A stretch of DNA of 64,000 nucleotides, from positions 18,714 to 82,713 of the forward strand of contig WGOC01000005.1 of NCBI GenBank assembly GCA_016124235.1, read 5' to 3'. Below are positions 1 to 64,000 of the stretch, one piece after another. A model generated the notes under the pieces. That model had not been told where the DNA came from. It saw only the letters and a list, made by a program, of their open reading frames with translations, and made no database searches. Each line of letters begins with the position of its first letter. Within the stretch, counting starts at the first letter, position 1. The translations under genes were made by a program, and so were the position numbers. This stretch comes from a bacterium. GTDB taxonomy: Bacteria > Verrucomicrobiota > Verrucomicrobiia > Limisphaerales > RI-55.

Positions 1-3000
1 TGATAAACCAAAAAAGGTGGGGCCCAGCGAACCTTGTTTGCCACCGAACTGACACGATAGGTCACAATCGGGGAAGCGATGACATTCGGCGACTTGCCAT
101 TGTCCTCCATGGCGACGACCCAGAGGTACTGGCCCTTTACGCTGACGGTGGTCCCCTGCACCTGATTGATCTGCGCGTCAAGATCACCTCCGACCACGAC
201 AACCAGATCGTTGCTTTGCACTTGCCCGTGCTGGCTCCGCTTGTAGTCGTAGTGCGGAACAACCACCAGGTCACGGGGCTGGCCGCGCAACGGAACCCGG
301 TTCAAAAACTTGGGTTGGAGCGGAGTCGAGATATCATAAATGCTCAACTGATCGGCCGGCGGGCCTTGCTCAACCACGTACAACCGGTTGCCGCTGATCG
401 CCGCGCCACGACCGTTGACGACGCCTCCCAACGACGCACTCGACGCGGGCGGCGTACGAAAGGTCGTCGTGAACGTCTCCGCTGAATCGGTACTTGGAAG
501 CTGATCGAGCGGTTGCCCGGCCAGATCGCGAACCGACTGGCCCGACAGCGTCAATCGATACTCACCATCGGGATTCAAGCCCGGATACTGCAGGCTCAAT
601 GACTGCTGACTCGCGCTCAGCCGGACGATGGGAGCAACATCAGTTGCCGATCCGCTCAGTGTGATTCCCTCCAGATGATTCGTGACGTACGAATCAATGG
701 GTTTGTTGAAGAACAAAATAATCTGACCATCTTCGCCCACGAAGCCGTCGTTCGACGGCTTGACCTCCACGACCAATGGACCATGCACGTCATTGGTATC
801 TGGCGCTGGAATATTCGGGACTGGAGTCGGCGGTTGGGGACCGGTGAAGGCGACTCCGTAGGGTATGTTGGCGTCCTGAAAAAAGTTCTGGCCGCGAACA
901 TTGACCTGCAGCTGGGCCAGAACCGGGCGGTTCACGTTCAACGTGCCCGTCCAGCGTGAGCTGGTACCGATTTTGGCAAGATTCGCATTGTCCAACGAAT
1001 ACACCACGTTGGTCTCAACCTTGCCGGTTAACAGGTTGGTCCGGCCCATCTGAACGATCTTGACCTTGATGTCCGGCGCTTCGACGGGCTGGGATGCGTT
1101 GACAATGATTTGAGCTGGTTGACCGGCGGCCGGTTGCACCGGTACGGTGGAAATGCTTACAGTCGGCGGCGTTTCCGTGTCGGACGGCACTTGGAAAAAG
1201 AAGTTTTTGTAAACGACACCAGAAAGGGTCAGATCGCCCTGTTGGCCCGGAACGAAGTTAAGCGGATTGGCCGACTCAGTCTGGGTATCTTGAAAACGCG
1301 GGTGCGTGGCGGTCACAACATAATTCGCGCCCGCTGCCGGCGCCACAGTCAGGAAGTATCCGTCGGCGCCCGATGTGGCGTAGACCATGCCCGGAAACAA
1401 TCTGCCGGCCTGCCGGTTTAACGGTCCGCCACTCAGGCTGACCGTCACGAACGCGCCGCTCAACGGCTTTGAAATCACCAATGCCCGTTGGTACATCGCC
1501 GTGTAGGCAGCACTGACAAAGGCCTGGGCCTGGCCCACCACAAATCCCAAATCCACCAGCCCCATCGTCTGCGCCAAGTAGACCGGGATGTCCACACTAC
1601 CATTTCCCGTCTGCAGGTTGACCGCCGAATTGATCACTCCGGCACGTTGCAATTCGAGCGCGACATCATACGGCAGCGCGGCAACCTTGCCTTTGATAAC
1701 GACCGGACGCGGGCCAAAAAGCAACGGAACCAATACCTGGTTGAACCCAATCTGAATCGGTAATGCTGCAGGACCAAGCGCTGGAAGGACCAAACCAATC
1801 GAGGTATCCAGAAATCCGTCCGCCACCTGCTGGCTGTCTCCACTTTGAATCCTAATCGCACCACCGGGTTTGAATGGAGCGGGTGTGTTCGTCCGCGGCG
1901 TAAACAACATCTGGTCCCTGATCTCGTAGGTGGTGATGTCCTCGGTATCGCGCACGACGGCCAACGCGGCCGTCACGTTCGTCGGCGCTTCATTGGTCGG
2001 ATACCCCGCCGCCGTCAGATCAACGGGAAACCTCACTTGCATTGGCAGCGTGGGTGGATTGCCTTCCACGTGCAGGTTAAGAGCCGTTCCGGCCACTGTG
2101 GCATTGGTTGGCATCACACCGCCCACCTGACTCTGAAGTTCGAGCACGTTCAGTGGATCTATCTTAAACTTGGTACGGCCCTGAATCGCGTTTGGGGGCA
2201 GGCTTATCGTGACTGGGCCGGCGTCGCTCTGGACCTGCAGGTCGCCACCACGGGAATACAAACCGACAAAACCATCATCGAATTCCTGCCGACTCACCGG
2301 CACGTAAACGCGCGTTCCATTCAAATTCACAAATGTCGCGCTGATCACATCCTCCTCCGTGCCGTTGATGAAGCTGCTGAAACTGCCGTCCGGTTTGCTA
2401 AGCACGGTCTGCGTCTCCCCGGAATCCTCGTTCACCAACACCACCGGCACTGCGGGATCCGCGACTCCCGGCTGCCCATGCACGACAATCGCATACGGAT
2501 CATCTCCCGGCGTAAACGCCGGAATCTCATTTTGAATCTCCACCGGCACGTTGGTGGCCCCGGGCTCGTAAATTACGAGTTGAGCAGTCGTGATCCGAGT
2601 GCTGGGCGCCACCGTTGTAAAACTAAATTCTTTTGAGCCTTCGAGCGCCATGCCGGTCGGATCCGCGATCGTGGAAGCCAACCGCACGCGATAGATCGTG
2701 CTGGAATCGAGATCCGTGGCGGGGCTCAACGTGGCCGTCGTGTTCTTCAGATCCAACGTCAACGAGGCCGGTACCACTGAATCATCTGGTTTGAGGATTT
2801 GAATGGCGTCGCCAACGACCGTTGCCGGATTGACGGCTTCGGTGAAACGAATCACTACACTGAGCACTCGAGCAACCTGTGTCGCGCCGTCAGTCGGCGA
2901 AATGGAAGCCACACGTGGACCGGCGGGCGCGGTGCCAAGATCCTGCCCCACTGGAATCATCGGATCGGCGACATTAGCGGTCGCGAAGCCGGTATCGCCG

Positions 3001-5864
3001 GTCGTCGGATCAGTGACGCCAACTTCTACGTCACCGGTCGGTGCCACTAGTTGGTAGCGGCCCTGATCATCGGTCAGTGTGAGCCACGGGAGGCCGGTCA
3101 ATCGGACCGGCATGCCCGCTTGCACATTGCCTTGTCCGTTACGCGCCACACCACTGATCAATCCCTGCGGTTGCGCGACTTCAACCAGAACGTATTGTCC
3201 GGATCCTCGCAGGCCGGCGAGAGCTTCGCCGGTGGTTGGTTCAAGACTATTCAGGTTGCCGTTGGCATCGCTTTGCAGGCGTTCGATTGGTTGCAGACCG
3301 TAGATACCCACATCACTCAACACACGGGCCAAAACAAACAATCCGTTGGTGGGCGCACCGGTCAGTTGCGGAACCAAGCCACCGCTGACCGTCGAGCGAT
3401 CAACCGTCAGATCAAAGGCACCAACGACCTCGAACCCGTCCGCCATCAAGTTGGTGAAAACGGTTGAATCCACGCGGCGAAGTCGCAGGGCGCTGGGTCC
3501 GGTCAACTGGCCGCTGCCCGCGAGGACACGAATTCCATCCGCGCCGATTTGACCACCGTTGGTATCCAGCGCGATGCCATCGAATGTCCCTTGCGGAAGC
3601 ACGTCGACACGAACGGCCGCCTCGTCCAGTTGGTCGGGACCAAACAGTAAAACAGGGCGCATTGGAAAACTGGCGTTCAGCGTTTGCGGATCCTGATCAC
3701 CCGGCCTCTGATATCCCACAATGTATTGCTCATACTGCGGCGTCAGGCGAAGCGATCCGTCGCTCAACAAATAGGACTCCGTGACCTCACCGCGCAGCAG
3801 ATAACCACTCGGCAAGTTAGCGGTGGCATGTTGAATCTTTAGATTGGCCGTGCCCGTCGCGAGCGCCGGTATCACGCTCGCGGGGCTCGCCGGTGGCGTC
3901 ACACTTCCGTCCGCCGTCAGGCCGGCCGCGTCAATTTCCGCGGGCAGATCGTATCCTTGGAGCGCCGCGCCCACCTGTGCAGGCGGCGGAGCGGTTTCCC
4001 CAATGTCCGCCACGACCAACGCGTAAGCGCCCGTCGCACCGAGACTGACATTCAGGACATTGGTGCCGTTGCCCGGAACGGTTTGTTCGACCGTCCACTG
4101 CAAGGCGTTGGTGTTCCACCTCACCAACGCCGCCAATTCCGTTGCTCTGATTGCGCCCGTCGGCTTGAGTTTTGCCGCAAGCGGCGATGCAAATGGACTA
4201 TTCGCTTCGATCCAGAATGCGTTCAGCGGACTCCAACCCAGCGGGAGGAACGCGGGAAGATTTTGTCCGGTCAGTGGCGTCAAGGTGACCGTCGTGCTTT
4301 GATTCACAATGCCCGAGCCAAAATCGATCGTGATCGAACCGGTCGCGTTGGTAACCTGGGTTCCACCAAGCGGTGATACAACGAACGTATTTTCCGATCG
4401 TTTGGTCAGCCGTGGGTTGGGAAGCACAGCCGTCTGATCGAGCGTCAGGTCTTGTTTTCGCCAAACCGGAAGATAGCCGTCCGTCACAAATTTCACGATG
4501 TGCTCTCCCGGTCCCTGACCAAATGATGCGACGCCCGATGGTGAATCACTCAACTGACTCGTACTTCCGGCAGGTCCCGCGATATCCAACTCGACTCCCG
4601 GCAACGGCTGGCCAGCGTCGTTCAGACTCCTCGTGATCCCGAGCGCCGCCGCCTTGGGCGGACGTGCCACAAAAAACTTGGTGACCAGCGACGGCGCCGA
4701 CGTTCCGCTTCGGCCCAGCATCAACGTTCGTTTCCCGGTTCCCTGCCCCGGTGCCAATGACGCATCCGCGGACCAACCACTGAGATCAAGGAATTGTTTT
4801 CCGCTTGCTGTCGCCCCGTCGCTCAGCTGGATTCCGGTTGTCCCGGAAAACGAATCCACGAGCAGCACTAATGGTCCGGCAAGGACGCGCGCCGACGTGT
4901 TGGTCACCGCGACCTCAACGTTCCAAACGTTGAGCGCGCGGTTAAGGCGCATGGAACTGAAATAGACAGACACATCAGAGGAAGCTTCCTGCAATGTGAT
5001 GTCGCCCCCATTCAGATGAAACGCCTGCTCTGTCTGCGCGTCTGCACGCAAAGGCAGAAGAACAACCGCGGCCAACAGGAAAAAAATGAAAAAGCGAAGC
5101 CACTTTTCCGAAAGCCCCCTCCGACGGTGCGTCGAGGTTCCATCTCTACTGAATCGCGATTCGTCATCGCTCTTGGCTTCGCTGGCGAGTGCTTTGGCCG
5201 CATGACCGCGAATCAACTTTCTCTGGTCGAACTGGTTGAATGCCAGCAGGCCAATTCCGCCGGCCAGGAGAAGCCCCCACGTCGCCGGTTCCGGAACGAC
5301 GTTCAAATCGGCAAACCAACCCTGCGAGGCGATTCCATTGTCGTTGTTGAACAGATCGAAATAAAGCGTCAACGGCTGACCGACCGCCTCCTGCGGCAGT
5401 GCGACTTTGATGTCGTAAGCCCATTGATAGTTCAAACTCGGAGTCAGGCTCGGATAATCAATTGGCATTCGCAGAATGCTCGATTCGGCAAGCAAGGTCG
5501 CACCCGGTGTCGGCGGTGCCCAGACCACGCCGGACGGATCTACCGTCACCAAAACCATGGTTAGAAACGCCAGATCATCCTGAATCGTCAGCGTGAAGGA
5601 ATCGCCAAAGGCTCCCGGCTGCAAAACTTCATCGGTGGCAAAACCGAACTTCAACTCCAGCAACGGATTCGAAACGTCGTTCGCAACCGAGAATGCCGAT
5701 TGGCCCGAAATTAGAGACTGACCGGCCGTCGTATTGTAGACCACTGGCGAAAACGTGCCTTGGCCAAAAGCAAAGCTGCCTCCGAAAAGATTAAGAACGA
5801 GCATTAAGGACAACGGACCTGGAAATCGGAACCGATTGAATTGCCTATGGTTACAACTTGCCAT
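1..5864 (-). CDS. Giant secreted Ig-like/adhesin-type protein fused to an N-terminal PEP-CTERM protein (3' end outside window)
   Basis: One minus-strand frame is open from the ATG at 5864 to the left edge (at least 1,954 codons), so it is absent from the ORF track. Residues 1-34 are a signal peptide. Residues about 35-185 are a small secreted domain. Residues 191-216 are a PEP-CTERM signal (VPEPATWG, hydrophobic stretch, QRK). I checked every codon from there to the next part and found no stop. Residues 254-276 are a second signal-peptide-like stretch (KWLRFFIFFLLAAVV) ending in ADA. The rest has carboxypeptidase-regulatory-like segments, SbsA/Big_5-like Ig domains near residues 990 and 1700, and an LVIVD-like stretch near 1820. 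A role in cell-surface or extracellular attachment is inferred. The fusion may be real or may reflect an indel in the A7 tract at 5080-5086; a separate gene would then start at about 5143-5167. Confidence 0.85.
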   Translation of the reverse strand, partial: MASCNHRQFNRFRFPGPLSLMLVLNLFGGSFAFGQGTFSPVVYNTTAGQSLISGQSAFSVANDVSNPLLELKFGFATDEVLQPGAFGDSFTLTIQDDLAFLTMVLVTVDPSGVVWAPPTPGATLLAESSILRMPIDYPSLTPSLNYQWAYDIKVALPQEAVGQPLTLYFDLFNNDNGIASQGWFADLNVVPEPATWGLLLAGGIGLLAFNQFDQRKLIRGHAAKALASEAKSDDESRFSRDGTSTHRRRGLSEKWLRFFIFFLLAAVVLLPLRADAQTEQAFHLNGGDITLQEASSDVSVYFSSMRLNRALNVWNVEVAVTNTSARVLAGPLVLLVDSFSGTTGIQLSDGATASGKQFLDLSGWSADASLAPGQGTGKRTLMLGRSGTSAPSLVTKFFVARPPKAAALGITRSLNDAGQPLPGVELDIAGPAGSTSQLSDSPSGVASFGQGPGEHIVKFVTDGYLPVWRKQDLTLDQTAVLPNPRLTKRSENTFVVSPLGGTQVTNATGSITIDFGSGIVNQSTTVTLTPLTGQNLPAFLPLGWSPLNAFWIEANSPFASPLAAKLKPTGAIRATELAALVRWNTNALQWTVEQTVPGNGTNVLNVSLGATGAYALVVADIGETAPPPAQVGAALQGYDLPAEIDAAGLTADGSVTPPASPASVIPALATGTANLKIQHATANLPSGYLLRGEVTESYLLSDGSLRLTPQYEQYIVGYQRPGDQDPQTLNASFPMRPVLLFGPDQLDEAAVRVDVLPQGTFDGIALDTNGGQIGADGIRVLAGSGQLTGPSALRLRRVDSTVFTNLMADGFEVVGAFDLTVDRSTVSGGLVPQLTGAPTNGLFVLARVLSDVGIYGLQPIERLQSDANGNLNSLEPTTGEALAGLRGSGQYVLVEVAQPQGLISGVARNGQGNVQAGMPVRLTGLPWLTLTDDQGRYQLVAPTGDVEVGVTDPTTGDTGFATANVADPMIPVGQDLGTAPAGPRVASISPTDGATQVARVLSVVIRFTEAVNPATVVGDAIQILKPDDSVVPASLTLDLKNTTATLSPATDLDSSTIYRVRLASTIADPTGMALEGSKEFSFTTVAPSTRITTAQLVIYEPGATNVPVEIQNEIPAFTPGDDPYAIVVHGQPGVADPAVPVVLVNEDSGETQTVLSKPDGSFSSFINGTEEDVISATFVNLNGTRVYVPVSRQEFDDGFVGLYSRGGDLQVQSDAGPVTISLPPNAIQGRTKFKIDPLNVLELQSQVGGVMPTNATVAGTALNLHVEGNPPTLPMQVRFPVDLTAAGYPTNEAPTNVTAALAVVRDTEDITTYEIRDQMLFTPRTNTPAPFKPGGAIRIQSGDSQQVADGFLDTSIGLVLPALGPAALPIQIGFNQVLVPLLFGPRPVVIKGKVAALPYDVALELQRAGVINSAVNLQTGNGSVDIPVYLAQTMGLVDLGFVVGQAQAFVSAAYTAMYQRALVISKPLSGAFVTVSLSGGPLNRQAGRLFPGMVYATSGADGYFLTVAPAAGANYVVTATHPRFQDTQTESANPLNFVPGQQGDLTLSGVVYKNFFFQVPSDTETPPTVSISTVPVQPAAGQPAQIIVNASQPVEAPDIKVKIVQMGRTNLLTGKVETNVVYSLDNANLAKIGTSSRWTGTLNVNRPVLAQLQVNVRGQNFFQDANIPYGVAFTGPQPPTPVPNIPAPDTNDVHGPLVVEVKPSNDGFVGEDGQIILFFNKPIDSYVTNHLEGITLSGSATDVAPIVRLSASQQSLSLQYPGLNPDGEYRLTLSGQSVRDLAGQPLDQLPSTDSAETFTTTFRTPPASSASLGGVVNGRGAAISGNRLYVVEQGPPADQLSIYDISTPLQPKFLNRVPLRGQPRDLVVVPHYDYKRSQHGQVQSNDLVVVVGGDLDAQINQVQGTTVSVKGQYLWVVAMEDNGKSPNVIASPIVTYRVSSVANKVRWAPPFLVY
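5080..5086. repeat. A7 (T7 on coding strand) homopolymer at the fusion junction
   Basis: Seven consecutive A on the plus strand lie inside the second signal-peptide-like segment of the giant ORF. With T7 the downstream protein is in frame with the PEP-CTERM protein. With one extra T, a frame beginning at ATG 5203, 5167 or 5143 would join the downstream protein and give a good signal peptide (basic N-region with RR, then a hydrophobic core ending in ADA). The tract could be a sequencing indel, a slippage site or neither. Confidence 0.6.
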
Positions 5865-6285
5865 TTGCAGGGATTGGGCTGGAAAATCGTCACGAATTTC
5901 TTACGCGAAATTCGACTCTGGTTTCACGATCAAATCCCTAAGCGTCTGAACAAGAGCCGTTTGCCCCTATTGCCTGATCTGAATTCCGCGCAGGTAGCGC
6001 CGTCTGCCGGTAGCGGCCCTTAGAAAAGAGGTCCCGCGCGCATCAAAGCCCGGCGTGGTCTGATGCCTCACCCAAATGACCTCAACAGCAATTTGTCACC
6101 TGCCCTTTACGGCGGGCCTCGACCGGCGCCGAGCGATGGCAAGCAGAGTGAGCACGACAGATTGAAGTTTGTCGTCGGTTCGCACGCGTTTATGGTTTGC
6201 ACCCGGTGATAACCGAGCGTTAACGGACTTAACCGTCAGTCGCTTGGATCGCCGAGCGAATCGGGCAGACTCAACACGATTTGAT
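5865..6285. other. Divergent intergenic region
   Basis: This stretch separates the giant minus-strand gene from the plus-strand M48 peptidase and should hold promoters for both. I found no clear -35/-10 pair, no convincing hairpin and no believable small gene. The track's two small plus-strand ORFs here overlap each other and resemble nothing. A TTG-initiated extension of the peptidase from 6169 lies in the right-hand part. Confidence 0.4.
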
Positions 6286-7056
6286 GTGAGCGGACTTTTT
6301 TACAATCTGGGCCGGAGACTTGGGCGGGCGACCATCCCCGCCATTCGCAAGACTCGATGGATTTACGACGGACTCGCCGGTAGCGATGCGGATGCGCTAC
6401 GAGCGGAGGCGAACCTCGGCGCCGTGCTGGCAAAGGAACTCCGCGCCGCCACGCAACCCGCGAATGATCCAGCACTCACTTCCCTCGTGGCCGAACTAGG
6501 CCAGCGATTGGCGCCTCCCGATGATGCTCAGCGCGATTTCCGCTGCGACGTGCTTCACGATGACTTGCCGAACGCGGTGGCGTTGCCGGGTGGATACATC
6601 TTCATCAATGATTCTCTCGTCGAGTTCTGCGACCGCCACCCGGACGAATTGGCATTTGTGATCGGGCATGAAATGGCGCATGTCATCAAGAGACACGCAT
6701 GGGATCGCGTGTTGAACGACGCCATGCTGCGCGTGGCCACGACCGTAAGTGGTCGTGCCGGAATGTTGGGCGCCTGGTTGCGCAAAAGCGGATTCGGTTT
6801 GTTGCAGAGTGCGCACTCCCGCGACCGTGAACTCGCCGCGGACACTTTGGGCATGGACTTGACGATCGCGGCGGGCTTTTCGCCGTCCGGCGCTATCGCG
6901 TTGCTGCGCCGAATGGCGGAGTTGGAGGCGGACGCAAACGGTAATGCCCAGTATTTCTCGTCCCATCCTCCGGCCCGCGAGCGCATCAGTCACCTCGAAA
7001 ATTTCCTGAAAAAGCGATCGTCGCCGCCGGGCACAAACAATCCGGACGACGAATAA
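6286..7056 (+). CDS. M48-family zinc metallopeptidase
   Basis: The protein has the zinc-binding HExxH motif (IGHEMAHVIKRH) followed by the downstream glutamate region RELAADTLG, which is the arrangement of M48 peptidases. PGGYIFIND just before the motif is also typical of the family, as is the closing SSHPPARERI. The ORF track begins at a TTG (6169). I prefer GTG 6286 because homologues usually begin close to the FYNLGRRLGRA segment; neither start has a clear ribosome-binding site. There is no obvious signal peptide or membrane helix, so its location is uncertain. It probably degrades misfolded or damaged proteins; the substrate is unknown. It converges with the next gene. Confidence 0.85.
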   Translation: MSGLFYNLGRRLGRATIPAIRKTRWIYDGLAGSDADALRAEANLGAVLAKELRAATQPANDPALTSLVAELGQRLAPPDDAQRDFRCDVLHDDLPNAVALPGGYIFINDSLVEFCDRHPDELAFVIGHEMAHVIKRHAWDRVLNDAMLRVATTVSGRAGMLGAWLRKSGFGLLQSAHSRDRELAADTLGMDLTIAAGFSPSGAIALLRRMAELEADANGNAQYFSSHPPARERISHLENFLKKRSSPPGTNNPDDE

Positions 7057-7064
7057 GATCGCCA

Positions 7065-7084
7065 CCGACAAACCAAATTGTCGG
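7065..7084. terminator. Convergent hairpin terminator candidate
   Basis: A perfect 7-bp inverted repeat (CCGACAA / TTGTCGG, 6-nt loop) sits in the 40-bp gap between the stops of the convergent M48 peptidase and the unknown gene. It lacks a clear T-tract on either side, so it is only a plausible bidirectional terminator. Confidence 0.45.
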
Positions 7085-7096
7085 ATCAAAACTTTC

Positions 7097-7663
7097 TCAC
7101 TGCGGCATGATGATCTCTGCCAGATACCAGCCGATTGTTTTCAACTGGCAAATCTCGTACTGCCCCGGTAGTCCGCGACCGTCTTCCACCTGAATCCGGA
7201 CAACGCCCTTGATCACAATTCTTTGCTCGGCTGTGAACGTAGCCATACTCGGCGGCGGTTTGCGGACCTTTTCTTTGGTTCGGGAGAGGAACTCATCACG
7301 AACGGTCACACCGTTTATGGCGGGCGCGTCCAGATCGAAAGCCCAAAACCCCAGCCGCCCCGTGAGCACCGCCGCCATTCGGCCATCGGAGTTGGATGCG
7401 CGCACTTGTGCCGCCAAATCCTCCCGTTTCATTTCTCCGAGCAATTGACGAAACATCAGGATTGCGAACTCGCCAAGATATCCATCCTTTCGAAATACGG
7501 GATCGGGCAACAGCTCGGCGTTCTCAAAAAGATCACTTGATTCGTCCTTCTGGCCCCCGGCGGAAGATGCGGACTCGCCACGTGGCGGTTCCTGGTTCGC
7601 GCCAGGTTGGTCTGGAGAAGGCGGCACTTGAAACCAGGAAAGGATTCGCTGAAACAAAGTCAT
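7097..7663 (-). CDS. Protein of unknown function
   Basis: The ORF is 188 aa from the ATG at 7663; the track's start (7702) is a TTG. I do not recognise a family. The N-terminus (TLFQRILSWFQV) is amphipathic rather than a cleavable signal. It is followed by a proline/glycine/serine-rich linker to about residue 55 and then a compact C-terminal domain with regularly spaced hydrophobic residues. No catalytic motif is visible. It lies downstream of the structured intergenic element at 7740-7955 on the same strand, which could act as its leader. The codon pattern and the co-directional neighbours support a real gene. Confidence 0.6.
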   Translation of the reverse strand: MTLFQRILSWFQVPPSPDQPGANQEPPRGESASSAGGQKDESSDLFENAELLPDPVFRKDGYLGEFAILMFRQLLGEMKREDLAAQVRASNSDGRMAAVLTGRLGFWAFDLDAPAINGVTVRDEFLSRTKEKVRKPPPSMATFTAEQRIVIKGVVRIQVEDGRGLPGQYEICQLKTIGWYLAEIIMPQ

Positions 7664-7739
7664 GGTCAGTCGGATTGCGATCGCGTCACACTTCGAATTC
7701 AAAAGGTGATCTTAAGGTTCTTTCGGTGGGCTTAAAATT

Positions 7740-7955
7740 TGATCGAACCGTTACAATCAATTTGCGCGACCCCAAATGGGCTTGCATGAAGCACACAAAT
7801 GGCCGGCCCGGACTTCGCCCCGTCACCAACGATCCCTCCATCGCTGGACAACCTTTTGCCGAGATCGAAGTCCGTACCGGCCCCCCTCCACCGCAACCTG
7901 TGTTGCCACATGCACCGGCGCGCTTTGCTGGGGTGCGAAACACGGTGCATCCCAA
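7740..7955 (-). ncRNA. Candidate structured RNA or leader element
   Basis: The gap between two minus-strand genes is full of strong inverted repeats. The main one pairs 7801-7817 with 7866-7882: 9 bp (CGGACUUCG/CGAAGUCCG) plus a further 7 bp outside one mismatch. Inside it is an 8-bp hairpin (CCAGCGAU/AUCGUUGG). A perfect 8-bp stem (AUGCACCG/CGGUGCAU) pairs 7943-7950 with 7910-7917, and a UGUG-GCAA-CACA tetraloop hairpin lies between. At two positions the minus-strand RNA forms G-U wobbles where the plus strand would have A-C mismatches, which argues for minus-strand transcription. It matches no RNA class I recognise. It could be a leader of the 7663 gene, a free sRNA or an extragenic palindrome. 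Confidence 0.35.
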
Positions 7956-7999
7956 TCAATCGACGTTCCGCGGTATCACTATTTTTTCGCCCCGGAAAT

Positions 8000-8767
8000 T
8001 TACTTTTGGTCGGCGCCGTCACTCGCATCATGATGCAGTGTCAAATGCGAATAGATCGGAGCGAAGGTTTGTTTGGAAGTGCTGATCGCCGCAACTCCCG
8101 CAACAATGCTATTCTCGTCCCACGCTTTAGCGCGGAGTTCCTTGGGATTACCGTATTGCCAATGCTCGCCGTCGTGGCTCATGGCGCCCCGTATTTGTTT
8201 CCCACGCCGTTCAAGCCGCAACCAGGTCGGCTTGCCCGATTCGGTCGGCAGATCACCGGTCGTTCCCGGCTGTTCAAGTCGGCCATTCACGCGGATTTCA
8301 AAATTGGTGTACGGAATGGCGCGCGCGCCACCCAGGTTGAGCGTTGCGCGTTCAATGCGGACAAAATTTTCGTCATCAACGAACACCACAAGGCCAGCCC
8401 CGGTGTAACCGGTGCGACCGGTCTGGGTTGATTCACCGCTCGGTTGAAATTCCCCATCCACTCTTACCTGGATGGTGAAATCGCCTTTCACCGGTCTCAC
8501 CACACGAGGGGCGGTCGTGCTGGACATTTCGGGACTCAAATCATGAGGCTTTGCCGACCCTGGAACCGTGATCGTGAGCTTGCCGTCCGCGACCTTGAAC
8601 TGACAGTCGCCGGCCGGATCGATGGAATTGCCCCAGCCCTCGATTGATTGCTTCGTTATCGCAGGATCTGAGGCAAATACGACACTATGAACAAGGGCCG
8701 CAACTATTACGAGCAGGGCTCGGCTTTTCACGAGTGGGTATGTGACTGAGTTTTCTGAGTAGATCAT
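8000..8767 (-). CDS. Secreted DUF1349-like concanavalin-type domain protein
   Basis: The product is 255 aa with a signal peptide (SRALLVIVAALVHSVVFA). The body resembles the DUF1349 beta-sandwich family: GDFTIQVRVDGEF, then GAGLVVFVDDENFVRIERA, WLRLERRGKQI and a C-terminal strand ending YSHLTLHH. Such domains often occur in secreted or sugar-associated proteins of this group, but no catalytic residues are established, so binding is only inferred. The ATG at 8767 follows the PDGG-CTERM gene stop by 26 bp, so the two are probably co-transcribed. Confidence 0.7.
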   Translation of the reverse strand: MIYSENSVTYPLVKSRALLVIVAALVHSVVFASDPAITKQSIEGWGNSIDPAGDCQFKVADGKLTITVPGSAKPHDLSPEMSSTTAPRVVRPVKGDFTIQVRVDGEFQPSGESTQTGRTGYTGAGLVVFVDDENFVRIERATLNLGGARAIPYTNFEIRVNGRLEQPGTTGDLPTESGKPTWLRLERRGKQIRGAMSHDGEHWQYGNPKELRAKAWDENSIVAGVAAISTSKQTFAPIYSHLTLHHDASDGADQK

Positions 8768-8793
8768 GGATGTATTCGTGTAATGTTACATGG

Positions 8794-9474
8794 TCAGGTC
8801 AACGATGCCGCGCCAACGGGGGTTCGTTGCGAGGAATACCCTTTCAACACCGCTATACTGCTAAGAGCCAGTCCTGCCAGTGCCAGCGTCGATCCACCAT
8901 CGGGAATGCCTTTCGAATGGGTATCACCACCGGGCAATCGGAATTGAAAATTGGGTCCGATATAAGCGTCGTACGCCTGGTTGGCCTGATCCGGAAACTG
9001 AAGCCCCAAGCCAGAATATGTGTAGCGGCCTCGATTCAACTGCGTAATCTGAGCCGCTGTAGTTGTGCCGCTATTCGAGACCATCCACGGATCGGAAGCG
9101 GACGGAGCCAAGCTCAGCCAGTAATCTTTCCCGGCGACCAGCGTGAATTCTGATACCGATGCGTAACGATAGCGGTCGGAATCCAGCGCAGCACTTGTTC
9201 CCATCGGAATTGTTACCGAACCAAGAAGAGTTTGCGACGCGTCAAAAATGCCGACCACAGGTGTTCCGACAAAACCGTCGGCACCCCAATCGTAGGCACC
9301 CAGCGCGGTCACAACAATGTCGTCGTTGACCGTGAATGCCATACCGACGTTTGCCGTGGCGTCATATACTGGTCCACCCGTTGTTCCCGGAGTAAAGGCG
9401 GTGATGGCGCTCGACGCCTGAGTTGATGCTACGATCAGCGCACACGCAGCCAGAGTATTTGCGATTCGTTTCAT
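8794..9474 (-). CDS. Secreted protein with PDGG-type (VPDSG-CTERM-like) C-terminal sorting signal
   Basis: The product is 226 aa with a signal peptide (KRIANTLAACALIVASTQASSA). The middle resembles the DUF4082-like beta-sandwich: NVGMAFTVNDDIVVTALG, GIFDASQTLLGSVTIP, LVAGKDYWLSLAP. The C-terminus has IPDGGSTLALAGLALSSIAVL followed by KGYSSQR, a variant of the VPDSG-CTERM signal handled by exosortase-type systems. An unusual nine-residue tail follows the last Arg. AAAGGA five to six bases upstream of ATG 9474 is a good ribosome-binding site. It is probably surface-displayed or extracellular matrix material. No exosortase gene is in the window. Confidence 0.75.
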   Translation of the reverse strand: MKRIANTLAACALIVASTQASSAITAFTPGTTGGPVYDATANVGMAFTVNDDIVVTALGAYDWGADGFVGTPVVGIFDASQTLLGSVTIPMGTSAALDSDRYRYASVSEFTLVAGKDYWLSLAPSASDPWMVSNSGTTTAAQITQLNRGRYTYSGLGLQFPDQANQAYDAYIGPNFQFRLPGGDTHSKGIPDGGSTLALAGLALSSIAVLKGYSSQRTPVGAASLT

Positions 9475-9571
9475 GTTGTTCCTTTGATTAAACTCTGAAC
9501 TCGAGTGGACAAAAAAAGTCGGCTCGATCCCATCGCATCTTTGGGTGAGACACGGGGCAAGAACGTGCGAA

Positions 9572-10201
9572 TCAGGATTGCCCCAGATACTTCAACAATG
9601 CCTCGGCCCGGGTGTGGACCTGAAGCTTCTGATAAATGCTCCGGATGTGTGTGCGCACGGTGTCCAGCGTGATGCCGTTGTTCGCGGCGATCTCCTTGTA
9701 CATGTAACCTTGGGCCAGCTGATCCAATACCCGCGCCTCCGCGGGCGTCAGGTCTTCGGGCGAATTGCCGGCCAGCCGCGGCTTTTGAAAATGTTCCACC
9801 ACTTTCCGCGCGATGTGGCCGGACATCGGCGACTGGCCCTGCATCACCTGCCGCACCGCTTCGAGCAATTCGGGTCCAACTTCCCGCTTCACCAGGTATC
9901 CTGTCGCGCCGGCAGAGAGCGCCTTGAAAATGCGTTCCGTGTCCTCGTAGACCGTCACCATGATCACCTGCACCTGCGGCACGACCGCCTTCAAACGCGC
10001 GACGCAATCGATGCCGCTGTGCCGACCCAGGTTGATATCCATCAACACCACATCCGGCGGATCGCGCAACAGGACCTTGCACGCCGAATCCGAATCCGGA
10101 TAAGTGCCGACGCACACCTGGTCGCCGGCGCCATCGATCAACGATCTGAGATTTGCGCCCAGTTCGGCGTCGTCATCCACAATGGCCACTCGAATTCGCA
10201 T
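9572..10201 (-). CDS. NarL/FixJ-family response regulator
   Basis: An N-terminal receiver domain has the acidic pocket (IVDDD), the phosphorylatable Asp (VLMDINL) and the conserved Lys (YLVKRE). A C-terminal LuxR-type helix-turn-helix has LTPAEARVLDQLAQGYMYKEIA followed by TVRTHIRSIYQKL. I place the start at ATG 10201 (MRIRVAIVDDD) rather than the upstream TTG at 10219. It lies about 100 bp downstream of the propeller histidine kinase on the same strand and is almost certainly its partner. Target genes cannot be read from the sequence. The neighbouring PDGG-CTERM gene and the pectin cluster are candidates. Confidence 0.93.
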   Translation of the reverse strand: MRIRVAIVDDDAELGANLRSLIDGAGDQVCVGTYPDSDSACKVLLRDPPDVVLMDINLGRHSGIDCVARLKAVVPQVQVIMVTVYEDTERIFKALSAGATGYLVKREVGPELLEAVRQVMQGQSPMSGHIARKVVEHFQKPRLAGNSPEDLTPAEARVLDQLAQGYMYKEIAANNGITLDTVRTHIRSIYQKLQVHTRAEALLKYLGQS

Positions 10202-10302
10202 CGGCTGATTACCCGCCAACGTGGCACGGAACGCACTTCCGTAAATCGCATGTAGATGCGAGTTGGATCCGTTGCCTCACCATCATTTTCCCCATCCGTA
10301 TT

Positions 10303-13300
10303 TCAAAGCTCCACGGTCAACACGATGGTTGTCCCCTTGCCCGGTTCGCTGTTGATGGACAAGCCACCACCAAGTCGTTCCATTCGCGTGCGCATGTTGC
10401 CGAGTCCATTGCCGCCGCCGGCTCGGGATCGACCGTTGCCTGCGGAATCGAATCCGCGGCCATTGTCGCGCACGATGATCGTAAACCGATTTTCCTCCAG
10501 TTTCACTTCCAGATGCACTTCGGATGCGCCGGAGTGATTGACGATGTTGTTCAGCGCTTCCTTGAATACCAGCAGCAGTTCGTGGCGAACCTGCGGTTCC
10601 ACCGGCAGTTCCGGCAAGCCCACCGGACATTTTACCCGCACGGCGATACCGGCCACCTGCAGAACTTCTTCGCCCACCTGACACAGAAACTCCGCCAGCC
10701 CACGCAACGTGTCGTTCTTGGGATTCGTCGTCCAAACGATTTCCCCCAACGTCTGCAATGCTGCCCGCGCGACGTTGGCCATTTTCTCCAAGAGCGGAAT
10801 CATGGGTGCGCCTGGTTCTGCTTTTTCGCGCGACATTTCTGTGAGCAGTTTGATCTGGGTAATCAGGTTTCCGATCTCGTCGTGAATATCCCGTGCGATG
10901 CGTTCGCGTTCACGGGTCAATGTCTCAAGTTTATCAAGGCGCTGAAATCGGCCAACGATCGAAAGCCGCCAGCGATGCGCCGAATATCCCAAGCCAAGGA
11001 TCACCACCGCAAACGCACACCAAAACCAAAGCGTTTCGTAGTAACGCGGTAACACGACAAATGAAAAGCCAGCGATCGTTGGACTGACTTTGCCATGATG
11101 ATCTGCCGCCTTGACTTCAAAATGATATTCACCGGGTCGAAGATTTGTGTACGTGCAAGTTCGTCGATTGCCCTTGTCCTGCCAGTGACCGTCCATTCCC
11201 GACATGCGCACCCAAAAATGCACCTTGCGTGGGGCGTTGAAATTATTCGCAGTATAACGAATTTCGACGGATCGGGCGCGGCCGGGCGCGAGCACAAAGT
11301 TCTTGTCCAGCTCGCCGAGTGCAGCTCGCCGCTGATCGATGCCGTTGTCGAACTCCATTTGGTTATCAATTAACACGGTTTCAATCACGGGCGGCGCCGA
11401 ATTGCTGGCGATCGAATCACGAAATCGGGCCGGATCGATTGCCACGACGCCGTTGATCGTGGGAAACCAGAGACGGCCATCGGAAGTTTTGCAACCAGCC
11501 GGCTGCCGCTCACCGTTCGTTTCGGAACTGAGCATACCATCCGCTTCACCAAGAGCGAAGACGCTGAACGAACTCGCCTTACCGTCGGCTACAGCGTTGA
11601 GTTCACGGGGATCAATTCGATAAATTCCCTTGAGACCGCTGAACCAAAGCATGCCATCATCATCTTCCAGGATCATGTTGATCGTTGGCTCCGGATAACC
11701 ATTGGCAGTTGTGAAATTGAAGAACTTTCCGTCTTTGTATCGACTTAATCCATTGGCGGTGCCAATCCAAAATGTACCAGGCGGGCTCTCGAGAATGGTC
11801 CAGGCGTTCTCGTCGATAAACCCCGTTCGGGAAGTAAATGTCTCCCAGTTGGTGCTGCTCAGCCGAACGAGTCCAGTTCCTGCAGTTCCTAACCAAATTC
11901 CACCCGTGGAATCTTCGAAACAACAACGAACATCAACTGCCCTGTGAAAATGATTTGACGTGACGTTTTCAAAACGAGTGGTTGCCAAATCGTAGAGCCA
12001 CGCACCTGTTTTTGTGCCGATCCATAGACGCCTTTGATGGTCCATCGAAAGGCAAGAGGTGGTAACGTCCATAGACCCGGGAATATTGGGTAGGCCGGCC
12101 GGCCCATCATGGAGGTTCCTCAATACCTTGGGTCCCAGTCCGCCGAGATTCAGAAATATTTCTTTCGTGGTCTTTGCCGAGATCCCTGTCACCGAGTAGC
12201 GTGCGTTGTCGGCAAAGGGGAAGGTACTCGTGACATTATTTGAGATGATCATCAGATGTGCTCCCAAGCCCGCCAGCACGACGTCATTTGTAGTGCTGGT
12301 GATTGTAAAGACGAACCGTCCCGGAAATTGCGAACTACTGCTTTGATAACTCCGAACCGGACGCTCAACCAATTGGAACAAGCCTTCTTCAGCTCCAACC
12401 CAAAATGTGCCGTCCCGACTCTGGAACATACAGACTACCCCGGTAACAGCGTGAAGATGATTTAATCGAATCTCTGCGACCTTATTGGTCTCCCAACAGC
12501 CGATCGCCCCTAACTCGGTTGTAAACCATACTCGATCATTGTGATCCTTGAAGATGGGCGTCCAAAGGGTGAATCCGTCATTGTCACCTTCTTCTCCCAG
12601 CGTTTTTGCAATGCTCCATGTTCCACCTCGATTGCGCCCGGATCTGGTCTGAAAGCACTCAACCTCGCGCAGAAATCTCGCCCACACTCGGCCGGCAAAA
12701 TCGCGAGTTGGAAGCACCTTGGCTCCCGCTACCGGCCAAGGAGATAATCCTGGAGGATCGACAACGAAGGACTCAAATTGGCCGTTGGTTGAATTGAATC
12801 GCCAGGTTGATCGATCCGCCAGTTGTAGCGTGACCTCACCGTAATCGGAACAGAGCTGAGAAACCTGCAATGGGCCTTTCCAATCCTCTTGATGAAAGCA
12901 CTCAAATTGATGGTTCCTGTAACGTGCTACGCCGCATTCTGTGGAAACCCAGAGAGTCCCATTTGCAAGGACTATCAGTTTCCAAATGCGATCATCAGGT
13001 AGTCCCTCGTTCTTTGTGAACCGCGAAAATTGACCATTCGAATAACGCAGAAGGCCCAATTTTGTGCCGATCCACAAATTGCCCTCAAGATCAGTTTCCA
13101 AGGCTCTAATATCGACGTCGCCAGTCCCGAGCTCCGGAGTGTTTGACTGGTTGAACACCTCAAATCGATTTCCATCAAACCTGACCAATCCGAAGTACGT
13201 TCCCAACCAAAGATAACCATCCGGTGTCTGCGCGATGCTTTGCACGCGGTTGGCGGGCAGGCCGTTCTCTGCATTCCAAAATCGAATGCGATATTGCGAA

Positions 13301-13461
13301 GTGACATCACGAACCTTGAAATCCTTTTCGCTTTCCGCAGCACGACCACATAGGGCTCCGCTTAAAAGCAACACAAAAATGACCACGAGGTGCCAGACAT
13401 TCGATCCGCCAGCGCGCTTGGGGCGAAACGAAACTTCGTTGACCAATCCCTTCCAGATCAT
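10303..13461 (-). CDS. Two-component propeller sensor histidine kinase (Reg_prop / Y_Y_Y / HisKA_3 / HATPase)
   Basis: The product is 1,052 aa from ATG 13461; the track start at 13548 adds 29 residues. A signal peptide (WHLVVIFVLLLSGALCGRA) is followed by many Reg_prop blades (GYLWLGTYFGLVRFDG, GNLWIGTKLGLLRY, GGIWLGTAGTGLVRL), then a Y_Y_Y domain (YTNLRPGEYHFEVKAAD), one membrane helix (FWCAFAVVILGLGYSA), the HisKA_3 phospho-acceptor (ARDIHDEIGNLITQ) and a HATPase domain (NNIVNH, DNGRGFD, GNGLGNMRTRM). This is the sensor half of the hybrid systems Bacteroidetes use for polysaccharides, here without a fused receiver or AraC domain. It would sense a periplasmic ligand, perhaps an oligosaccharide, and phosphorylate the downstream regulator. 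The gene is divergent from the XylR-like regulator. Confidence 0.93.
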   Translation of the reverse strand: MIWKGLVNEVSFRPKRAGGSNVWHLVVIFVLLLSGALCGRAAESEKDFKVRDVTSQYRIRFWNAENGLPANRVQSIAQTPDGYLWLGTYFGLVRFDGNRFEVFNQSNTPELGTGDVDIRALETDLEGNLWIGTKLGLLRYSNGQFSRFTKNEGLPDDRIWKLIVLANGTLWVSTECGVARYRNHQFECFHQEDWKGPLQVSQLCSDYGEVTLQLADRSTWRFNSTNGQFESFVVDPPGLSPWPVAGAKVLPTRDFAGRVWARFLREVECFQTRSGRNRGGTWSIAKTLGEEGDNDGFTLWTPIFKDHNDRVWFTTELGAIGCWETNKVAEIRLNHLHAVTGVVCMFQSRDGTFWVGAEEGLFQLVERPVRSYQSSSSQFPGRFVFTITSTTNDVVLAGLGAHLMIISNNVTSTFPFADNARYSVTGISAKTTKEIFLNLGGLGPKVLRNLHDGPAGLPNIPGSMDVTTSCLSMDHQRRLWIGTKTGAWLYDLATTRFENVTSNHFHRAVDVRCCFEDSTGGIWLGTAGTGLVRLSSTNWETFTSRTGFIDENAWTILESPPGTFWIGTANGLSRYKDGKFFNFTTANGYPEPTINMILEDDDGMLWFSGLKGIYRIDPRELNAVADGKASSFSVFALGEADGMLSSETNGERQPAGCKTSDGRLWFPTINGVVAIDPARFRDSIASNSAPPVIETVLIDNQMEFDNGIDQRRAALGELDKNFVLAPGRARSVEIRYTANNFNAPRKVHFWVRMSGMDGHWQDKGNRRTCTYTNLRPGEYHFEVKAADHHGKVSPTIAGFSFVVLPRYYETLWFWCAFAVVILGLGYSAHRWRLSIVGRFQRLDKLETLTRERERIARDIHDEIGNLITQIKLLTEMSREKAEPGAPMIPLLEKMANVARAALQTLGEIVWTTNPKNDTLRGLAEFLCQVGEEVLQVAGIAVRVKCPVGLPELPVEPQVRHELLLVFKEALNNIVNHSGASEVHLEVKLEENRFTIIVRDNGRGFDSAGNGRSRAGGGNGLGNMRTRMERLGGGLSINSEPGKGTTIVLTVEL

Positions 13462-13717
13462 TTTGAAATGCCAAATGAACCAGAGCCCAGGCTGGCTCGC
13501 TGGTTTCCTCGCGAATACTCCGTCTGCTACAAACTCCACGCATCGCATCTTTGTGTGATTCGGTCACCGGGAGAACAAAAATCTTCTTAGAATCTCGAAC
13601 GCAAACGCATAGGCGGCTTCAGCGGATCGAAATCCAATGCTTGCGATCCCGTGGTGTTCCATAATCAACCGCCGCGTTGTATCCGGCCGACGCGCCGATT
13701 ACTCTGGATCCCACAGC

Positions 13718-14863
13718 ATGCAGCGACGGGCAAAACGAGTTCTCCTGGCGCTCGGTTGGTATGATTACCGACTGCATCGCGGAATCGAAAAGTATGCACT
13801 GGAACATCACTGGCACCTCTTCGGAAATCTCGCCCGGGAAAAGGTCCTGCCCTGGGGCTGGGAAGGCGATGGTGTGCTCGCCTGGTTGGGCGCCGGCGAC
13901 GACATCGCGGATTTCGTCATCGGCGTTGATCGACCCACCGTGGATTTCAGCCTGCGCCGGGCGCATCTGCCCTTCGCGCGCGTGTTGGAAGATCACTCCC
14001 ACGCAGCGCAGTTGGTGGCCGAGCATTTTCTTTCGCGCGGATTCAAACACTTCGCCTTTTACAGCGACGCGGAGAATTGGTCCTACGAAGAACGTGGTCA
14101 GGCGTTCCGAAATGTACTGCGCGAAGTCGGCTACGATTGCGATTGGCTGCGTTGGCATTCGTCGCGATCTTATCGGGTGGATCGACTGCAATGGCAGCAC
14201 AAGGTCGCTTGGCTGTCCGAGCAACTCCGCCAACTTTCCCGCCCGCTGGCTATGTTCGCTGCAAATGACGAACAGGCGCTCGATGTGTTGGAGGCGGCGA
14301 ATCGTGTCGGCCTCACTGTCCCCGACGAAGTGGCGATCGTTGGAGCTGAAAATTACCTGCTCGCGCCGGAAGCGATGTCCACGCCGATTTCCAGCGTCGA
14401 TACCAATCTGGAACTGCTGGGCTATCGCGGAGCCGCGCTCCTGGACCAATTGATGAAGGGCAAACCGTTGCCCAAGCAACCATTGCGCCTACCGGCCGCG
14501 GGCGTCGTTACGCGTCAAAGCAGTGATTTGATTGCGGTGAAACATCGTGGTGTGGCGGAGGCAATGAAGTTCCTGCGCGCGCACGCCCACGAACGGATCA
14601 GCGTGGATGATCTCGCCCGCGTGGCCGCGATGTCACGTCGGGCGGTGCATCAGGCATTCGTCGATACTCTCGGCCGCACACCTGGCCAGGAACTGCGCCG
14701 GCATCGCATTGAAATCGCCAAGCGCACCCTCCGTGAATCCACCGACAAGATCGAGGAAATCGCCCGGCGTTGTGGTTTTCAAAGTGCCAACAGTTTCAAC
14801 GTGGCTTTCAAGCACGCGACATCCCTGTCACCCAAACAATTTCGTGAATCCACCCGGAACTGA
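13718..14863 (+). CDS. XylR-like AraC-family regulator with LacI-type sensor domain (pectin cluster)
   Basis: The product is 381 aa from ATG 13718 (MQRRAKRVLLALGWYDY); the track's upstream extension looks untranslated. Residues about 8-270 form a LacI/periplasmic-binding-like sensor fold (GVLAWLGAGDD, MFAANDEQALDVLEAANRVGLTVPDEVAIVG). The last 100 residues are an AraC double helix-turn-helix (ISVDDLARVAAMSRRAVHQAF, IEEIARRCGFQSANSFNVAFK). This is the E. coli XylR architecture, where a sugar bound by the N-domain activates transcription. It is immediately upstream of, and co-directional with, the GH28-CE12-TRAP-uxaC operon, so it probably responds to galacturonate or a derivative. Confidence 0.9.
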   Translation: MQRRAKRVLLALGWYDYRLHRGIEKYALEHHWHLFGNLAREKVLPWGWEGDGVLAWLGAGDDIADFVIGVDRPTVDFSLRRAHLPFARVLEDHSHAAQLVAEHFLSRGFKHFAFYSDAENWSYEERGQAFRNVLREVGYDCDWLRWHSSRSYRVDRLQWQHKVAWLSEQLRQLSRPLAMFAANDEQALDVLEAANRVGLTVPDEVAIVGAENYLLAPEAMSTPISSVDTNLELLGYRGAALLDQLMKGKPLPKQPLRLPAAGVVTRQSSDLIAVKHRGVAEAMKFLRAHAHERISVDDLARVAAMSRRAVHQAFVDTLGRTPGQELRRHRIEIAKRTLRESTDKIEEIARRCGFQSANSFNVAFKHATSLSPKQFRESTRN

Positions 14864-14923
14864 GGTCAGGAAATCACCTCGGCTCATCCGCCGATTTTTC
14901 AAACACAATTGCAGGATTTAACG

Positions 14924-14943
14924 GTTTCGCCGCAGGCCGAAAC
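14924..14943. promoter_or_regulatory. Inverted repeat upstream of the pectin operon (candidate operator)
   Basis: GTTTCG and CGAAAC form perfect 6-bp half-sites separated by 8 bp, in the 198-bp gap between the XylR-like regulator and the GH28 gene. AACGGTT/CACGGTT adds a short direct repeat overlapping it. Position fits an operator for the adjacent regulator or a LacI-type protein, but it could equally be a chance palindrome. Confidence 0.3.
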
Positions 14944-15061
14944 ACGGTTAAGCTGGACGCTCGCCCAACGCCAGAAATGAACGTGAATACTCGCCCCAAC
15001 TGCCTCCTGAACCGGAGCGCACAGGATTCCATCCGATCGCCGGCCCCATGATTGACTCGCA

Positions 15062-16615
15062 ATGAAATTGATTTCCAAACTGACTCTCGCGTTGATTTTG
15101 ATGGCCGGCAACGCACCGCGCGCCGCGGAGACGCGCAATCATTTCAACATCCTCGATTACGGCGCCGTCGCCAGTTGGGATACAAAATCCACGGACGCCA
15201 TTCGCAAAGCCATCGACGCTGCGTCGGCCGTCGGCGGCGGAACGGTGCACATTCCTGCCGGTCATTTCCTCACTGGTCCGATCCACCTGAAGAGCAACAT
15301 CACGCTGTTCCTCGAAGCCGGAGCGCATGTGAAATTCAGCACCAACTTCGACGACTACTTGCCGATGGTTCCGTCCCGTTTCGAGGGTGTCGAAGTCATG
15401 AACTTTTCACCGCTGATTTATGCGAAGGACGCGACCAACATTTCGATTCGTGGCCGCGGCACGCTCGATGGCCAGGGCCAGGCGTGGTGGGCCTATTTGG
15501 ACGAAGTGAAAAAACAAAAGAGCGACTCCGAGAAATCGCGCTGGCAACGCGAGTTTCGGAAGATGAATCCCAACACGGCAATTTCGACCACCGTGTCGGG
15601 CGGCGTGCCTCTGGACTTTTTGCGACCGCCGATGATCCAGCCCTACAACTGCACCAACCTGCTCGTTGAAGGTGTGTTCATCACGAACTCGCCCTTCTGG
15701 ACGGTCACGCCGGTTTATTGCGACAACGTGAGCATCCAGTCGGTCACCATTCGCAATGATGCACACGGTCCAAACACTGACGGCATCAATCCCGATTCGT
15801 GCCGCAACGTGCGCATCGCGAATTGCTACATCAGCGTGGGCGACGATTGCATCACCATCAAATCCGGTCGCGACGAGGATGGGCGCCGCGTCGGCCGTCC
15901 GGCGGAGAATTACACGATCATGAATTGCGTCATGGCCAACGGCCACGGCGGCGTGGTGATCGGCAGCGAGATGTCCGGCGGAGTGAAAAACATCACGATC
16001 GCGAGCTGCATCTTTGACGGGACGGATCGCGGCATCCGGTTGAAGTCGACTCGCGGTCGCGGCGGCGTGGTCGAGGACATTCGCGTGAGCAACATCGTCA
16101 TGCGCAACATTCGCGATCAGGCGATTCGGATCAACATGCGCTACACCAAAACCGAGCCCGAACCCATTTCCGAACGCACGCCGGTCTTCCGCAATATCCG
16201 CATCAACGGACTGACCGGCGACGCCAAAACCGCCGGCGAGCTGATCGGGCTCGAAGAACTTCCGCTCGAGGGCATATCGTTCACGGATGTCCGGCTCGAC
16301 ACGCAAACTGGCTTCACCATGACAAACGTGAAGGACATCACGTTCGACGGTGTCACGGTCAATACAGCCAACGGACCCGCGCTCAAAGTGAATCACGGCG
16401 AAGCGTTGGAATTAAGGGGATTCAAGACGCTGCAAGCCCACGACAAAACGCCGATCGTGGAACTGAACGATGTTAAGCGAGCCTACGTTCACGGTTGCAC
16501 GGCACCCTCTGGCGCGGACGTGTTCATTTCCGCTGACGCTTCCTCACGCAGTGAGCTCAAATTAGGAGACAACAATCTCGACCACTCCACGGTCTCCATC
16601 GTGGAAAGCAAGTAG
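15062..16615 (+). CDS. Glycoside hydrolase family 28 polygalacturonase
   Basis: The product is 517 aa with a signal peptide (KLISKLTLALILMAGNAPRAAE). It shows all four GH28 signature motifs: NTDGI (near 238-242), GDDC (near 260), GHGG (near 294) and RLK (near 326, usual RIK). The paired aspartates are the catalytic residues and the fold is a right-handed beta-helix. It hydrolyses alpha-1,4-galacturonosyl links in pectin, perhaps with exo activity or on rhamnogalacturonan; specificity cannot be told here. It is the first gene of the pectin operon, four bases before the CE12 esterase. Secretion places it in the periplasm or outside the cell, so its products feed the TRAP transporter. Confidence 0.93.
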   Translation: MKLISKLTLALILMAGNAPRAAETRNHFNILDYGAVASWDTKSTDAIRKAIDAASAVGGGTVHIPAGHFLTGPIHLKSNITLFLEAGAHVKFSTNFDDYLPMVPSRFEGVEVMNFSPLIYAKDATNISIRGRGTLDGQGQAWWAYLDEVKKQKSDSEKSRWQREFRKMNPNTAISTTVSGGVPLDFLRPPMIQPYNCTNLLVEGVFITNSPFWTVTPVYCDNVSIQSVTIRNDAHGPNTDGINPDSCRNVRIANCYISVGDDCITIKSGRDEDGRRVGRPAENYTIMNCVMANGHGGVVIGSEMSGGVKNITIASCIFDGTDRGIRLKSTRGRGGVVEDIRVSNIVMRNIRDQAIRINMRYTKTEPEPISERTPVFRNIRINGLTGDAKTAGELIGLEELPLEGISFTDVRLDTQTGFTMTNVKDITFDGVTVNTANGPALKVNHGEALELRGFKTLQAHDKTPIVELNDVKRAYVHGCTAPSGADVFISADASSRSELKLGDNNLDHSTVSIVESK

Positions 16616-16619
16616 ACTC

Positions 16620-17375
16620 ATGAACCGCACACGCTTTTGGCTCCCGTTACTTATTGCAGTTCTGATGTCCTGCGGCGCCGTCGCCGCCGAGCCGGTCACA
16701 CTCTTCATGATTGGCGATTCGACGATGGCGAACAAACCGGTCATTCCCGAAAACCCGGAGCGTGGTTGGGGCCAGCTTTTACAAATGTATTTCCAATCCG
16801 ACGTCACCGTGGAGAACCACGCGGTGAATGGGCGCAGTTCCAAAAGCTTTCGGGACGAGGGCCGCTGGCAACCGATTCTTGATCGCATGAAACCGGGCGA
16901 CTGGGTGATTATTCAATTCGGACACAACGACGAAAAGCCGGACGCGGCCCGCCACACCGATCCGTTCGGAAGTTACACCGAAAACCTCCGGCAATACGTA
17001 GCGGACACGCGCGCGCACGGCGCTCATCCGATTCTCGCGACGCCGACCGTTCGGCGGAACTTTGACAAGGATGGCGTTCTGCAACCCACTCACGGCGATT
17101 ATCCGGAGGCCGTTCGCAAACTGGCCAAGGAGTTGAACGTTCCGCTCCTGGAAATGACCGGGCGCTCACGTGAGCTGCTCGTTCGGCTCGGCAAGGAACG
17201 GTCGGAGAAACTCTTCCTCTGGGCGTCGCCCGGAGAATACGCACGCTTCCCAAAAGGCAATTCCGACAACACACACTTCAACGCATTGGGCGCCACCCGC
17301 ATGTGCGATCTCGCCGTCGCGGAGATCCAGGCCAAGATTCCGGATCTCGCCATGCACTTGAAATCACGCCATTAA
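16620..17375 (+). CDS. Rhamnogalacturonan acetylesterase, CE12-type SGNH hydrolase
   Basis: The product is 251 aa with a signal peptide (RFWLPLLIAVLMSCGAVAAE). SGNH blocks are clear: block I GDSTMAN (nucleophile Ser), block II NGRSSKSF, block III FGHND, and the final Asp-His pair in DNTHFNALG. These match the CE12 rhamnogalacturonan/pectin acetylesterases. It removes acetyl groups that block backbone hydrolysis by the GH28 encoded four bases upstream. The TRAP receptor gene begins eight bases after its stop, which supports a single transcript. Confidence 0.92.
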   Translation: MNRTRFWLPLLIAVLMSCGAVAAEPVTLFMIGDSTMANKPVIPENPERGWGQLLQMYFQSDVTVENHAVNGRSSKSFRDEGRWQPILDRMKPGDWVIIQFGHNDEKPDAARHTDPFGSYTENLRQYVADTRAHGAHPILATPTVRRNFDKDGVLQPTHGDYPEAVRKLAKELNVPLLEMTGRSRELLVRLGKERSEKLFLWASPGEYARFPKGNSDNTHFNALGATRMCDLAVAEIQAKIPDLAMHLKSRH

Positions 17376-17382
17376 TCGGAGC

Positions 17383-18381
17383 ATGTCAGCACGCGCAAAA
17401 CACTTCGGCTCAACCATCATCCTGACGATGATGGCGCTGATACTTTGCCTGACCGCCGGCTGTCGCAACAAATCGTCGGTCGTCGTTCTGCGGCTGGCGC
17501 ACACGCTCGACACCAAGCATCCGGTGCACGCCGCGCTCGAGCACATGGCCGCCGAATTGGAAAAAGCGTCCAACGGAAAAATGCGGATCGACATCTACCC
17601 CGGCGGACAACTCGGCTCCGAGCGCGAGACGATCGAACTTCTCCAACTCGGCGCGATCGACATGGTCAAGACCTCCACCTCTCCGCTCGAAGGGTTCGTT
17701 CCCGGCATGGCGGTCTTTGGCATTCCGTACGTCTTTCGAGATCAGGATCATTTCTGGAACGTTCTCAACGGCAAGGTCGGTAAACAGTTGCTCGAACTCG
17801 GCGTGAACAAGAAGCTGCGCGGTCTTTGTTATTACGACGCCGGCAGCCGGAGTTTTTACACCAAGGATCGTCCGATCAATTCCCCCGCCGATCTCAAAGG
17901 CTTGAAGATCCGCGTTCAAAACAGCAGTACTTCGATCAAGATGATTCAGGCGATGGGTGGCGCCGCGACGCCGATTGCCTTCGGTGAACTTTACACAGCG
18001 CTTGATCAGGGCGTGGTCGACGGTGCGGAAAACAATCCGCCCAGCTTTCTCACGTCGCGCCATTACGAGGTCTGCAAATACTATTCGCTCGACGAACACA
18101 CCATGGTGCCGGACGTCCTCCTGATCAGCACCGAAACGTGGAACCGATTGACCGAGGAACAACGCGGCTGGTTGCAGGCAGCCGCCGATGCGTCGGTGAA
18201 ATTTGAACGCGAGCTCTGGAATCAAAAGACCCAGGACGCACTCGATCAACTCGCGGCGAACGGAGTCAAAATCATCCACCAGGACAAGCAGCCGTTTCGC
18301 GACGCCGTCAAGGAACTTCAAGATTCTTTCGAAGGAACCGAGGCGGGCCGCTGGATGGAAGCCGTATTGGAGCAAAAGTAA
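17383..18381 (+). CDS. TRAP transporter solute-binding lipoprotein (DctP family)
   Basis: The product is 332 aa with a lipoprotein signal ending LTAGC. The mature part has DctP-family features: LAHTLDTKHPVHAAL near the N-terminus, YPGGQLGSERE, the conserved arginine segment LKGLKIRVQNSS, and DQGVVDGAENNP. Lipidation would tether it in the periplasm, facing its DctQM membrane partners. Some TRAP receptors are known to bind uronates. With GH28, CE12 and uxaC around it, galacturonate or a similar uronic acid is the likely ligand. Its stop overlaps the dctQ start by one base. Confidence 0.92.
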   Translation: MSARAKHFGSTIILTMMALILCLTAGCRNKSSVVVLRLAHTLDTKHPVHAALEHMAAELEKASNGKMRIDIYPGGQLGSERETIELLQLGAIDMVKTSTSPLEGFVPGMAVFGIPYVFRDQDHFWNVLNGKVGKQLLELGVNKKLRGLCYYDAGSRSFYTKDRPINSPADLKGLKIRVQNSSTSIKMIQAMGGAATPIAFGELYTALDQGVVDGAENNPPSFLTSRHYEVCKYYSLDEHTMVPDVLLISTETWNRLTEEQRGWLQAAADASVKFERELWNQKTQDALDQLAANGVKIIHQDKQPFRDAVKELQDSFEGTEAGRWMEAVLEQK

Positions 18382-18893
18382 TGTTCAAGTTACTCGTCCA
18401 ACTCAAAGTACGATTGGTGACCGCTCTTGAACGATTGCTGATCGTTTTGGTCGCCGGTCTCGTGCTCGACGTACTCTGGCAGGTCGCATCGCGATTTCTT
18501 CTGCGCAGTCCGAGTTCGTGGACCGATGAACTCGCCACGCTGCTCATCATCTGGGTCGCCATGCTCGGCGCAAGCGTCGCGTTCATTCGCAATCATCATC
18601 TCGGCGTTGACTACTTTGTCGGGAAGCTCGCACCTCGCGCGCGCCTGATCACGCAAATCATCGTGCAGGCGTTGATCGCCCTGTTCGCGGGCGTCATTTT
18701 GGTTTGGGGCGGTGCCAAACTGGTGGAGCTGACGCTGTTGACCGATCAAGTCTCCCCCGCGCTCGGTGTCAAGATGGGTTACGTTTACTTGGCCTTGCCG
18801 ATTAGTGGCGTCGTGATCTTGCTCGTTGCAATCGAAACGGCTGCCGAAAAACTTCGCACCTTGAAATCCCATCCCGTGGAGGACGCGCCATGA
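18381..18893 (+). CDS. TRAP transporter small permease (DctQ family)
   Basis: The product is 170 aa with four predicted membrane helices. The TRAP small-subunit signature is present: SSWTDELATLLIIWVAMLGASVAFIRNHHLGVDYF. It pairs with the large subunit DctM to form the membrane part of a sodium-driven secondary transporter fed by the lipoprotein receptor. The gene overlaps its upstream neighbour by one base and its downstream neighbour by four (ATGA), which indicates translational coupling. Confidence 0.92.
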   Translation: MFKLLVQLKVRLVTALERLLIVLVAGLVLDVLWQVASRFLLRSPSSWTDELATLLIIWVAMLGASVAFIRNHHLGVDYFVGKLAPRARLITQIIVQALIALFAGVILVWGGAKLVELTLLTDQVSPALGVKMGYVYLALPISGVVILLVAIETAAEKLRTLKSHPVEDAP

Positions 18894-20194
18894 ACTCGCC
18901 CACACTCCTGATGGTGTTGCTTTTCGTGCTGTTTCTGCTGCTCGATGTGCCGGTGGCGGTAGCGATCTGCCTCTCGACTTTTGCCACGGCGGCGCTCGTG
19001 ATGGGAACGTTGGGAATCGCGGCCGCCACCATCGCCGAGCGAATGGCGACCGGCGTTTACAGCTTTTCGCTGCTGGCCATTCCGTTCTTTATCCTGAGCG
19101 GCTTACTAATGGGCCAGGGCGGCATCGCACGCCGGTTGACAGATCTCGCGTCAGCATTGGTTGGGCGTTTCCCCGGCGGACTCGCGTTTGTGAATGTTCT
19201 CTCGTGCATGTTGTTCGGCGCCGTCAGCGGCTCCGCGACGGCGGCGGTCTCTTCGATCGGCGGCTTCATTGTGCCCGAGATGGAACGCAATGGTTACAAC
19301 CGCGAATTTAGCGTTGCCCTGACGATCACTTCCGCGACCACCGGCCTATTGATCCCGCCCAGCAACATCATGATCGTTTACGCGCTCGTCTCGGGCGGCG
19401 CGGTCTCGATTGCGGCGCTGTTTATTGCGGGCATTTTGCCGGGAATCGTTTTCGGTGTCTTTCTCATGGTTGCCGCGGCAATCCTTTGCCGGCGGAACGG
19501 CTATGGCGCGTCGGACCCACAACCTCTTGGCGCAGTGTGGAAGGCCTTTCGCCGGGCGTTCCTCAGTTTGCTTTTGATCGTCGTCGTCCTCGGCGGAATC
19601 ATGAAAGGAATCTTCACCGCCACGGAAGCAGCCGCCATCGCCGTCGCCTACTCCTTCGTTTTATCCGTGCTGGTTTACCAGGAAGTATCGTGGAAGGACG
19701 TGCCGAACATTCTCCTGCAAACGGGCATCACCACCGCCGTTGTCTTTCTGCTTATCGCAACCTCAATGGCGATGTCCTGGATTCTGACGCTCGAGGAAAT
19801 TCCGCAAAAGGTTTCGGCCTACATGCTGAGCCTATCGAGTCAGCCCATCGTGATTCTATTGTTGATCAATCTGCTGCTGCTGATCGTGGGAACGTTCATG
19901 GACATGACGCCCGCCGTTTTGATTTTCACACCGATCTTCTGGCCGGTGGTGCAGAAGCTGGGAATGAGCCCAGTGCACTTCGGAATCATGCTGATCGCGA
20001 ACCTCTGCATTGGACTGTGTACGCCGCCGGTCGGCACGTGTTTGTTCGTCGGCTGCGGCGTCGGCAAGACCAGCATCGCCCGCGTGGTTCCGGCGGCGAT
20101 TCCATTTTTCATCGCTCTGATCGCCGCGTTGATGGTGGTGACTTTCGTTCCCGCGTTGAGCAACTGGCTTCCCGGCCTTTTCGGCATGAATTGA
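18890..20194 (+). CDS. TRAP transporter large permease (DctM family)
   Basis: The product is 434 aa and very hydrophobic, with about twelve membrane helices, which is normal DctM length. Family motifs include the FGAVSGSATAAVSSIGG segment, TTGLLIPPSN and the C-terminal LCTPPVGTCLFVGC. It is the substrate-translocating subunit that couples uptake to the sodium gradient. The start overlaps the dctQ stop by four bases, and uxaC begins 17 bases after its own stop. It therefore most likely imports the uronate that UxaC uses. Confidence 0.94.
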   Translation: MNSPTLLMVLLFVLFLLLDVPVAVAICLSTFATAALVMGTLGIAAATIAERMATGVYSFSLLAIPFFILSGLLMGQGGIARRLTDLASALVGRFPGGLAFVNVLSCMLFGAVSGSATAAVSSIGGFIVPEMERNGYNREFSVALTITSATTGLLIPPSNIMIVYALVSGGAVSIAALFIAGILPGIVFGVFLMVAAAILCRRNGYGASDPQPLGAVWKAFRRAFLSLLLIVVVLGGIMKGIFTATEAAAIAVAYSFVLSVLVYQEVSWKDVPNILLQTGITTAVVFLLIATSMAMSWILTLEEIPQKVSAYMLSLSSQPIVILLLINLLLLIVGTFMDMTPAVLIFTPIFWPVVQKLGMSPVHFGIMLIANLCIGLCTPPVGTCLFVGCGVGKTSIARVVPAAIPFFIALIAALMVVTFVPALSNWLPGLFGMN

Positions 20195-20210
20195 TCACTC
20201 CATTTTCATT

Positions 20211-21632
20211 GTGAAATCCAAAACCTTCATCCACGACGACTTTCTCCTCCAAACGGAAACAGCCCGCCGCCTCTACCACGAATTCGCAAAGGCGGCACCG
20301 ATCAGTGACTTCCACTGCCACCTGTCGCCTGCGGACATTGCCACCAATCGGCGCTTCAACAATCTGTTCGAGATTTGGCTGGAAGGCGACCACTACAAAT
20401 GGCGGGCCATGCGTGCGAACGGCGTGGTCGAACGATTCTGCACTGGCGACGCCACGCCGCTTGAGAAGTTCAAGGCCTGGGCCGCGACCGTACCGCATAC
20501 GCTGCGCAACCCGCTTTATCATTGGACTCACCTCGAGCTCGCACGCTATTTCGGCATCACTGAATTGCTGAACACCGACAGCGCCAATGCAATTTGGAAC
20601 CAGGCGAACGAGCTGCTCGCCAGTGACGATCTCACCACGCAGGGCATCCTCCGGAAATTTGATGTGCGAACTGTTTGCACGACCGACGACCCGACCGACG
20701 ATCTAAAACATCACCGGACCATCGCCTCCTCCAAACTCAAAACGCGGGTGTTCCCGACCTGGCGACCGGATAAAGCGCTCGCGGTCGGTCAGCCGGAACT
20801 ATTCAACGGCTGGGTCGCCAAACTGGAGACACAAAGCGGTGTCTCCATTTCTAATCTCAACCATTTCCTCGAAGCGCTCGACAAGCGGGTCGATAACTTC
20901 CATGCGAACGGTTGCCGGCTATCGGATCATGGGCTCAATCAATGCCCGGCCGACTTTTGCAGCGAGACCGTCGCCGGTGCGATTTTCGACAATGCCCGCG
21001 CAGGCCGGACGGTTTCTGCCGAAGAACAACGGCAGTTCGCCACTTTTATTCTGGCGCACTTGGGTGAGCGTTACGCGGAGCATGGCTGGACAATGCAGAT
21101 GCACCTGGGCGCGCTTCGAAACAACAATACCCGACTGCTGGGCGCACTCGGTCCCGACACCGGCTTCGATTCGATCGGCGATTTTCCACAGGGCCGCGCG
21201 CTGTCGGCCTTTCTCGATCATTTGGATTCACGCAACAAGTTGCCCAAGACCATTCTCTACAACGTCAATCCGACGGACAATTACCTCTTCGGAACGATGA
21301 TTGGAAATTTTCAGGACGGCACGGTGGCGGGCAAGATTCAGCTCGGCTCCGGCTGGTGGTTTCTCGATCAGAAGGAGGGAATGGAATGTCAGATGAACGC
21401 GCTATCGAATCTCGGGCTGCTGTCGCGCTTTGTCGGTATGGTCACGGACTCGCGCTCGTTCATGTCCTATCCGCGACACGAATACTTCCGCCGCGTCCTC
21501 TGCAACCTGATCGGCCGCGACATCGAGAATGGCGAAGTGCCGAATGATGATTCGCTGGTCGGCCCGATGATCCGCAACATCTGCTTCTGCAACGCGCACC
21601 ACTATCTACAGCTTGGCGAAAACGTTTCGTGA
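20211..21632 (+). CDS. uxaC: Glucuronate/galacturonate isomerase
   Basis: The product is 473 aa, typical for UxaC, starting at GTG. Family motifs include ISDFHCHLSP near the N-terminus, VCTTDDPTDDL, the histidine-bearing MQMHLGALRNNNTRL, and FVGMVTDSRSFMSYPRHEYFRR near the end. It is a cytoplasmic member of the amidohydrolase-type uronate isomerases, converting D-galacturonate to D-tagaturonate and D-glucuronate to D-fructuronate. It is the first intracellular step after TRAP import and the last complete gene of the operon. The next enzymes (UxaB/UxaA or an epimerase, KdgK, KDPG aldolase) are not in this window. Confidence 0.96.
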   Translation: MKSKTFIHDDFLLQTETARRLYHEFAKAAPISDFHCHLSPADIATNRRFNNLFEIWLEGDHYKWRAMRANGVVERFCTGDATPLEKFKAWAATVPHTLRNPLYHWTHLELARYFGITELLNTDSANAIWNQANELLASDDLTTQGILRKFDVRTVCTTDDPTDDLKHHRTIASSKLKTRVFPTWRPDKALAVGQPELFNGWVAKLETQSGVSISNLNHFLEALDKRVDNFHANGCRLSDHGLNQCPADFCSETVAGAIFDNARAGRTVSAEEQRQFATFILAHLGERYAEHGWTMQMHLGALRNNNTRLLGALGPDTGFDSIGDFPQGRALSAFLDHLDSRNKLPKTILYNVNPTDNYLFGTMIGNFQDGTVAGKIQLGSGWWFLDQKEGMECQMNALSNLGLLSRFVGMVTDSRSFMSYPRHEYFRRVLCNLIGRDIENGEVPNDDSLVGPMIRNICFCNAHHYLQLGENVS

Positions 21633-21700
21633 AACTGCCCAGGCTGATCTGGCCGCTGCTCCAAGATATTGCGCACGAACTGCATGCGGTCACCACGTAA
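21629..21700 (+). CDS. Mini-ORF overlapping the uxaC stop (23 aa)
   Basis: A GTG overlaps the uxaC TGA (GTGA) and opens a 23-codon frame beginning VKLPRLIWPLL. The overlap resembles the coupling seen elsewhere in this operon. It could be a real small protein, the remnant of a lost next gene, or chance. I recognise no family. Confidence 0.2.
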   Translation: MKLPRLIWPLLQDIAHELHAVTT

Positions 21701-21808
21701 ATCCTGGAAAATGTTTTTGGCAGCGTGAAATGCGTATAAGACGCCTACGCGGCTGTTCAGTGTGATCAATTGCCGGTCGAATTGCGTTTCTCTCTTTGTA
21801 ATCTGTCT

Positions 21809-23365
21809 TCACTCGACTGCGTACCAATCCACCTGCAGGGCCTGGCCCCAGCCGCCGGCGACGTCGATTCGCACGATGTTCACCTTGAAACTGGTGGTCG
21901 ATACCGCGCGCGTCGTGATGGCAAAGGTGTCCGGATTGTCATTCCCCTTCGGCGTCACAAACACCTTGGGAACGGCGCTAAACGCGGTGGGAAAACTGAT
22001 CGTAAACGTATTGACGCCAGCCACGCCCGTTCCCACGTTCGCAGTCCCAAATTCCATCCGGGACATCGCGGACCCGCCCGGACCGGCCTTGATGCCACCG
22101 ACAACAGAGAGCGCCGCTCCGGTCGGGTTGTTGGTATTGATGCCCACGCCGCCGGCCGCCCGGATCAAAAATTGATACGCTCCCGTTGAATTGAAGTCGG
22201 CACTCGCCGGGTCGGCCCAAACAAACGTGCCATCATGGAGTGCCTTCGCTTTGTACCCGGCGGCAAAGGAGTACTGCCCCGTTGTTACGTTGTACTGTCC
22301 TCCGGGAACGGTCGCATAACTGCCGCTGTTGGTGTTGTAGGCGCCTCCGCCAATGACGCCGTATTCCACATCGGACGTGATCCGATTGACGGTTCCGCCG
22401 CCAATGGTTGCGCCGTGCCCGAAAGCGGAGTTGTTGAAACCTCCGCTGATCGTGGCCAGGGAATTGGTTCCAATGGCGTTATACGCACCGCCACCGATCG
22501 TACTGAGGTTACCGCCGATCGTGTTGGGATAGTTGATCGTACTTCCAAAGACCTCAACGCTCTCACCACCGCCCGATATGGTCGCGCCGGAAACGCCGTT
22601 GGAAACAACGTTCAAGCCTGAACCTCCGATCAGATTCGGCGTGCTTGAACTGCCGTATTCGAGTCGTAACGCCCGTTGGTTTCCCACGCGAAAGTTCAGA
22701 GGTTGGGCGTCAGTGGTGCCAATGAAATGCGTGATCGGCGATGTGCCCGCGTTACCCAGCAACTTCCAATCGGAGGTATCCGCCGCCGCGGTAACGGTAC
22801 CGTCCGCCTGAACGCCCGTAATAAACTGTCCTGCCGGCGCGGAACCGGTAATTCGCAATTGCACCTGAGCATTGTTCACCTGACTGGCGCCAACCGCACC
22901 GTTTTCAATCATGCTGGAACCGATCGTCCCCGAAATTTGCCACGACGGGATGCTACCGGACAACTGGGTCGCCGAAAGATTGCCGCTAAGATTTGCGGCT
23001 GTGATCGCGTAGGGGGTTGACTGAATCTGTTGTCGAGGCGCCAGCGTAACGTAAGACCCCGACCCCACCGGAGTGCGTACTTCCACTTGCAGCCAACGAT
23101 CGGCCCCGGGGAAATGGTCCCCAAAGTTCAACGGCAGGATAAACAACCCGTTGGTCACGCCGATCGTCGCGCCACTGGGGCTGTTGCCAGCCACCAAGTT
23201 ACCATTGGTTCCTGCATCCCATAATGTAGGCACAAATTCAGCGTTACCCGTAAACGGGTTACCATCTTTGGTCAGATAACCCTGATAGGTAAAAGTGGAG
23301 GTTTGCGCCTGGGCGGCAATGGCCAGGCCGAGAATTCCGAACGCCGCAGCGATTCGTTGAAGCAT
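21809..23365 (-). CDS. Secreted YadA-head-like repeat protein
   Basis: The product is 518 aa with a signal peptide (QRIAAAFGILGLAIAAQAQ). The N-terminal third (FTYQGYLTKDGNPFTGNAEF, then LWDAG, then QQIQSTPYAITAANL) is common at the start of secreted proteins in this phylum. Residues about 285-395 carry short repeats like those of YadA/Hia heads: NTIGGNLSTIGGGAYN, ATISGGFNNSAFGHGATIGGG, YGVIGGGAYNTNSGSYATVPGG, ending YSFAAGYKAKA. The C-terminal domain (MEFGTANVG to ALQVDWYAVE) lacks a visible autotransporter anchor or PEP-CTERM signal, so it is probably released or attached by another route. A surface or extracellular fibre role is inferred. It is convergent with the pectin operon. Confidence 0.75.
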   Translation of the reverse strand: MLQRIAAAFGILGLAIAAQAQTSTFTYQGYLTKDGNPFTGNAEFVPTLWDAGTNGNLVAGNSPSGATIGVTNGLFILPLNFGDHFPGADRWLQVEVRTPVGSGSYVTLAPRQQIQSTPYAITAANLSGNLSATQLSGSIPSWQISGTIGSSMIENGAVGASQVNNAQVQLRITGSAPAGQFITGVQADGTVTAAADTSDWKLLGNAGTSPITHFIGTTDAQPLNFRVGNQRALRLEYGSSSTPNLIGGSGLNVVSNGVSGATISGGGESVEVFGSTINYPNTIGGNLSTIGGGAYNAIGTNSLATISGGFNNSAFGHGATIGGGTVNRITSDVEYGVIGGGAYNTNSGSYATVPGGQYNVTTGQYSFAAGYKAKALHDGTFVWADPASADFNSTGAYQFLIRAAGGVGINTNNPTGAALSVVGGIKAGPGGSAMSRMEFGTANVGTGVAGVNTFTISFPTAFSAVPKVFVTPKGNDNPDTFAITTRAVSTTSFKVNIVRIDVAGGWGQALQVDWYAVE

Positions 23366-23583
23366 AGGTTTTTAACTTCCAATCGTCAGACATGCACTAG
23401 CAGAACTGAATACCGCTGGCAACAAGCACAATAGTCGCTTATCAGCGACAGGCTAAACTCGCTTCATGATTCGAATCTCTCGACAACGCCCATTGCAATG
23501 AAGCATTCGCCGAATTCTTCCGAATGCTTTCTGAAATGAATCGCGTTTAACTCGGACAACAAAGTCCGAATATGATCCGGCCA

Positions 23584-26500
23584 TCAACGTCGATCATCGG
23601 CATTTAGAATTCGTACAAATTCATTTCCCGCAGCACCCGTGGTTACGGCGAGATTCCGGCCATCCGGCGCAAATGCGATGTGAAACCCAGCCTCCGGATA
23701 ATCCAGCGACATCAACTGGCGATGCGTTGGGACGTGCCACAATTTGACGCTCAACTGATGTTCGACGGAGGCCAGCGTCAACCCATCCGGCGAGAAAGCG
23801 AGGTCGGTTGCTTCTTCCATGTGACCAGTCAAGTTCGCAACCATCCCGCCGGTGACGACGTTCCACAGTTTGATTGTTGCGTCGACACTGGCCGAGGCCA
23901 GTAGTTTTCCGTCGAGCGAGAAAGCCAAACCGCACACGAAGTCTCGGTGTCCTTTCAATTTCGTTTCGCGACCGGTGGAAACTTGAAACAGTTCGATGTC
24001 ATTTTCCTCTTCCGCGGCCACGGCCAGCAATGTTCCGTCGGGACTGATCGCCGACGATCGAATCTTGGTTGTGCCGGAACCCGGACGCGTCGGCATTTGC
24101 CATTTGAATGCCCCGCGCAGGTTGCCATTCGTTTCATCGAAAACGCCGACCCATCCATCTGTTGCAATGCCGTAGAGGAGGCTCCAGTCGGGCGTGAAAC
24201 CAACCACGCGGAAAGGCCAGTGGTCGGAGCTCACCGACAAGGCAACACTTTGATCCAATGATTTGGATTTCAACGACCAGTGTTCAACAGCTGGCCGGTC
24301 TTTTGCCAAACTAACAACGTGCTGACCATCCGGCGCAAAGCCGACCACGACTTTGTTGGGAAAGTCGACGATCTGCCGACGGGAGTTCAGATCCCACAGA
24401 ATCGATTCGGACTGACCGTTGGTTTGGATCACAGTCAGCAACGCTGACCCGCTCCGAGAATAGATTGGTCTTGAAAACGCGTTGTGCACGATCGGCTCCG
24501 CCTGCGCTTCGGTGCGAGGACACCACAAGTCAACCTTCTGATCCTTGCTGCCCGTCGCGAGTGTTTTTCCATCCGGGGCAAAAGCCGCGCACCAAACCTC
24601 GTCAGCATGACCCCAGAGCACGCGTTTCAAGGTCATGCTGGCGGCATTCCACAGCCGCACTCCTCGATCAGAACAAGCCGTGACAATCTCAGTGCCATCC
24701 GGGGAAAAAACGCTCGACCAGACGTTCAGCGAATGCGCCAAGGCCACTGGCTTTATGTCGCCCTCAAGATTCCAGACGTAAGCGTTCCGGTGGCCGGCGG
24801 CGATGAGCCTTTGACCGTTCGGTGAGAACGCCGGCGACCAGACTTCGGAATCCGTATCGATCGTGCGCACCAATCGACCGGAACGGACGTCCCACAACCG
24901 AATGCCACGCTCGCGACCGGTCACAGCGAGGATCTTCCCATCGGCCGAGAACGCCATGCTCTTTCCCGGTTCGGGGAATTCGACGAGCTTGCGTTTGGTG
25001 CGAAAATCCCAAAGTGAAATCTTCGCGGCCGGCTCCCAGTAAAGAGGACTTGCGGCCGATACAGCGACGATATCTCCCGTCGGAGAAAGCCTGGCCATCT
25101 GTCCTTCAAACGAACCGAGCTCACGCCAATTTTCGGCATCCCAAACGCGGACATGGCCATCCGAACCCGCCGATACGATTTGGTCTCCTTGCGGCGTGAA
25201 TTGCAGCGTCCAGACGGCACCTTCATTTGCATGAAACGCGCGGATGAATTTTGCCGTGTGCGGATTCCAAATTCGGATGGAGCCGTCCTGACTTCCCGAA
25301 GCCAGCAGGTTTCCGTCGGGCGAGTACGCCACGCAGGTCACAATCCACGTGTGACCAGTCAGCGTCGCTTGTTGATCGCCCCGACTGCGCTGCCAAAGAT
25401 AGCGCCATTCGAAGCCACGCAAATCTTCTTGATGGGAAGCTGGTCGGTGAGCATCGAGAAGCCGGCGAGCCATTCCCAGGTCACCGCGCGCAATGGCCTC
25501 TGATGCCGACATCATGTCAGCGGCGTAAAGGTTTAAACGCGTGAGACGTTCGCTTTTCTCGGCGCGCTGCCATTGCCAGACGATGCCGGCAATGCTAAAG
25601 CCAGATGCGTGCAAAATCGCGATCATCGCCAACGCCAACGCACGGTTCCGGCCGCACCATCGGCGGACTTTTTCCGCGCGACCGATCGGCCGCGCGGCAA
25701 TGGGTTCACCGCGCAGAAAGCGGTTGAGATCCTCCGCCATCGAGGCGGCATCGGCGTACCGCTTGCCGGGATCCTTTTCCAGGCACTTCGCGCAGATGGT
25801 TTGTAGATCGATTGGAATCGCGGGATTCAACGCGCGGGGTTCCAGCGGCTCGTTCGTCAACACTTGTTGAAACGTCTGCGCCATCGTTCCTGTCGCAAAC
25901 GGCGGTCGCCCCGTTAGCAAGTGATACAAAACGGCGCCAATGGAATAGATATCTGTTCCGGGCCCGATGTCGTTGTGCCTACCGGCAATTTGTTCGGGAG
26001 CCATGTATGCGGGAGAACCGAGCAACTGACCCGTGACAGTGATTTGCGAATTAACGCTCAATTGCCGGGCCAGCCCAAAATCAGTCACACGCGGTTGATC
26101 GAAGGGATCCAACAGCACGTTGGACGGTTTCAGGTCCCGGTGCAGGACCCCCATTTCATGGGCGTGTTGTACGGCCCGAGCGATCAACGCCACGTAACGC
26201 GCGGCGCGCTCCGGCGGAAGGGGACCTTCGCGCACCAATTCGGCGAGATTTCCTCCGTCAATGAAATCCATCGTGAAATAAGGCTGGTTCTCCGCCTCAC
26301 CCACTTCGTGAATCGCGACGATGTTGGGATGTTGCAAGCTGGCGATGATCCGGGCCTCGGTTCGGAAACGATCGATGGCGACCGGGCTGGCGAATGGCCC
26401 GGACAAGATCGTCTTCAAGGCAACGATGCGGTTGAGGCTGATCTGCCGAGCCCGATAGACGACCCCCATTCCGCCGCGCGCAATTTCTTCCAGCAGTTCA

Positions 26501-26658
26501 AACTCAGCGAATTTGCGGGGAAACTGTTCCACCTGAGCCGCGACCGATGCGGGATCGAGCGACAGCCCCAACGAGACGGCCATCAGGCATTCGGGGCAGT
26601 GACCTTCGAGGATGTCCGTGGGCAACGCGGAACCGCAATTTGAGCAACGTCCGTGCAT
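23584..26658 (-). CDS. Membrane Ser/Thr protein kinase with N-terminal zinc ribbon and WD40 propeller
   Basis: The product is 1,024 aa. Residues 5-24 form a CxxC-x12-CxxC zinc ribbon. Residues about 50-315 are a Hanks-type kinase with a glycine loop (IARGGMGVVYRA), VALKTIL lysine, HRDLKPSNVLLD catalytic loop, DFGLAR, and the activation segment GSPAYMAPEQ. One membrane helix (LALAMIAILHASGFSIAGIVW) is near residue 345. About a dozen WD40 repeats follow (GHTWIVTCVAYSPDGNLLASGSQDGSIRIW and others), probably forming two propellers outside the membrane. The cognate ECF-type sigma gene lies 151 bp upstream on the same strand. By analogy with Planctomycetes and Verrucomicrobia pairs, the kinase may control that sigma factor. 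Confidence 0.93.
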   Translation of the reverse strand: MHGRCSNCGSALPTDILEGHCPECLMAVSLGLSLDPASVAAQVEQFPRKFAEFELLEEIARGGMGVVYRARQISLNRIVALKTILSGPFASPVAIDRFRTEARIIASLQHPNIVAIHEVGEAENQPYFTMDFIDGGNLAELVREGPLPPERAARYVALIARAVQHAHEMGVLHRDLKPSNVLLDPFDQPRVTDFGLARQLSVNSQITVTGQLLGSPAYMAPEQIAGRHNDIGPGTDIYSIGAVLYHLLTGRPPFATGTMAQTFQQVLTNEPLEPRALNPAIPIDLQTICAKCLEKDPGKRYADAASMAEDLNRFLRGEPIAARPIGRAEKVRRWCGRNRALALAMIAILHASGFSIAGIVWQWQRAEKSERLTRLNLYAADMMSASEAIARGDLGMARRLLDAHRPASHQEDLRGFEWRYLWQRSRGDQQATLTGHTWIVTCVAYSPDGNLLASGSQDGSIRIWNPHTAKFIRAFHANEGAVWTLQFTPQGDQIVSAGSDGHVRVWDAENWRELGSFEGQMARLSPTGDIVAVSAASPLYWEPAAKISLWDFRTKRKLVEFPEPGKSMAFSADGKILAVTGRERGIRLWDVRSGRLVRTIDTDSEVWSPAFSPNGQRLIAAGHRNAYVWNLEGDIKPVALAHSLNVWSSVFSPDGTEIVTACSDRGVRLWNAASMTLKRVLWGHADEVWCAAFAPDGKTLATGSKDQKVDLWCPRTEAQAEPIVHNAFSRPIYSRSGSALLTVIQTNGQSESILWDLNSRRQIVDFPNKVVVGFAPDGQHVVSLAKDRPAVEHWSLKSKSLDQSVALSVSSDHWPFRVVGFTPDWSLLYGIATDGWVGVFDETNGNLRGAFKWQMPTRPGSGTTKIRSSAISPDGTLLAVAAEEENDIELFQVSTGRETKLKGHRDFVCGLAFSLDGKLLASASVDATIKLWNVVTGGMVANLTGHMEEATDLAFSPDGLTLASVEHQLSVKLWHVPTHRQLMSLDYPEAGFHIAFAPDGRNLAVTTGAAGNEFVRILNADDRR

Positions 26659-26809
26659 GATGCGGCGGGCAACGTATCAATGGAGATTCAATTAGTTTTC
26701 GATCTGCGGAATTTCAAAAGTTCGATGGATCGGCAATGTGCTGCTCACGGTTTTCTGGTTAAGCGCGTGGATGCCGATCAATTCCATAATAAGCAGATGC
26801 GCCCCGAGA

Positions 26810-27583
26810 TTACCGATCCAGCGGTTGGCGCAGGGAAGCAAAGAGATGTTGTAACTCCTCCCGAACCAGATCGGGGTCCGTAATCGTATTGGCAATCACT
26901 TCGCGCACAACCTCCCGGTAGCGCTGGCGCAATCGATGAACGGCCACCCCAACCGCACCCACTGCCAGATCGAGTTGTTTGGCAACGCCGGCGTATTCAC
27001 CGGGTTCCGCTTCGCGCGACAAGTAGGGTTGCAAAACGGAAAACTGCCGACCACGGGCGCCAACTTCCGTCTCACTGCGGAGCTGTTCCAAAGCTTGATC
27101 CAGGACCGACCACGCCCAGCGACGGTCAAAGACTTGTTCGGGCGTTTCGTTCGTGAAAGGTTCGTTTGCGAACCTCCCTTCCGCCTTTTCCTGATCCAGC
27201 GACAACGATGCTTTCCCCCCACCCCGCTTGATGGCGCGTCGGTGATCGTATTCGTTGATCAAGAACCGGTTCAGCGCCATCAGCAAGAACGAGCGGAACC
27301 GCCCCTTGTGTGGGCTCAAGTCGGCCAGCCAGTTCTTTTCCAGCAACCGCGCGAGAAACTCCTGGGTCAGATCCTGGGCATCCTCGGGTTTATGTCCGCG
27401 CTGCCGAATGTGCGCGTAAAGAGGGTACCAACAAGTGCGGCAAAGCATCTCAAGCGCTTCGGTCCGATGGGGCGAATCTTCCTTTCCGGCGGCCAGCACC
27501 ACGCTCCAGTGGGTCGTCTGAAAATGAAACGACCCACCCCGCCCGGAGAGCCGCTCATCTTCACTGGATGTCACGGCTCTCAA
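26810..27583 (-). CDS. ECF-like RNA polymerase sigma factor paired with a Ser/Thr kinase
   Basis: The product is 257 aa, larger than a standard ECF factor. FQTTHWSVVLAAG near the N-terminus is a hallmark of the Planctomycetes/Verrucomicrobia ECF group that sits beside Ser/Thr kinases. Region 2 is visible in EDAQDLTQEFLARLLEK and GRFRSFLLMALNRFLINEY. Region 4 is in YAGVAKQLDLAVGAVGVAVHRLRQRYREVV. The track start is a TTG; a GTG three codons later is also possible. No anti-sigma factor is adjacent, so the kinase encoded downstream may regulate it by phosphorylation; this is inference. The gene is divergent from the kelch/repeat protein, which is a possible target. Confidence 0.9.
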   Translation of the reverse strand: MRAVTSSEDERLSGRGGSFHFQTTHWSVVLAAGKEDSPHRTEALEMLCRTCWYPLYAHIRQRGHKPEDAQDLTQEFLARLLEKNWLADLSPHKGRFRSFLLMALNRFLINEYDHRRAIKRGGGKASLSLDQEKAEGRFANEPFTNETPEQVFDRRWAWSVLDQALEQLRSETEVGARGRQFSVLQPYLSREAEPGEYAGVAKQLDLAVGAVGVAVHRLRQRYREVVREVIANTITDPDLVREELQHLFASLRQPLDR

Positions 27584-27694
27584 GCTGGCAGAAGCACGGC
27601 CAAATAGCTAGATGGCGTTTTGCTCATTCATCGCGTTTTCAAAGAGGATCAAAATTTCGGTAATCGCGACTCCGATATTCTTATTCCTTCAAGG

Positions 27695-30600
27695 ATGGAC
27701 GCAAACTACGTACGCGGATGGGCACCGTTTCGAATGTTCCGACAGCTTCTTTGCTTGTTGGGAAAGCTCAATTCAATCGAAGGAAATCTGCCGAAAGCAC
27801 GATTGACGAACCGTTCGCTTGTTACGGCCCTGTTTCTTAGCGGATTAACCGCATTTGGCGGGACTTGGATTCCGTTGGATCATCCCGCCCCGGATAACGT
27901 CCAGCTCATGCTTCTGATGACCGACGGCACGGTGATGGTGGCAGGCTGGAACCTGGGCCAAGGCGACAATCACTGGTACAAATTAACTCCCGACAAAAAC
28001 GGCAGCTACGTCCACGGCACCTGGTCGACACTGGCATCGATGGCAAACTCGCGCCTCTGGTACAGCTCGGTAGTCCTGCGCGATGGGCGCGTCTTCGTCG
28101 CGGGCGGGGAATACCCAACCAACGGCGTGGGCGGCGCTTCGGCGGAGATCTACGATCCCCGTATCGACCATTGGTCCCCGGTTCCCGTTCCCACCGATTT
28201 GCTTGATCCGACACAGCCCTCACCCGCCGTCGCAACTGGCAATCAAGGATTTCGGGACTCGGATGCGATTCTCCTTTCCGACGGGCGAGTAATGGTTGCA
28301 CCGGTGGCACCCAAGAACGCCTATGAAGTGCTGATCTACGATCCGGTCGCAAACAGCTGGACAAACGGACCGAACGCCGGATTGGGCAATCAAAATGAAG
28401 CGAGCTGGATTAAGCTTCCGGACGAAAGCATACTGACGATCGTTGCTGGTACGACCAACGTCGAACGGTTTCTCCCCGAAAACTATCTTCCCGGCCATAT
28501 CAATCCAGTCCGATCAAACCAGTGGGTCGCGGATGAGCCGTTACCGATTCCGCTCTATGGTTCACCTGGAAATGAAATTGGACCGGGGCTGCTGCTCCCC
28601 GACGGCACGGCGTTCTACATTGGGGCAAATGGCAACACGGCGGTTTACCATCCTTCGGGAGACGATTCCCCGGGACACTGGACGCCCGGTCCGGTCTTGC
28701 CCAACGTGATCGAGTATTTGATCGATGATAACGGCGCCCAAATTCAGGTACCTCCCGCCATGATGCGGGCGGCGGCGCCCGACGCTCCGGCGGCCATGAT
28801 GGTAAATGGCAGGATTCTCTGCGCACTCAGCGCCCCGCTGTACAATGACCCACGTGTTCAAAATCCACCGACGGATTACTGGAAGACGCAAAAGAACCCG
28901 ATCTACCCGAAACCTACGACGTTCTTTGTTTACGATCCGGTCACCCAATTGTTCACGCCGATCACGGCACCCTATTCGGGAGGCGCCACCGACAATGTCA
29001 CCACCTACCAGACCGCGATGTTGGATTTGCCCGATGGGACAGTCCTCGTCGCCGAACAAGGTCCCCAGCTCTTCGTGTACGCGCTGGATCCCGTGCATAA
29101 TCCGGATGATCGGATTGACCCCAACAACCGCCCCACCATCAGCACCGTCACTCCCAACCTGGATGGAAGTTGGCACCTCACCGGCATCCAGCTCAACGGC
29201 CTCTCACAAGGCGCTGCCTACGGTGACGATGCCCAAATGGACTGCAATTATCCCCTGGTGCGATTTGTCGCTGATACCGGAGAAATCACCTATGCCCGCA
29301 CGTTCAACTGGAGCAGCACTGGCGTGCAGACCAAAGACCGGATCGTGAGCACCGATTTTACGATTCCCGCCGTGGTTGCGGGGAGCGGCGGGATCCATCT
29401 GGAAGTCGTGGCCAACGGCATTGCGTCGGATCCAGCACCATTCCCGCTGGTCCTCGCCGAGGAAATGCTGACATTCGCCGGCAACGAATCGATGGGGAAC
29501 GGGCCCTTCGAGATCCTTGGCGGCATCACCACATTTCAGGACGACTTGAGCGCTTCCGGGATCTTGCTTCGCGGTGCGGGCGGTGTCATCCAACTGCTCG
29601 ACTTTGCCACCGCAGATACATCGACCATTAACGTCGACGGTGGCATGGGCGACGGCGGCATTCCTGGATTTCTTGAGTTTAGGAATAACTCGACCGCGGC
29701 GCAGGCAACGATTGAGAACCGCCCCGGAGTGCTCGGGCCGAACTTCAAGAATGCGTCGCCAAATCCCACGGCAGGTCTGGGTGGTGAAACACGTTTTCTA
29801 GACTCCGCTTTGGCCGGCGCTGCGTACATCGTCAACTCAGCCGCGGCTTTTGGATCGAGCTACGATGGAACGATCACGTCGTTTGCGGACAACACCTCCG
29901 CCGACCACGCCACGATTCTGAACAACGGAGTTTCCGCAACCACGAGCCCCTACGCCTATGGCGGCGAAACGGAGTTTACGGGAAGCGCAACAGCGGGATT
30001 CGCCACAGTCACGAATCTGAACAGCAACAATGGCACACAGTACAGCCAAGGTCGGACGGTATTCTTCGATACTGCGATCGCCGCCAACGCACTTTTTGTA
30101 AACATCGGTGGCGCCAGCGGCTTTCTTCCCGCTGGCGGTACCACAGAATTTCGCGGAAGTTCTTCGGCAGCTAACGGGACGTTCATGAATTGGGGGGGCA
30201 CCGGCGGATCGTTTCCTGGGCGCGGAACCACGCAGTTTTTTGACACGGCAACGGCGGGGAACGGAACGTTCACAAACAAGCCCGGATACGGAAGTGGCGG
30301 AGCCGTGGAATTCTACGGGCATTCAACTGCGGCAAACGGCACCTTCGTTAATGACGGTCCATTTGGGTCAGTAGGTGGTGCCGGTGGCGAATTCTTATTT
30401 AGGGACGACTCGGTCGCGGGTCAGGCCCATTTTACCTCTACTGGCCTGTATGGCGGCGGCGTCACTTTTCGCGACCGCAGTAGTGCCGATCATGGCAACT
30501 ATTTGATCACTGCGAATGTCTACGATTCGCGTTTTGTCTTCTATGGCACCTCCACTGCCGATCACGGCAACTTTGAGATTGGCGGCGGTGGCGACGTTCA

Positions 30601-31918
30601 ATTCTTTGAGTCCTCGACCGCTGGCAACGCCGCGATCGTGATTCGAGGAAACGAAACCTCGGGCCAGGGTGCGTCGGCGCAATTCTCCGGCAGTGCCACG
30701 GCCGACCAGGCTCACATTACTATTTGGGGCGCGGAGAACCCCGGCACGGTGGGCGGCGGCGCCTGGTTCCAGGGACCGGCCACGGCCGGCAACTCGACGA
30801 TGACCATCAATGGCGCCAGCGTGACAACGTTTGGCGCCAGCGGCGGCCTTGCAAGATTCGACTACGGCGCTTCGGCCGGCATCGCGACGATCACTGCCAA
30901 TGGCGGCGTCAACGGAGGCACGGGTGCGAGACTCGAATTCGCCCGTGGCGCCACCGCCGATCAGGCTCACATTACCGTCAATGCCGGAGCCGCACTCGAT
31001 GTGTCCGGGAACTTAGGAACCCACGTTGGTTCACTTCAAGGCTCCGGCACCATCTGGATCAATTACTCACCATTGTACACCGGCGGTCTGAACGAAGACA
31101 CGACGTTTACTGGTGAGATAGCCGGCCGGACAACACCACCGTTCGGGTCATTAACGAAGGAAGGAACGGGCACGTTCTGGCTGGGAGGAACGAACACCTT
31201 CGGCGGACTCACCACCGTCGCCGCCGGCACGCTGGTCGTCAGCGGCAGCCTGGCCAGCGACGTTCAGGTGAACACGGGCGCAACCTTCAAGGGCTGCGGC
31301 AGCGTCGCCGGAACGGTCACCGTCGAACCAGGCGCCATCGTCTCTCCCGGCTGCAGTCCGGGCACACTGACCATTGGGGGAGATTATCTGCAAAATACCC
31401 AAGGCATTCTGGAGATCGAAGTGGCCGGGCCAAATCCCGCGGACCGCGACCTGTTGATCGTCAACGGCAATGTCAATCTGAGCGGGACATTGCTCCTGGT
31501 GTTCTCCGGCTATGCTCCATCGCCCAGCGAAACGTTCCCGATCGTTCAAGTGGGCGGCGGCTTCACCGACAACAATCTCAAGATCATAGTCCTCGGGCTC
31601 AAACCGGGTTACCAACCCACTTATCAATTCGCAAACGGCATGCTCGTTCTCACCGCTTCTTCCGGCGGACAACTGGCGAACGCCACCGATCCCGTACAAA
31701 ATTTGCCACCAACGTTTGCATCACAATCAGGGTTCGTGTTTCCCGTGTTCACTTTTTCTGGCGACACCTACCAATTTGATACCTCAACCGACTTCATGAC
31801 TTGGAGCCGGCTAAAGGAGATCCCGGGAGTGAACGGACTGTTCGAATTTCGGGATCTTCGCCCGACCGCCGAACCGTATCGCTTTTACCGTGTGATTCAG
31901 CAAAGCAGCGGCCCGTGA
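27695..31918 (+). CDS. Giant secreted kelch/galactose-oxidase-like protein with beta-helix repeats
   Basis: The product is about 1,407 aa from ATG 27695; the track start is 25 codons upstream. A signal-like segment (NRSLVTALFLSGLTAFG) leads into kelch blades (GTVMVAGWNLGQ, DGRVFVAGGEYPTNG) and a galactose-oxidase-type early-set domain (LNGLSQGAAYGDDAQMDCNYP) up to about residue 590. Residues about 635-1105 hold some 16 copies of a short repeat of the form F-x3-S-x-A-x2-A-x-(I/F). Residues about 1135-1265 are an autotransporter-associated beta-strand repeat (GGTNTFGGLTTVAAGTLVV). The C-terminus ends YRFYRVIQQ without a membrane anchor. Copper ligands of true galactose oxidase were not identified, so enzymatic activity is uncertain. 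A surface adhesin or stalk is likely. Confidence 0.8.
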   Translation: MDANYVRGWAPFRMFRQLLCLLGKLNSIEGNLPKARLTNRSLVTALFLSGLTAFGGTWIPLDHPAPDNVQLMLLMTDGTVMVAGWNLGQGDNHWYKLTPDKNGSYVHGTWSTLASMANSRLWYSSVVLRDGRVFVAGGEYPTNGVGGASAEIYDPRIDHWSPVPVPTDLLDPTQPSPAVATGNQGFRDSDAILLSDGRVMVAPVAPKNAYEVLIYDPVANSWTNGPNAGLGNQNEASWIKLPDESILTIVAGTTNVERFLPENYLPGHINPVRSNQWVADEPLPIPLYGSPGNEIGPGLLLPDGTAFYIGANGNTAVYHPSGDDSPGHWTPGPVLPNVIEYLIDDNGAQIQVPPAMMRAAAPDAPAAMMVNGRILCALSAPLYNDPRVQNPPTDYWKTQKNPIYPKPTTFFVYDPVTQLFTPITAPYSGGATDNVTTYQTAMLDLPDGTVLVAEQGPQLFVYALDPVHNPDDRIDPNNRPTISTVTPNLDGSWHLTGIQLNGLSQGAAYGDDAQMDCNYPLVRFVADTGEITYARTFNWSSTGVQTKDRIVSTDFTIPAVVAGSGGIHLEVVANGIASDPAPFPLVLAEEMLTFAGNESMGNGPFEILGGITTFQDDLSASGILLRGAGGVIQLLDFATADTSTINVDGGMGDGGIPGFLEFRNNSTAAQATIENRPGVLGPNFKNASPNPTAGLGGETRFLDSALAGAAYIVNSAAAFGSSYDGTITSFADNTSADHATILNNGVSATTSPYAYGGETEFTGSATAGFATVTNLNSNNGTQYSQGRTVFFDTAIAANALFVNIGGASGFLPAGGTTEFRGSSSAANGTFMNWGGTGGSFPGRGTTQFFDTATAGNGTFTNKPGYGSGGAVEFYGHSTAANGTFVNDGPFGSVGGAGGEFLFRDDSVAGQAHFTSTGLYGGGVTFRDRSSADHGNYLITANVYDSRFVFYGTSTADHGNFEIGGGGDVQFFESSTAGNAAIVIRGNETSGQGASAQFSGSATADQAHITIWGAENPGTVGGGAWFQGPATAGNSTMTINGASVTTFGASGGLARFDYGASAGIATITANGGVNGGTGARLEFARGATADQAHITVNAGAALDVSGNLGTHVGSLQGSGTIWINYSPLYTGGLNEDTTFTGEIAGRTTPPFGSLTKEGTGTFWLGGTNTFGGLTTVAAGTLVVSGSLASDVQVNTGATFKGCGSVAGTVTVEPGAIVSPGCSPGTLTIGGDYLQNTQGILEIEVAGPNPADRDLLIVNGNVNLSGTLLLVFSGYAPSPSETFPIVQVGGGFTDNNLKIIVLGLKPGYQPTYQFANGMLVLTASSGGQLANATDPVQNLPPTFASQSGFVFPVFTFSGDTYQFDTSTDFMTWSRLKEIPGVNGLFEFRDLRPTAEPYRFYRVIQQSSGP

Positions 31919-32414
31919 CTTCGGCTTTTGCCGACTTCATCAACACTCGCCTGAATTTCGGTTACCTGAATCGCGATCCTCGAACACTTTTGAGTAGCAG
32001 ACGAACCCTACCCTTCGCAGTTTCTGCAAACCGCCAAAGCCTCGAACCCGGCATTTAGCTCGGAATGTCTGCCTGCGCTACGCGCATTCCTGACGGCGAC
32101 TCGCGAGACAATTCATGTCCTTAGTCCGGGTCGAATAAACCAAGGTGTGCGCATCAACCTTCCAGAGCATTAACGGCTCATTGATCCAGCAGGACCTTCG
32201 AGGAAAGTCGCGATATCGTCACCGGATCGACGAAATTGTTTCGCAGTAAAGAGCCATGGTCGCCGGCGTTCATTGACCGTTCGTCGAAGGGTCCTTCCGA
32301 AGCAGCTTTACGTTGAGCTGTGCTCCGGCACCCAACCAAATGGGAGCGGAGTTCCTGTTGGGCAGGAAGCCATCTTTCGCATCGGTTCAATAGGCAGGTC
32401 ATTCCATAAAAATC
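31919..32414. other. Intergenic region after the kelch protein
   Basis: About 496 bp without a supported gene. A short TCGGC-TTTT-GCCGA hairpin follows the kelch stop at once but has no T-tract. An imperfect hairpin (TGCGC-TAC-GCGCA flanked by GGAA/TTCC) lies at 32062-32090. The small ORFs in the track look like chance. The promoter of the metallophosphoesterase should be in the right-hand part. Confidence 0.4.
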
Positions 32415-33650
32415 ATGAAACAGTTTCCACCCACCCACAAATCGACCATGCTGCTCGGCGTCGCGCTCTCGACAGTGTTGGTCAGTTCCCTACCGGTCCA
32501 CGCAGACAACGATCGGCACGACGAGCATGATCAACGAAATTGGGATCACGTCGTCCTTTCATTCTCGACGGTTGGCGATTCCCGCCAGGACCCGAGTAAC
32601 CCGGACCCGACCCAATTGGATCCCAACACCGGCGCGCTCTCCGGTCAGGACGCCTCGTGGCTGCAGAGCACCAAGGCGTGGTCCCGGATGATCGACGCGA
32701 TCAACGTGCAAAAATGCCAGTTCCTGTTCTTCAACGGCGACATGATCATGGGCTACGGCAATGCCGGCGCACCCTCTGACAATTCCGTGGATACCGTTGT
32801 GAATTCCGACCTGATGAAATTCTACCGCCAGTATGGATTTTGGCGTGGCATGGTCGCCGGATTGATGGAAAAAGGAACGTACGTAGTCCCGGTGCCGGGC
32901 AATCATGAAACCCAGTGGAAAAAGGCGCCACTGCCTGGCGGCGGCACGGGCAAGCGCGCTCAAGCGGTCAACGAAAACGCCTGGCGGGCGAACATGGGCG
33001 ATCTCATTCTGGATACCGCCCGGTTTCAAAATCTCTTTGGTGAAACACCGGCCAATTTCGACACTGGCAACAACGCCGCCCTCGACGGCCTGACCACAGA
33101 TCAATCACAGCTTTCCTACAGTTTTGATTTCCGGGGATCTCATTTCGCCGTGATCAACACCGATCCTGTCGGGCACGATGCGCACGCGCCAGTACACTGG
33201 CTTGCGACGGATCTTGCCGCCGCTCAATCCAGGGGCATGAAGCACTTCTTCGTGTTCGGTCACAAGCCGGCGTTCACGTACTACTTCGGTGCCGACATCC
33301 CCGCGGCGCCTGATTTGCCGCTTCCCGGAAGTCCGGCCGGACTCGATAACGATGTGCCCGCACGCGATGCGTTCTGGAACGTGATTGAACAGTATCGTGC
33401 CACTTATTTCTGCGGCCACGAACACATCTTCAACATGAGCCAGCCGACGGGGAACTCGCGGCAGGTGCTGGTTGGTTCCGGTGGCTCGCCCTTTGAAGCT
33501 GCTCCCACCGACGCGACCATCAGTCCAACCGATCGCTACTATGCCTGGGCGACCGTCGAGATCTTTGAAAGCGGCCGGGTTCGCATCACGGCCTTTGGCT
33601 TCGATGATCACTTCGGGCGGACGCGCGTCTTGAAGTCGGTCGTATTCTGA
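32415..33650 (+). CDS. Secreted calcineurin-like metallophosphoesterase
   Basis: The product is 411 aa with a signal peptide (STMLLGVALSTVLVSSLPVHA). The five metallophosphoesterase blocks can be followed: GDSRQD (first metal Asp, no preceding DxH), FFNGDMIMG, PGNHETQ, FGHKPAF and CGHEHIFN. Lack of the usual DxH in block I is common in divergent secreted members. It probably hydrolyses phosphate esters outside the cytoplasm; the substrate is unknown. It stands alone between two long intergenic regions and is followed by a good hairpin terminator, so it is likely monocistronic and possibly phosphate-regulated, although no Pho box was recognised. Confidence 0.88.
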   Translation: MKQFPPTHKSTMLLGVALSTVLVSSLPVHADNDRHDEHDQRNWDHVVLSFSTVGDSRQDPSNPDPTQLDPNTGALSGQDASWLQSTKAWSRMIDAINVQKCQFLFFNGDMIMGYGNAGAPSDNSVDTVVNSDLMKFYRQYGFWRGMVAGLMEKGTYVVPVPGNHETQWKKAPLPGGGTGKRAQAVNENAWRANMGDLILDTARFQNLFGETPANFDTGNNAALDGLTTDQSQLSYSFDFRGSHFAVINTDPVGHDAHAPVHWLATDLAAAQSRGMKHFFVFGHKPAFTYYFGADIPAAPDLPLPGSPAGLDNDVPARDAFWNVIEQYRATYFCGHEHIFNMSQPTGNSRQVLVGSGGSPFEAAPTDATISPTDRYYAWATVEIFESGRVRITAFGFDDHFGRTRVLKSVVF

Positions 33651-33675
33651 CGACACAACCACACCAGAAATGTCG

Positions 33676-33710
33676 ACGGGCGTCGCTCAACCAGCGGCGC
33701 CCGTTCTTAT
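33676..33710 (+). terminator. Rho-independent terminator after the metallophosphoesterase
   Basis: The stem ACGGGCG-T-CGCT pairs with AGCG-G-CGCCCGT around a CAACC loop, about 12 bp with one T-G wobble. It is followed by TCTTATTT. It lies 26 bases after the stop codon of the plus-strand gene. Confidence 0.7.
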
Positions 33711-34432
33711 TTAAGAAGCCACGAATCTCCCATGCAAAGGCCGAACGGCGATCAGGATAAAAGTTCAATGCATTTGATCAGGAAACATCGCCGCCAGCCG
33801 CCACTTTAAACATTTGTTTAAATATCAAATACTGAACTCATTCTAAACACCGTTGCCCTCCGACGCAGCACCCACGGCTCCCTCTGAAGCATCCACTAAA
33901 GGTCAAATTTGGAGACAGCTGTCCTTCCGCACAGGCGCCTTCCATCGCACTGCTGCAACTATCCAAAAATTAACATTCCACGATTCGCGCAACAATGTGC
34001 GATGCAATCGCACCCACAGTAATCTCGTAACTCAGTTGCAATCAACGCTGGTCCTCGTACGGAAATTTCAAATACCCCAAATGACGTCGTTGGGATCGCT
34101 GCGCCTGCTCCGATCCATAGCAATTTTTAACCATTCCTTGGCATTGGGTGCGCTCGAACGGAGCAGATTTGTGAGTCATTCTGCTGACAGCAATCTGATC
34201 TTTCAGCCATGAACGAGACAAAGACTGGAACGCTTTGGTCATTGACGACAGATCGGGCCCTCGGAACATCGCTCGAACTGGATTGGAGTCGCGGCCCACT
34301 GCATCACGCCGACTCAACACCAAGCGCGAAATTCTGTGTTTACTGCATTCCTGAGGCGCGCATTTCAGAAATCTAGTCCCGCAATCTGAAAGCACGAGAA
34401 ACGGCTGATCACAACTGCACGCAGGCTCATCC
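33711..34432. other. Long intergenic region before the pilin-like genes
   Basis: About 720 bp without a supported gene, and visibly more AT-rich than its surroundings around 33800-33850. It holds the perfect palindrome at 33805-33822. A 135-aa minus-strand ORF (34042-34449) has no recognisable domain and overlaps the start of the first pilin-like gene, so I treat it as chance. Confidence 0.4.
33805..33822. promoter_or_regulatory. Perfect 8+8 bp palindrome (candidate operator)
   Basis: TTTAAACA and TGTTTAAA are exact inverted repeats around a TT spacer, in an AT-rich patch. The nearest downstream gene on the plus strand is the first pilin-like gene, about 610 bp away. It could be a repressor site, or part of a promoter for an unannotated transcript. 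Confidence 0.35.
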
Positions 34433-34900
34433 ATGAAGATCCCCCGCACTCAATTGGCTCGTCGACTGCAGAATGGTTCCGCGGTCACTCTCACGTCGAC
34501 GCTGATCGCCATGGCCCTGCTCGGCATCATGACAACCGTCGCGCTCATGGTGATCAGTAGCGCCATCTTCACGATTCAACTGGCCCGGGAAAATGATCGC
34601 GCCACACAAGTGCTCATCGAAAAGACCGAAAGTATCCGACTCTACAACTGGGATCAGATCAACTCGAACGGGTTTATTCCACCCACGTTTTCCGTCGCCT
34701 ACGATCCGAACGCGGCGACGAACCAAGGCGTCAATTACAACGGCACGATTGATATTTCTCCCGCCCCCATTTCATCGAGCTACAGCAATGATCTGCTAAG
34801 CGTGGTGGTGCGGGTATCCTGGCAGACCGGGAATCTTCAGCGCACTCGCGAACTAACGACGCTCGTTTCCCGTTATGGACTTGAAAGTTACATCTACTGA
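34433..34900 (+). CDS. Pilin-like (pseudopilin) protein, divergent N-terminus
   Basis: The product is 155 aa. A basic leader ends at Gly (RRLQNG), followed by a single hydrophobic helix (TSTLIAMALLGIMTTVALMVISSAIF) and a small globular domain. The arrangement is that of type IV prepilins or minor pseudopilins of the GspI/PulI kind. The motif is degenerate: the residue expected to be Glu at +5 after the cleavage Gly is not Glu, as in some GspK-type tips. It is the first of three overlapping genes; its 3' end overlaps the next gene by 26 bp. No pilus ATPase, secretin or prepilin peptidase is nearby. Confidence 0.7.
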   Translation: MKIPRTQLARRLQNGSAVTLTSTLIAMALLGIMTTVALMVISSAIFTIQLARENDRATQVLIEKTESIRLYNWDQINSNGFIPPTFSVAYDPNAATNQGVNYNGTIDISPAPISSSYSNDLLSVVVRVSWQTGNLQRTRELTTLVSRYGLESYIY

Positions 34901-35432
34901 ATTCGTGCGCCGATCGGTCCGCGGCTACACGCTCGTCGAAGTGATGGTTGTCATGCCCATCGCTTTGTTGTGTCTCACGGTGCTGCTCTCCGTTGCTTCA
35001 TTCGCCAGCCGGAGCTTCCACGCGCTCGCCAACTATTCCGACATAAGTTCAAAGAACCGCCTCGCCGAGAACACCATGGTGCGGGAGCTTCGGCAGGCCA
35101 TTCGCGTCGCCAGTTTCACGACAAATTCCCTGGTCTTAATCGATGGATCGGGCACCGCGGTGACCTACACCTTCGATGCCGGCAACAAAACCCTGACGCG
35201 CGAGCGAAATGGCACGACCACTACGTTGCTAACCCATTGCGATGAATTTCAATTCTCCCTGGGTGAACGAAATCCCGTTGGTGGCACCTACGACGTGTAT
35301 CCCAGTGCCTCGGCCGCCACGGCCAAGGTCATTGATATTTCGTGGCGTTGCTCGCGCGATCTGCTGGGAGTCATGCGAAACAGTGAATCTGTCCAAACTG
35401 CCCGCATCGTAATCAGAAAACAGGACATATGA
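34875..35432 (+). CDS. Type IV prepilin-like protein with canonical methylation motif
   Basis: The product is 185 aa. A short basic leader ends in RG, followed by the prepilin motif YTLVEVMVV with Glu at +5, then a hydrophobic helix (PIALLCLTVLLSVASFA). PilD-type peptidase should cleave after the Gly and methylate the new N-terminus. The C-terminal domain (NTMVRELRQAIRVASF, GTAVTYTFDAG) resembles minor pseudopilins of the GspJ/PilW kind. It overlaps the gene before it by 26 bp and the gene after it by 4 bp (ATGA), so the three are translationally coupled and the products probably assemble together. Confidence 0.85.
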   Translation: MDLKVTSTEFVRRSVRGYTLVEVMVVMPIALLCLTVLLSVASFASRSFHALANYSDISSKNRLAENTMVRELRQAIRVASFTTNSLVLIDGSGTAVTYTFDAGNKTLTRERNGTTTTLLTHCDEFQFSLGERNPVGGTYDVYPSASAATAKVIDISWRCSRDLLGVMRNSESVQTARIVIRKQDI

Positions 35433-36787
35433 AGACCTCCCTTTTCAAACGGACTCGAAACCGTGCCAGCGCGCTCATGGTGGTGATGGTGGTAATGCCC
35501 ATCTTGATCGGATTGGTCGTAGCCGGACTGATATGTGCGCGGCAGGGCAACCTGATATCAATGCGTGCGCAGGCCTGGAACGCCGCCATACCCGTCGCGG
35601 AAGCCGGCATCGAAGACGCGCTGACGCATCTAAACGTCCATGGGCTAACCAACCTGAATTGCGACGGATGGCAACTCCTCAACGGGACGACGGCGTATTA
35701 CTCAAAACGAACGATCGGCGATCACGTTTACCTGACGATCATCTCCAATTTTGTCGCCGGCCTGCCAGCCAACACACCGATCATTGAGAGTCGTGGCTAC
35801 ACCCATATCGGAGGATCAAAGGGCGCCAACCTTGCGCGCGGAGTCCGCGTCACGACGGTTCTAAAGCTTCCCATGAGAGGACTGGTCACCCGAGGTCAGG
35901 TCGAGATCCAGGACACCAAAATTGACAGTTTCGACTCGAGCGATCCCAATCACAGCACCAACGGAATGTACAACCCCGCAACCGCGCTTCCGAATTCCTT
36001 TGTCGGCACGAATTCGCGCAACCGGGGAGATCTGCACATTCATCAAACGGCACAGATTACGGGGTCCGTCGCCACGGGGGCGAGTGGCGTTTTTGCAATC
36101 GAAAGTCCGGCCCGTGCCGGCGACGCCGCGTTCGTGGCAAGTTCTGCGAACAACGGAAAAATCCAGGCAGGCACCTTGTCGACTGGCCTGAATGTTCCCT
36201 TTCCGAATGTGCCGGCGCCGTCCACCGCGGGCGCCTTTTTCGCCGCACCCGGCACCTTCGGAGGGACAAACTACAACTATTTGCTGGGCAGCAATACCTA
36301 CACGACCGGCTCCCTCAATCTCGTTTCCAATACCTTCATGGTCACCGGTAATGCGACCTTGTATGTGGGCGGGAGCTTCAGCATGAACGGCGGTTCCATC
36401 GTCATCGCCCCGGGCGCGAAACTGGATCTCTATGTCCGCGGTGGGACCATCTCGCTCACGGGCGATGCTCAATTAAACGCAACCGGCACGGCGTCGCAAT
36501 TCGCTCTTTGGGGGCTGTCGGGAGTACAACAATTCACGATGGGTAATACGGCAAATCTGGTCGGCACGATTTACACACCGCAGGCTCACGCCAACATCAA
36601 CGGAAGCAGCGTGATCACCGGTGCGGCAATGTTTGCCATATTGGAATTGCAGGGCCATACCGCCTTTCACTACGACGAAGCGCTGGCGAAAAATCAGAAC
36701 CTGAACTTCATCGTCACGTCCTGGAACGAAATGGATGCAAGCGAAGTGGCAACCGTCCCCACCGGAATCACCGCACCGGTCCTGTGA
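35429..36787 (+). CDS. PilX-like pilus-tip/assembly protein
   Basis: The product is 452 aa. The N-terminus (RNRASALMVVMVVMPILIGLVVAGL) followed by AEAGIEDAL resembles PilX-type minor pilins, which carry a large C-terminal domain. Residues about 150-410 are rich in Gly, Ser, Thr and Asn with repeating hydrophobic positions (NATLYVGGSFSMNGGSIVIAPGAKLDLYV), suggesting a beta-helix like that in polymer-type pilus proteins of environmental bacteria. It ends the three-gene cassette. Together these could form a short pseudopilus tip used in adhesion, or act on a secretion system encoded elsewhere. Confidence 0.75.
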   Translation: MKTSLFKRTRNRASALMVVMVVMPILIGLVVAGLICARQGNLISMRAQAWNAAIPVAEAGIEDALTHLNVHGLTNLNCDGWQLLNGTTAYYSKRTIGDHVYLTIISNFVAGLPANTPIIESRGYTHIGGSKGANLARGVRVTTVLKLPMRGLVTRGQVEIQDTKIDSFDSSDPNHSTNGMYNPATALPNSFVGTNSRNRGDLHIHQTAQITGSVATGASGVFAIESPARAGDAAFVASSANNGKIQAGTLSTGLNVPFPNVPAPSTAGAFFAAPGTFGGTNYNYLLGSNTYTTGSLNLVSNTFMVTGNATLYVGGSFSMNGGSIVIAPGAKLDLYVRGGTISLTGDAQLNATGTASQFALWGLSGVQQFTMGNTANLVGTIYTPQAHANINGSSVITGAAMFAILELQGHTAFHYDEALAKNQNLNFIVTSWNEMDASEVATVPTGITAPVL

Positions 36788-37365
36788 AATAGCCGATCAC
36801 GAATTCAATCCGTTCCATTTTTCAAAAACGCTGGGCACCGTCCGCGTAATCGAAGCTCCATTCTGGGTTCGCCACACCTCGGAAACGCGTTTCGCATTCT
36901 GCTTCGGACGTTTACGTGGAAACAACGCTTGGAAGCGAAGGGATAACGTGGAACGGAAAAGTTGGAGCTGAGGGGACTCAACATTCTGATCCAGGTGGAG
37001 TGTTAGCCCGGGCACTGGTATGAGGTTGTTTCATTCTCTGTGTCTTGTCCATCCCCGGTGCAGGGAAGGCGGAGCCCGACCGGAACTGGGGATGGAATTG
37101 GTCGCGCCGCAAACTGCGCGCTCGTGGCCAAAACCAAGCCCAGAGCTGAGCCGTCGATAACGGCACGCCATTGTCAAGGTTCAGCTCCAAACAGAAGGGT
37201 ATCGCCCCATAATTCAGCCGTTTCATTCTCCTTCCATTATCGTCGTGTGGCGCATTTGTGCGTTAAATCGCGATTGGTTTCAAGACACCGTGAAACTGCA
37301 GACCTGACCGTCGGCGGTGATTAGCGATAGAATGTCCTGTACGGAACGGTTTCATTGCCCGAGCG
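36788..37365. other. Intergenic region between convergent pilin and arabinose blocks
   Basis: About 578 bp between convergent genes with no supported coding sequence. Two small minus-strand ORFs (36797-37015 and 36978-37226) overlap each other, and neither has a domain or signal peptide. A weak ACCG-TCGG-CGGT hairpin lies near 37308. The region could be a dispersed noncoding element, but only one copy is in this window, so that cannot be tested here. Confidence 0.4.
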
Positions 37366-38916
37366 CTACTTCGCCCATGCAGCTCCCTCCGGCGTGCGTC
37401 GCCATGCAAAATAGGCATCGAGTACATTGAGCGAATCAGCTCCCGGCACCGGGCCGGGATGCGCTTCGTTGTGGAAATACATCACCTCGTGATGATTCTT
37501 CGTGAACTCGGGCCACGCGGGCACTCCCGGGCCGTTCGGATCACCGCGCTTCGCGAAATTCGTCCAGTATGTCGAAAGCATGTCGGAAACCGCCCGATCC
37601 CCCGGAGTGAGTTTGGGATCATTCCAGTTCAGCGTTTGAAAGACGTACGGCACGTCCACGCCATGCGCGGTGCCGTGATCCGCTTCCGGCGAACCCGCAG
37701 GGTGGTCCGGGTGCTGATCGAAGTAGTAATAGAAGACCTTCGACTTGCCGTCGCGGGCCTGCAGATTGGCCCAGGCCCACGTCTGCCAGCCAAACGCGGC
37801 ATCCCGCATCAGATCGCGCGCGGTCTTGGGCACGCTGTCCTTGCCAACGGGGTATGCCTTCAACAATTTGTCGGCGAACGGGCCGTAACGCTTTTCGACA
37901 TTGGCGATGAATTCCTCAGGCGTACGTTCACGGGAGAAGCTCAGGCCTTCGTCGGAGTTGTAGCCGACGAGGATGTCCACGTCGTTGTATTTGCCCGCCT
38001 CGTAGAGCTTGTATTGATCATCGGGAATGATCCATCCGTCGATGATCGGCCAGGCCGCACCGCTGCCGAAACCGCCGGGCATCTTGTCGGGCGAAAGCTT
38101 GCGGAATTCCGCGATGGAAGAAACGCCGGCACGTTTGGCAAATGCCTCGCCCGCTTCCTCCGCGTCTTTCAACACACGCATGTTTTCACCCGGATACGTC
38201 GTGGCACGCGGCGGACCAAACGAGCCGCCGCTCTGCGAAATGGCCCCACGGAACAGCCCCTTCGCCTCGGGAGACGCGCAGAGCATGCTGACGGAAATGC
38301 CGCCGGCAGATTCGCCAAAGATCGTCACCTTGTCCGGATCGCCTCCGAACGCCGCGATGTTCTTGCGCACCCATTTCAGACCGGCGATCTGGTCCATCAA
38401 ACCGTAATTGCCGGACACATGATGCGGTGACTCCGCGCTGAGGTCCGGATGCGCGAGAAATCCGAGCGGACCGACACGGTAATTGATGCTGACCAGCACA
38501 ACGCCCTTGCGCGCGAGGTGTTCCCCGTTGTGCGTCGGCGTGGAGGTGGAGCCGAACGAGAATCCACCGCCGTAAATCCAGACGAGCACGGGAAGTTTTT
38601 CATCGGGCGATTTCGCGGGTGACCAGATGTTGAGATACAGGCAGTCCTCGCTCCCGCTGTTTCCCTGAAACGGATCGGAGGCAAACTCCTTCGCATCGCG
38701 CACGCCGTCCCACTTCTCGTGTGGCTGCGGCGGACGCCAGCGCAGATCTCCAACCGGCGGCGCGGCAAACGGAACGCCGCGGTAAACCTTCAAACCATCC
38801 TCGGCAACACCCTGCACCAGTCCGTATTCGGTCATGACAGGTGAAGGCTGCTGCGCAAGGATCGAACCGGCCGTAACCAAAGTGAGGAACCCGGCGGTGA
38901 GAATACGTTTTGTCAT
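37366..38916 (-). CDS. Secreted type-B carboxylesterase
   Basis: The product is 516 aa from ATG 38916 (MTKRILTAGF) with a signal peptide. It is a classic type-B alpha/beta-hydrolase: FGGDPDKVTIFGESAGGISV holds the nucleophile Ser in GESAG, SDEGLSF holds the acid Glu, and GTAHGVDVPYVFQ holds the catalytic His. The oxyanion segment VWIYGGGFSFGS is also present. In this setting it probably removes ester side groups from cell-wall polysaccharides, for example feruloyl or acetyl esters; the substrate is not proven. It is the last gene of the arabinose run; the CE6-like gene ends 37 bp upstream. Confidence 0.92.
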   Translation of the reverse strand: MTKRILTAGFLTLVTAGSILAQQPSPVMTEYGLVQGVAEDGLKVYRGVPFAAPPVGDLRWRPPQPHEKWDGVRDAKEFASDPFQGNSGSEDCLYLNIWSPAKSPDEKLPVLVWIYGGGFSFGSTSTPTHNGEHLARKGVVLVSINYRVGPLGFLAHPDLSAESPHHVSGNYGLMDQIAGLKWVRKNIAAFGGDPDKVTIFGESAGGISVSMLCASPEAKGLFRGAISQSGGSFGPPRATTYPGENMRVLKDAEEAGEAFAKRAGVSSIAEFRKLSPDKMPGGFGSGAAWPIIDGWIIPDDQYKLYEAGKYNDVDILVGYNSDEGLSFSRERTPEEFIANVEKRYGPFADKLLKAYPVGKDSVPKTARDLMRDAAFGWQTWAWANLQARDGKSKVFYYYFDQHPDHPAGSPEADHGTAHGVDVPYVFQTLNWNDPKLTPGDRAVSDMLSTYWTNFAKRGDPNGPGVPAWPEFTKNHHEVMYFHNEAHPGPVPGADSLNVLDAYFAWRRTPEGAAWAK

Positions 38917-38953
38917 GGGATTGCGTGGTTTTCTGGTGCCGGTGTATTTCCGG

Positions 38954-39808
38954 CTATTTCGACTCGGCGACGGCATAGCCCGGGAGCGAAAGCATCTTCT
39001 CTCCGTACCGCTTGCCGAACTTCCGGGAACCTTCGGAATTGAAATGCATGTGGTCGGGATTGCACGTGCAACCTACCGACGAGACGACGTAGGAATTCGG
39101 CAGCGTCTCCGGCAGCTTCGCCATGATCTTGTTGAATCCCGCGCACTTGCCGCCCTGATCGGCATTCACCGTTTCACCGGCGAGCAGCGGGACGCCCTCG
39201 GGCTTGAGGTTCAGGTCCTTCATCAGATTGTCGTAGATGCCCTTCACCTTGTCCGGCCATTCCTCATCATTCGGATTCGATTCGCCCTGATGCAGCAGGA
39301 TGCCCTTGATCACGCCGTCCTTCTGCGCGAGCTTCGCCTGATCCACGAGATACTGGTAGGGGTTGCCGTCGTATCCCTTGATGTAATTCTTCATCCACGG
39401 CTGAACCGTCCCGACATAGTTGGTGTAGGAGCCTTTTTCAAACAGCTCGATCTTGCAGCCGGGAACGGAAACCTTGATGACGCCCACGCGGACGTTCTTC
39501 GGCAAATGCTCCACCATCGTTCTCCCGAAATAATCGATCATGCAGATGCCCGTCCCACGTGCGGACAACGGCGGCACCGCGTGATACCATTCGCCGCGTT
39601 TCCATCCCCGCTTCTCCGAATCAAAATCCGCCATGACCTGAAAGCGGTCGTCGACGTAATTATCCATCTCATTCATCTTCCCGCCGCTCTCCATGTTGGA
39701 CTGTCCGAAACAGAGGTAGATGTAGAAATTGGGATCGGGATCAGCCGAAGCGCGCGAGCCGAACGCGAGGATGGCCGCGAATGAAAGCAGGATATATTTG
39801 ATTTTCAT
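38954..39808 (-). CDS. CE6/sialate-O-acetylesterase-like SGNH acetylesterase
   Basis: The product is 284 aa with a signal peptide (YILLSFAAILAFGSRASA). LCFGQSNMESGG carries the nucleophile Ser, GILLHQGESNPND is the conserved second block, and NPDHMHFNSEG carries the closing Asp-His pair. This fits the SASA/DUF303 family that contains CE6 acetyl xylan esterases. It would deacetylate xylan or arabinan in the periplasm and help GH127 and GH51 reach their bonds. It sits between GH127 and the type-B carboxylesterase on one strand. A short remnant of a close relative lies just upstream. Confidence 0.88.
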   Translation of the reverse strand: MKIKYILLSFAAILAFGSRASADPDPNFYIYLCFGQSNMESGGKMNEMDNYVDDRFQVMADFDSEKRGWKRGEWYHAVPPLSARGTGICMIDYFGRTMVEHLPKNVRVGVIKVSVPGCKIELFEKGSYTNYVGTVQPWMKNYIKGYDGNPYQYLVDQAKLAQKDGVIKGILLHQGESNPNDEEWPDKVKGIYDNLMKDLNLKPEGVPLLAGETVNADQGGKCAGFNKIMAKLPETLPNSYVVSSVGCTCNPDHMHFNSEGSRKFGKRYGEKMLSLPGYAVAESK

Positions 39809-39848
39809 AGAAAACGCCTTTCACGTTGGTTCAACACACTGGCAAAAA

Positions 39849-39930
39849 TCATTTGGCGGATTGTTCCGCGGTCCGATTGACCTTATAGCCCAGCAGCGGA
39901 AGCATGGCCTCGGCATTACCATCGTCGACC
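39849..39930 (-). pseudogene. Fragment of a second CE6-like esterase (C-terminus only)
   Basis: On the minus strand this gap encodes AEAMLPLLGYKV followed shortly by a stop. It resembles the C-terminal tail of the intact neighbour (GEKMLSLPGYAVAESK) and of this family in general. The frame continues upstream for about 25 codons without likeness to the rest of the enzyme, so only the tail survives. It suggests a former tandem CE6 gene that was mostly deleted. Confidence 0.45.
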
Positions 39931-40013
39931 GCGAAAGCAAAAGGCCGGAATACGGAACGTGCTTCATCGAGTCACTCCTTCCGCGTGACGAACATCATAA
40001 ACAGCGCGCCGGT

Positions 40014-41966
40014 TCACGCATTCTGGATCTTCCAATACATGTTGTAATGTTGATGCGTCATTTTGTAGTAGGGCACCAGCGTCACATCGCGTGGACGACC
40101 AATACCGTCGGTCTTAAACGTCAACGGAGCATCCGTCGGCTTGATCTTCCCGGGAATGTCGGCGAGATCGCCGGCAAATGTGGGCACTTCGATGGGCTCG
40201 TTGAACACGGAGCCGATGGTGCGCTCGTTGATGTGCAGATCGTCGCCGGGTTTCACTGGGTGGCCCAACGCACCGACCAACACGATGGGCCCATATACCA
40301 CGGCGGCCGTGTCGGTGGTGCCAGGCAAAAAGTCCATGCGCAACATCATCGGCAGGTCAGCCTCAACCACGTCACCGCTCTCCCAGCGGCGGTTCAACTC
40401 AATAAAGGAACCCGGCGTGCGCGACGATTTGGCCGCAACGCCGTTGATCGTGACGGAAGCCGTGGCCGCCCAGCCCGGGTGTCGGATGTGCAGGGCGAAT
40501 CTCTGGGGTGCGTCAGCCGTGATTTCCAGGCGCGTTCTACCGGTTTCCGGAAAGGACGTGATCTGCCGGAGGCGGATTCCCCGCTCCTTCCAGTTCAAAG
40601 TGGAACCAATGAGAGAGTTGACGAAAAGGGAATCCTGCTGCGGTCCGTCCGGTCGGCCGTGAAAATAAATTGAGTCGCCATACTTGGCGTGGTTCTCAAT
40701 GCCGGTGCCCGTGCAGCACCAGAACGAGTCGAAGGGCGTGCAAAACAGCTTGAGGTACCCCGGCCGAGTCGACTGAAAGTAGGTCATCATGCCGGTGTCG
40801 GGATCCTGCGATCCGAGAATGGCGTTGAAGAGTGTTCGCTCGTAATAGTCGCCGTAAGCGGCCGTCGGATTCCCGGTGAAGAGCATCCGCGTGAGACGGA
40901 GCATGTTATGGCTGCAACAGGTCTCCATGGTTTTGGCCGACGGGAGGTGGCGCGCGAATTGGTCGATGGGGAAGAAATGCTCGTTGTCACCATTGCCGCC
41001 GGTGGCGAATGACCTCGTACTGGTGACGGTCTTCCAGAAAAATTCGGCGGCCGCATGATACTGCGGCTTGCCCGTCAATTGATAGAGCCGCTCGAAGCCG
41101 ATGAATTTGGGAATCTGGGTGTTGGAATGCAGGCCATTCAAGGTGTCGCGGCCTTCGGACAACGGAATGAGAACCGCCTGATGACAAAAGCGCTCAGCCA
41201 GCGCGAGGTGTTTCGGTTCGGCGGTGAAAGTGTAAATGTCCGCGAGCACCTCGTTCATGCCGCCATGCTCGGTATTGAGCATTCGCTGAAACTGCTCATC
41301 GGTCATTTCTTTGGTCACCTCGCCCGCCCAGTCCGTCAACTTGACCAGCACGTCGAGCGCAACATTATTACCGCAGTGCAGGTAAGCGTCGCGCAATCCC
41401 GCCATGATCTTGTGAAGCGTGTACCAAGGCACGCCGACCGAGCGCCGGCCGGCCACCATGTTCAGAATCTGCTTGTCCTTGTCGGGGAAGGCGCAGATCA
41501 GGCCGGACTTGCCGGCGTCCTGGCATTCCTTGAGTTCGCTGACGATATAGTCCACGCGATGCTTCATTTCGTCGTGGCCGGTTGAAGCGTACATCATCGA
41601 GGTGGCGCTTAGGTAATGCCCCAGTGTGTGACCTTGGGCACGGATGCTGGCCCACCTCTGCACGGACTCCCAACCGCCATAGACCGGTGCCTTGGGCTGG
41701 AGACCTGCATTGACACGGAAGTCGTGCAACAGGCGGTCGGGTTCGAGTTTCAACAGATATGCCTCATCGCGCGTCTGGGCCTCGAGAAACGGGCCGTCCA
41801 GCAAACGAACATCCGACAGCGAAAAAGCTTGGAGCGGTGTGAGACTCTCGGAAGCGCGGCGTGATGGCACTGACGCCGATCGGAGCAACAGCGGGCTTCC
41901 CGCAAACACCAAAGCTCCCGAGGGGAGGATCCGGAGCATCTCTCGGCGCGTGAGCTTGTCATTCAT
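40014..41966 (-). CDS. GH127 beta-L-arabinofuranosidase (DUF1680), Tat-type signal
   Basis: The product is 650 aa. The N-terminus has a twin-arginine pattern (TRREMLRILPSGALVFAGSP), which suggests folded export. GH127 signatures follow: LRDV-like start LSDVRLLDGPFLEAQTRDEAYLLKLEPDRLL, the Glu/Cys zinc site in METCCSHNMLRL, and FWCCTGTGIENHAKYGDSIYF holding the Cys pair that includes the nucleophile in characterised members. It releases L-arabinose from beta-linked arabinofuranosides such as those in plant glycoproteins or pectin side chains; some family members differ in specificity. It follows the ABC permease gene by 24 bp, which places it in the ara transcript. Confidence 0.93.
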   Translation of the reverse strand: MNDKLTRREMLRILPSGALVFAGSPLLLRSASVPSRRASESLTPLQAFSLSDVRLLDGPFLEAQTRDEAYLLKLEPDRLLHDFRVNAGLQPKAPVYGGWESVQRWASIRAQGHTLGHYLSATSMMYASTGHDEMKHRVDYIVSELKECQDAGKSGLICAFPDKDKQILNMVAGRRSVGVPWYTLHKIMAGLRDAYLHCGNNVALDVLVKLTDWAGEVTKEMTDEQFQRMLNTEHGGMNEVLADIYTFTAEPKHLALAERFCHQAVLIPLSEGRDTLNGLHSNTQIPKFIGFERLYQLTGKPQYHAAAEFFWKTVTSTRSFATGGNGDNEHFFPIDQFARHLPSAKTMETCCSHNMLRLTRMLFTGNPTAAYGDYYERTLFNAILGSQDPDTGMMTYFQSTRPGYLKLFCTPFDSFWCCTGTGIENHAKYGDSIYFHGRPDGPQQDSLFVNSLIGSTLNWKERGIRLRQITSFPETGRTRLEITADAPQRFALHIRHPGWAATASVTINGVAAKSSRTPGSFIELNRRWESGDVVEADLPMMLRMDFLPGTTDTAAVVYGPIVLVGALGHPVKPGDDLHINERTIGSVFNEPIEVPTFAGDLADIPGKIKPTDAPLTFKTDGIGRPRDVTLVPYYKMTHQHYNMYWKIQNA

Positions 41967-41990
41967 GAGAGTCGTTGTCCCGGGTCGGCG

Positions 41991-42970
41991 TTATTCGGTT
42001 TTGGTCGCGGCGGCGGCAGGTGACCGCAATTGTCGGCGCTCCGTCCGGCGTTGAACAATCTGGTCAGCGAGGACGCCGAACAACACGACTGCGCCCATCA
42101 CGGCAAAGTTCAATGAGCTTGGTATTCCAAGCAAGTTCACGAGGTTTTGCAGCACTTGCAACAGCGCGGTGCCAATCACGACGCCGAGAATCGAACCTTC
42201 CCCGCCGCGGAGGCTGCAGCCGCCCAGGACGGCGGCCGCAATGCCGTAAAGCTCGTAGAAACTGCCGTGCGTGGAAGGCGAAACGGAGTTGGTATAGAAC
42301 GCCAGGAGCACCCCCGAAATGCCCGCGAGTAATCCTGCCAATACGTAAGTGATCGTCACCACAAAGCGAGTGTTGATTCCGGAAAAGCGCGTGGCTTCCT
42401 CATTTCGTCCCACGGCGTATAGATGGCGACCGTAAACGGAGCGGTGCAGCACAACCCACATCACAGCAGAAATGATGATCAGCAGCACGAACGGCATGGG
42501 CAGGCCGAGAAACTTCCCTCGAGCGAGGTTCGCAAAGGTCTCGAAACCTTCGGCGTTGCCGAACCCTTTGGTTGTATCGTTTGCCACGAACCGGGCAATT
42601 CCCCGATACAGAAGGAGCCCACACAACGTGACGATGAATGGCTGCATGCCCATTCGCGTGATGAGCATTCCATGAATCCACCCAAGCCCCATCGGGACGA
42701 GAAGGACCATCAGCGCGGCCAAGGGCCATGGCCAGTTCCACTCGCGCAACGCCATGGCCAGCAATACGCCACAAAGGGCGAACATGGAGCCGACGGATAG
42801 ATCAATGCCGCCGCTGATGATTACGAAGCCCAGCCCGATGCTGAAGATGCCAAACATGCCAATGACGTTGGCCATGTTTGTGAGATTGACCGGCGAAAGG
42901 AATTTGGGATTCAGGATCGCGGTGACGGTGCACAAGACGAACAGCAATGCGGCAATGCCAGCTTCCTTTT

Positions 42971-42974
<4 letters not shown>
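41991..42974 (-). CDS. Sugar ABC transporter permease (RbsC/AraH family)
   Basis: The product is 327 aa from ATG 42974, which overlaps the ATPase stop by four bases; the track start 27 codons upstream lies inside the ATPase gene. About nine or ten membrane helices are predicted. Family motifs include GFVIISGGIDLSVGSM and the EAA-like VGRNEEATRFSGINTRFVV. As in RbsC, one gene supplies the homodimeric channel. The lone permease, two-domain ATPase and lipoprotein receptor make a complete CUT2 importer. Location between araD and GH127 indicates L-arabinose as the most likely substrate. Confidence 0.94.
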
Positions 42975-44530
<1,556 letters not shown>

Positions 44531-44546
44531 CAGCCGGCGGTTGACG

Positions 44547-45530
44547 CTATTTCCCGAGCAACTCCTTCAGGCGCGCCTGAAATGCCGCCACGTTTTCCTT
44601 TTTGATGTTCAACGTCGGCACAATTTGTTTGCCGCCGGCCAGGGCCGTTTTGTCGCCGCGGAGATACGACGCCATACGCGTGATGGCCTGTTTGCCAAAC
44701 TCAAAGGGCTGCTGAACCACCGTGGCGTAAATGGTTCCATCGGCAACGCCACGGAGCGTCTCGGCTTCTTCGTCGAAACACACGATCTTCACTTTTCCCG
44801 CTTTGCCACCGCTCTTGACGGCGTTCAGGATGGCCGGGCCGTTGTAGCTCCAGAGACCAACCAGGGCGGCGATGTCGGGATACTTCACGAGGGTGTCCTC
44901 GGCATTTTTCTGGGCGCGCACGGGATCGGTGTCGTCGGTGCGCACATCGATAATCTCCACCTTTGAGCCTTCGAGGGCTTTCTTGATTCCCGCGTAACGC
45001 TCCTGCGCGTTCTGCGCGTCGATCTTGCCGACGAACACCATGATCTTGCCGCCATCCGGCAGTGCTTCCTTGATCAGCTTCCCTGCCTCCATGCCGGCCG
45101 CAAGATTGTCGGTCCCGATGTAGCAAACGCGCTTGCTGTCGGGCGCGTCGCTGTCCGCCGTGATCAGGAGCGTCTGCGCGGCGATTTTGTCGAGCGCGGC
45201 AACCTGGTTTGCGGGATCAACGGGACTGACGGCGATGCCGTCCACACCGGCGGCGAGCAGATCGTCCAGAATCTGCTGTTGTTCGGCGGCGCTGCCGGAG
45301 GAAGGCAGGCGAAACTGCACCTCCACGTTGCCGAGTTGCTTTTCGGCTTCTTCACAACCGCGGCGCGCGATCGTCCAAAAGTTCGCCGCATTGTTGGCCA
45401 CGAAAGCGAGTTGCAGTTTCTTCTGTGGGCTGCTCGTTGCCGTGGCGTTGTTGTCCTGTTTGGAGCAACTCGTCAACGCGAGTGCGGCACACAACAACCC
45501 GAAGGTCAGACTGAGAGATTTAGGTTTCAT
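44547..45530 (-). CDS. Sugar ABC transporter substrate-binding lipoprotein
   Basis: The product is 327 aa with a lipoprotein signal (SLTFGLLCAALALTSC). The fold is the periplasmic-binding type 1 family of RbsB/AraF/XylF: LAFVANNAANFWTIARRGCEEA, then DDLLAAGVDGIAVSPVDPANQ, AALVGLWSYNGPAIL and ATVVQQPFEFGKQAI. It captures a pentose in the periplasm and delivers it to the permease. Its ATG overlaps the araD stop by four bases, a strong sign that import and metabolism of arabinose are co-expressed. Confidence 0.93.
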   Translation of the reverse strand: MKPKSLSLTFGLLCAALALTSCSKQDNNATATSSPQKKLQLAFVANNAANFWTIARRGCEEAEKQLGNVEVQFRLPSSGSAAEQQQILDDLLAAGVDGIAVSPVDPANQVAALDKIAAQTLLITADSDAPDSKRVCYIGTDNLAAGMEAGKLIKEALPDGGKIMVFVGKIDAQNAQERYAGIKKALEGSKVEIIDVRTDDTDPVRAQKNAEDTLVKYPDIAALVGLWSYNGPAILNAVKSGGKAGKVKIVCFDEEAETLRGVADGTIYATVVQQPFEFGKQAITRMASYLRGDKTALAGGKQIVPTLNIKKENVAAFQARLKELLGK

Positions 45531-46249
45531 AGTTGGATGTTTTGCGGTGGTTCCGAATTGTTCTGTCCGTAGTAAGCGCCTGGTCCATGTTTGCGCAAAA
45601 AGTGTTTGTCCAGAAGTTCATTCTGGATCGGTTCCGTTCCACCGTTAATGCGCAGGGTTTCGCTCGCGAGCCGGGCGACAAACTCGAGCACCTCCGCATT
45701 GTGAACCGCCGCGGCCACGTCCGCGCCCCACGTAAAGGGACCGTGGCTGGCGATCAGAACTGCCGGGTGGCGCAATGGATCAAGTCCATCGAATGCCTCG
45801 ACGATCACTCGACCGGTATTGGCTTCGTAATCCGTTTTGATTTCGTCGGCCCGCATTTGACGGGTGCAGGGCACACGACCGTGCCAGTAATCCGCCTGCG
45901 TCGTGCCGTATGCCGGGATTTCCCTGCCCGCCTGGGCCCACGCAGTGGCGTAAAGGCTGTGCGTATGAACGACGCCGCCAATCGCGGGAAAGGCGCGATA
46001 CAAGACCAAATGGGTCGCGGTATCAGAACTCGGCTTCAGCGATCCTTCAAGGACCTCGCCCGTCTCCAAGGAAACGGCGACCATGTGCTCCGGTTGCATT
46101 CCGTCGTACGGAACACCGGAAGGTTTGATCACCACGATCCCCCGCGCCCGATCGATCCCGCTGGCATTACCCCAGGTTTGGATGACCAACCCGGAGCGGA
46201 CCAACGCCAGATTGGCCTCGCAGACCGATTGTTTCAGTTCGTTTAACAC
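45527..46249 (-). CDS. araD: L-ribulose-5-phosphate 4-epimerase
   Basis: The product is 240 aa, the usual AraD length. Class II aldolase-family motifs are present: TWGNASGID and KPSGVPYD at the phosphate site, VHTHSLYATAWAQAG holding the zinc-binding histidines, and ASHGPFTWG. It converts L-ribulose 5-phosphate to D-xylulose 5-phosphate, which enters the pentose phosphate pathway. It lies 13 bp after araB and overlaps the ABC receptor gene by four bases. Confidence 0.96.
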   Translation of the reverse strand: MLNELKQSVCEANLALVRSGLVIQTWGNASGIDRARGIVVIKPSGVPYDGMQPEHMVAVSLETGEVLEGSLKPSSDTATHLVLYRAFPAIGGVVHTHSLYATAWAQAGREIPAYGTTQADYWHGRVPCTRQMRADEIKTDYEANTGRVIVEAFDGLDPLRHPAVLIASHGPFTWGADVAAAVHNAEVLEFVARLASETLRINGGTEPIQNELLDKHFLRKHGPGAYYGQNNSEPPQNIQL

Positions 46250-46262
46250 AATTCAAAAATGC

Positions 46263-47936
46263 TTAACGCCGTGCCCGATTCCGGATCTCGATCAATTGCT
46301 TCATCACATCGTCGAGACGTCCGTGGTCTTCTCCGAGGCCGAAGGCATCGTGAAGCCTCCGATACAGGGCATAGAGCTGTTTATACACTCCATGCGCTTT
46401 CGCATTCGGCTTGAACACTGTGGGCTTGATCCCGGTCATCTTCCTCTGCGCCGCGGAAAAGTTTCCATAAACTCCGGATGCCACGGCGGCGGCCACAGCG
46501 GCCCCGAGCGCACAGGTTTGTGCCGAACGGCTGATCTTCATCGGACGCCCCGTGACGTCCGCATAAATTTGCATGACGACCGGATTCTTTTCCGCGATAC
46601 CGCCGCAGTTCAGCACCTGTTTGATCTTTACTCCGTATTCCTCGAATCGATTGATGATGGTCAGGGCGCCGAACGCGGTCGCCTCGATTAACGCGCGGTA
46701 AATTTCCGCGGGTGTGGTGTAGAGCGTCTGGCCGAGCATAAGCCCGGTAAGACGCTGATCGACGAGGATCGTGCGATTGCCGTTGTTCCAGTCGAGCGCC
46801 AACAAGCCAGACTCGCCGGGCTTGAGTTTTGCCGCCCCGGCGGTAAGAGCCTCGTGGGTCCCGGCCTTGCCCCCCGGCTGGATGTAGTTCACGAACCAGT
46901 TGAAAATATCACCCACCGCGGACTGGCCTGCTTCCAAACCAAAGTGTCCGGGCAACACGCTACCATCGACGATTCCGCAAAGACCGGGTACATCCGCGAG
47001 TTGTGCCGTGTTTGGCACGACCGTGATGTCGCAGGTGCTGGTGCCGATGATCTTCACGAGCGCGCCCGGTGCGATCCCCGCGCCGATCGCGCCGAGGTGC
47101 GCATCAAAGGCGCCCGCCGCGATCGGAATGCCCGCCGTGAGTCCCAACTTCCTTGCCCATTGCGGTGTCAGACCTCCGACAGACTTGTCCACCGTGGCGA
47201 TTCGCGTGGTCAACCGTTTGCGCAACGAACCTAGCTTCGGATCGAGTTTTGAAAGGAATTCCGCGTCCGGGTAACCGTCCCAATTCGCATTCCACATTGC
47301 CTTGTGACCCGCCGCGCAAACACCGGCGGTGAACTGGTCCGGCGCTTCCGTGCCGCTCAGGACCGCCGGGACATAGTCGGCAAGCTCAACCCACGAATGG
47401 CTGGCATTGAACACCGCCGGAGCCGTTCGGAGACAATGCAGTATCTTGCTCCAGAACCATTCGCTCGAATAGATACCGCCACACTTCGCCAGATAGTGGG
47501 GCCGCCATTGGCGCGCCGCAGCCGTGATCTCCGCCGCCTCGGCAACCGAGGTATGATCTTTCCACAGCCACGCCATCGCGGCGGGGTTGTTCGCGAAATT
47601 CCTTCTGAACGCGAGCGGTTGTCCCTTCGAATCCACCGGGAGCGGGGTGCTGCCCGTGGTGTCCACGCCGATGCCTACGATTTGGCCGGCTTCAAAACCC
47701 CGAACGCTCTTCCGCGCGCTCGCGAGCGCTCGTCGAATCGTCACCTCCGCCCCACGGACATAATCTGCCGGATGCTGCCGGGCGAGATTCGGATCGCGGC
47801 TTAGAATCACTCCTTCGACGCCGTGCGCGTAGCCCCATACGGCGGAGGCGACTTCCTTGCCGTTGGCCACATCAACAACAAGGGCGCGCACCGAGTTGGT
47901 GCCGTAATCCAGACCGATGGTGTAGCGCGGGTTCAT
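46263..47936 (-). CDS. araB: Ribulokinase
   Basis: The product is 557 aa and belongs to the FGGY sugar kinases. The N-terminal phosphate loop YTIGLDYGTNSVRALVVD, the ribulokinase segment VGIGVDTTGSTPLPVD, and the C-terminal NCGGIAEKNPVVMQIYADVTGRP are clear, as is LALDWNNGNRTILVD. It phosphorylates L-ribulose to L-ribulose 5-phosphate. It sits between araA (120 bp upstream) and araD (13 bp downstream), completing the canonical araBAD set in the order A-B-D. Confidence 0.96.
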   Translation of the reverse strand: MNPRYTIGLDYGTNSVRALVVDVANGKEVASAVWGYAHGVEGVILSRDPNLARQHPADYVRGAEVTIRRALASARKSVRGFEAGQIVGIGVDTTGSTPLPVDSKGQPLAFRRNFANNPAAMAWLWKDHTSVAEAAEITAAARQWRPHYLAKCGGIYSSEWFWSKILHCLRTAPAVFNASHSWVELADYVPAVLSGTEAPDQFTAGVCAAGHKAMWNANWDGYPDAEFLSKLDPKLGSLRKRLTTRIATVDKSVGGLTPQWARKLGLTAGIPIAAGAFDAHLGAIGAGIAPGALVKIIGTSTCDITVVPNTAQLADVPGLCGIVDGSVLPGHFGLEAGQSAVGDIFNWFVNYIQPGGKAGTHEALTAGAAKLKPGESGLLALDWNNGNRTILVDQRLTGLMLGQTLYTTPAEIYRALIEATAFGALTIINRFEEYGVKIKQVLNCGGIAEKNPVVMQIYADVTGRPMKISRSAQTCALGAAVAAAVASGVYGNFSAAQRKMTGIKPTVFKPNAKAHGVYKQLYALYRRLHDAFGLGEDHGRLDDVMKQLIEIRNRARR

Positions 47937-48056
47937 GAGTTGATCATATTGCCCAGTAGATTTCTGTCGCGCTCATTTTCCAAAGTGCGTAGCCGCATCG
48001 TGAGCAAGCTGAGACGGAATACTTCGCCAAACGAGGATTGGGAATCGTGTATGAAA

Positions 48057-49676
48057 TCATGCCACGAAACCATTCTTGAGTCCGTAAGCGACTTCGTTCC
48101 ATTCCAGCTCCTGGCGGAAGGGACGCACGTGGGTCTCTGCGTCGATCACAACCAATTCAACGCCCGCGATCGCGGCAAAATCTTCGAGCATTTCCGCGGT
48201 GACTGCCTGACTGAACCCGGTGTGATGCGCACCACCGGCGTAAATCCAGCAGGTGCAGGCCGCTTCAAAATCGGGCAGCGGCTGCCATAGCGCCTGGGCT
48301 ACGGGCAGCCTGGGCATCGGCTGTTCCGGTGCGACCACTTCGACTTCATTCACGAGCAAACGAAAGCGATTGCCGAGATCGATCAGTGAAGCATTCAAGC
48401 CTGAACCGGCCGGCGTGTTGAAGACGAGTCGAGCCGGGTCCGCTTTCCCGCCGATCCCGAGAGGATGCACCTGAAGCGAAGGTTTGCCCTCCGCGATGGA
48501 CGGACAAATCTCCAGCATGTGCGCGCCCAGCACCGCCTTCCCCGCCGGGGCGAGATGGTAAGTGTAGTCCTCCATGAACGAAGTGCCTCCCGGCAACCCG
48601 GCTGCCATCACTTTCATTGCGCGCAACAGTGCGGCCGTCTTCCAGTCCCCTTCCGCGGCGAATCCGTAGCCTTCTGCCATCAATCGCTGTGGCGCGAGGC
48701 CGGGCAGTTGCGTGAGTCCATGCAGATCTTCAAAAGTGGTTGTAAATCCTTTGAACCCGCCCTGCTTTAGAAATGCACGGAGCCCCAACTCGATGCGCGC
48801 CGCCTCGCGAACGGATTTGCTGCGGCGCCCTCCCCGGCGCAGGTCTTTGGCGACTTCGTATTCGCGTTCGTAACCCGCGACGAGCTTGGCAATCGCGGTG
48901 TCAGAAACCTCCTTGGCCATCGCGACCAGGTCGCCCACTCCGTAACCGTTCACCGAAAAGCCGAACTTCATCTGCGCCGAAACCTTGTCGCCTTCGGTGA
49001 CGGCCACTTCGCGCATGTTGTCGCCGAAGCGCGCGAACCTGGCTCCCTGCCAGTCGTGCCACGCACTCGCGGCGCGACACCAGGCCGCTATTTTTCGCTG
49101 CGTCTCGTTCTCCTTCCAATGGCCGACAACCACCTTCCGGTTCAAGCGCATGCGCGACATGATGAAGCCGTGTTCACGGTCCCCGTGCGCGGCCTGGTTG
49201 AGGTTCATGAAATCCATGTCGATGCTCGCCCAGGGAATCTCGCGATTGAACTGGGTGTGCAGATGCAGGATCGGCTTGCGGAGGAGCTTCAGTCCGTTGA
49301 TCCACATTTTCGAAGGTGAAAACGTGTGGCACCAGGTGACCAGCCCAATACACTGTGGCGACAGGTTGGCTTCTTCGGCCAGCGAGGTGATCGCTTCCGG
49401 CGTCGTCAACACGGGCTTGAACACGACCTTCACCGGAATCGCCGACGCGGCATTCAAAGTCTTCGCGATCGCCTGCGAATCCTTCGCGACCTGCTTCAAC
49501 GTTTTCGGGCCGTAAAGGTGCTGGCTGCCGGTAACAAACCAGACTTCGAGCTGTTGCAAGTCGGGAAGACACGAGTTCTTCGCGTGGGCGCTGGGCGATT
49601 GACGAACGGGCATGGACACGAGATTCAGGCCGCAAACGCGGGAAGCCAACGCCGGATTGCGAAATTCATTCACCAA
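48057..49676 (-). CDS. araA: L-arabinose isomerase
   Basis: The product is up to 539 aa; the family is usually about 500, so the N-terminus may be over-long. Motifs include [63 protein letters not shown] and [10 protein letters not shown]. It converts L-arabinose to L-ribulose. AGGAG eight bases before the TTG at 49676 supports the long form; the next ATG (49613, MPVRQ) has no such site. It is the first gene of the ara-ABC-GH127-CE run and diverges from the XylR-like regulator. Confidence 0.95.
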
Positions 49677-49712
49677 ATTGCGTCGCTCCTGTTAGTTTCG
49701 CTCCGCCAATCA

Positions 49713-50912
49713 ATGCGTTCCAAACGGTTCAAAATTCCGACGGTCGTGCTGTTCATCGAATCGTCCCGCGCTTCGGGCCGCGGCTTGTTGCGCGGTATTT
49801 CGGAGTACGCGCGGCATCACGGGCCGTGGGCATTTTGCTGGGAACCCGGCGGTTTCGAAAACGTCTCCCGCCGGCTGGAAGGGTTGGACGCGGATGGGAT
49901 CATTCTGCGCGACGTCGAAGGCCTTGATGAAATTCTCCGTTACGAGGTGCCAACCATCGTGGTGGGCCACAGCCGGCGCGCCGTTCAGGGATTTTCCAAT
50001 GTGATCACCGATTCCGGGATGACCGCAAGCCTGGCGGCGGAACATCTCATCGACTGTGGTTTTCGTGAGTTTGCTTTTGTCGGCTATGACTCGATTCCCT
50101 GGTCGGACGCGCGGCGCGACGCCTTTGTCGAATTCATCCGCAAGGCCGGTTTCAAAACCCAAATGTATTCTCCGCCCGGGAGCCGACCGTCGCGCAAGCC
50201 TGTGAAATCGATGGTCGCAGAAAAAAGCCGGCCGTGGCAAAGCGACCAGATGGCCATGGCCGACTGGCTACGGCAACTTCCGCTTCCGATCGGCGTAATG
50301 GCGTGTAATGACGACCGCGCCGAAAGTGTCGTCGAGGCCTGCAAGCTCGCCCGGCTCCGCGTTCCCGACGATGTGGGCATCATCGGAGCCGACAATGACG
50401 AACTCGTCTGCGAACTTGCGCATCCCCCGCTGTCGAGCGTGGCGATCAACTTTGAGCGTGCGGGCTTCGAGACCGCCCGGTTGTTGCACTCCATGATGCT
50501 GCAGCCACGTAAATCACGTACTAACAACATTATCGTAGAACCGATGCACGTTGTTCCCCGCCAATCGACTGACATTCTGTTCATAGAGGATCCCGCGGTC
50601 TGTCAGGCGTTGCGCTTCATCCGACAAAACGCCTGCCAATCTTATGGTGTCGATGCGGTGGTGAGTGCCGCGAAACTTTCGCGGCGAATCCTGGAAAAGC
50701 GGTTTCGATCGGTGGTGGGCCGCTCGATTCTGAGTGAGATCCGCCGCACTCGCGTGGACCAAATCTGCCGGATGCTGGTCGCGAGCAACCAGTCGATTTC
50801 AGAGATCGCGTTCGCAACGGGTTTTCCCGGAGTGGAGCATTTTGCCCGCTATTTTCGGCAGGAAAAAGGAACGACTCCCTTGAACTTCCGCAAGACTCAT
50901 GGGCGGACCTGA
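49713..50912 (+). CDS. XylR-like AraC-family regulator (arabinose block)
   Basis: The product is 399 aa from ATG 49713; the track's extension to 49326 lies inside araA on the other strand and is not real. The N-domain is a LacI/periplasmic-binding fold (VVLFIESSRASGRGLLRGISEYARHHG, GVMACNDDRAESVVEACKLARLRVPDDVGIIGADND). The C-domain is an AraC-type double helix-turn-helix (VDAVVSAAKLSRRILEKRFRSVVG, ISEIAFATGFPGVEHFARYFRQEKG). It is divergent from araA with only about 36 bp between the proposed starts, so the operator must overlap both genes' 5' ends. It most likely activates the ara operon in response to a pentose. Confidence 0.92.
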   Translation: MRSKRFKIPTVVLFIESSRASGRGLLRGISEYARHHGPWAFCWEPGGFENVSRRLEGLDADGIILRDVEGLDEILRYEVPTIVVGHSRRAVQGFSNVITDSGMTASLAAEHLIDCGFREFAFVGYDSIPWSDARRDAFVEFIRKAGFKTQMYSPPGSRPSRKPVKSMVAEKSRPWQSDQMAMADWLRQLPLPIGVMACNDDRAESVVEACKLARLRVPDDVGIIGADNDELVCELAHPPLSSVAINFERAGFETARLLHSMMLQPRKSRTNNIIVEPMHVVPRQSTDILFIEDPAVCQALRFIRQNACQSYGVDAVVSAAKLSRRILEKRFRSVVGRSILSEIRRTRVDQICRMLVASNQSISEIAFATGFPGVEHFARYFRQEKGTTPLNFRKTHGRT

Positions 50913-50960
50913 AGCTTTTAGGGCGAGTCGGATCTCAGGCTCAACCCAATCAAGTCAGCA

Positions 50961-52907
50961 TCAGGAACGACTTTTGATCTTGAGCACCACAATGCTGTTT
51001 GGTGGGAGCGTGAAACTGAAATCCGGCTTCAAGTCCCTGATTGTTGTGGTCGTGGGAACCACGTTTCGGGGATTGTCGATCGAGTTGGTCTGTTCAGGGG
51101 CTCCGGCCAAGGTGATTGCGCTGGCCTTTGAAGCGACGGACCGAACTCCCTTGATCTCGATGTTCAACGATTCGGCCGTCGATTTTGGATTCACCAGTTT
51201 CAGGTAAATCTCGCCAGTGTTGCTGTCGCGCGTGGCACACCCCTGGACGGCGGTCTCAACCCCGGTTGTAGCCAGAATCTCGTCGCCAACATTTTGGCTG
51301 AACATTCGGATCGCATAGTAGCTCGGCGAACCGTAGGCCGACAATGCATCATACCCGATCAAGTTGGGCCGCCATTGCCGTGCGCCTGGATTTACGTTCA
51401 CCAGCAACGGCGCATAGCATTGCATCTTGATAAGGTCGGAGTTCCGTTCCATCGCCGCCATGAAGACCGCGTCGCCAATGGCCGCCCATAAATTCGGCGT
51501 CGGGGGTTCCTTCCGCGACTTCTGGTCCCACGGAGGAAACGACGTTTCATGAGCGCCCCATTCGCCAGTGAAAATCTCCGGGCCGGAGCGATCATACGCG
51601 CGGGCATAGTCGGGCGACATGCGCAAGAACTCCTCGACGTTGCGGTAGTAATGCTCGTCGGTAACGTCGGGTTTGCGACTGTGGACGCGCGCCGCCTCCG
51701 GCTGATCATTGCCGATGGTTGAAATCAACTTGAGTTGCGGGTAGCGCGCCTTGATCGCGTCGTAAAACTGCGCGAACCGGGCGTCATAGCTGCCAGATTT
51801 ATCAAACCAATCCTCGTTGCCAATTTCGACGTAAGTGAGTTTGAATGGCTTGGGATGGCCGTCCTCCGCTCGACGTTTGCCCCAGGTGGTGGTTCGATCG
51901 CCCGTGACATATTCGATCTCCTCCAGTGCATCTTGAACGTAGGGTTCGAGGTCAGGGCCGGGGTTAACATGCATGCCACGCAACGAATAGCCGGCGTACA
52001 CCCCCAACACGGGTTCGGCCTTCATGTCCTCGGCCCACTCAAGAAACTCCAGCAAACCCATTCCATCCGTCGAGCGATAGCCCCACGGGCACGGGTGGCC
52101 GTGGCGTTGCTCGATCGGGCCGAGGGTTTTCTTCCATTCAAACCGAGTCTCGATCGTATTGCCCTCAAGATAGTTTCCTCCCGGAAACCGCAGGAACTTC
52201 GGTTTCAAATCCACCAGCATTTGCATCAAATCTTTCCGAAGGCCATTCGGGCGGTCATTCCAAGTGGGCGGGAAAAGCGATACGAGACCGAACCAGACCG
52301 TTCCGGGCTGTTCCAGCGTAATGCGGAAATGCGCCCGGGCAGTCGGGTCAACCCGATGAGTCTTCAGAACGGCCTGATAATTCTTCCAAGCCGGGCCAAG
52401 TCCGGAAATGGTTTTGCTGGCATAGACCTGTTTTCCGTCGTCCGCTACAATCGTGACGGTGATCGGCCCGGTGAATCCCTCCTCTGCTCTGGCAAGCAAC
52501 GAGACTCGGTATCGCGTGTTGGCGTACACCGGAATACCCCAGTAACCGCTGTTGGCGACCCCGGCGGGATGGTCGGGTCCGGCTTTATCGAGTGTCAGCC
52601 GCAAGCTGGTGGTAAGTTCGTCGTTGTAAGGTTTCGTCTCGTCGAGCTCCATCGCCGCGGAAGAATCCTCATCGTGGACCACCGACCAATGCGCCGGCTT
52701 CCGAGCATCGTCGAGAAAGGCCCGGTTCTGGATCAATTCCGCGTAAAGGCCACCATCGTAGGAGTGATTGATCTCTTCGGTCATGAGTCCATAGAGTCGC
52801 GGGCTGACGTTCCCCGCCGGATGACCGGCATCGACCGTAAACGATGGACCCGCCGCCAGGCTGGCAATGGGTATTGAGCAAATGAGGAGTGCCGATGTTA
52901 ATTTCAT
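50961..52907 (-). CDS. GH51-type alpha-L-arabinofuranosidase (paralogue A)
   Basis: The product is 648 aa from ATG 52907 (MKLTSALL) with a signal peptide; the track start adds 27 codons. It has an N-terminal carbohydrate-binding-like beta-sandwich (about 130-220) and a GH51 barrel with FLRFPGGNYLEGNTIETRF, the acid/base Glu in TYVEIGNEDWFD (near 365) and the nucleophile Glu in FTGEW (near 449). It cleaves terminal alpha-L-arabinofuranose from arabinan or arabinoxylan outside the cytoplasm. It closes the second hydrolase run, convergent with the XylR-like regulator, 92 bp after GH95. Close likeness to the 61766-64000 gene shows duplication. Confidence 0.94.
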   Translation of the reverse strand: MKLTSALLICSIPIASLAAGPSFTVDAGHPAGNVSPRLYGLMTEEINHSYDGGLYAELIQNRAFLDDARKPAHWSVVHDEDSSAAMELDETKPYNDELTTSLRLTLDKAGPDHPAGVANSGYWGIPVYANTRYRVSLLARAEEGFTGPITVTIVADDGKQVYASKTISGLGPAWKNYQAVLKTHRVDPTARAHFRITLEQPGTVWFGLVSLFPPTWNDRPNGLRKDLMQMLVDLKPKFLRFPGGNYLEGNTIETRFEWKKTLGPIEQRHGHPCPWGYRSTDGMGLLEFLEWAEDMKAEPVLGVYAGYSLRGMHVNPGPDLEPYVQDALEEIEYVTGDRTTTWGKRRAEDGHPKPFKLTYVEIGNEDWFDKSGSYDARFAQFYDAIKARYPQLKLISTIGNDQPEAARVHSRKPDVTDEHYYRNVEEFLRMSPDYARAYDRSGPEIFTGEWGAHETSFPPWDQKSRKEPPTPNLWAAIGDAVFMAAMERNSDLIKMQCYAPLLVNVNPGARQWRPNLIGYDALSAYGSPSYYAIRMFSQNVGDEILATTGVETAVQGCATRDSNTGEIYLKLVNPKSTAESLNIEIKGVRSVASKASAITLAGAPEQTNSIDNPRNVVPTTTTIRDLKPDFSFTLPPNSIVVLKIKSRS

Positions 52908-52998
52908 AGGCTGATCTTTCTTCAGAAGTTTGGCTGCCTTTTCGATTGCATTCAAGCATCGCCGGCAGCACCGGAATTCTTGCAGCAACCGTTTTGGA

Positions 52999-55383
52999 TC
53001 ATTGTTCCAGATGGGAATTCAGGCGCAACGGCTTCCCCTGTGTCACGTCGAAGTCCGCCACTTGATCACCAAGACGGATCGTCACTTTGCCGCTGGTCGT
53101 CGGACGAATTTCCGCATCGACCAGCTTTCCTCCCTTCCAATCAATGTCCACGCCGTAACCGCCTCGGGCGCGCAAACCTGTGACGTGGCCGTCCGGCCAG
53201 GCGGAGGGCAACGCGGGCAGCAGCTCGATTTCAAAACGTTGCGCAGCGCCTTCCGTTTCCAGCGGCCGGCTCTGCATCAGCATTCCCGCGATGCCGGAGG
53301 TGCCACCAAAGTTGCCGTCGATCTGAAACGGCGGATGGGCGTCGAACATGTCGGGATACGTGCGCCCCGGACTCAGCAGGAAGTTGAGAATTCGATAGGC
53401 ATGATCACCGTCGTGCAGGCGGTTCCACAGGTTGAGGCGCCAGGCCGTGGCCCAACCGGTGGATTGATCACCGCGCCTTTCGAGTGAGATCCTGGCGGCA
53501 GCGGCAAGTTTTGGGGTGTCAAAAACATTGATCTGCCAGCTCGGATAGAGCCCGTAGAGATGGGAAACATGACGATGATGAACATCAACCCCGCGCTGGT
53601 AATCCCAGTCTTGCAGCCATTCCTGAAGTTGTCCCTCCGAACCGATTTGCAACGGCGCGAGGCGCGCTCGCGTGGCGGCCACTTGTTTCTGAAAATCCGC
53701 GTCCACGCCGAGAATCTCCGCCGCCTTGATTGTGTTCCCAAATAGATCGCGTAGAATCTCCAGGTCCATCGTCGGTCCGGCGCACACCGAGGAACCACCC
53801 GGATGCCCGTTCTCTGGCGAAAGGGACGGATTCGTCACCAGCCAGTGATTCGTCGGGTCTTCCACCAACGTGTCGAGGAAGAATTGAACCGCACCACGCA
53901 TGACGGGATAGACCTCCTTCAGATAGGCCTTGTCGGGGTTGTATTCGTAACGGTCCCACAGATGATCACACAACCAAGCACCCCCCATCGGCCACATGCC
54001 CCACTCCGGACCGTCAATCGGCCCGGTTGCGCGCCAGAGATCGGTATTGTGATGCACGACCCACCCGCTGGCGCCGTACATCTCTTTTGCGGTTCGCGCG
54101 CCGGTCTTCGAAAGGTCTTTCACCATCGCGATCAACGGTTCCACACATTCGCTCAGATTACAGGGTTCCGCGGGCCAGTAATTCATCTCCGTGTTGATGT
54201 TGATCGTGTATTTGCTTTGCCAGGGCGGATTCATGCTCGCGTTCCATATCCCTTGAAGGTTGGCCGGCTGACTGCCCGGACGGGAGGAGCTGATCAGCAG
54301 GTAACGTCCGAATTGAAAGTAAAGTGTGGCAAGCTGCGCATCGTCGCCGTTGTGGAAGTTTTTGATTCGTTCGTCCGTCGGTTGCTTCATGGCGTCGGTG
54401 TGCCCCAGATCAAGTGAAACACGCCGAAACAGACGTTGATGTTCCTGGATATGCTCGGCGAGCAACTGGTCAAACGTCTTGCGTTCGGAGGCCGCAATTT
54501 GCCGTTTCACGATCGCCTCCGGATCACCGCTCACGTCGTCGTAGCTTTTGTAGCTGGTCGCCAACGCAATCAAGATGGTGGCAGAATCCGCATTTGCCAC
54601 GCTGACCGAGTTGGAAGTGGTGTTGACCATTCCGCCGTCCGCCAGCACGCGGGCGCGGATCTGGAATTTCAAAGCCCCTTGGATGGTTGGCCCTCTGCCC
54701 GAGCTTCCATTGACGCCGCGCACGAGCAAAGTGTTGCCGGATTCCGTTTCGATGCTGGCCTTTTGCGGGGTCTCATAACCAACGGAAAAATTGATCGCTT
54801 CCTTTTTGTCCGCGGTGAGCCGCACCACGATGGCCTGATCCACGGGGCTGGCAAAAACCTGTCGCGTGAATCGGGTGCCATTTTCGACGTATTCCACCGT
54901 GGACACAGCCGTGTCCAAGTTGAGATCGCGCCGGTAATTCTCCACCGAAGTTGAATCGGGAAATGTGAGCGTCAAATCGCCCGCCGTTTCGTAGGGCATC
55001 TGGGCCAATGGTTTGGACATGACCTTTGCGCTGATCAGCCTGGACGCCTCACGATATTTTCCCTCAAAGATCAACTGGCGCACCTCGGGAAGCGCCGCTT
55101 TTGCCTCTGGATTGACGGGGTCATAGGGCCCGCCCGCCCACAGCGTGTCCTCGTTCAACTGGAGCCGCTCCCGATTGATGCCACCAAAAATCATCGCGCC
55201 AATCCGGCCATTGCCGACGGGAAGCGCCTCGGTCCACCGGGTTGCCGGCTGGCGGTACCAGAGGCTCAAGAATTCGCTTGGCGGCGATGCCTGACCCGCC
55301 AATTGCGGTTCAGCCGCCAACAATGTGACGGAACAACCCAGCAGAATCAGGAAGAAAAGCAGGTGGCGGATCTGGAGCTTCAT
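52999..55383 (-). CDS. GH95 alpha-L-fucosidase/alpha-L-galactosidase
   Basis: The product is 794 aa from ATG 55383 with a signal peptide (LLFFLILLGCSVTLLAAEP). GH95 features: LWYRQPATRWTEALPVGNGRIGAMIFGG, LNEDTLWAGGPYDP, TEMNYWPAEPCNLSE, WVVHHNTDLWRATGP and VHHRHVSHLYGLYP. Family members remove alpha-1,2-L-fucose or alpha-L-galactose, for example from xyloglucan or rhamnogalacturonan. The target cannot be fixed from sequence. In this run it broadens the locus from arabinan to branched hemicellulose or pectin side chains. Confidence 0.94.
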   Translation of the reverse strand: MKLQIRHLLFFLILLGCSVTLLAAEPQLAGQASPPSEFLSLWYRQPATRWTEALPVGNGRIGAMIFGGINRERLQLNEDTLWAGGPYDPVNPEAKAALPEVRQLIFEGKYREASRLISAKVMSKPLAQMPYETAGDLTLTFPDSTSVENYRRDLNLDTAVSTVEYVENGTRFTRQVFASPVDQAIVVRLTADKKEAINFSVGYETPQKASIETESGNTLLVRGVNGSSGRGPTIQGALKFQIRARVLADGGMVNTTSNSVSVANADSATILIALATSYKSYDDVSGDPEAIVKRQIAASERKTFDQLLAEHIQEHQRLFRRVSLDLGHTDAMKQPTDERIKNFHNGDDAQLATLYFQFGRYLLISSSRPGSQPANLQGIWNASMNPPWQSKYTININTEMNYWPAEPCNLSECVEPLIAMVKDLSKTGARTAKEMYGASGWVVHHNTDLWRATGPIDGPEWGMWPMGGAWLCDHLWDRYEYNPDKAYLKEVYPVMRGAVQFFLDTLVEDPTNHWLVTNPSLSPENGHPGGSSVCAGPTMDLEILRDLFGNTIKAAEILGVDADFQKQVAATRARLAPLQIGSEGQLQEWLQDWDYQRGVDVHHRHVSHLYGLYPSWQINVFDTPKLAAAARISLERRGDQSTGWATAWRLNLWNRLHDGDHAYRILNFLLSPGRTYPDMFDAHPPFQIDGNFGGTSGIAGMLMQSRPLETEGAAQRFEIELLPALPSAWPDGHVTGLRARGGYGVDIDWKGGKLVDAEIRPTTSGKVTIRLGDQVADFDVTQGKPLRLNSHLEQ

Positions 55384-55566
55384 TTGCCTTGGCGAAAGTG
55401 GAATCAATACGCGGTCAACACGGGGCTTGTTCATGATTTGAAAAATTATGGGCTGTTGCGGGTGTCAGATCAAGGCAGGCGAACCTTTCCGGAATTCTTC
55501 CCCTGGAAACTTCAGCGGCCGGCGTGGGAGAAGAGATTGGCGAGTGAACACTCATGGTTGCGCCAG

Positions 55567-57093
55567 CTAAATCGCGAGCTTCGCCCGGCGCTCGGCCAGT
55601 TCGTCGGCCATCTGAATGGTGGTGTGTTTGTTGAGCTGGTAGCTCGCCAGCAGGATCGTGCAGATGGCGAACATGACTCCGGTGATAATACCGCTGCAAA
55701 AACGAAAACCATGCACCGCGTCGGCCGCGTCTGGAAGTTTCGTGTTGTAGTGGAAAAACCACTTCATGATTTCCAGGAACGCCGCTGAACCGAGGGCCAG
55801 GCCGGATTTCAAAGCGAAGCCGATGGTGGCGAACACCATGCCGGTGAAACGTCGTCCAACCTTCCATTCGGAGTAATCCGCAACGTCGGCGAAGATGCTC
55901 CAGGTCAGCGGAATTGAAGGCGCGTAAACCACAGCCACAAACAGCGTCAGCCCAATCATGCCCCACACATTCGTCGGCGAGAGCAGATAGAACGTAAGTG
56001 TTCCCAACGTCGCCAGGGCAAACCCCACGGAGCAAACCGCTTTCTTGCCGAACTTTCTCGCCAGCCCGGGCGACAGGAGAATGACAACGATGATGGTCGC
56101 CGTGTTGAGCATGTTCACGATGGAGTAAAAAACGCTCGCGACATTGGAACCAGCGAGTTGAGCCCTGTCGCCATGGACGATATAGCCGAGTGTTTCCATC
56201 AGGCCTCCGGAGTTTGCCCCGACCGGTGCCACCAGTCCGAACTTGCTCAACCAGTCAAACATCGCCGCCTTGTCCGCGTAGTGAAAATAGTAATTGTAAA
56301 GCGCGCCGCCCCGGAATGTGAGAATCGCAAAGTGAACGAGTGTCCACAGGAACATAATTTTCCACGGATTGTTTTTGAGCAGGTCGACGAAGTCTTGTTT
56401 GGGTGATGACTTCTGATGCGGCGGCGGTTTGATCCGCTCTTTGGTCGTCAAAAAAGTGATCAAAAACAAAACGAGGCAGAGCACCGCCCAAATCGTCATC
56501 GTCATGCTCCAGCCGTACTGATTGTCCGCGACGCCCGCGACACCGCCCGCAGCATGTTTGGCGGCGAATTTGGCAACCAGCACCAGGGTGAACCCGCCGA
56601 CGATGAACTGCGCCGCGTTCACCGCGACGAAACGATACGCATTCAAGCTGGCGCGCTCGTTCACATCGCCGGTCATCACGCCACCCAACGCGGCGTAAGG
56701 CATGTTGTTCATCGAGTAGATCGTCATCAGCAACGTGTTGGTAATGCACGCGTATGCGATCATCGCGCCCATGCTCCACCCGTGGGGAGTCGTGTAGGCG
56801 AGAATCATGACCACAAACCAGGGAACCGCCGTGAACAACACCCAGGGGCGGAATTTGCCCCACCGCGTATTCGTGCGGTCGGCCAGAATGCCCACGATCG
56901 GATCCGCCACCGCATCCCACAATCTCGGCCACAGGAGAATGGCCGTGGCCGCTCCAACCGACAGTCCAAACACGTCTGTGTAGAAAGCCGTCTGGAAGAG
57001 CACCATCGTCATGAAGACGAAATTCGCGGCGGCGTCGCCCACGGAATAGCCGGTCTTCTCGGCGACGGAGAGCTTCTGCTTTGGGTTGGTCAT
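55567..57093 (-). CDS. GPH-family glycoside/pentoside cation symporter (MFS)
   Basis: The product is 508 aa with about twelve membrane helices. GPH-family motifs are present: GYSVGDAAANFVF near the N-terminus, LWDAVADPIVGILADRTNTRWGKFRPW (MelB-type loop 2-3) and IPLTWSIFADVADYSEWKVGRRFTG. Such carriers import glycosides, pentosides or hexuronides with Na+ or H+. It lies between GH95 and an apparently cytoplasmic GH3, so it may import a di- or trisaccharide for intracellular cleavage. It complements the ABC importer, which likely takes free arabinose. Confidence 0.93.
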   Translation of the reverse strand: MTNPKQKLSVAEKTGYSVGDAAANFVFMTMVLFQTAFYTDVFGLSVGAATAILLWPRLWDAVADPIVGILADRTNTRWGKFRPWVLFTAVPWFVVMILAYTTPHGWSMGAMIAYACITNTLLMTIYSMNNMPYAALGGVMTGDVNERASLNAYRFVAVNAAQFIVGGFTLVLVAKFAAKHAAGGVAGVADNQYGWSMTMTIWAVLCLVLFLITFLTTKERIKPPPHQKSSPKQDFVDLLKNNPWKIMFLWTLVHFAILTFRGGALYNYYFHYADKAAMFDWLSKFGLVAPVGANSGGLMETLGYIVHGDRAQLAGSNVASVFYSIVNMLNTATIIVVILLSPGLARKFGKKAVCSVGFALATLGTLTFYLLSPTNVWGMIGLTLFVAVVYAPSIPLTWSIFADVADYSEWKVGRRFTGMVFATIGFALKSGLALGSAAFLEIMKWFFHYNTKLPDAADAVHGFRFCSGIITGVMFAICTILLASYQLNKHTTIQMADELAERRAKLAI

Positions 57094-57110
57094 GGGAGAG
57101 TCGGGTTAAC

Positions 57111-59450
57111 CTACTTGGTAACGGTCAGGATCACCTTCGTGAGGTCGGCATCGCGCGATGAGTTGCCGACCATGATTTCAAATTCGCCGGGTTCAACACT
57201 CCATTTCATGTTGGTGTCGTAAAACGCCAGCGATTCCGGCGTGATGTCGAGGGCGACGGTTTTCGTTTCGCCCGGCTTCAGAGAAATCTTCCGGAAGCCC
57301 TTGAGTTCCTTGACCGGTCGCGTCACGCAACTGATGCAATCGCGAACATACAGCTGAACGACCTCGGTTCCTTCGCGATTGCCCGTGTTCTTAACGTCCA
57401 CCAAAACCTGCGTCGCTTCATTGAAACGGATCCTCTTCTTTTTCAGCCGGAAATTCGTGAACTCAAAGGTGGTGTAGCTCAGGCCAAAGCCGAACGGGTA
57501 AAGCGGCGACACATCATCAAACAAGTAACCGCGGCGCGCGGAGGGCTTGTAATTGTAGAACGCCGGGAGGTGGCCTGCGGAACGAGGAATCGTGATCGGC
57601 AGTTTGCCACCCGGATTATGGTCGCCGAACAACACGTCGGCGACGGCGTGCCCGCATTCCTGCCCGAGGTACCAGCATTCAAAGATCACCGGGACCTGAC
57701 GGACGAGGTGATTGATTGAAAGAGGTCGTCCATTGAACAGGAGCGCGATGACCGGTTTGCCGGTGGCGACCATTGCCTCCACCAGTTCATCCTGCCGCCC
57801 AATCAGATCCAGACTTGTGCGGTCGCCCATGTGGTTGAGATTCCAGGCCTCCCGCGAAGTCTGTTCGTTGCCGCCAATAGCGAGCACAATTACATCTGCC
57901 TTTCGCGCCACTGTCACCGCTTTGGCAAATTGCTTTCGATCGTCGTCGGGATCACTTGGAAACACTTCGTCACGCTGCCAGGAGCCACCGTCGCGTGTGA
58001 TCTTGCAGCCTTCGCTGTGGAGGACATTCACCCGGTCTCCAACCCGGGCTTTGATGCCGTCCAGCACCGTGACTTCCTGTTTTGGCACGCCGCTGTAGCC
58101 GCCGAGCAGACTGCGGTGGGCATTGGGACCAATCACCGCGATGGTCTTGAGTTTCGTTGGATCGAGCGGCGCAACCTGGTTTTCGTTCTTGAGCAGCGTG
58201 ATCGTTTCGCGGGCGGCCTGGCGCGCGAACTTCCGATGTTCGTCGCAACCGACCACCCGTTCGGCTTCGCCAGGATCAATGTAGGGATCGTCGAAGAGGC
58301 CCATTTTGAATTTCCAGAACAGCATGGGCGCAACGAGATCGTCCAGCTGTGACTCCTTCAACCGGCCACTTCGGACGAGATCAACAAGGTGCAGGTAGCA
58401 GTCCGGTTCGGGCAGTTCAATGTTGACCCCGGCCTCAACGGCAAGCGCGCAGGACTCCCGTTTGTCGCCCGCGACGAAATGCCCGTGCGTGTCCGGGCGG
58501 TATCCCAATTCCCAGATCGCGTAGTAGTCCGATACAACGAAACCCTTCCAGCGCCACTCTTTGCGCAGCACGTCGCGTAACAGCCACCTGTTCGCATGCG
58601 ACGGCACGCCATCCACTTCGTTGTAGGATGCCATGACGCTGATCGCGCCCGCCTTTTGAATCGTTTCTTTGAAAGGGTGGAGAAACGTCTCGCGCAATAC
58701 ACGCAGGGAAACATTCGCGGGAGCGCAGTTCATGCCCGACTCCGGCTGGCCGTGCGCGACGAAGTGCTTCAACGTGGCGATGACACGTTTCTTATCCTTG
58801 AACGAGGCGTCTGCTTGAAAACCACGTACCGCCGCGATCCCCATCTGCGTTACCAGGTAAGGATCCTCACCGTAAGTCTCTTCCACCCGACCCCAGCGAG
58901 GATCGCGCGCGACATCCACGACCGGCGTGAGGGCCTGATGTGTTCCGCGCACGCGGGCTTCGTGGGCCGTCATGGTGAAGAGCTCTTCAACGAGTTCCGG
59001 ATTGAAGGTTGCGCCGAGCCCAATGGGTTGCGGGAAGCTGGTGGCTTCCCTCGCGGCCTGGCCGTGCAGACACTCCTCGTGAAAGATCACCGGAATACCC
59101 AGGCGGCTGTGCTCGAGGAAGAACTTCTGGATTGCATTCGTCAGTTCCGCGGTTTGCCGCGCGTTCAAACCGCCGCCCGCATCGCTCGGACGGCCCACCT
59201 GGCCGAGCCCGCGTTTCTGCCGGAAGTGCGATTTGGCCGTGGCCAGATCGAAATTACCCCGCTCGTCCACCAGCTTCTGGCTCTTCTCCTGCCAGACGCA
59301 CATCATTTGCGCGGCCTTTTCCTGAAGCGTCATTCGCGCCAGCAAATCCTTGACGCGTTTCCCCGGCGGAAGCGCGGGATTCTTGTAAGCAGGCATGGCG
59401 GACGCACCTGGTGCGCCGCGCCGTTTGCGATGAGGGGCGGTTCTTTTCAT
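57111..59450 (-). CDS. GH3 beta-glycosidase (beta-glucosidase/beta-xylosidase), apparently cytoplasmic
   Basis: The product is 779 aa from ATG 59450; the track start is 32 codons upstream. No signal peptide is visible (KRTAPHRKRRGAPGASAMP). The GH3 N-domain has LARMTLQEKAAQMMCVWQ, the KHFVAHGQPESG pair and the nucleophile Asp in FVVSDYYAIWELGY (near 308). The C-domain (TIAVIGPNAHRSLLGGYSG, ALLFNGRPLSINHL) and fibronectin-III-like tail (VVQLYVRDCISCVTRP) are complete. It probably trims imported oligosaccharides from the non-reducing end. The gene ends 18 bp before the symporter starts, suggesting a shared transcript. Confidence 0.94.
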   Translation of the reverse strand: MKRTAPHRKRRGAPGASAMPAYKNPALPPGKRVKDLLARMTLQEKAAQMMCVWQEKSQKLVDERGNFDLATAKSHFRQKRGLGQVGRPSDAGGGLNARQTAELTNAIQKFFLEHSRLGIPVIFHEECLHGQAAREATSFPQPIGLGATFNPELVEELFTMTAHEARVRGTHQALTPVVDVARDPRWGRVEETYGEDPYLVTQMGIAAVRGFQADASFKDKKRVIATLKHFVAHGQPESGMNCAPANVSLRVLRETFLHPFKETIQKAGAISVMASYNEVDGVPSHANRWLLRDVLRKEWRWKGFVVSDYYAIWELGYRPDTHGHFVAGDKRESCALAVEAGVNIELPEPDCYLHLVDLVRSGRLKESQLDDLVAPMLFWKFKMGLFDDPYIDPGEAERVVGCDEHRKFARQAARETITLLKNENQVAPLDPTKLKTIAVIGPNAHRSLLGGYSGVPKQEVTVLDGIKARVGDRVNVLHSEGCKITRDGGSWQRDEVFPSDPDDDRKQFAKAVTVARKADVIVLAIGGNEQTSREAWNLNHMGDRTSLDLIGRQDELVEAMVATGKPVIALLFNGRPLSINHLVRQVPVIFECWYLGQECGHAVADVLFGDHNPGGKLPITIPRSAGHLPAFYNYKPSARRGYLFDDVSPLYPFGFGLSYTTFEFTNFRLKKKRIRFNEATQVLVDVKNTGNREGTEVVQLYVRDCISCVTRPVKELKGFRKISLKPGETKTVALDITPESLAFYDTNMKWSVEPGEFEIMVGNSSRDADLTKVILTVTK

Positions 59451-59593
59451 TTGGCGAAGCCGGGGACGAGTGAGCGCGTACAACAACTGTCGAGGATGTA
59501 GACCGAGGGCAGTAGAACGTTCGAACGGGCGGCTTTCATAGCGCAATGCTCATTCTGTTTTGAGTGTTGTCGTGATCAGTCGAGCGTCGCATC

Positions 59594-61741
59594 TTATTCG
59601 ACCGTTTTCCATTTGAAGCACGCGCCACCCTTCCGGGCCGGCGTCGGGCCGGTCGCCGAGACGGTCACGGGACCGGGTTCGTTGGGTTTGGTGGCAAGGT
59701 AGCGATGGTTGACCAGCGACATGAGCATCGTGTCGCCGCGCATCAGATTGACCCACTGAAAGGATTCCGCGTCCCCCGGCATCCCGCCCGCGAGGTCTTT
59801 CAAAGCCACCTTGTCTGCGGCAGCGGACACAAAACGACCGTTGGCCGCCTTCAGTGCCACACGGCCTTTCCCCAAGTCGATCACCTGGAAGTGGGTGTCC
59901 GAGGCGGCGCTTGCACGCGCGTCAGTCGGGACGTTGACCAGCGACATGTTCTGTGGTTCCGCACACAGGAAACTGCCGTCGGCACCGCTGGTCAGCACGA
60001 TGGTCTTTCCCACGGGAATCGCGCGTTCAATCCCACGGGCGCGAGGTTCCTCTACGACGTAATTGTCAAAATCGGCATAACCACCGGACTGCCCGGAAGT
60101 GTTGAAGTGGAACAACGCGGGACGCACCCCCTGGAACGTTCTCAACTGGAACGTCGTGGTAAAGGGATCGCCCAAGGGTGTGAATTCCGTGCCGTCCTGA
60201 CTCCAACTGAAGACCGCCCTGTCAGTGTCAAAGTTGCAGTGAACGCGAAGCCAAAGATGCCCAGGTGGATTATCCGGGCTGACGGTGGGGGCATTGGCCG
60301 GATCGGGAACCGCACTTTCGCGACGCCCGAATCTGCGGCGCATATTGGGACTGACGTACATTTGCAACGTCTTGCCCGCGGCCGATTTCACCACGCCAAT
60401 CCACGCGTAGGGTGTACTCAACAATCCCAGCCCGGCGGTGTCACCAGCGATCATTCCCTTGGTATCCAGTTCGACGGTCATGATGGACTCAGGGCCCGGC
60501 GGTCGCTGGCAGAGGGAGTTGCGCGCGTTGAAAAAATCGGCCGCCGGAAGTGAATGCAGACGAAGTGCTCCGGACTTTTCCGTGAGGGACCACTTCGAAT
60601 CATCGGGAACGTGATTCCACTGCCAGAGCGGATTAAGTTTACCGCTGTCAAAGTTGTCGTCGTGAATGAACGCGGGCTTCGGCTCCTGCGTGAAGCCGGT
60701 ATTGGGTTTCACCCAGGTGTTCGGCGCCTTGCGCAAATTACCCGGCAGACCGATGAGCGGAAAACCGTCATCCCAAGTGATCGGCACCAGACTGACCATA
60801 CGTCCCGCACTGCCATGGTCCGACATGATGATGCTCCACCATTCGCCGGAGGGCGTGTTAACCATTCCGCCTTGATGGAGCCAAAGCCCGCGATCGTTTG
60901 GCTGAGCGCTCAGCGGTGTGGCGGCGGTTACTCCAAGTGACTCTCCCTGCACCATGCGGGTAACTTTCCACGGTCCATCAATGGACTCGCCAACCGCAAC
61001 CATCTGGTCAACGGCACCGCCAGGAATGGCGGAGATGTCCACATACTTGCCGCTGACCTTATAGAGGTGGTGGCCTTCGCCCATCCTTTGGCCGGACGGA
61101 ACAACCAGTTCGTGGCGGGCATCCGGGACAAATGACTTCAGGTCCGGTGCGAGTTCTTCAATGGGATACGGAGCGCGTCCACCGGAAATGATGAAGATCT
61201 TGTTGAGGTCGTCATCGAAGAGGACGGACAGGTCATGTCTTCCAGGAAGTTGATTTCGCTCCCAAGGACCATTGATCGACCGGGAGCGAAACACCTGGAG
61301 ACCGGCGCCGTTTACGTTGGAGAACACATAGAAAACACCCTGGTGATAACGGATGCAGGGAGCCCAAATGCCCCGGCCGTAGATGTTGCCACCTTCGAGT
61401 CGGTAGGCGGGGCCAAAGTCCAGCCGGTCGGCGCAGTAACCGGCGAGTTCCCAGTTCACCAAATCCTTGGAGTGCATCAATTGAACCGCCGGGTTCATGT
61501 GCATCGTGGTGCCGGCGAGATAGTAGTCGTCACCGACGCGGATGACATCGGGATCCTCGAACTCCTCGTAAAACAAGGGATTGGAGTAAGTGCAGTTGCC
61601 GTTGTCGGCGGTCCAGTGTTCGGTCGCGGCCGCTGGCAGCACTGCGGAACCCGAGGCGACTTGTAGGCTGAGCAGACTGCCACCCGCCACGAGCGCCGGG
61701 AACAACAAACCGATAAAGTAAGATTTCCGGACTTCGGTCAT
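59594..61741 (-). CDS. GH43 beta-xylosidase/arabinofuranosidase with C-terminal fascin-like domain
   Basis: The product is 715 aa with a signal peptide (YFIGLLFPALVAGGSLLSLQVASG). The GH43 five-blade propeller has the base Asp in FEDPDVIRVGDDYYLAGT, a second Asp near GRHDLSVLFDDD and the acid Glu in MGEGHHLYKVSGKY. A beta-sandwich follows (about 370-565), then a fascin-like beta-trefoil (TIVLTSGADGSFLCAEPQN, RVALKAANGRFVSAAADKV, TMLMSLVNHRYLATKPNE), which may bind sugar. It would act on xylosides or arabinosides in the periplasm or outside. It lies between GH3 and the second GH51 gene. Confidence 0.93.
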   Translation of the reverse strand: MTEVRKSYFIGLLFPALVAGGSLLSLQVASGSAVLPAAATEHWTADNGNCTYSNPLFYEEFEDPDVIRVGDDYYLAGTTMHMNPAVQLMHSKDLVNWELAGYCADRLDFGPAYRLEGGNIYGRGIWAPCIRYHQGVFYVFSNVNGAGLQVFRSRSINGPWERNQLPGRHDLSVLFDDDLNKIFIISGGRAPYPIEELAPDLKSFVPDARHELVVPSGQRMGEGHHLYKVSGKYVDISAIPGGAVDQMVAVGESIDGPWKVTRMVQGESLGVTAATPLSAQPNDRGLWLHQGGMVNTPSGEWWSIIMSDHGSAGRMVSLVPITWDDGFPLIGLPGNLRKAPNTWVKPNTGFTQEPKPAFIHDDNFDSGKLNPLWQWNHVPDDSKWSLTEKSGALRLHSLPAADFFNARNSLCQRPPGPESIMTVELDTKGMIAGDTAGLGLLSTPYAWIGVVKSAAGKTLQMYVSPNMRRRFGRRESAVPDPANAPTVSPDNPPGHLWLRVHCNFDTDRAVFSWSQDGTEFTPLGDPFTTTFQLRTFQGVRPALFHFNTSGQSGGYADFDNYVVEEPRARGIERAIPVGKTIVLTSGADGSFLCAEPQNMSLVNVPTDARASAASDTHFQVIDLGKGRVALKAANGRFVSAAADKVALKDLAGGMPGDAESFQWVNLMRGDTMLMSLVNHRYLATKPNEPGPVTVSATGPTPARKGGACFKWKTVE

Positions 61742-61765
61742 GATCTGAAGTTTCCCATGATTCCC

Positions 61766-64000
61766 TTACTTCGTTTTCAACTTCAGTATCGAGATCGAAT
61801 ACGGCGGCAAGTCGCGGGCAAACCGGGAACTCAAGCCGTCGACTTTTTCCGTGCGCGGCACAATGTGACGGGGATCTTCGAGGGAATTCGTGTCGTCGGG
61901 GCTATTGGCCGTCAACGACACCATCTCGCCATCGGATTCAATCTTCTCAGCGCCGGCGATTTGGATTTTGACCGGTCGAGCGGCACCGGCGGTATTTACG
62001 AGCTTCAAATAGATGACCCCGCTTTTGCTGTCGCGTGTCGCATCGAAAAAGACTTCCCGGATTTGACGGGCCGGTGGCGTGCTCCCCCGAAATGCCCGCG
62101 GCTGCCAGGTGCGCATCGGGATGTACTGCGAATCGGTGGCGAGGATTTCGTCACCGTGCAGCGTGCTGAACATCTGCTGGGCATAATACGAGGGCGAACC
62201 GTAACTGTTCAACGCGTCATAGCCGATCAAATCGGAGCTCCATTGCATCGACCGGCCGCGTCCGGTGAGCTGACTGACGTTGACGAACAGCGGCGCAAAA
62301 CACTCCAACAAAACGATGTCGGAATTGCGTTCCATGCCCGTCATCCATGCCGCGTCGCCGAGCGCGCCGGTCATGTTCGGCGTGGGCGATCCGACCCGCG
62401 TGGCCCATTCGCCACAAAAGATCTTCGTCTTGTTGGTGCGCGAATAGTCGTCGTAGTCGAGCGCATGCGCCATCATGTCTTCCAGACCACGATAATAGTG
62501 CTCATCCACCAGGTCCGGCACACGACTATGAACAACCTGCGCTGGGTGCTCATAACCCATGGTGGAAATAATCTGCAGGTTTGGATACTTCGCCTTGATG
62601 GCGTCATAGAACTGCGCAAAGCGGCCTTCGTAACTGCCGCTGCGGTCGAACCAGTCTTCATTTCCGATCTCCACGTAGGTCAGCGGAAACGGCTTGGGAT
62701 GCCCGTCCCGCGCTCGTTGGGCTCCCCATTTTGTCGTGGTGTCGCCGGTGACATATTCGATCTCCTCCAACGCCTCCTGCACGTAGGGTTCCAAAGCGGG
62801 TCCCGCTTCGATATATTTCCGGTCCAACGTGTAGCCCGCGAAGACGCCCAGCAACGGCTCCATGTGCAGGTCCTCACACCACTCCAGAAACTCCAGCAAA
62901 CCGAAACCGTCCGTGGACCAATAGCCCCAAGGACTGCGATGGCCCGGCCGTTCCGCCACGTCGCCGATGGTTTCCTTCCAGTTGAAGCGTTCAGAAAGCC
63001 GGCTGCCTTCGAGGTAATTGCCGCCGGGAAAGCGCAGAAACGACGGCTTCATGTCCGCGAGCAATTGCATGATGTCCGGACGGGTACCGTTGGGACGGTT
63101 ATTATAGGTTGGCGGAAACAGCGAAACGTTCTGGAACCAAACCGTGCCGGGCTGGGTCGTCGTGATGACAAAGCGATTGTCCTTCGAGGGTTCAACCTGC
63201 CTGGTTTTCAGGGTGACTTCATATTTCTTCCAGTCACTGGAAACGCTGGAAACTTCGGCGTCGGCGAACACGGTTTTGCCATCGGCGCTTTCGATCGAAA
63301 GGTTCAGTGGTCCGGAAGAGTTCTCCGCGCGCGCATAAAACGACGCCCGGTACTCCGTGTTCGGGCGGACGGGGATCCCCCAGTAACCGCCGTTCGCAAT
63401 CCCGGCCGGAGAGTCCTTCGATGCCTTGCTCGCGTCCAATTTCAGGCTGAGGTTCAATGCCGTGTTGAGCGGTTGATTGGTGTCAATCCCCATCGTCGCA
63501 CCACCAACCGCATCCCAGAAATCTGGATTTCGGACGTTCGACTTGAATGTGCGATTGCGAATCAACTCCCCATAAATGCCGCCTTCATAGGCGAAGTTGA
63601 TTTCCTCGGTCATCAACCCGTAGAGCATGGGGCTCACCTGGCCAGTGACTTTGCCCGCGTCGATTTTCAAAACCGCAGGTCCGGCGGGCGCAGTTGGAGT
63701 GAACGCGGTATCGACGGCAGCGGTTGCCGCGGCTGCCGCGGGCGCGGGCGTTGCCGCACTCGCCCCGACCGCAGACTGCGGGATGATTTCAATCGCATTG
63801 ATCTGCGGGTTCTCGACCTTGGGAGTGAACGTCACCTTGATCTTGCCGTCAGTGACTTCGACGGGAACCGTTTCCACGTAAGCCTTCAAAGCTCCACCGG
63901 CTTTGACCCAGACGTCGAAGTCCTTGAACTCTTTACCCTGGACATTGAAGGAAAACACCCGCTGACCCGGCCCGGTGATGCCTTCGAACGTTTCGGCAAA
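61766..64000 (-). CDS. GH51-type alpha-L-arabinofuranosidase with malectin-like domain (paralogue B, 5' end outside window)
   Basis: The frame is open to the right edge; the track's GTG at 63958 is internal, because FETFEGITGPGQRV-like coding continues upstream of it. The visible N-terminal part (FSFNVQGKEFKDFDVWVKAGG, then NPQINAIEIIP) is the end of a malectin-like sugar-binding domain. An alanine/proline linker (APAAAAATAAV) leads to a GH51 region like paralogue A: FLRFPGGNYLEGSRLSERF, TYVEIGNEDWFD with the acid/base Glu, and FCGEWATRVG with the nucleophile. It releases arabinose like paralogue A, with the added domain perhaps helping it bind substrate. The missing start prevents reading its signal peptide. 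Confidence 0.93.
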   Translation of the reverse strand, partial: FAETFEGITGPGQRVFSFNVQGKEFKDFDVWVKAGGALKAYVETVPVEVTDGKIKVTFTPKVENPQINAIEIIPQSAVGASAATPAPAAAAATAAVDTAFTPTAPAGPAVLKIDAGKVTGQVSPMLYGLMTEEINFAYEGGIYGELIRNRTFKSNVRNPDFWDAVGGATMGIDTNQPLNTALNLSLKLDASKASKDSPAGIANGGYWGIPVRPNTEYRASFYARAENSSGPLNLSIESADGKTVFADAEVSSVSSDWKKYEVTLKTRQVEPSKDNRFVITTTQPGTVWFQNVSLFPPTYNNRPNGTRPDIMQLLADMKPSFLRFPGGNYLEGSRLSERFNWKETIGDVAERPGHRSPWGYWSTDGFGLLEFLEWCEDLHMEPLLGVFAGYTLDRKYIEAGPALEPYVQEALEEIEYVTGDTTTKWGAQRARDGHPKPFPLTYVEIGNEDWFDRSGSYEGRFAQFYDAIKAKYPNLQIISTMGYEHPAQVVHSRVPDLVDEHYYRGLEDMMAHALDYDDYSRTNKTKIFCGEWATRVGSPTPNMTGALGDAAWMTGMERNSDIVLLECFAPLFVNVSQLTGRGRSMQWSSDLIGYDALNSYGSPSYYAQQMFSTLHGDEILATDSQYIPMRTWQPRAFRGSTPPARQIREVFFDATRDSKSGVIYLKLVNTAGAARPVKIQIAGAEKIESDGEMVSLTANSPDDTNSLEDPRHIVPRTEKVDGLSSRFARDLPPYSISILKLKTK

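Follow-up and report, generated by a model that had tools for sequence, protein, structure and literature searches.

What is a PEP-CTERM sorting signal doing in the middle of an open frame? Such signals lie 'virtually without exception' near the C-terminus (Haft, 2006; PMC1569441), and the sequence-only reading of this DNA was right, against that literature, to call an internal one odd. The window analysed here, by which we mean the whole stretch of 64,000 nucleotides (C31:18714-82713), comes from a MAG of 47 contigs that is 56% complete. Its minus strand carries an open frame of 4,372 codons (C31:11459-24577), which starts at ATG 5864, runs down to window position 3 and was followed beyond it with the flanking DNA to its end at C31:11459; 1,954 of the codons lie inside the window. 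Translation confirmed that a complete PEP-CTERM protein reads through 37 linker codons into another signal-peptide-like segment and on into a giant protein, as had been proposed. The order along the frame is a signal peptide, an ectodomain, the PEP-CTERM signal VPEPATWGLLLAGGIGLLAFNQFDQRK, the linker, the segment KWLRFFIFFLLAAVVLLPLRADA and a giant Ig-like/RHS-repeat protein. In window coordinates the features are as follows.

5763-5864, minus strand: first signal peptide, residues 1-34 (MASC...GGSFAFG), from the translation, with its hydrophobic stretch and position judged by inspection.
5298-5762, minus strand: ectodomain of the PEP-CTERM protein, residues 35-189, a predicted beta-sandwich (21-row alignment and AlphaFold2; homologues in about 30 loci).
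5217-5297, minus strand: internal PEP-CTERM sorting signal VPEPATWGLLLAGGIGLLAFNQFDQRK, residues 190-216 (TIGR02595 above cut-off; P and E invariant).
5106-5216, minus strand: linker of 37 codons, net positive and predicted to be cytoplasmic, with codon usage that is clearly coding in no frame.
5213-5215, minus strand: TGA of the +1 frame directly after QRK, outside the open frame (codon listing).
5037-5105, minus strand: internal signal-peptide-like segment KWLRFFIFFLLAAVVLLPLRADA, residues 254-276, strongly hydrophobic and placed as the N-terminal signal peptide of the split homologues.
5080-5086, minus strand: T7 tract (A7 on the plus strand), not conserved in the other fused junctions.
3-5036, minus strand: N-terminal 1,678 residues of the giant RHS-repeat protein (residue 277 on), which continues outside the window to C31:11459.
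2613-2921, minus strand: Big_5 bacterial Ig-like domain, residues 982-1084 (PF13205, E 3.6e-18).

By sequence score the internal signal qualifies as a PEP-CTERM signal: TIGR02595 matches it with 23.3 bits in the genome-wide search and with 18.5 bits on the protein (cut-off 16), and Pfam PF07589 comes just below its own cut-off (20.5 versus 20.7). Its position does not qualify, as more than 4,100 residues follow. The five other PEP-CTERM matches of the same genome reach a stop 25-32 residues past the V of VPEP, so that the window signal is the sole one of the six without a near stop after the basic cluster, its frame continuing for more than 500 residues. The P and E of the PEP motif are invariant in the alignment of the homologues (21 of 21), and exosortase (PF09721) was found in all nine genomes tested, with two matches in the genome of the window. 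The locus thus shares with PEP-CTERM/exosortase (EpsH, PF09721) sorting the PEP motif, the hydrophobic helix, the basic cluster, the N-terminal signal peptide and the exosortase genes, and differs from it in that the signal is internal and a second signal peptide comes after it, as do about 4,100 residues. The window also encodes, on the minus strand at 8794-9474, a VPDSG-CTERM protein of 226 residues (TIGR03778, 22.6 bits, cut-off 22) with a DUF4082/choice-of-anchor-R-like domain; this adds another exosortase-type substrate, of a different kind, close to the locus.

The downstream protein had been described as Ig-like, which is correct for its Big_5 domain, but RHS-repeat protein is the more precise name. 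In addition to Big_5, it carries DUF6531, RHS repeats and an RHS-associated core (Rhs_assc_core), these three being located outside the window; the RHS repeats match PF05593 with an E-value of 4.5e-16 and the core matches TIGR03696 with 61.4 bits (cut-off 32.5). The last 300 residues, after the RHS core (L008 463-1362, minus strand), gave no Pfam family and nothing usable in NCBIfam, as expected for the variable tip of an RHS protein. The order of DUF6531, RHS repeats, Rhs_assc_core and variable C-terminal region is that of RHS-repeat/polymorphic-toxin-like surface proteins; here, however, Ig-like and other domains totalling about 2,200 residues precede it and a PEP-CTERM partner accompanies the giant. 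The longest homopolymer of the giant gene is a run of eight G in its RHS part (codon 3053; L008 approximately 4415-4422, on C31 outside the window), a likelier site of slippage or error than T7.

Is the association with a PEP-CTERM protein peculiar to this genome? Among 58 relatives searched, five giants were found (41-60% identity), each with a PEP-CTERM-type protein directly upstream. A profile of the first 500 residues of the giant was then searched in 320 genomes of the order, in the GTDB collection and in a class-wide draw. It matched in 37 of the 320 genomes and at 15 loci of the GTDB collection, all in Verrucomicrobiota-type MAGs where named, and the class-wide draw added one distant giant (G415). 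A PEP-CTERM-type gene stands directly upstream of the giant in about 30 loci, which frame and stop analysis divides into 26 split and four fused. In the split loci the two genes are in different frames, or in the same frame with a stop between them (L013, L030), and in the fused loci, namely the window (L009), G047 (L011), G317 (L028) and G319 (L064), there is no stop. The only near relative of the window compared, G001 of the same genus, has neither the giant nor a fused junction. Our literature search, which had partial coverage, found no description of a pair made of a PEP-CTERM partner and a giant RHS protein.

The sequence-only reading had included the fusion of two genes among its explanations, and this one is borne out: the relatives mostly have two genes, and a single frame is found in three lineages, one of them with two species of one genus. 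These lineages are the window, G047 and the genus of G317 and G319, which are separately deposited MAGs (JAEUHD010000073 and JAFLEG010000179, respectively). G317 and G319 share only 49% identity over the ectodomain and junction, and both retain VPEP, the helix, the Arg cluster, a loop of a few residues, the second signal segment and the same giant start, with the Arg cluster almost directly abutting the second signal peptide (junctions VPEPGLVSLLVLGGAGVWWAGRRRGGRPGGGSRLLLGLALIGGGVIGANRTVAA and VPEPSSVVLLVLGAFALVWGIRRGRPGFRASALWMVAGWIASVPGALQAA, respectively). The giant of G319 is ended by a contig edge after about 120 residues. On the giant tree G317 and G319 (the g118 pair) are sisters (support 99/98) and G047 is placed elsewhere; the fused state takes three changes on the best tree, and its starred branches force at least two. 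One frame in four loci of three lineages, with G317 and G319 this far diverged, indicates that the fusion recurs and that one case of it has been conserved. The fused loci are not repeats of a single event within one assembly. The fusion of the window may be common with that of the g118 pair or may be independent. Separate genes in the homologues had been put forward as a sign that the fusion is an assembly artefact. Separate genes are indeed present in most relatives but not in all, and the fusion is therefore not made an artefact. Overall, the comparison supports the fusion for the class and makes it likely, although not certain, for the window, where the fusion is less firmly established than in G317 and G319 because the linker looks non-coding.

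How could such a frame be used? We consider, with moderate confidence, that it is probably the fused form of a conserved two-gene pair, giving one precursor that two internal cuts would convert into the same two mature proteins. In all four fused loci the second segment corresponds in place and hydrophobicity to the signal peptide with which split giants begin, the frame being uninterrupted through the internal signal peptide in each, and the junction loops are net positive in the three loci counted. Positively charged loops stay cytoplasmic according to the positive-inside rule, which would place the linker in the cytoplasm. Since a PEP-CTERM helix has its end on the inside, where a signal peptide starts, the two would join as a hairpin with both ectodomains outside, and the topology of an internal PEP-CTERM is workable once the second signal peptide is counted. 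In the proposed pathway, one precursor would be translated and its first signal peptide would export the ectodomain; the PEP-CTERM helix would cross the inner membrane inwards, the basic linker would remain in the cytoplasm, and the second signal peptide would cross back outwards, followed by the giant. Exosortase would cleave at the PEP motif, and signal peptidase I after ADA, at an AxA-type site (predicted site of the KWLRFFIFFLLAAVVLLPLRADA segment, ADA|Q). The two cuts would release the mature proteins that the separate genes also yield, here in a 1:1 ratio, and this equivalence would account for both signals having been kept intact and for the fusion having arisen more than once. What we infer from the sequences is translation through the junction, the membrane topology, cleavage at both sites and the fate of the products at the cell surface.

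An alternative, which we regard as unlikely, is that indels in the window conceal a normal pair, with the PEP-CTERM gene ending at TGA 5213-5215 and the giant starting from ATG 5203, 5167 or 5143. The +1 frame does contain a TGA and ATGs in the right order: ATG 5167 and ATG 5143 are in this frame as had been claimed, ATG 5203 likewise, and the TGA had been missed. Most relatives are split, and the codon usage of the linker has no clear preference for frame 0. For codons 221-259 the per-codon score is -0.08 in frame 0 and -0.14 in the +1 frame, in both cases lower than in any equally long coding stretch of that gene; from ATG 5167 onward the +1 frame is slightly ahead, and a coarser test on longer segments favoured frame 0 more than this finer one. 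The linker of the window may be former intergenic DNA. The T7 tract (A7 on the plus strand) at 5080-5086 is real, and one extra T was said to place the giant in the frame of ATG 5167 or 5143, with a clean signal peptide. The giant does gain a start in the T8 form, but the PEP-CTERM frame then has no stop and runs about 80 codons beyond QRK to FFPVGRGCSSAFACRRADRAGVSSEWGRHHIAGSFL, reading into the start region of the giant. Two clean genes would thus require two indels about 130 bases apart, the second before the +1-frame TGA. Two such errors are unlikely, because the other long frames of the window (1,432, 1,081, 1,024, 811 and 811 codons) are uninterrupted. The fusion is moreover found in three other MAGs, two of them of one genus.

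If the frame is indeed open, the giant could still be made mainly by internal initiation, at a TTG (codon 217) in the window and at a GTG in G047, the read-through product being minor or degraded. G047 provides the best case for this: a strong Shine-Dalgarno sequence, AAGGAG, precedes an in-frame GTG by five bases, this GTG lies upstream of the second signal peptide and is overlapped by a TGA of another frame, and the giant may therefore start independently there. The TTG of the window is likewise in frame and directly follows QRK. On the other hand, inspection of G317 found no Shine-Dalgarno-like start in the stretch from the Arg cluster to the second segment, and ribosomes that start at the PEP-CTERM gene meet no stop in any of the four fused loci. 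Internal initiation as the main source of the giant seems to us rather improbable.

It is more doubtful still that the fusion is real and its internal signals stay uncut, the giant being held in the membrane by two helices with the PEP-CTERM protein ectodomain as an extra outer domain. Two hydrophobic helices are predicted, and Haft and co-workers suspected that the rare PEP-CTERMs located far from the end are non-functional (PMC1569441). Against this, the P and E of the motif have not varied, exosortases are present, and G317 and G319 retain signal-peptide-like residues before the giant despite 51% divergence. Finally, the idea of T7 as a phase-variable slippage switch between fused and separate forms can hardly be right: the tract does lie between the +1-frame ATGs and the core of the second signal, which one added T would connect, but runs of seven are expected by chance and are under-represented here (two A/T runs of at least seven in the window versus 9.4 expected, which leaves T7 unremarkable in itself), its absence from the other fused junctions deprives phase variation there of comparative support, and T8 spoils the end of the PEP-CTERM gene by leaving it without a stop.

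The precursor cut at two internal sites, which remains our preferred reading, can be set beside two known cases. One is the Bradyrhizobium fbcH cytochrome b/c1 precursor, in which a bacterial polyprotein is processed at an internal signal peptide; it differs in yielding respiratory subunits and in having no PEP-CTERM, and it is not homologous. Our own search, of partial literature coverage, returned no bacterial example of polyproteins with internal signal peptides. The nearest mechanism that we found in the literature searched is that of mammalian IGSF1. After a duplication, the signal peptide that had begun the downstream protein came to lie inside the IGSF1 chain, where signal peptidase cuts it; the authors of that work knew of no other cellular protein processed in this way (PMC9162367). 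IGSF1 and the present locus are alike in having one chain that retains, as an internal signal, the former N-terminal signal peptide of the downstream protein. IGSF1, however, is processed in the eukaryotic ER without an exosortase-type cut and is not homologous.

Extending the reading from the window to all of the fused loci is a more tentative step, which goes somewhat beyond what we would assert. Internal PEP-CTERM, basic loop and internal signal peptide could together form a removable hairpin, from which exosortase and signal peptidase I would generate equal amounts of an anchored surface protein and a giant RHS protein; this class might have arisen more than once from the conserved pair and been stably inherited in at least one genus. 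PEP-CTERM signals have been regarded as tails that end a protein and are taken off, and both their definition and the searches for them follow this view. A conserved example inside a chain, if true, would mean that exosortase can act with a large protein still attached downstream. The fused locus would offer a natural test substrate, in which the linked giant reports whether and where the cut occurs, and the gene pair itself links exosortase sorting to RHS proteins.

AlphaFold2 was run on the 21-row alignment, and the order of parts that it gave is in line with the precursor cut at two sites. The ectodomain is a confident beta-sandwich (pLDDT mostly above 90), followed by a long helix, a loop of low confidence, a second helix and a second beta domain. 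A fold search with the model gave weak jelly-roll/lectin-like matches only (TM below 0.4), which were set aside. The NF038129 family of PEP-CTERM proteins matches 16 of the 21 partner proteins weakly; in the window copy the match is confined to the C-terminal signal and lies under the curated cut-off. In five loci (L037, L038, L039, L041 and L060) the partner has no PEP-CTERM and instead carries a longer C-terminal region of another kind, with repeated ESSA...GPY...FYRL-like units. At L055 (the same as L033, in G093) and L037 (the same as L063, in G071) the N-terminal domain of the giant is divided between two frames, which points to a frameshift or assembly error inside the giant there. In genome G078 the whole PEP-CTERM/giant pair occurs twice, as diverged copies on C96 and C71 (L027 and L080).
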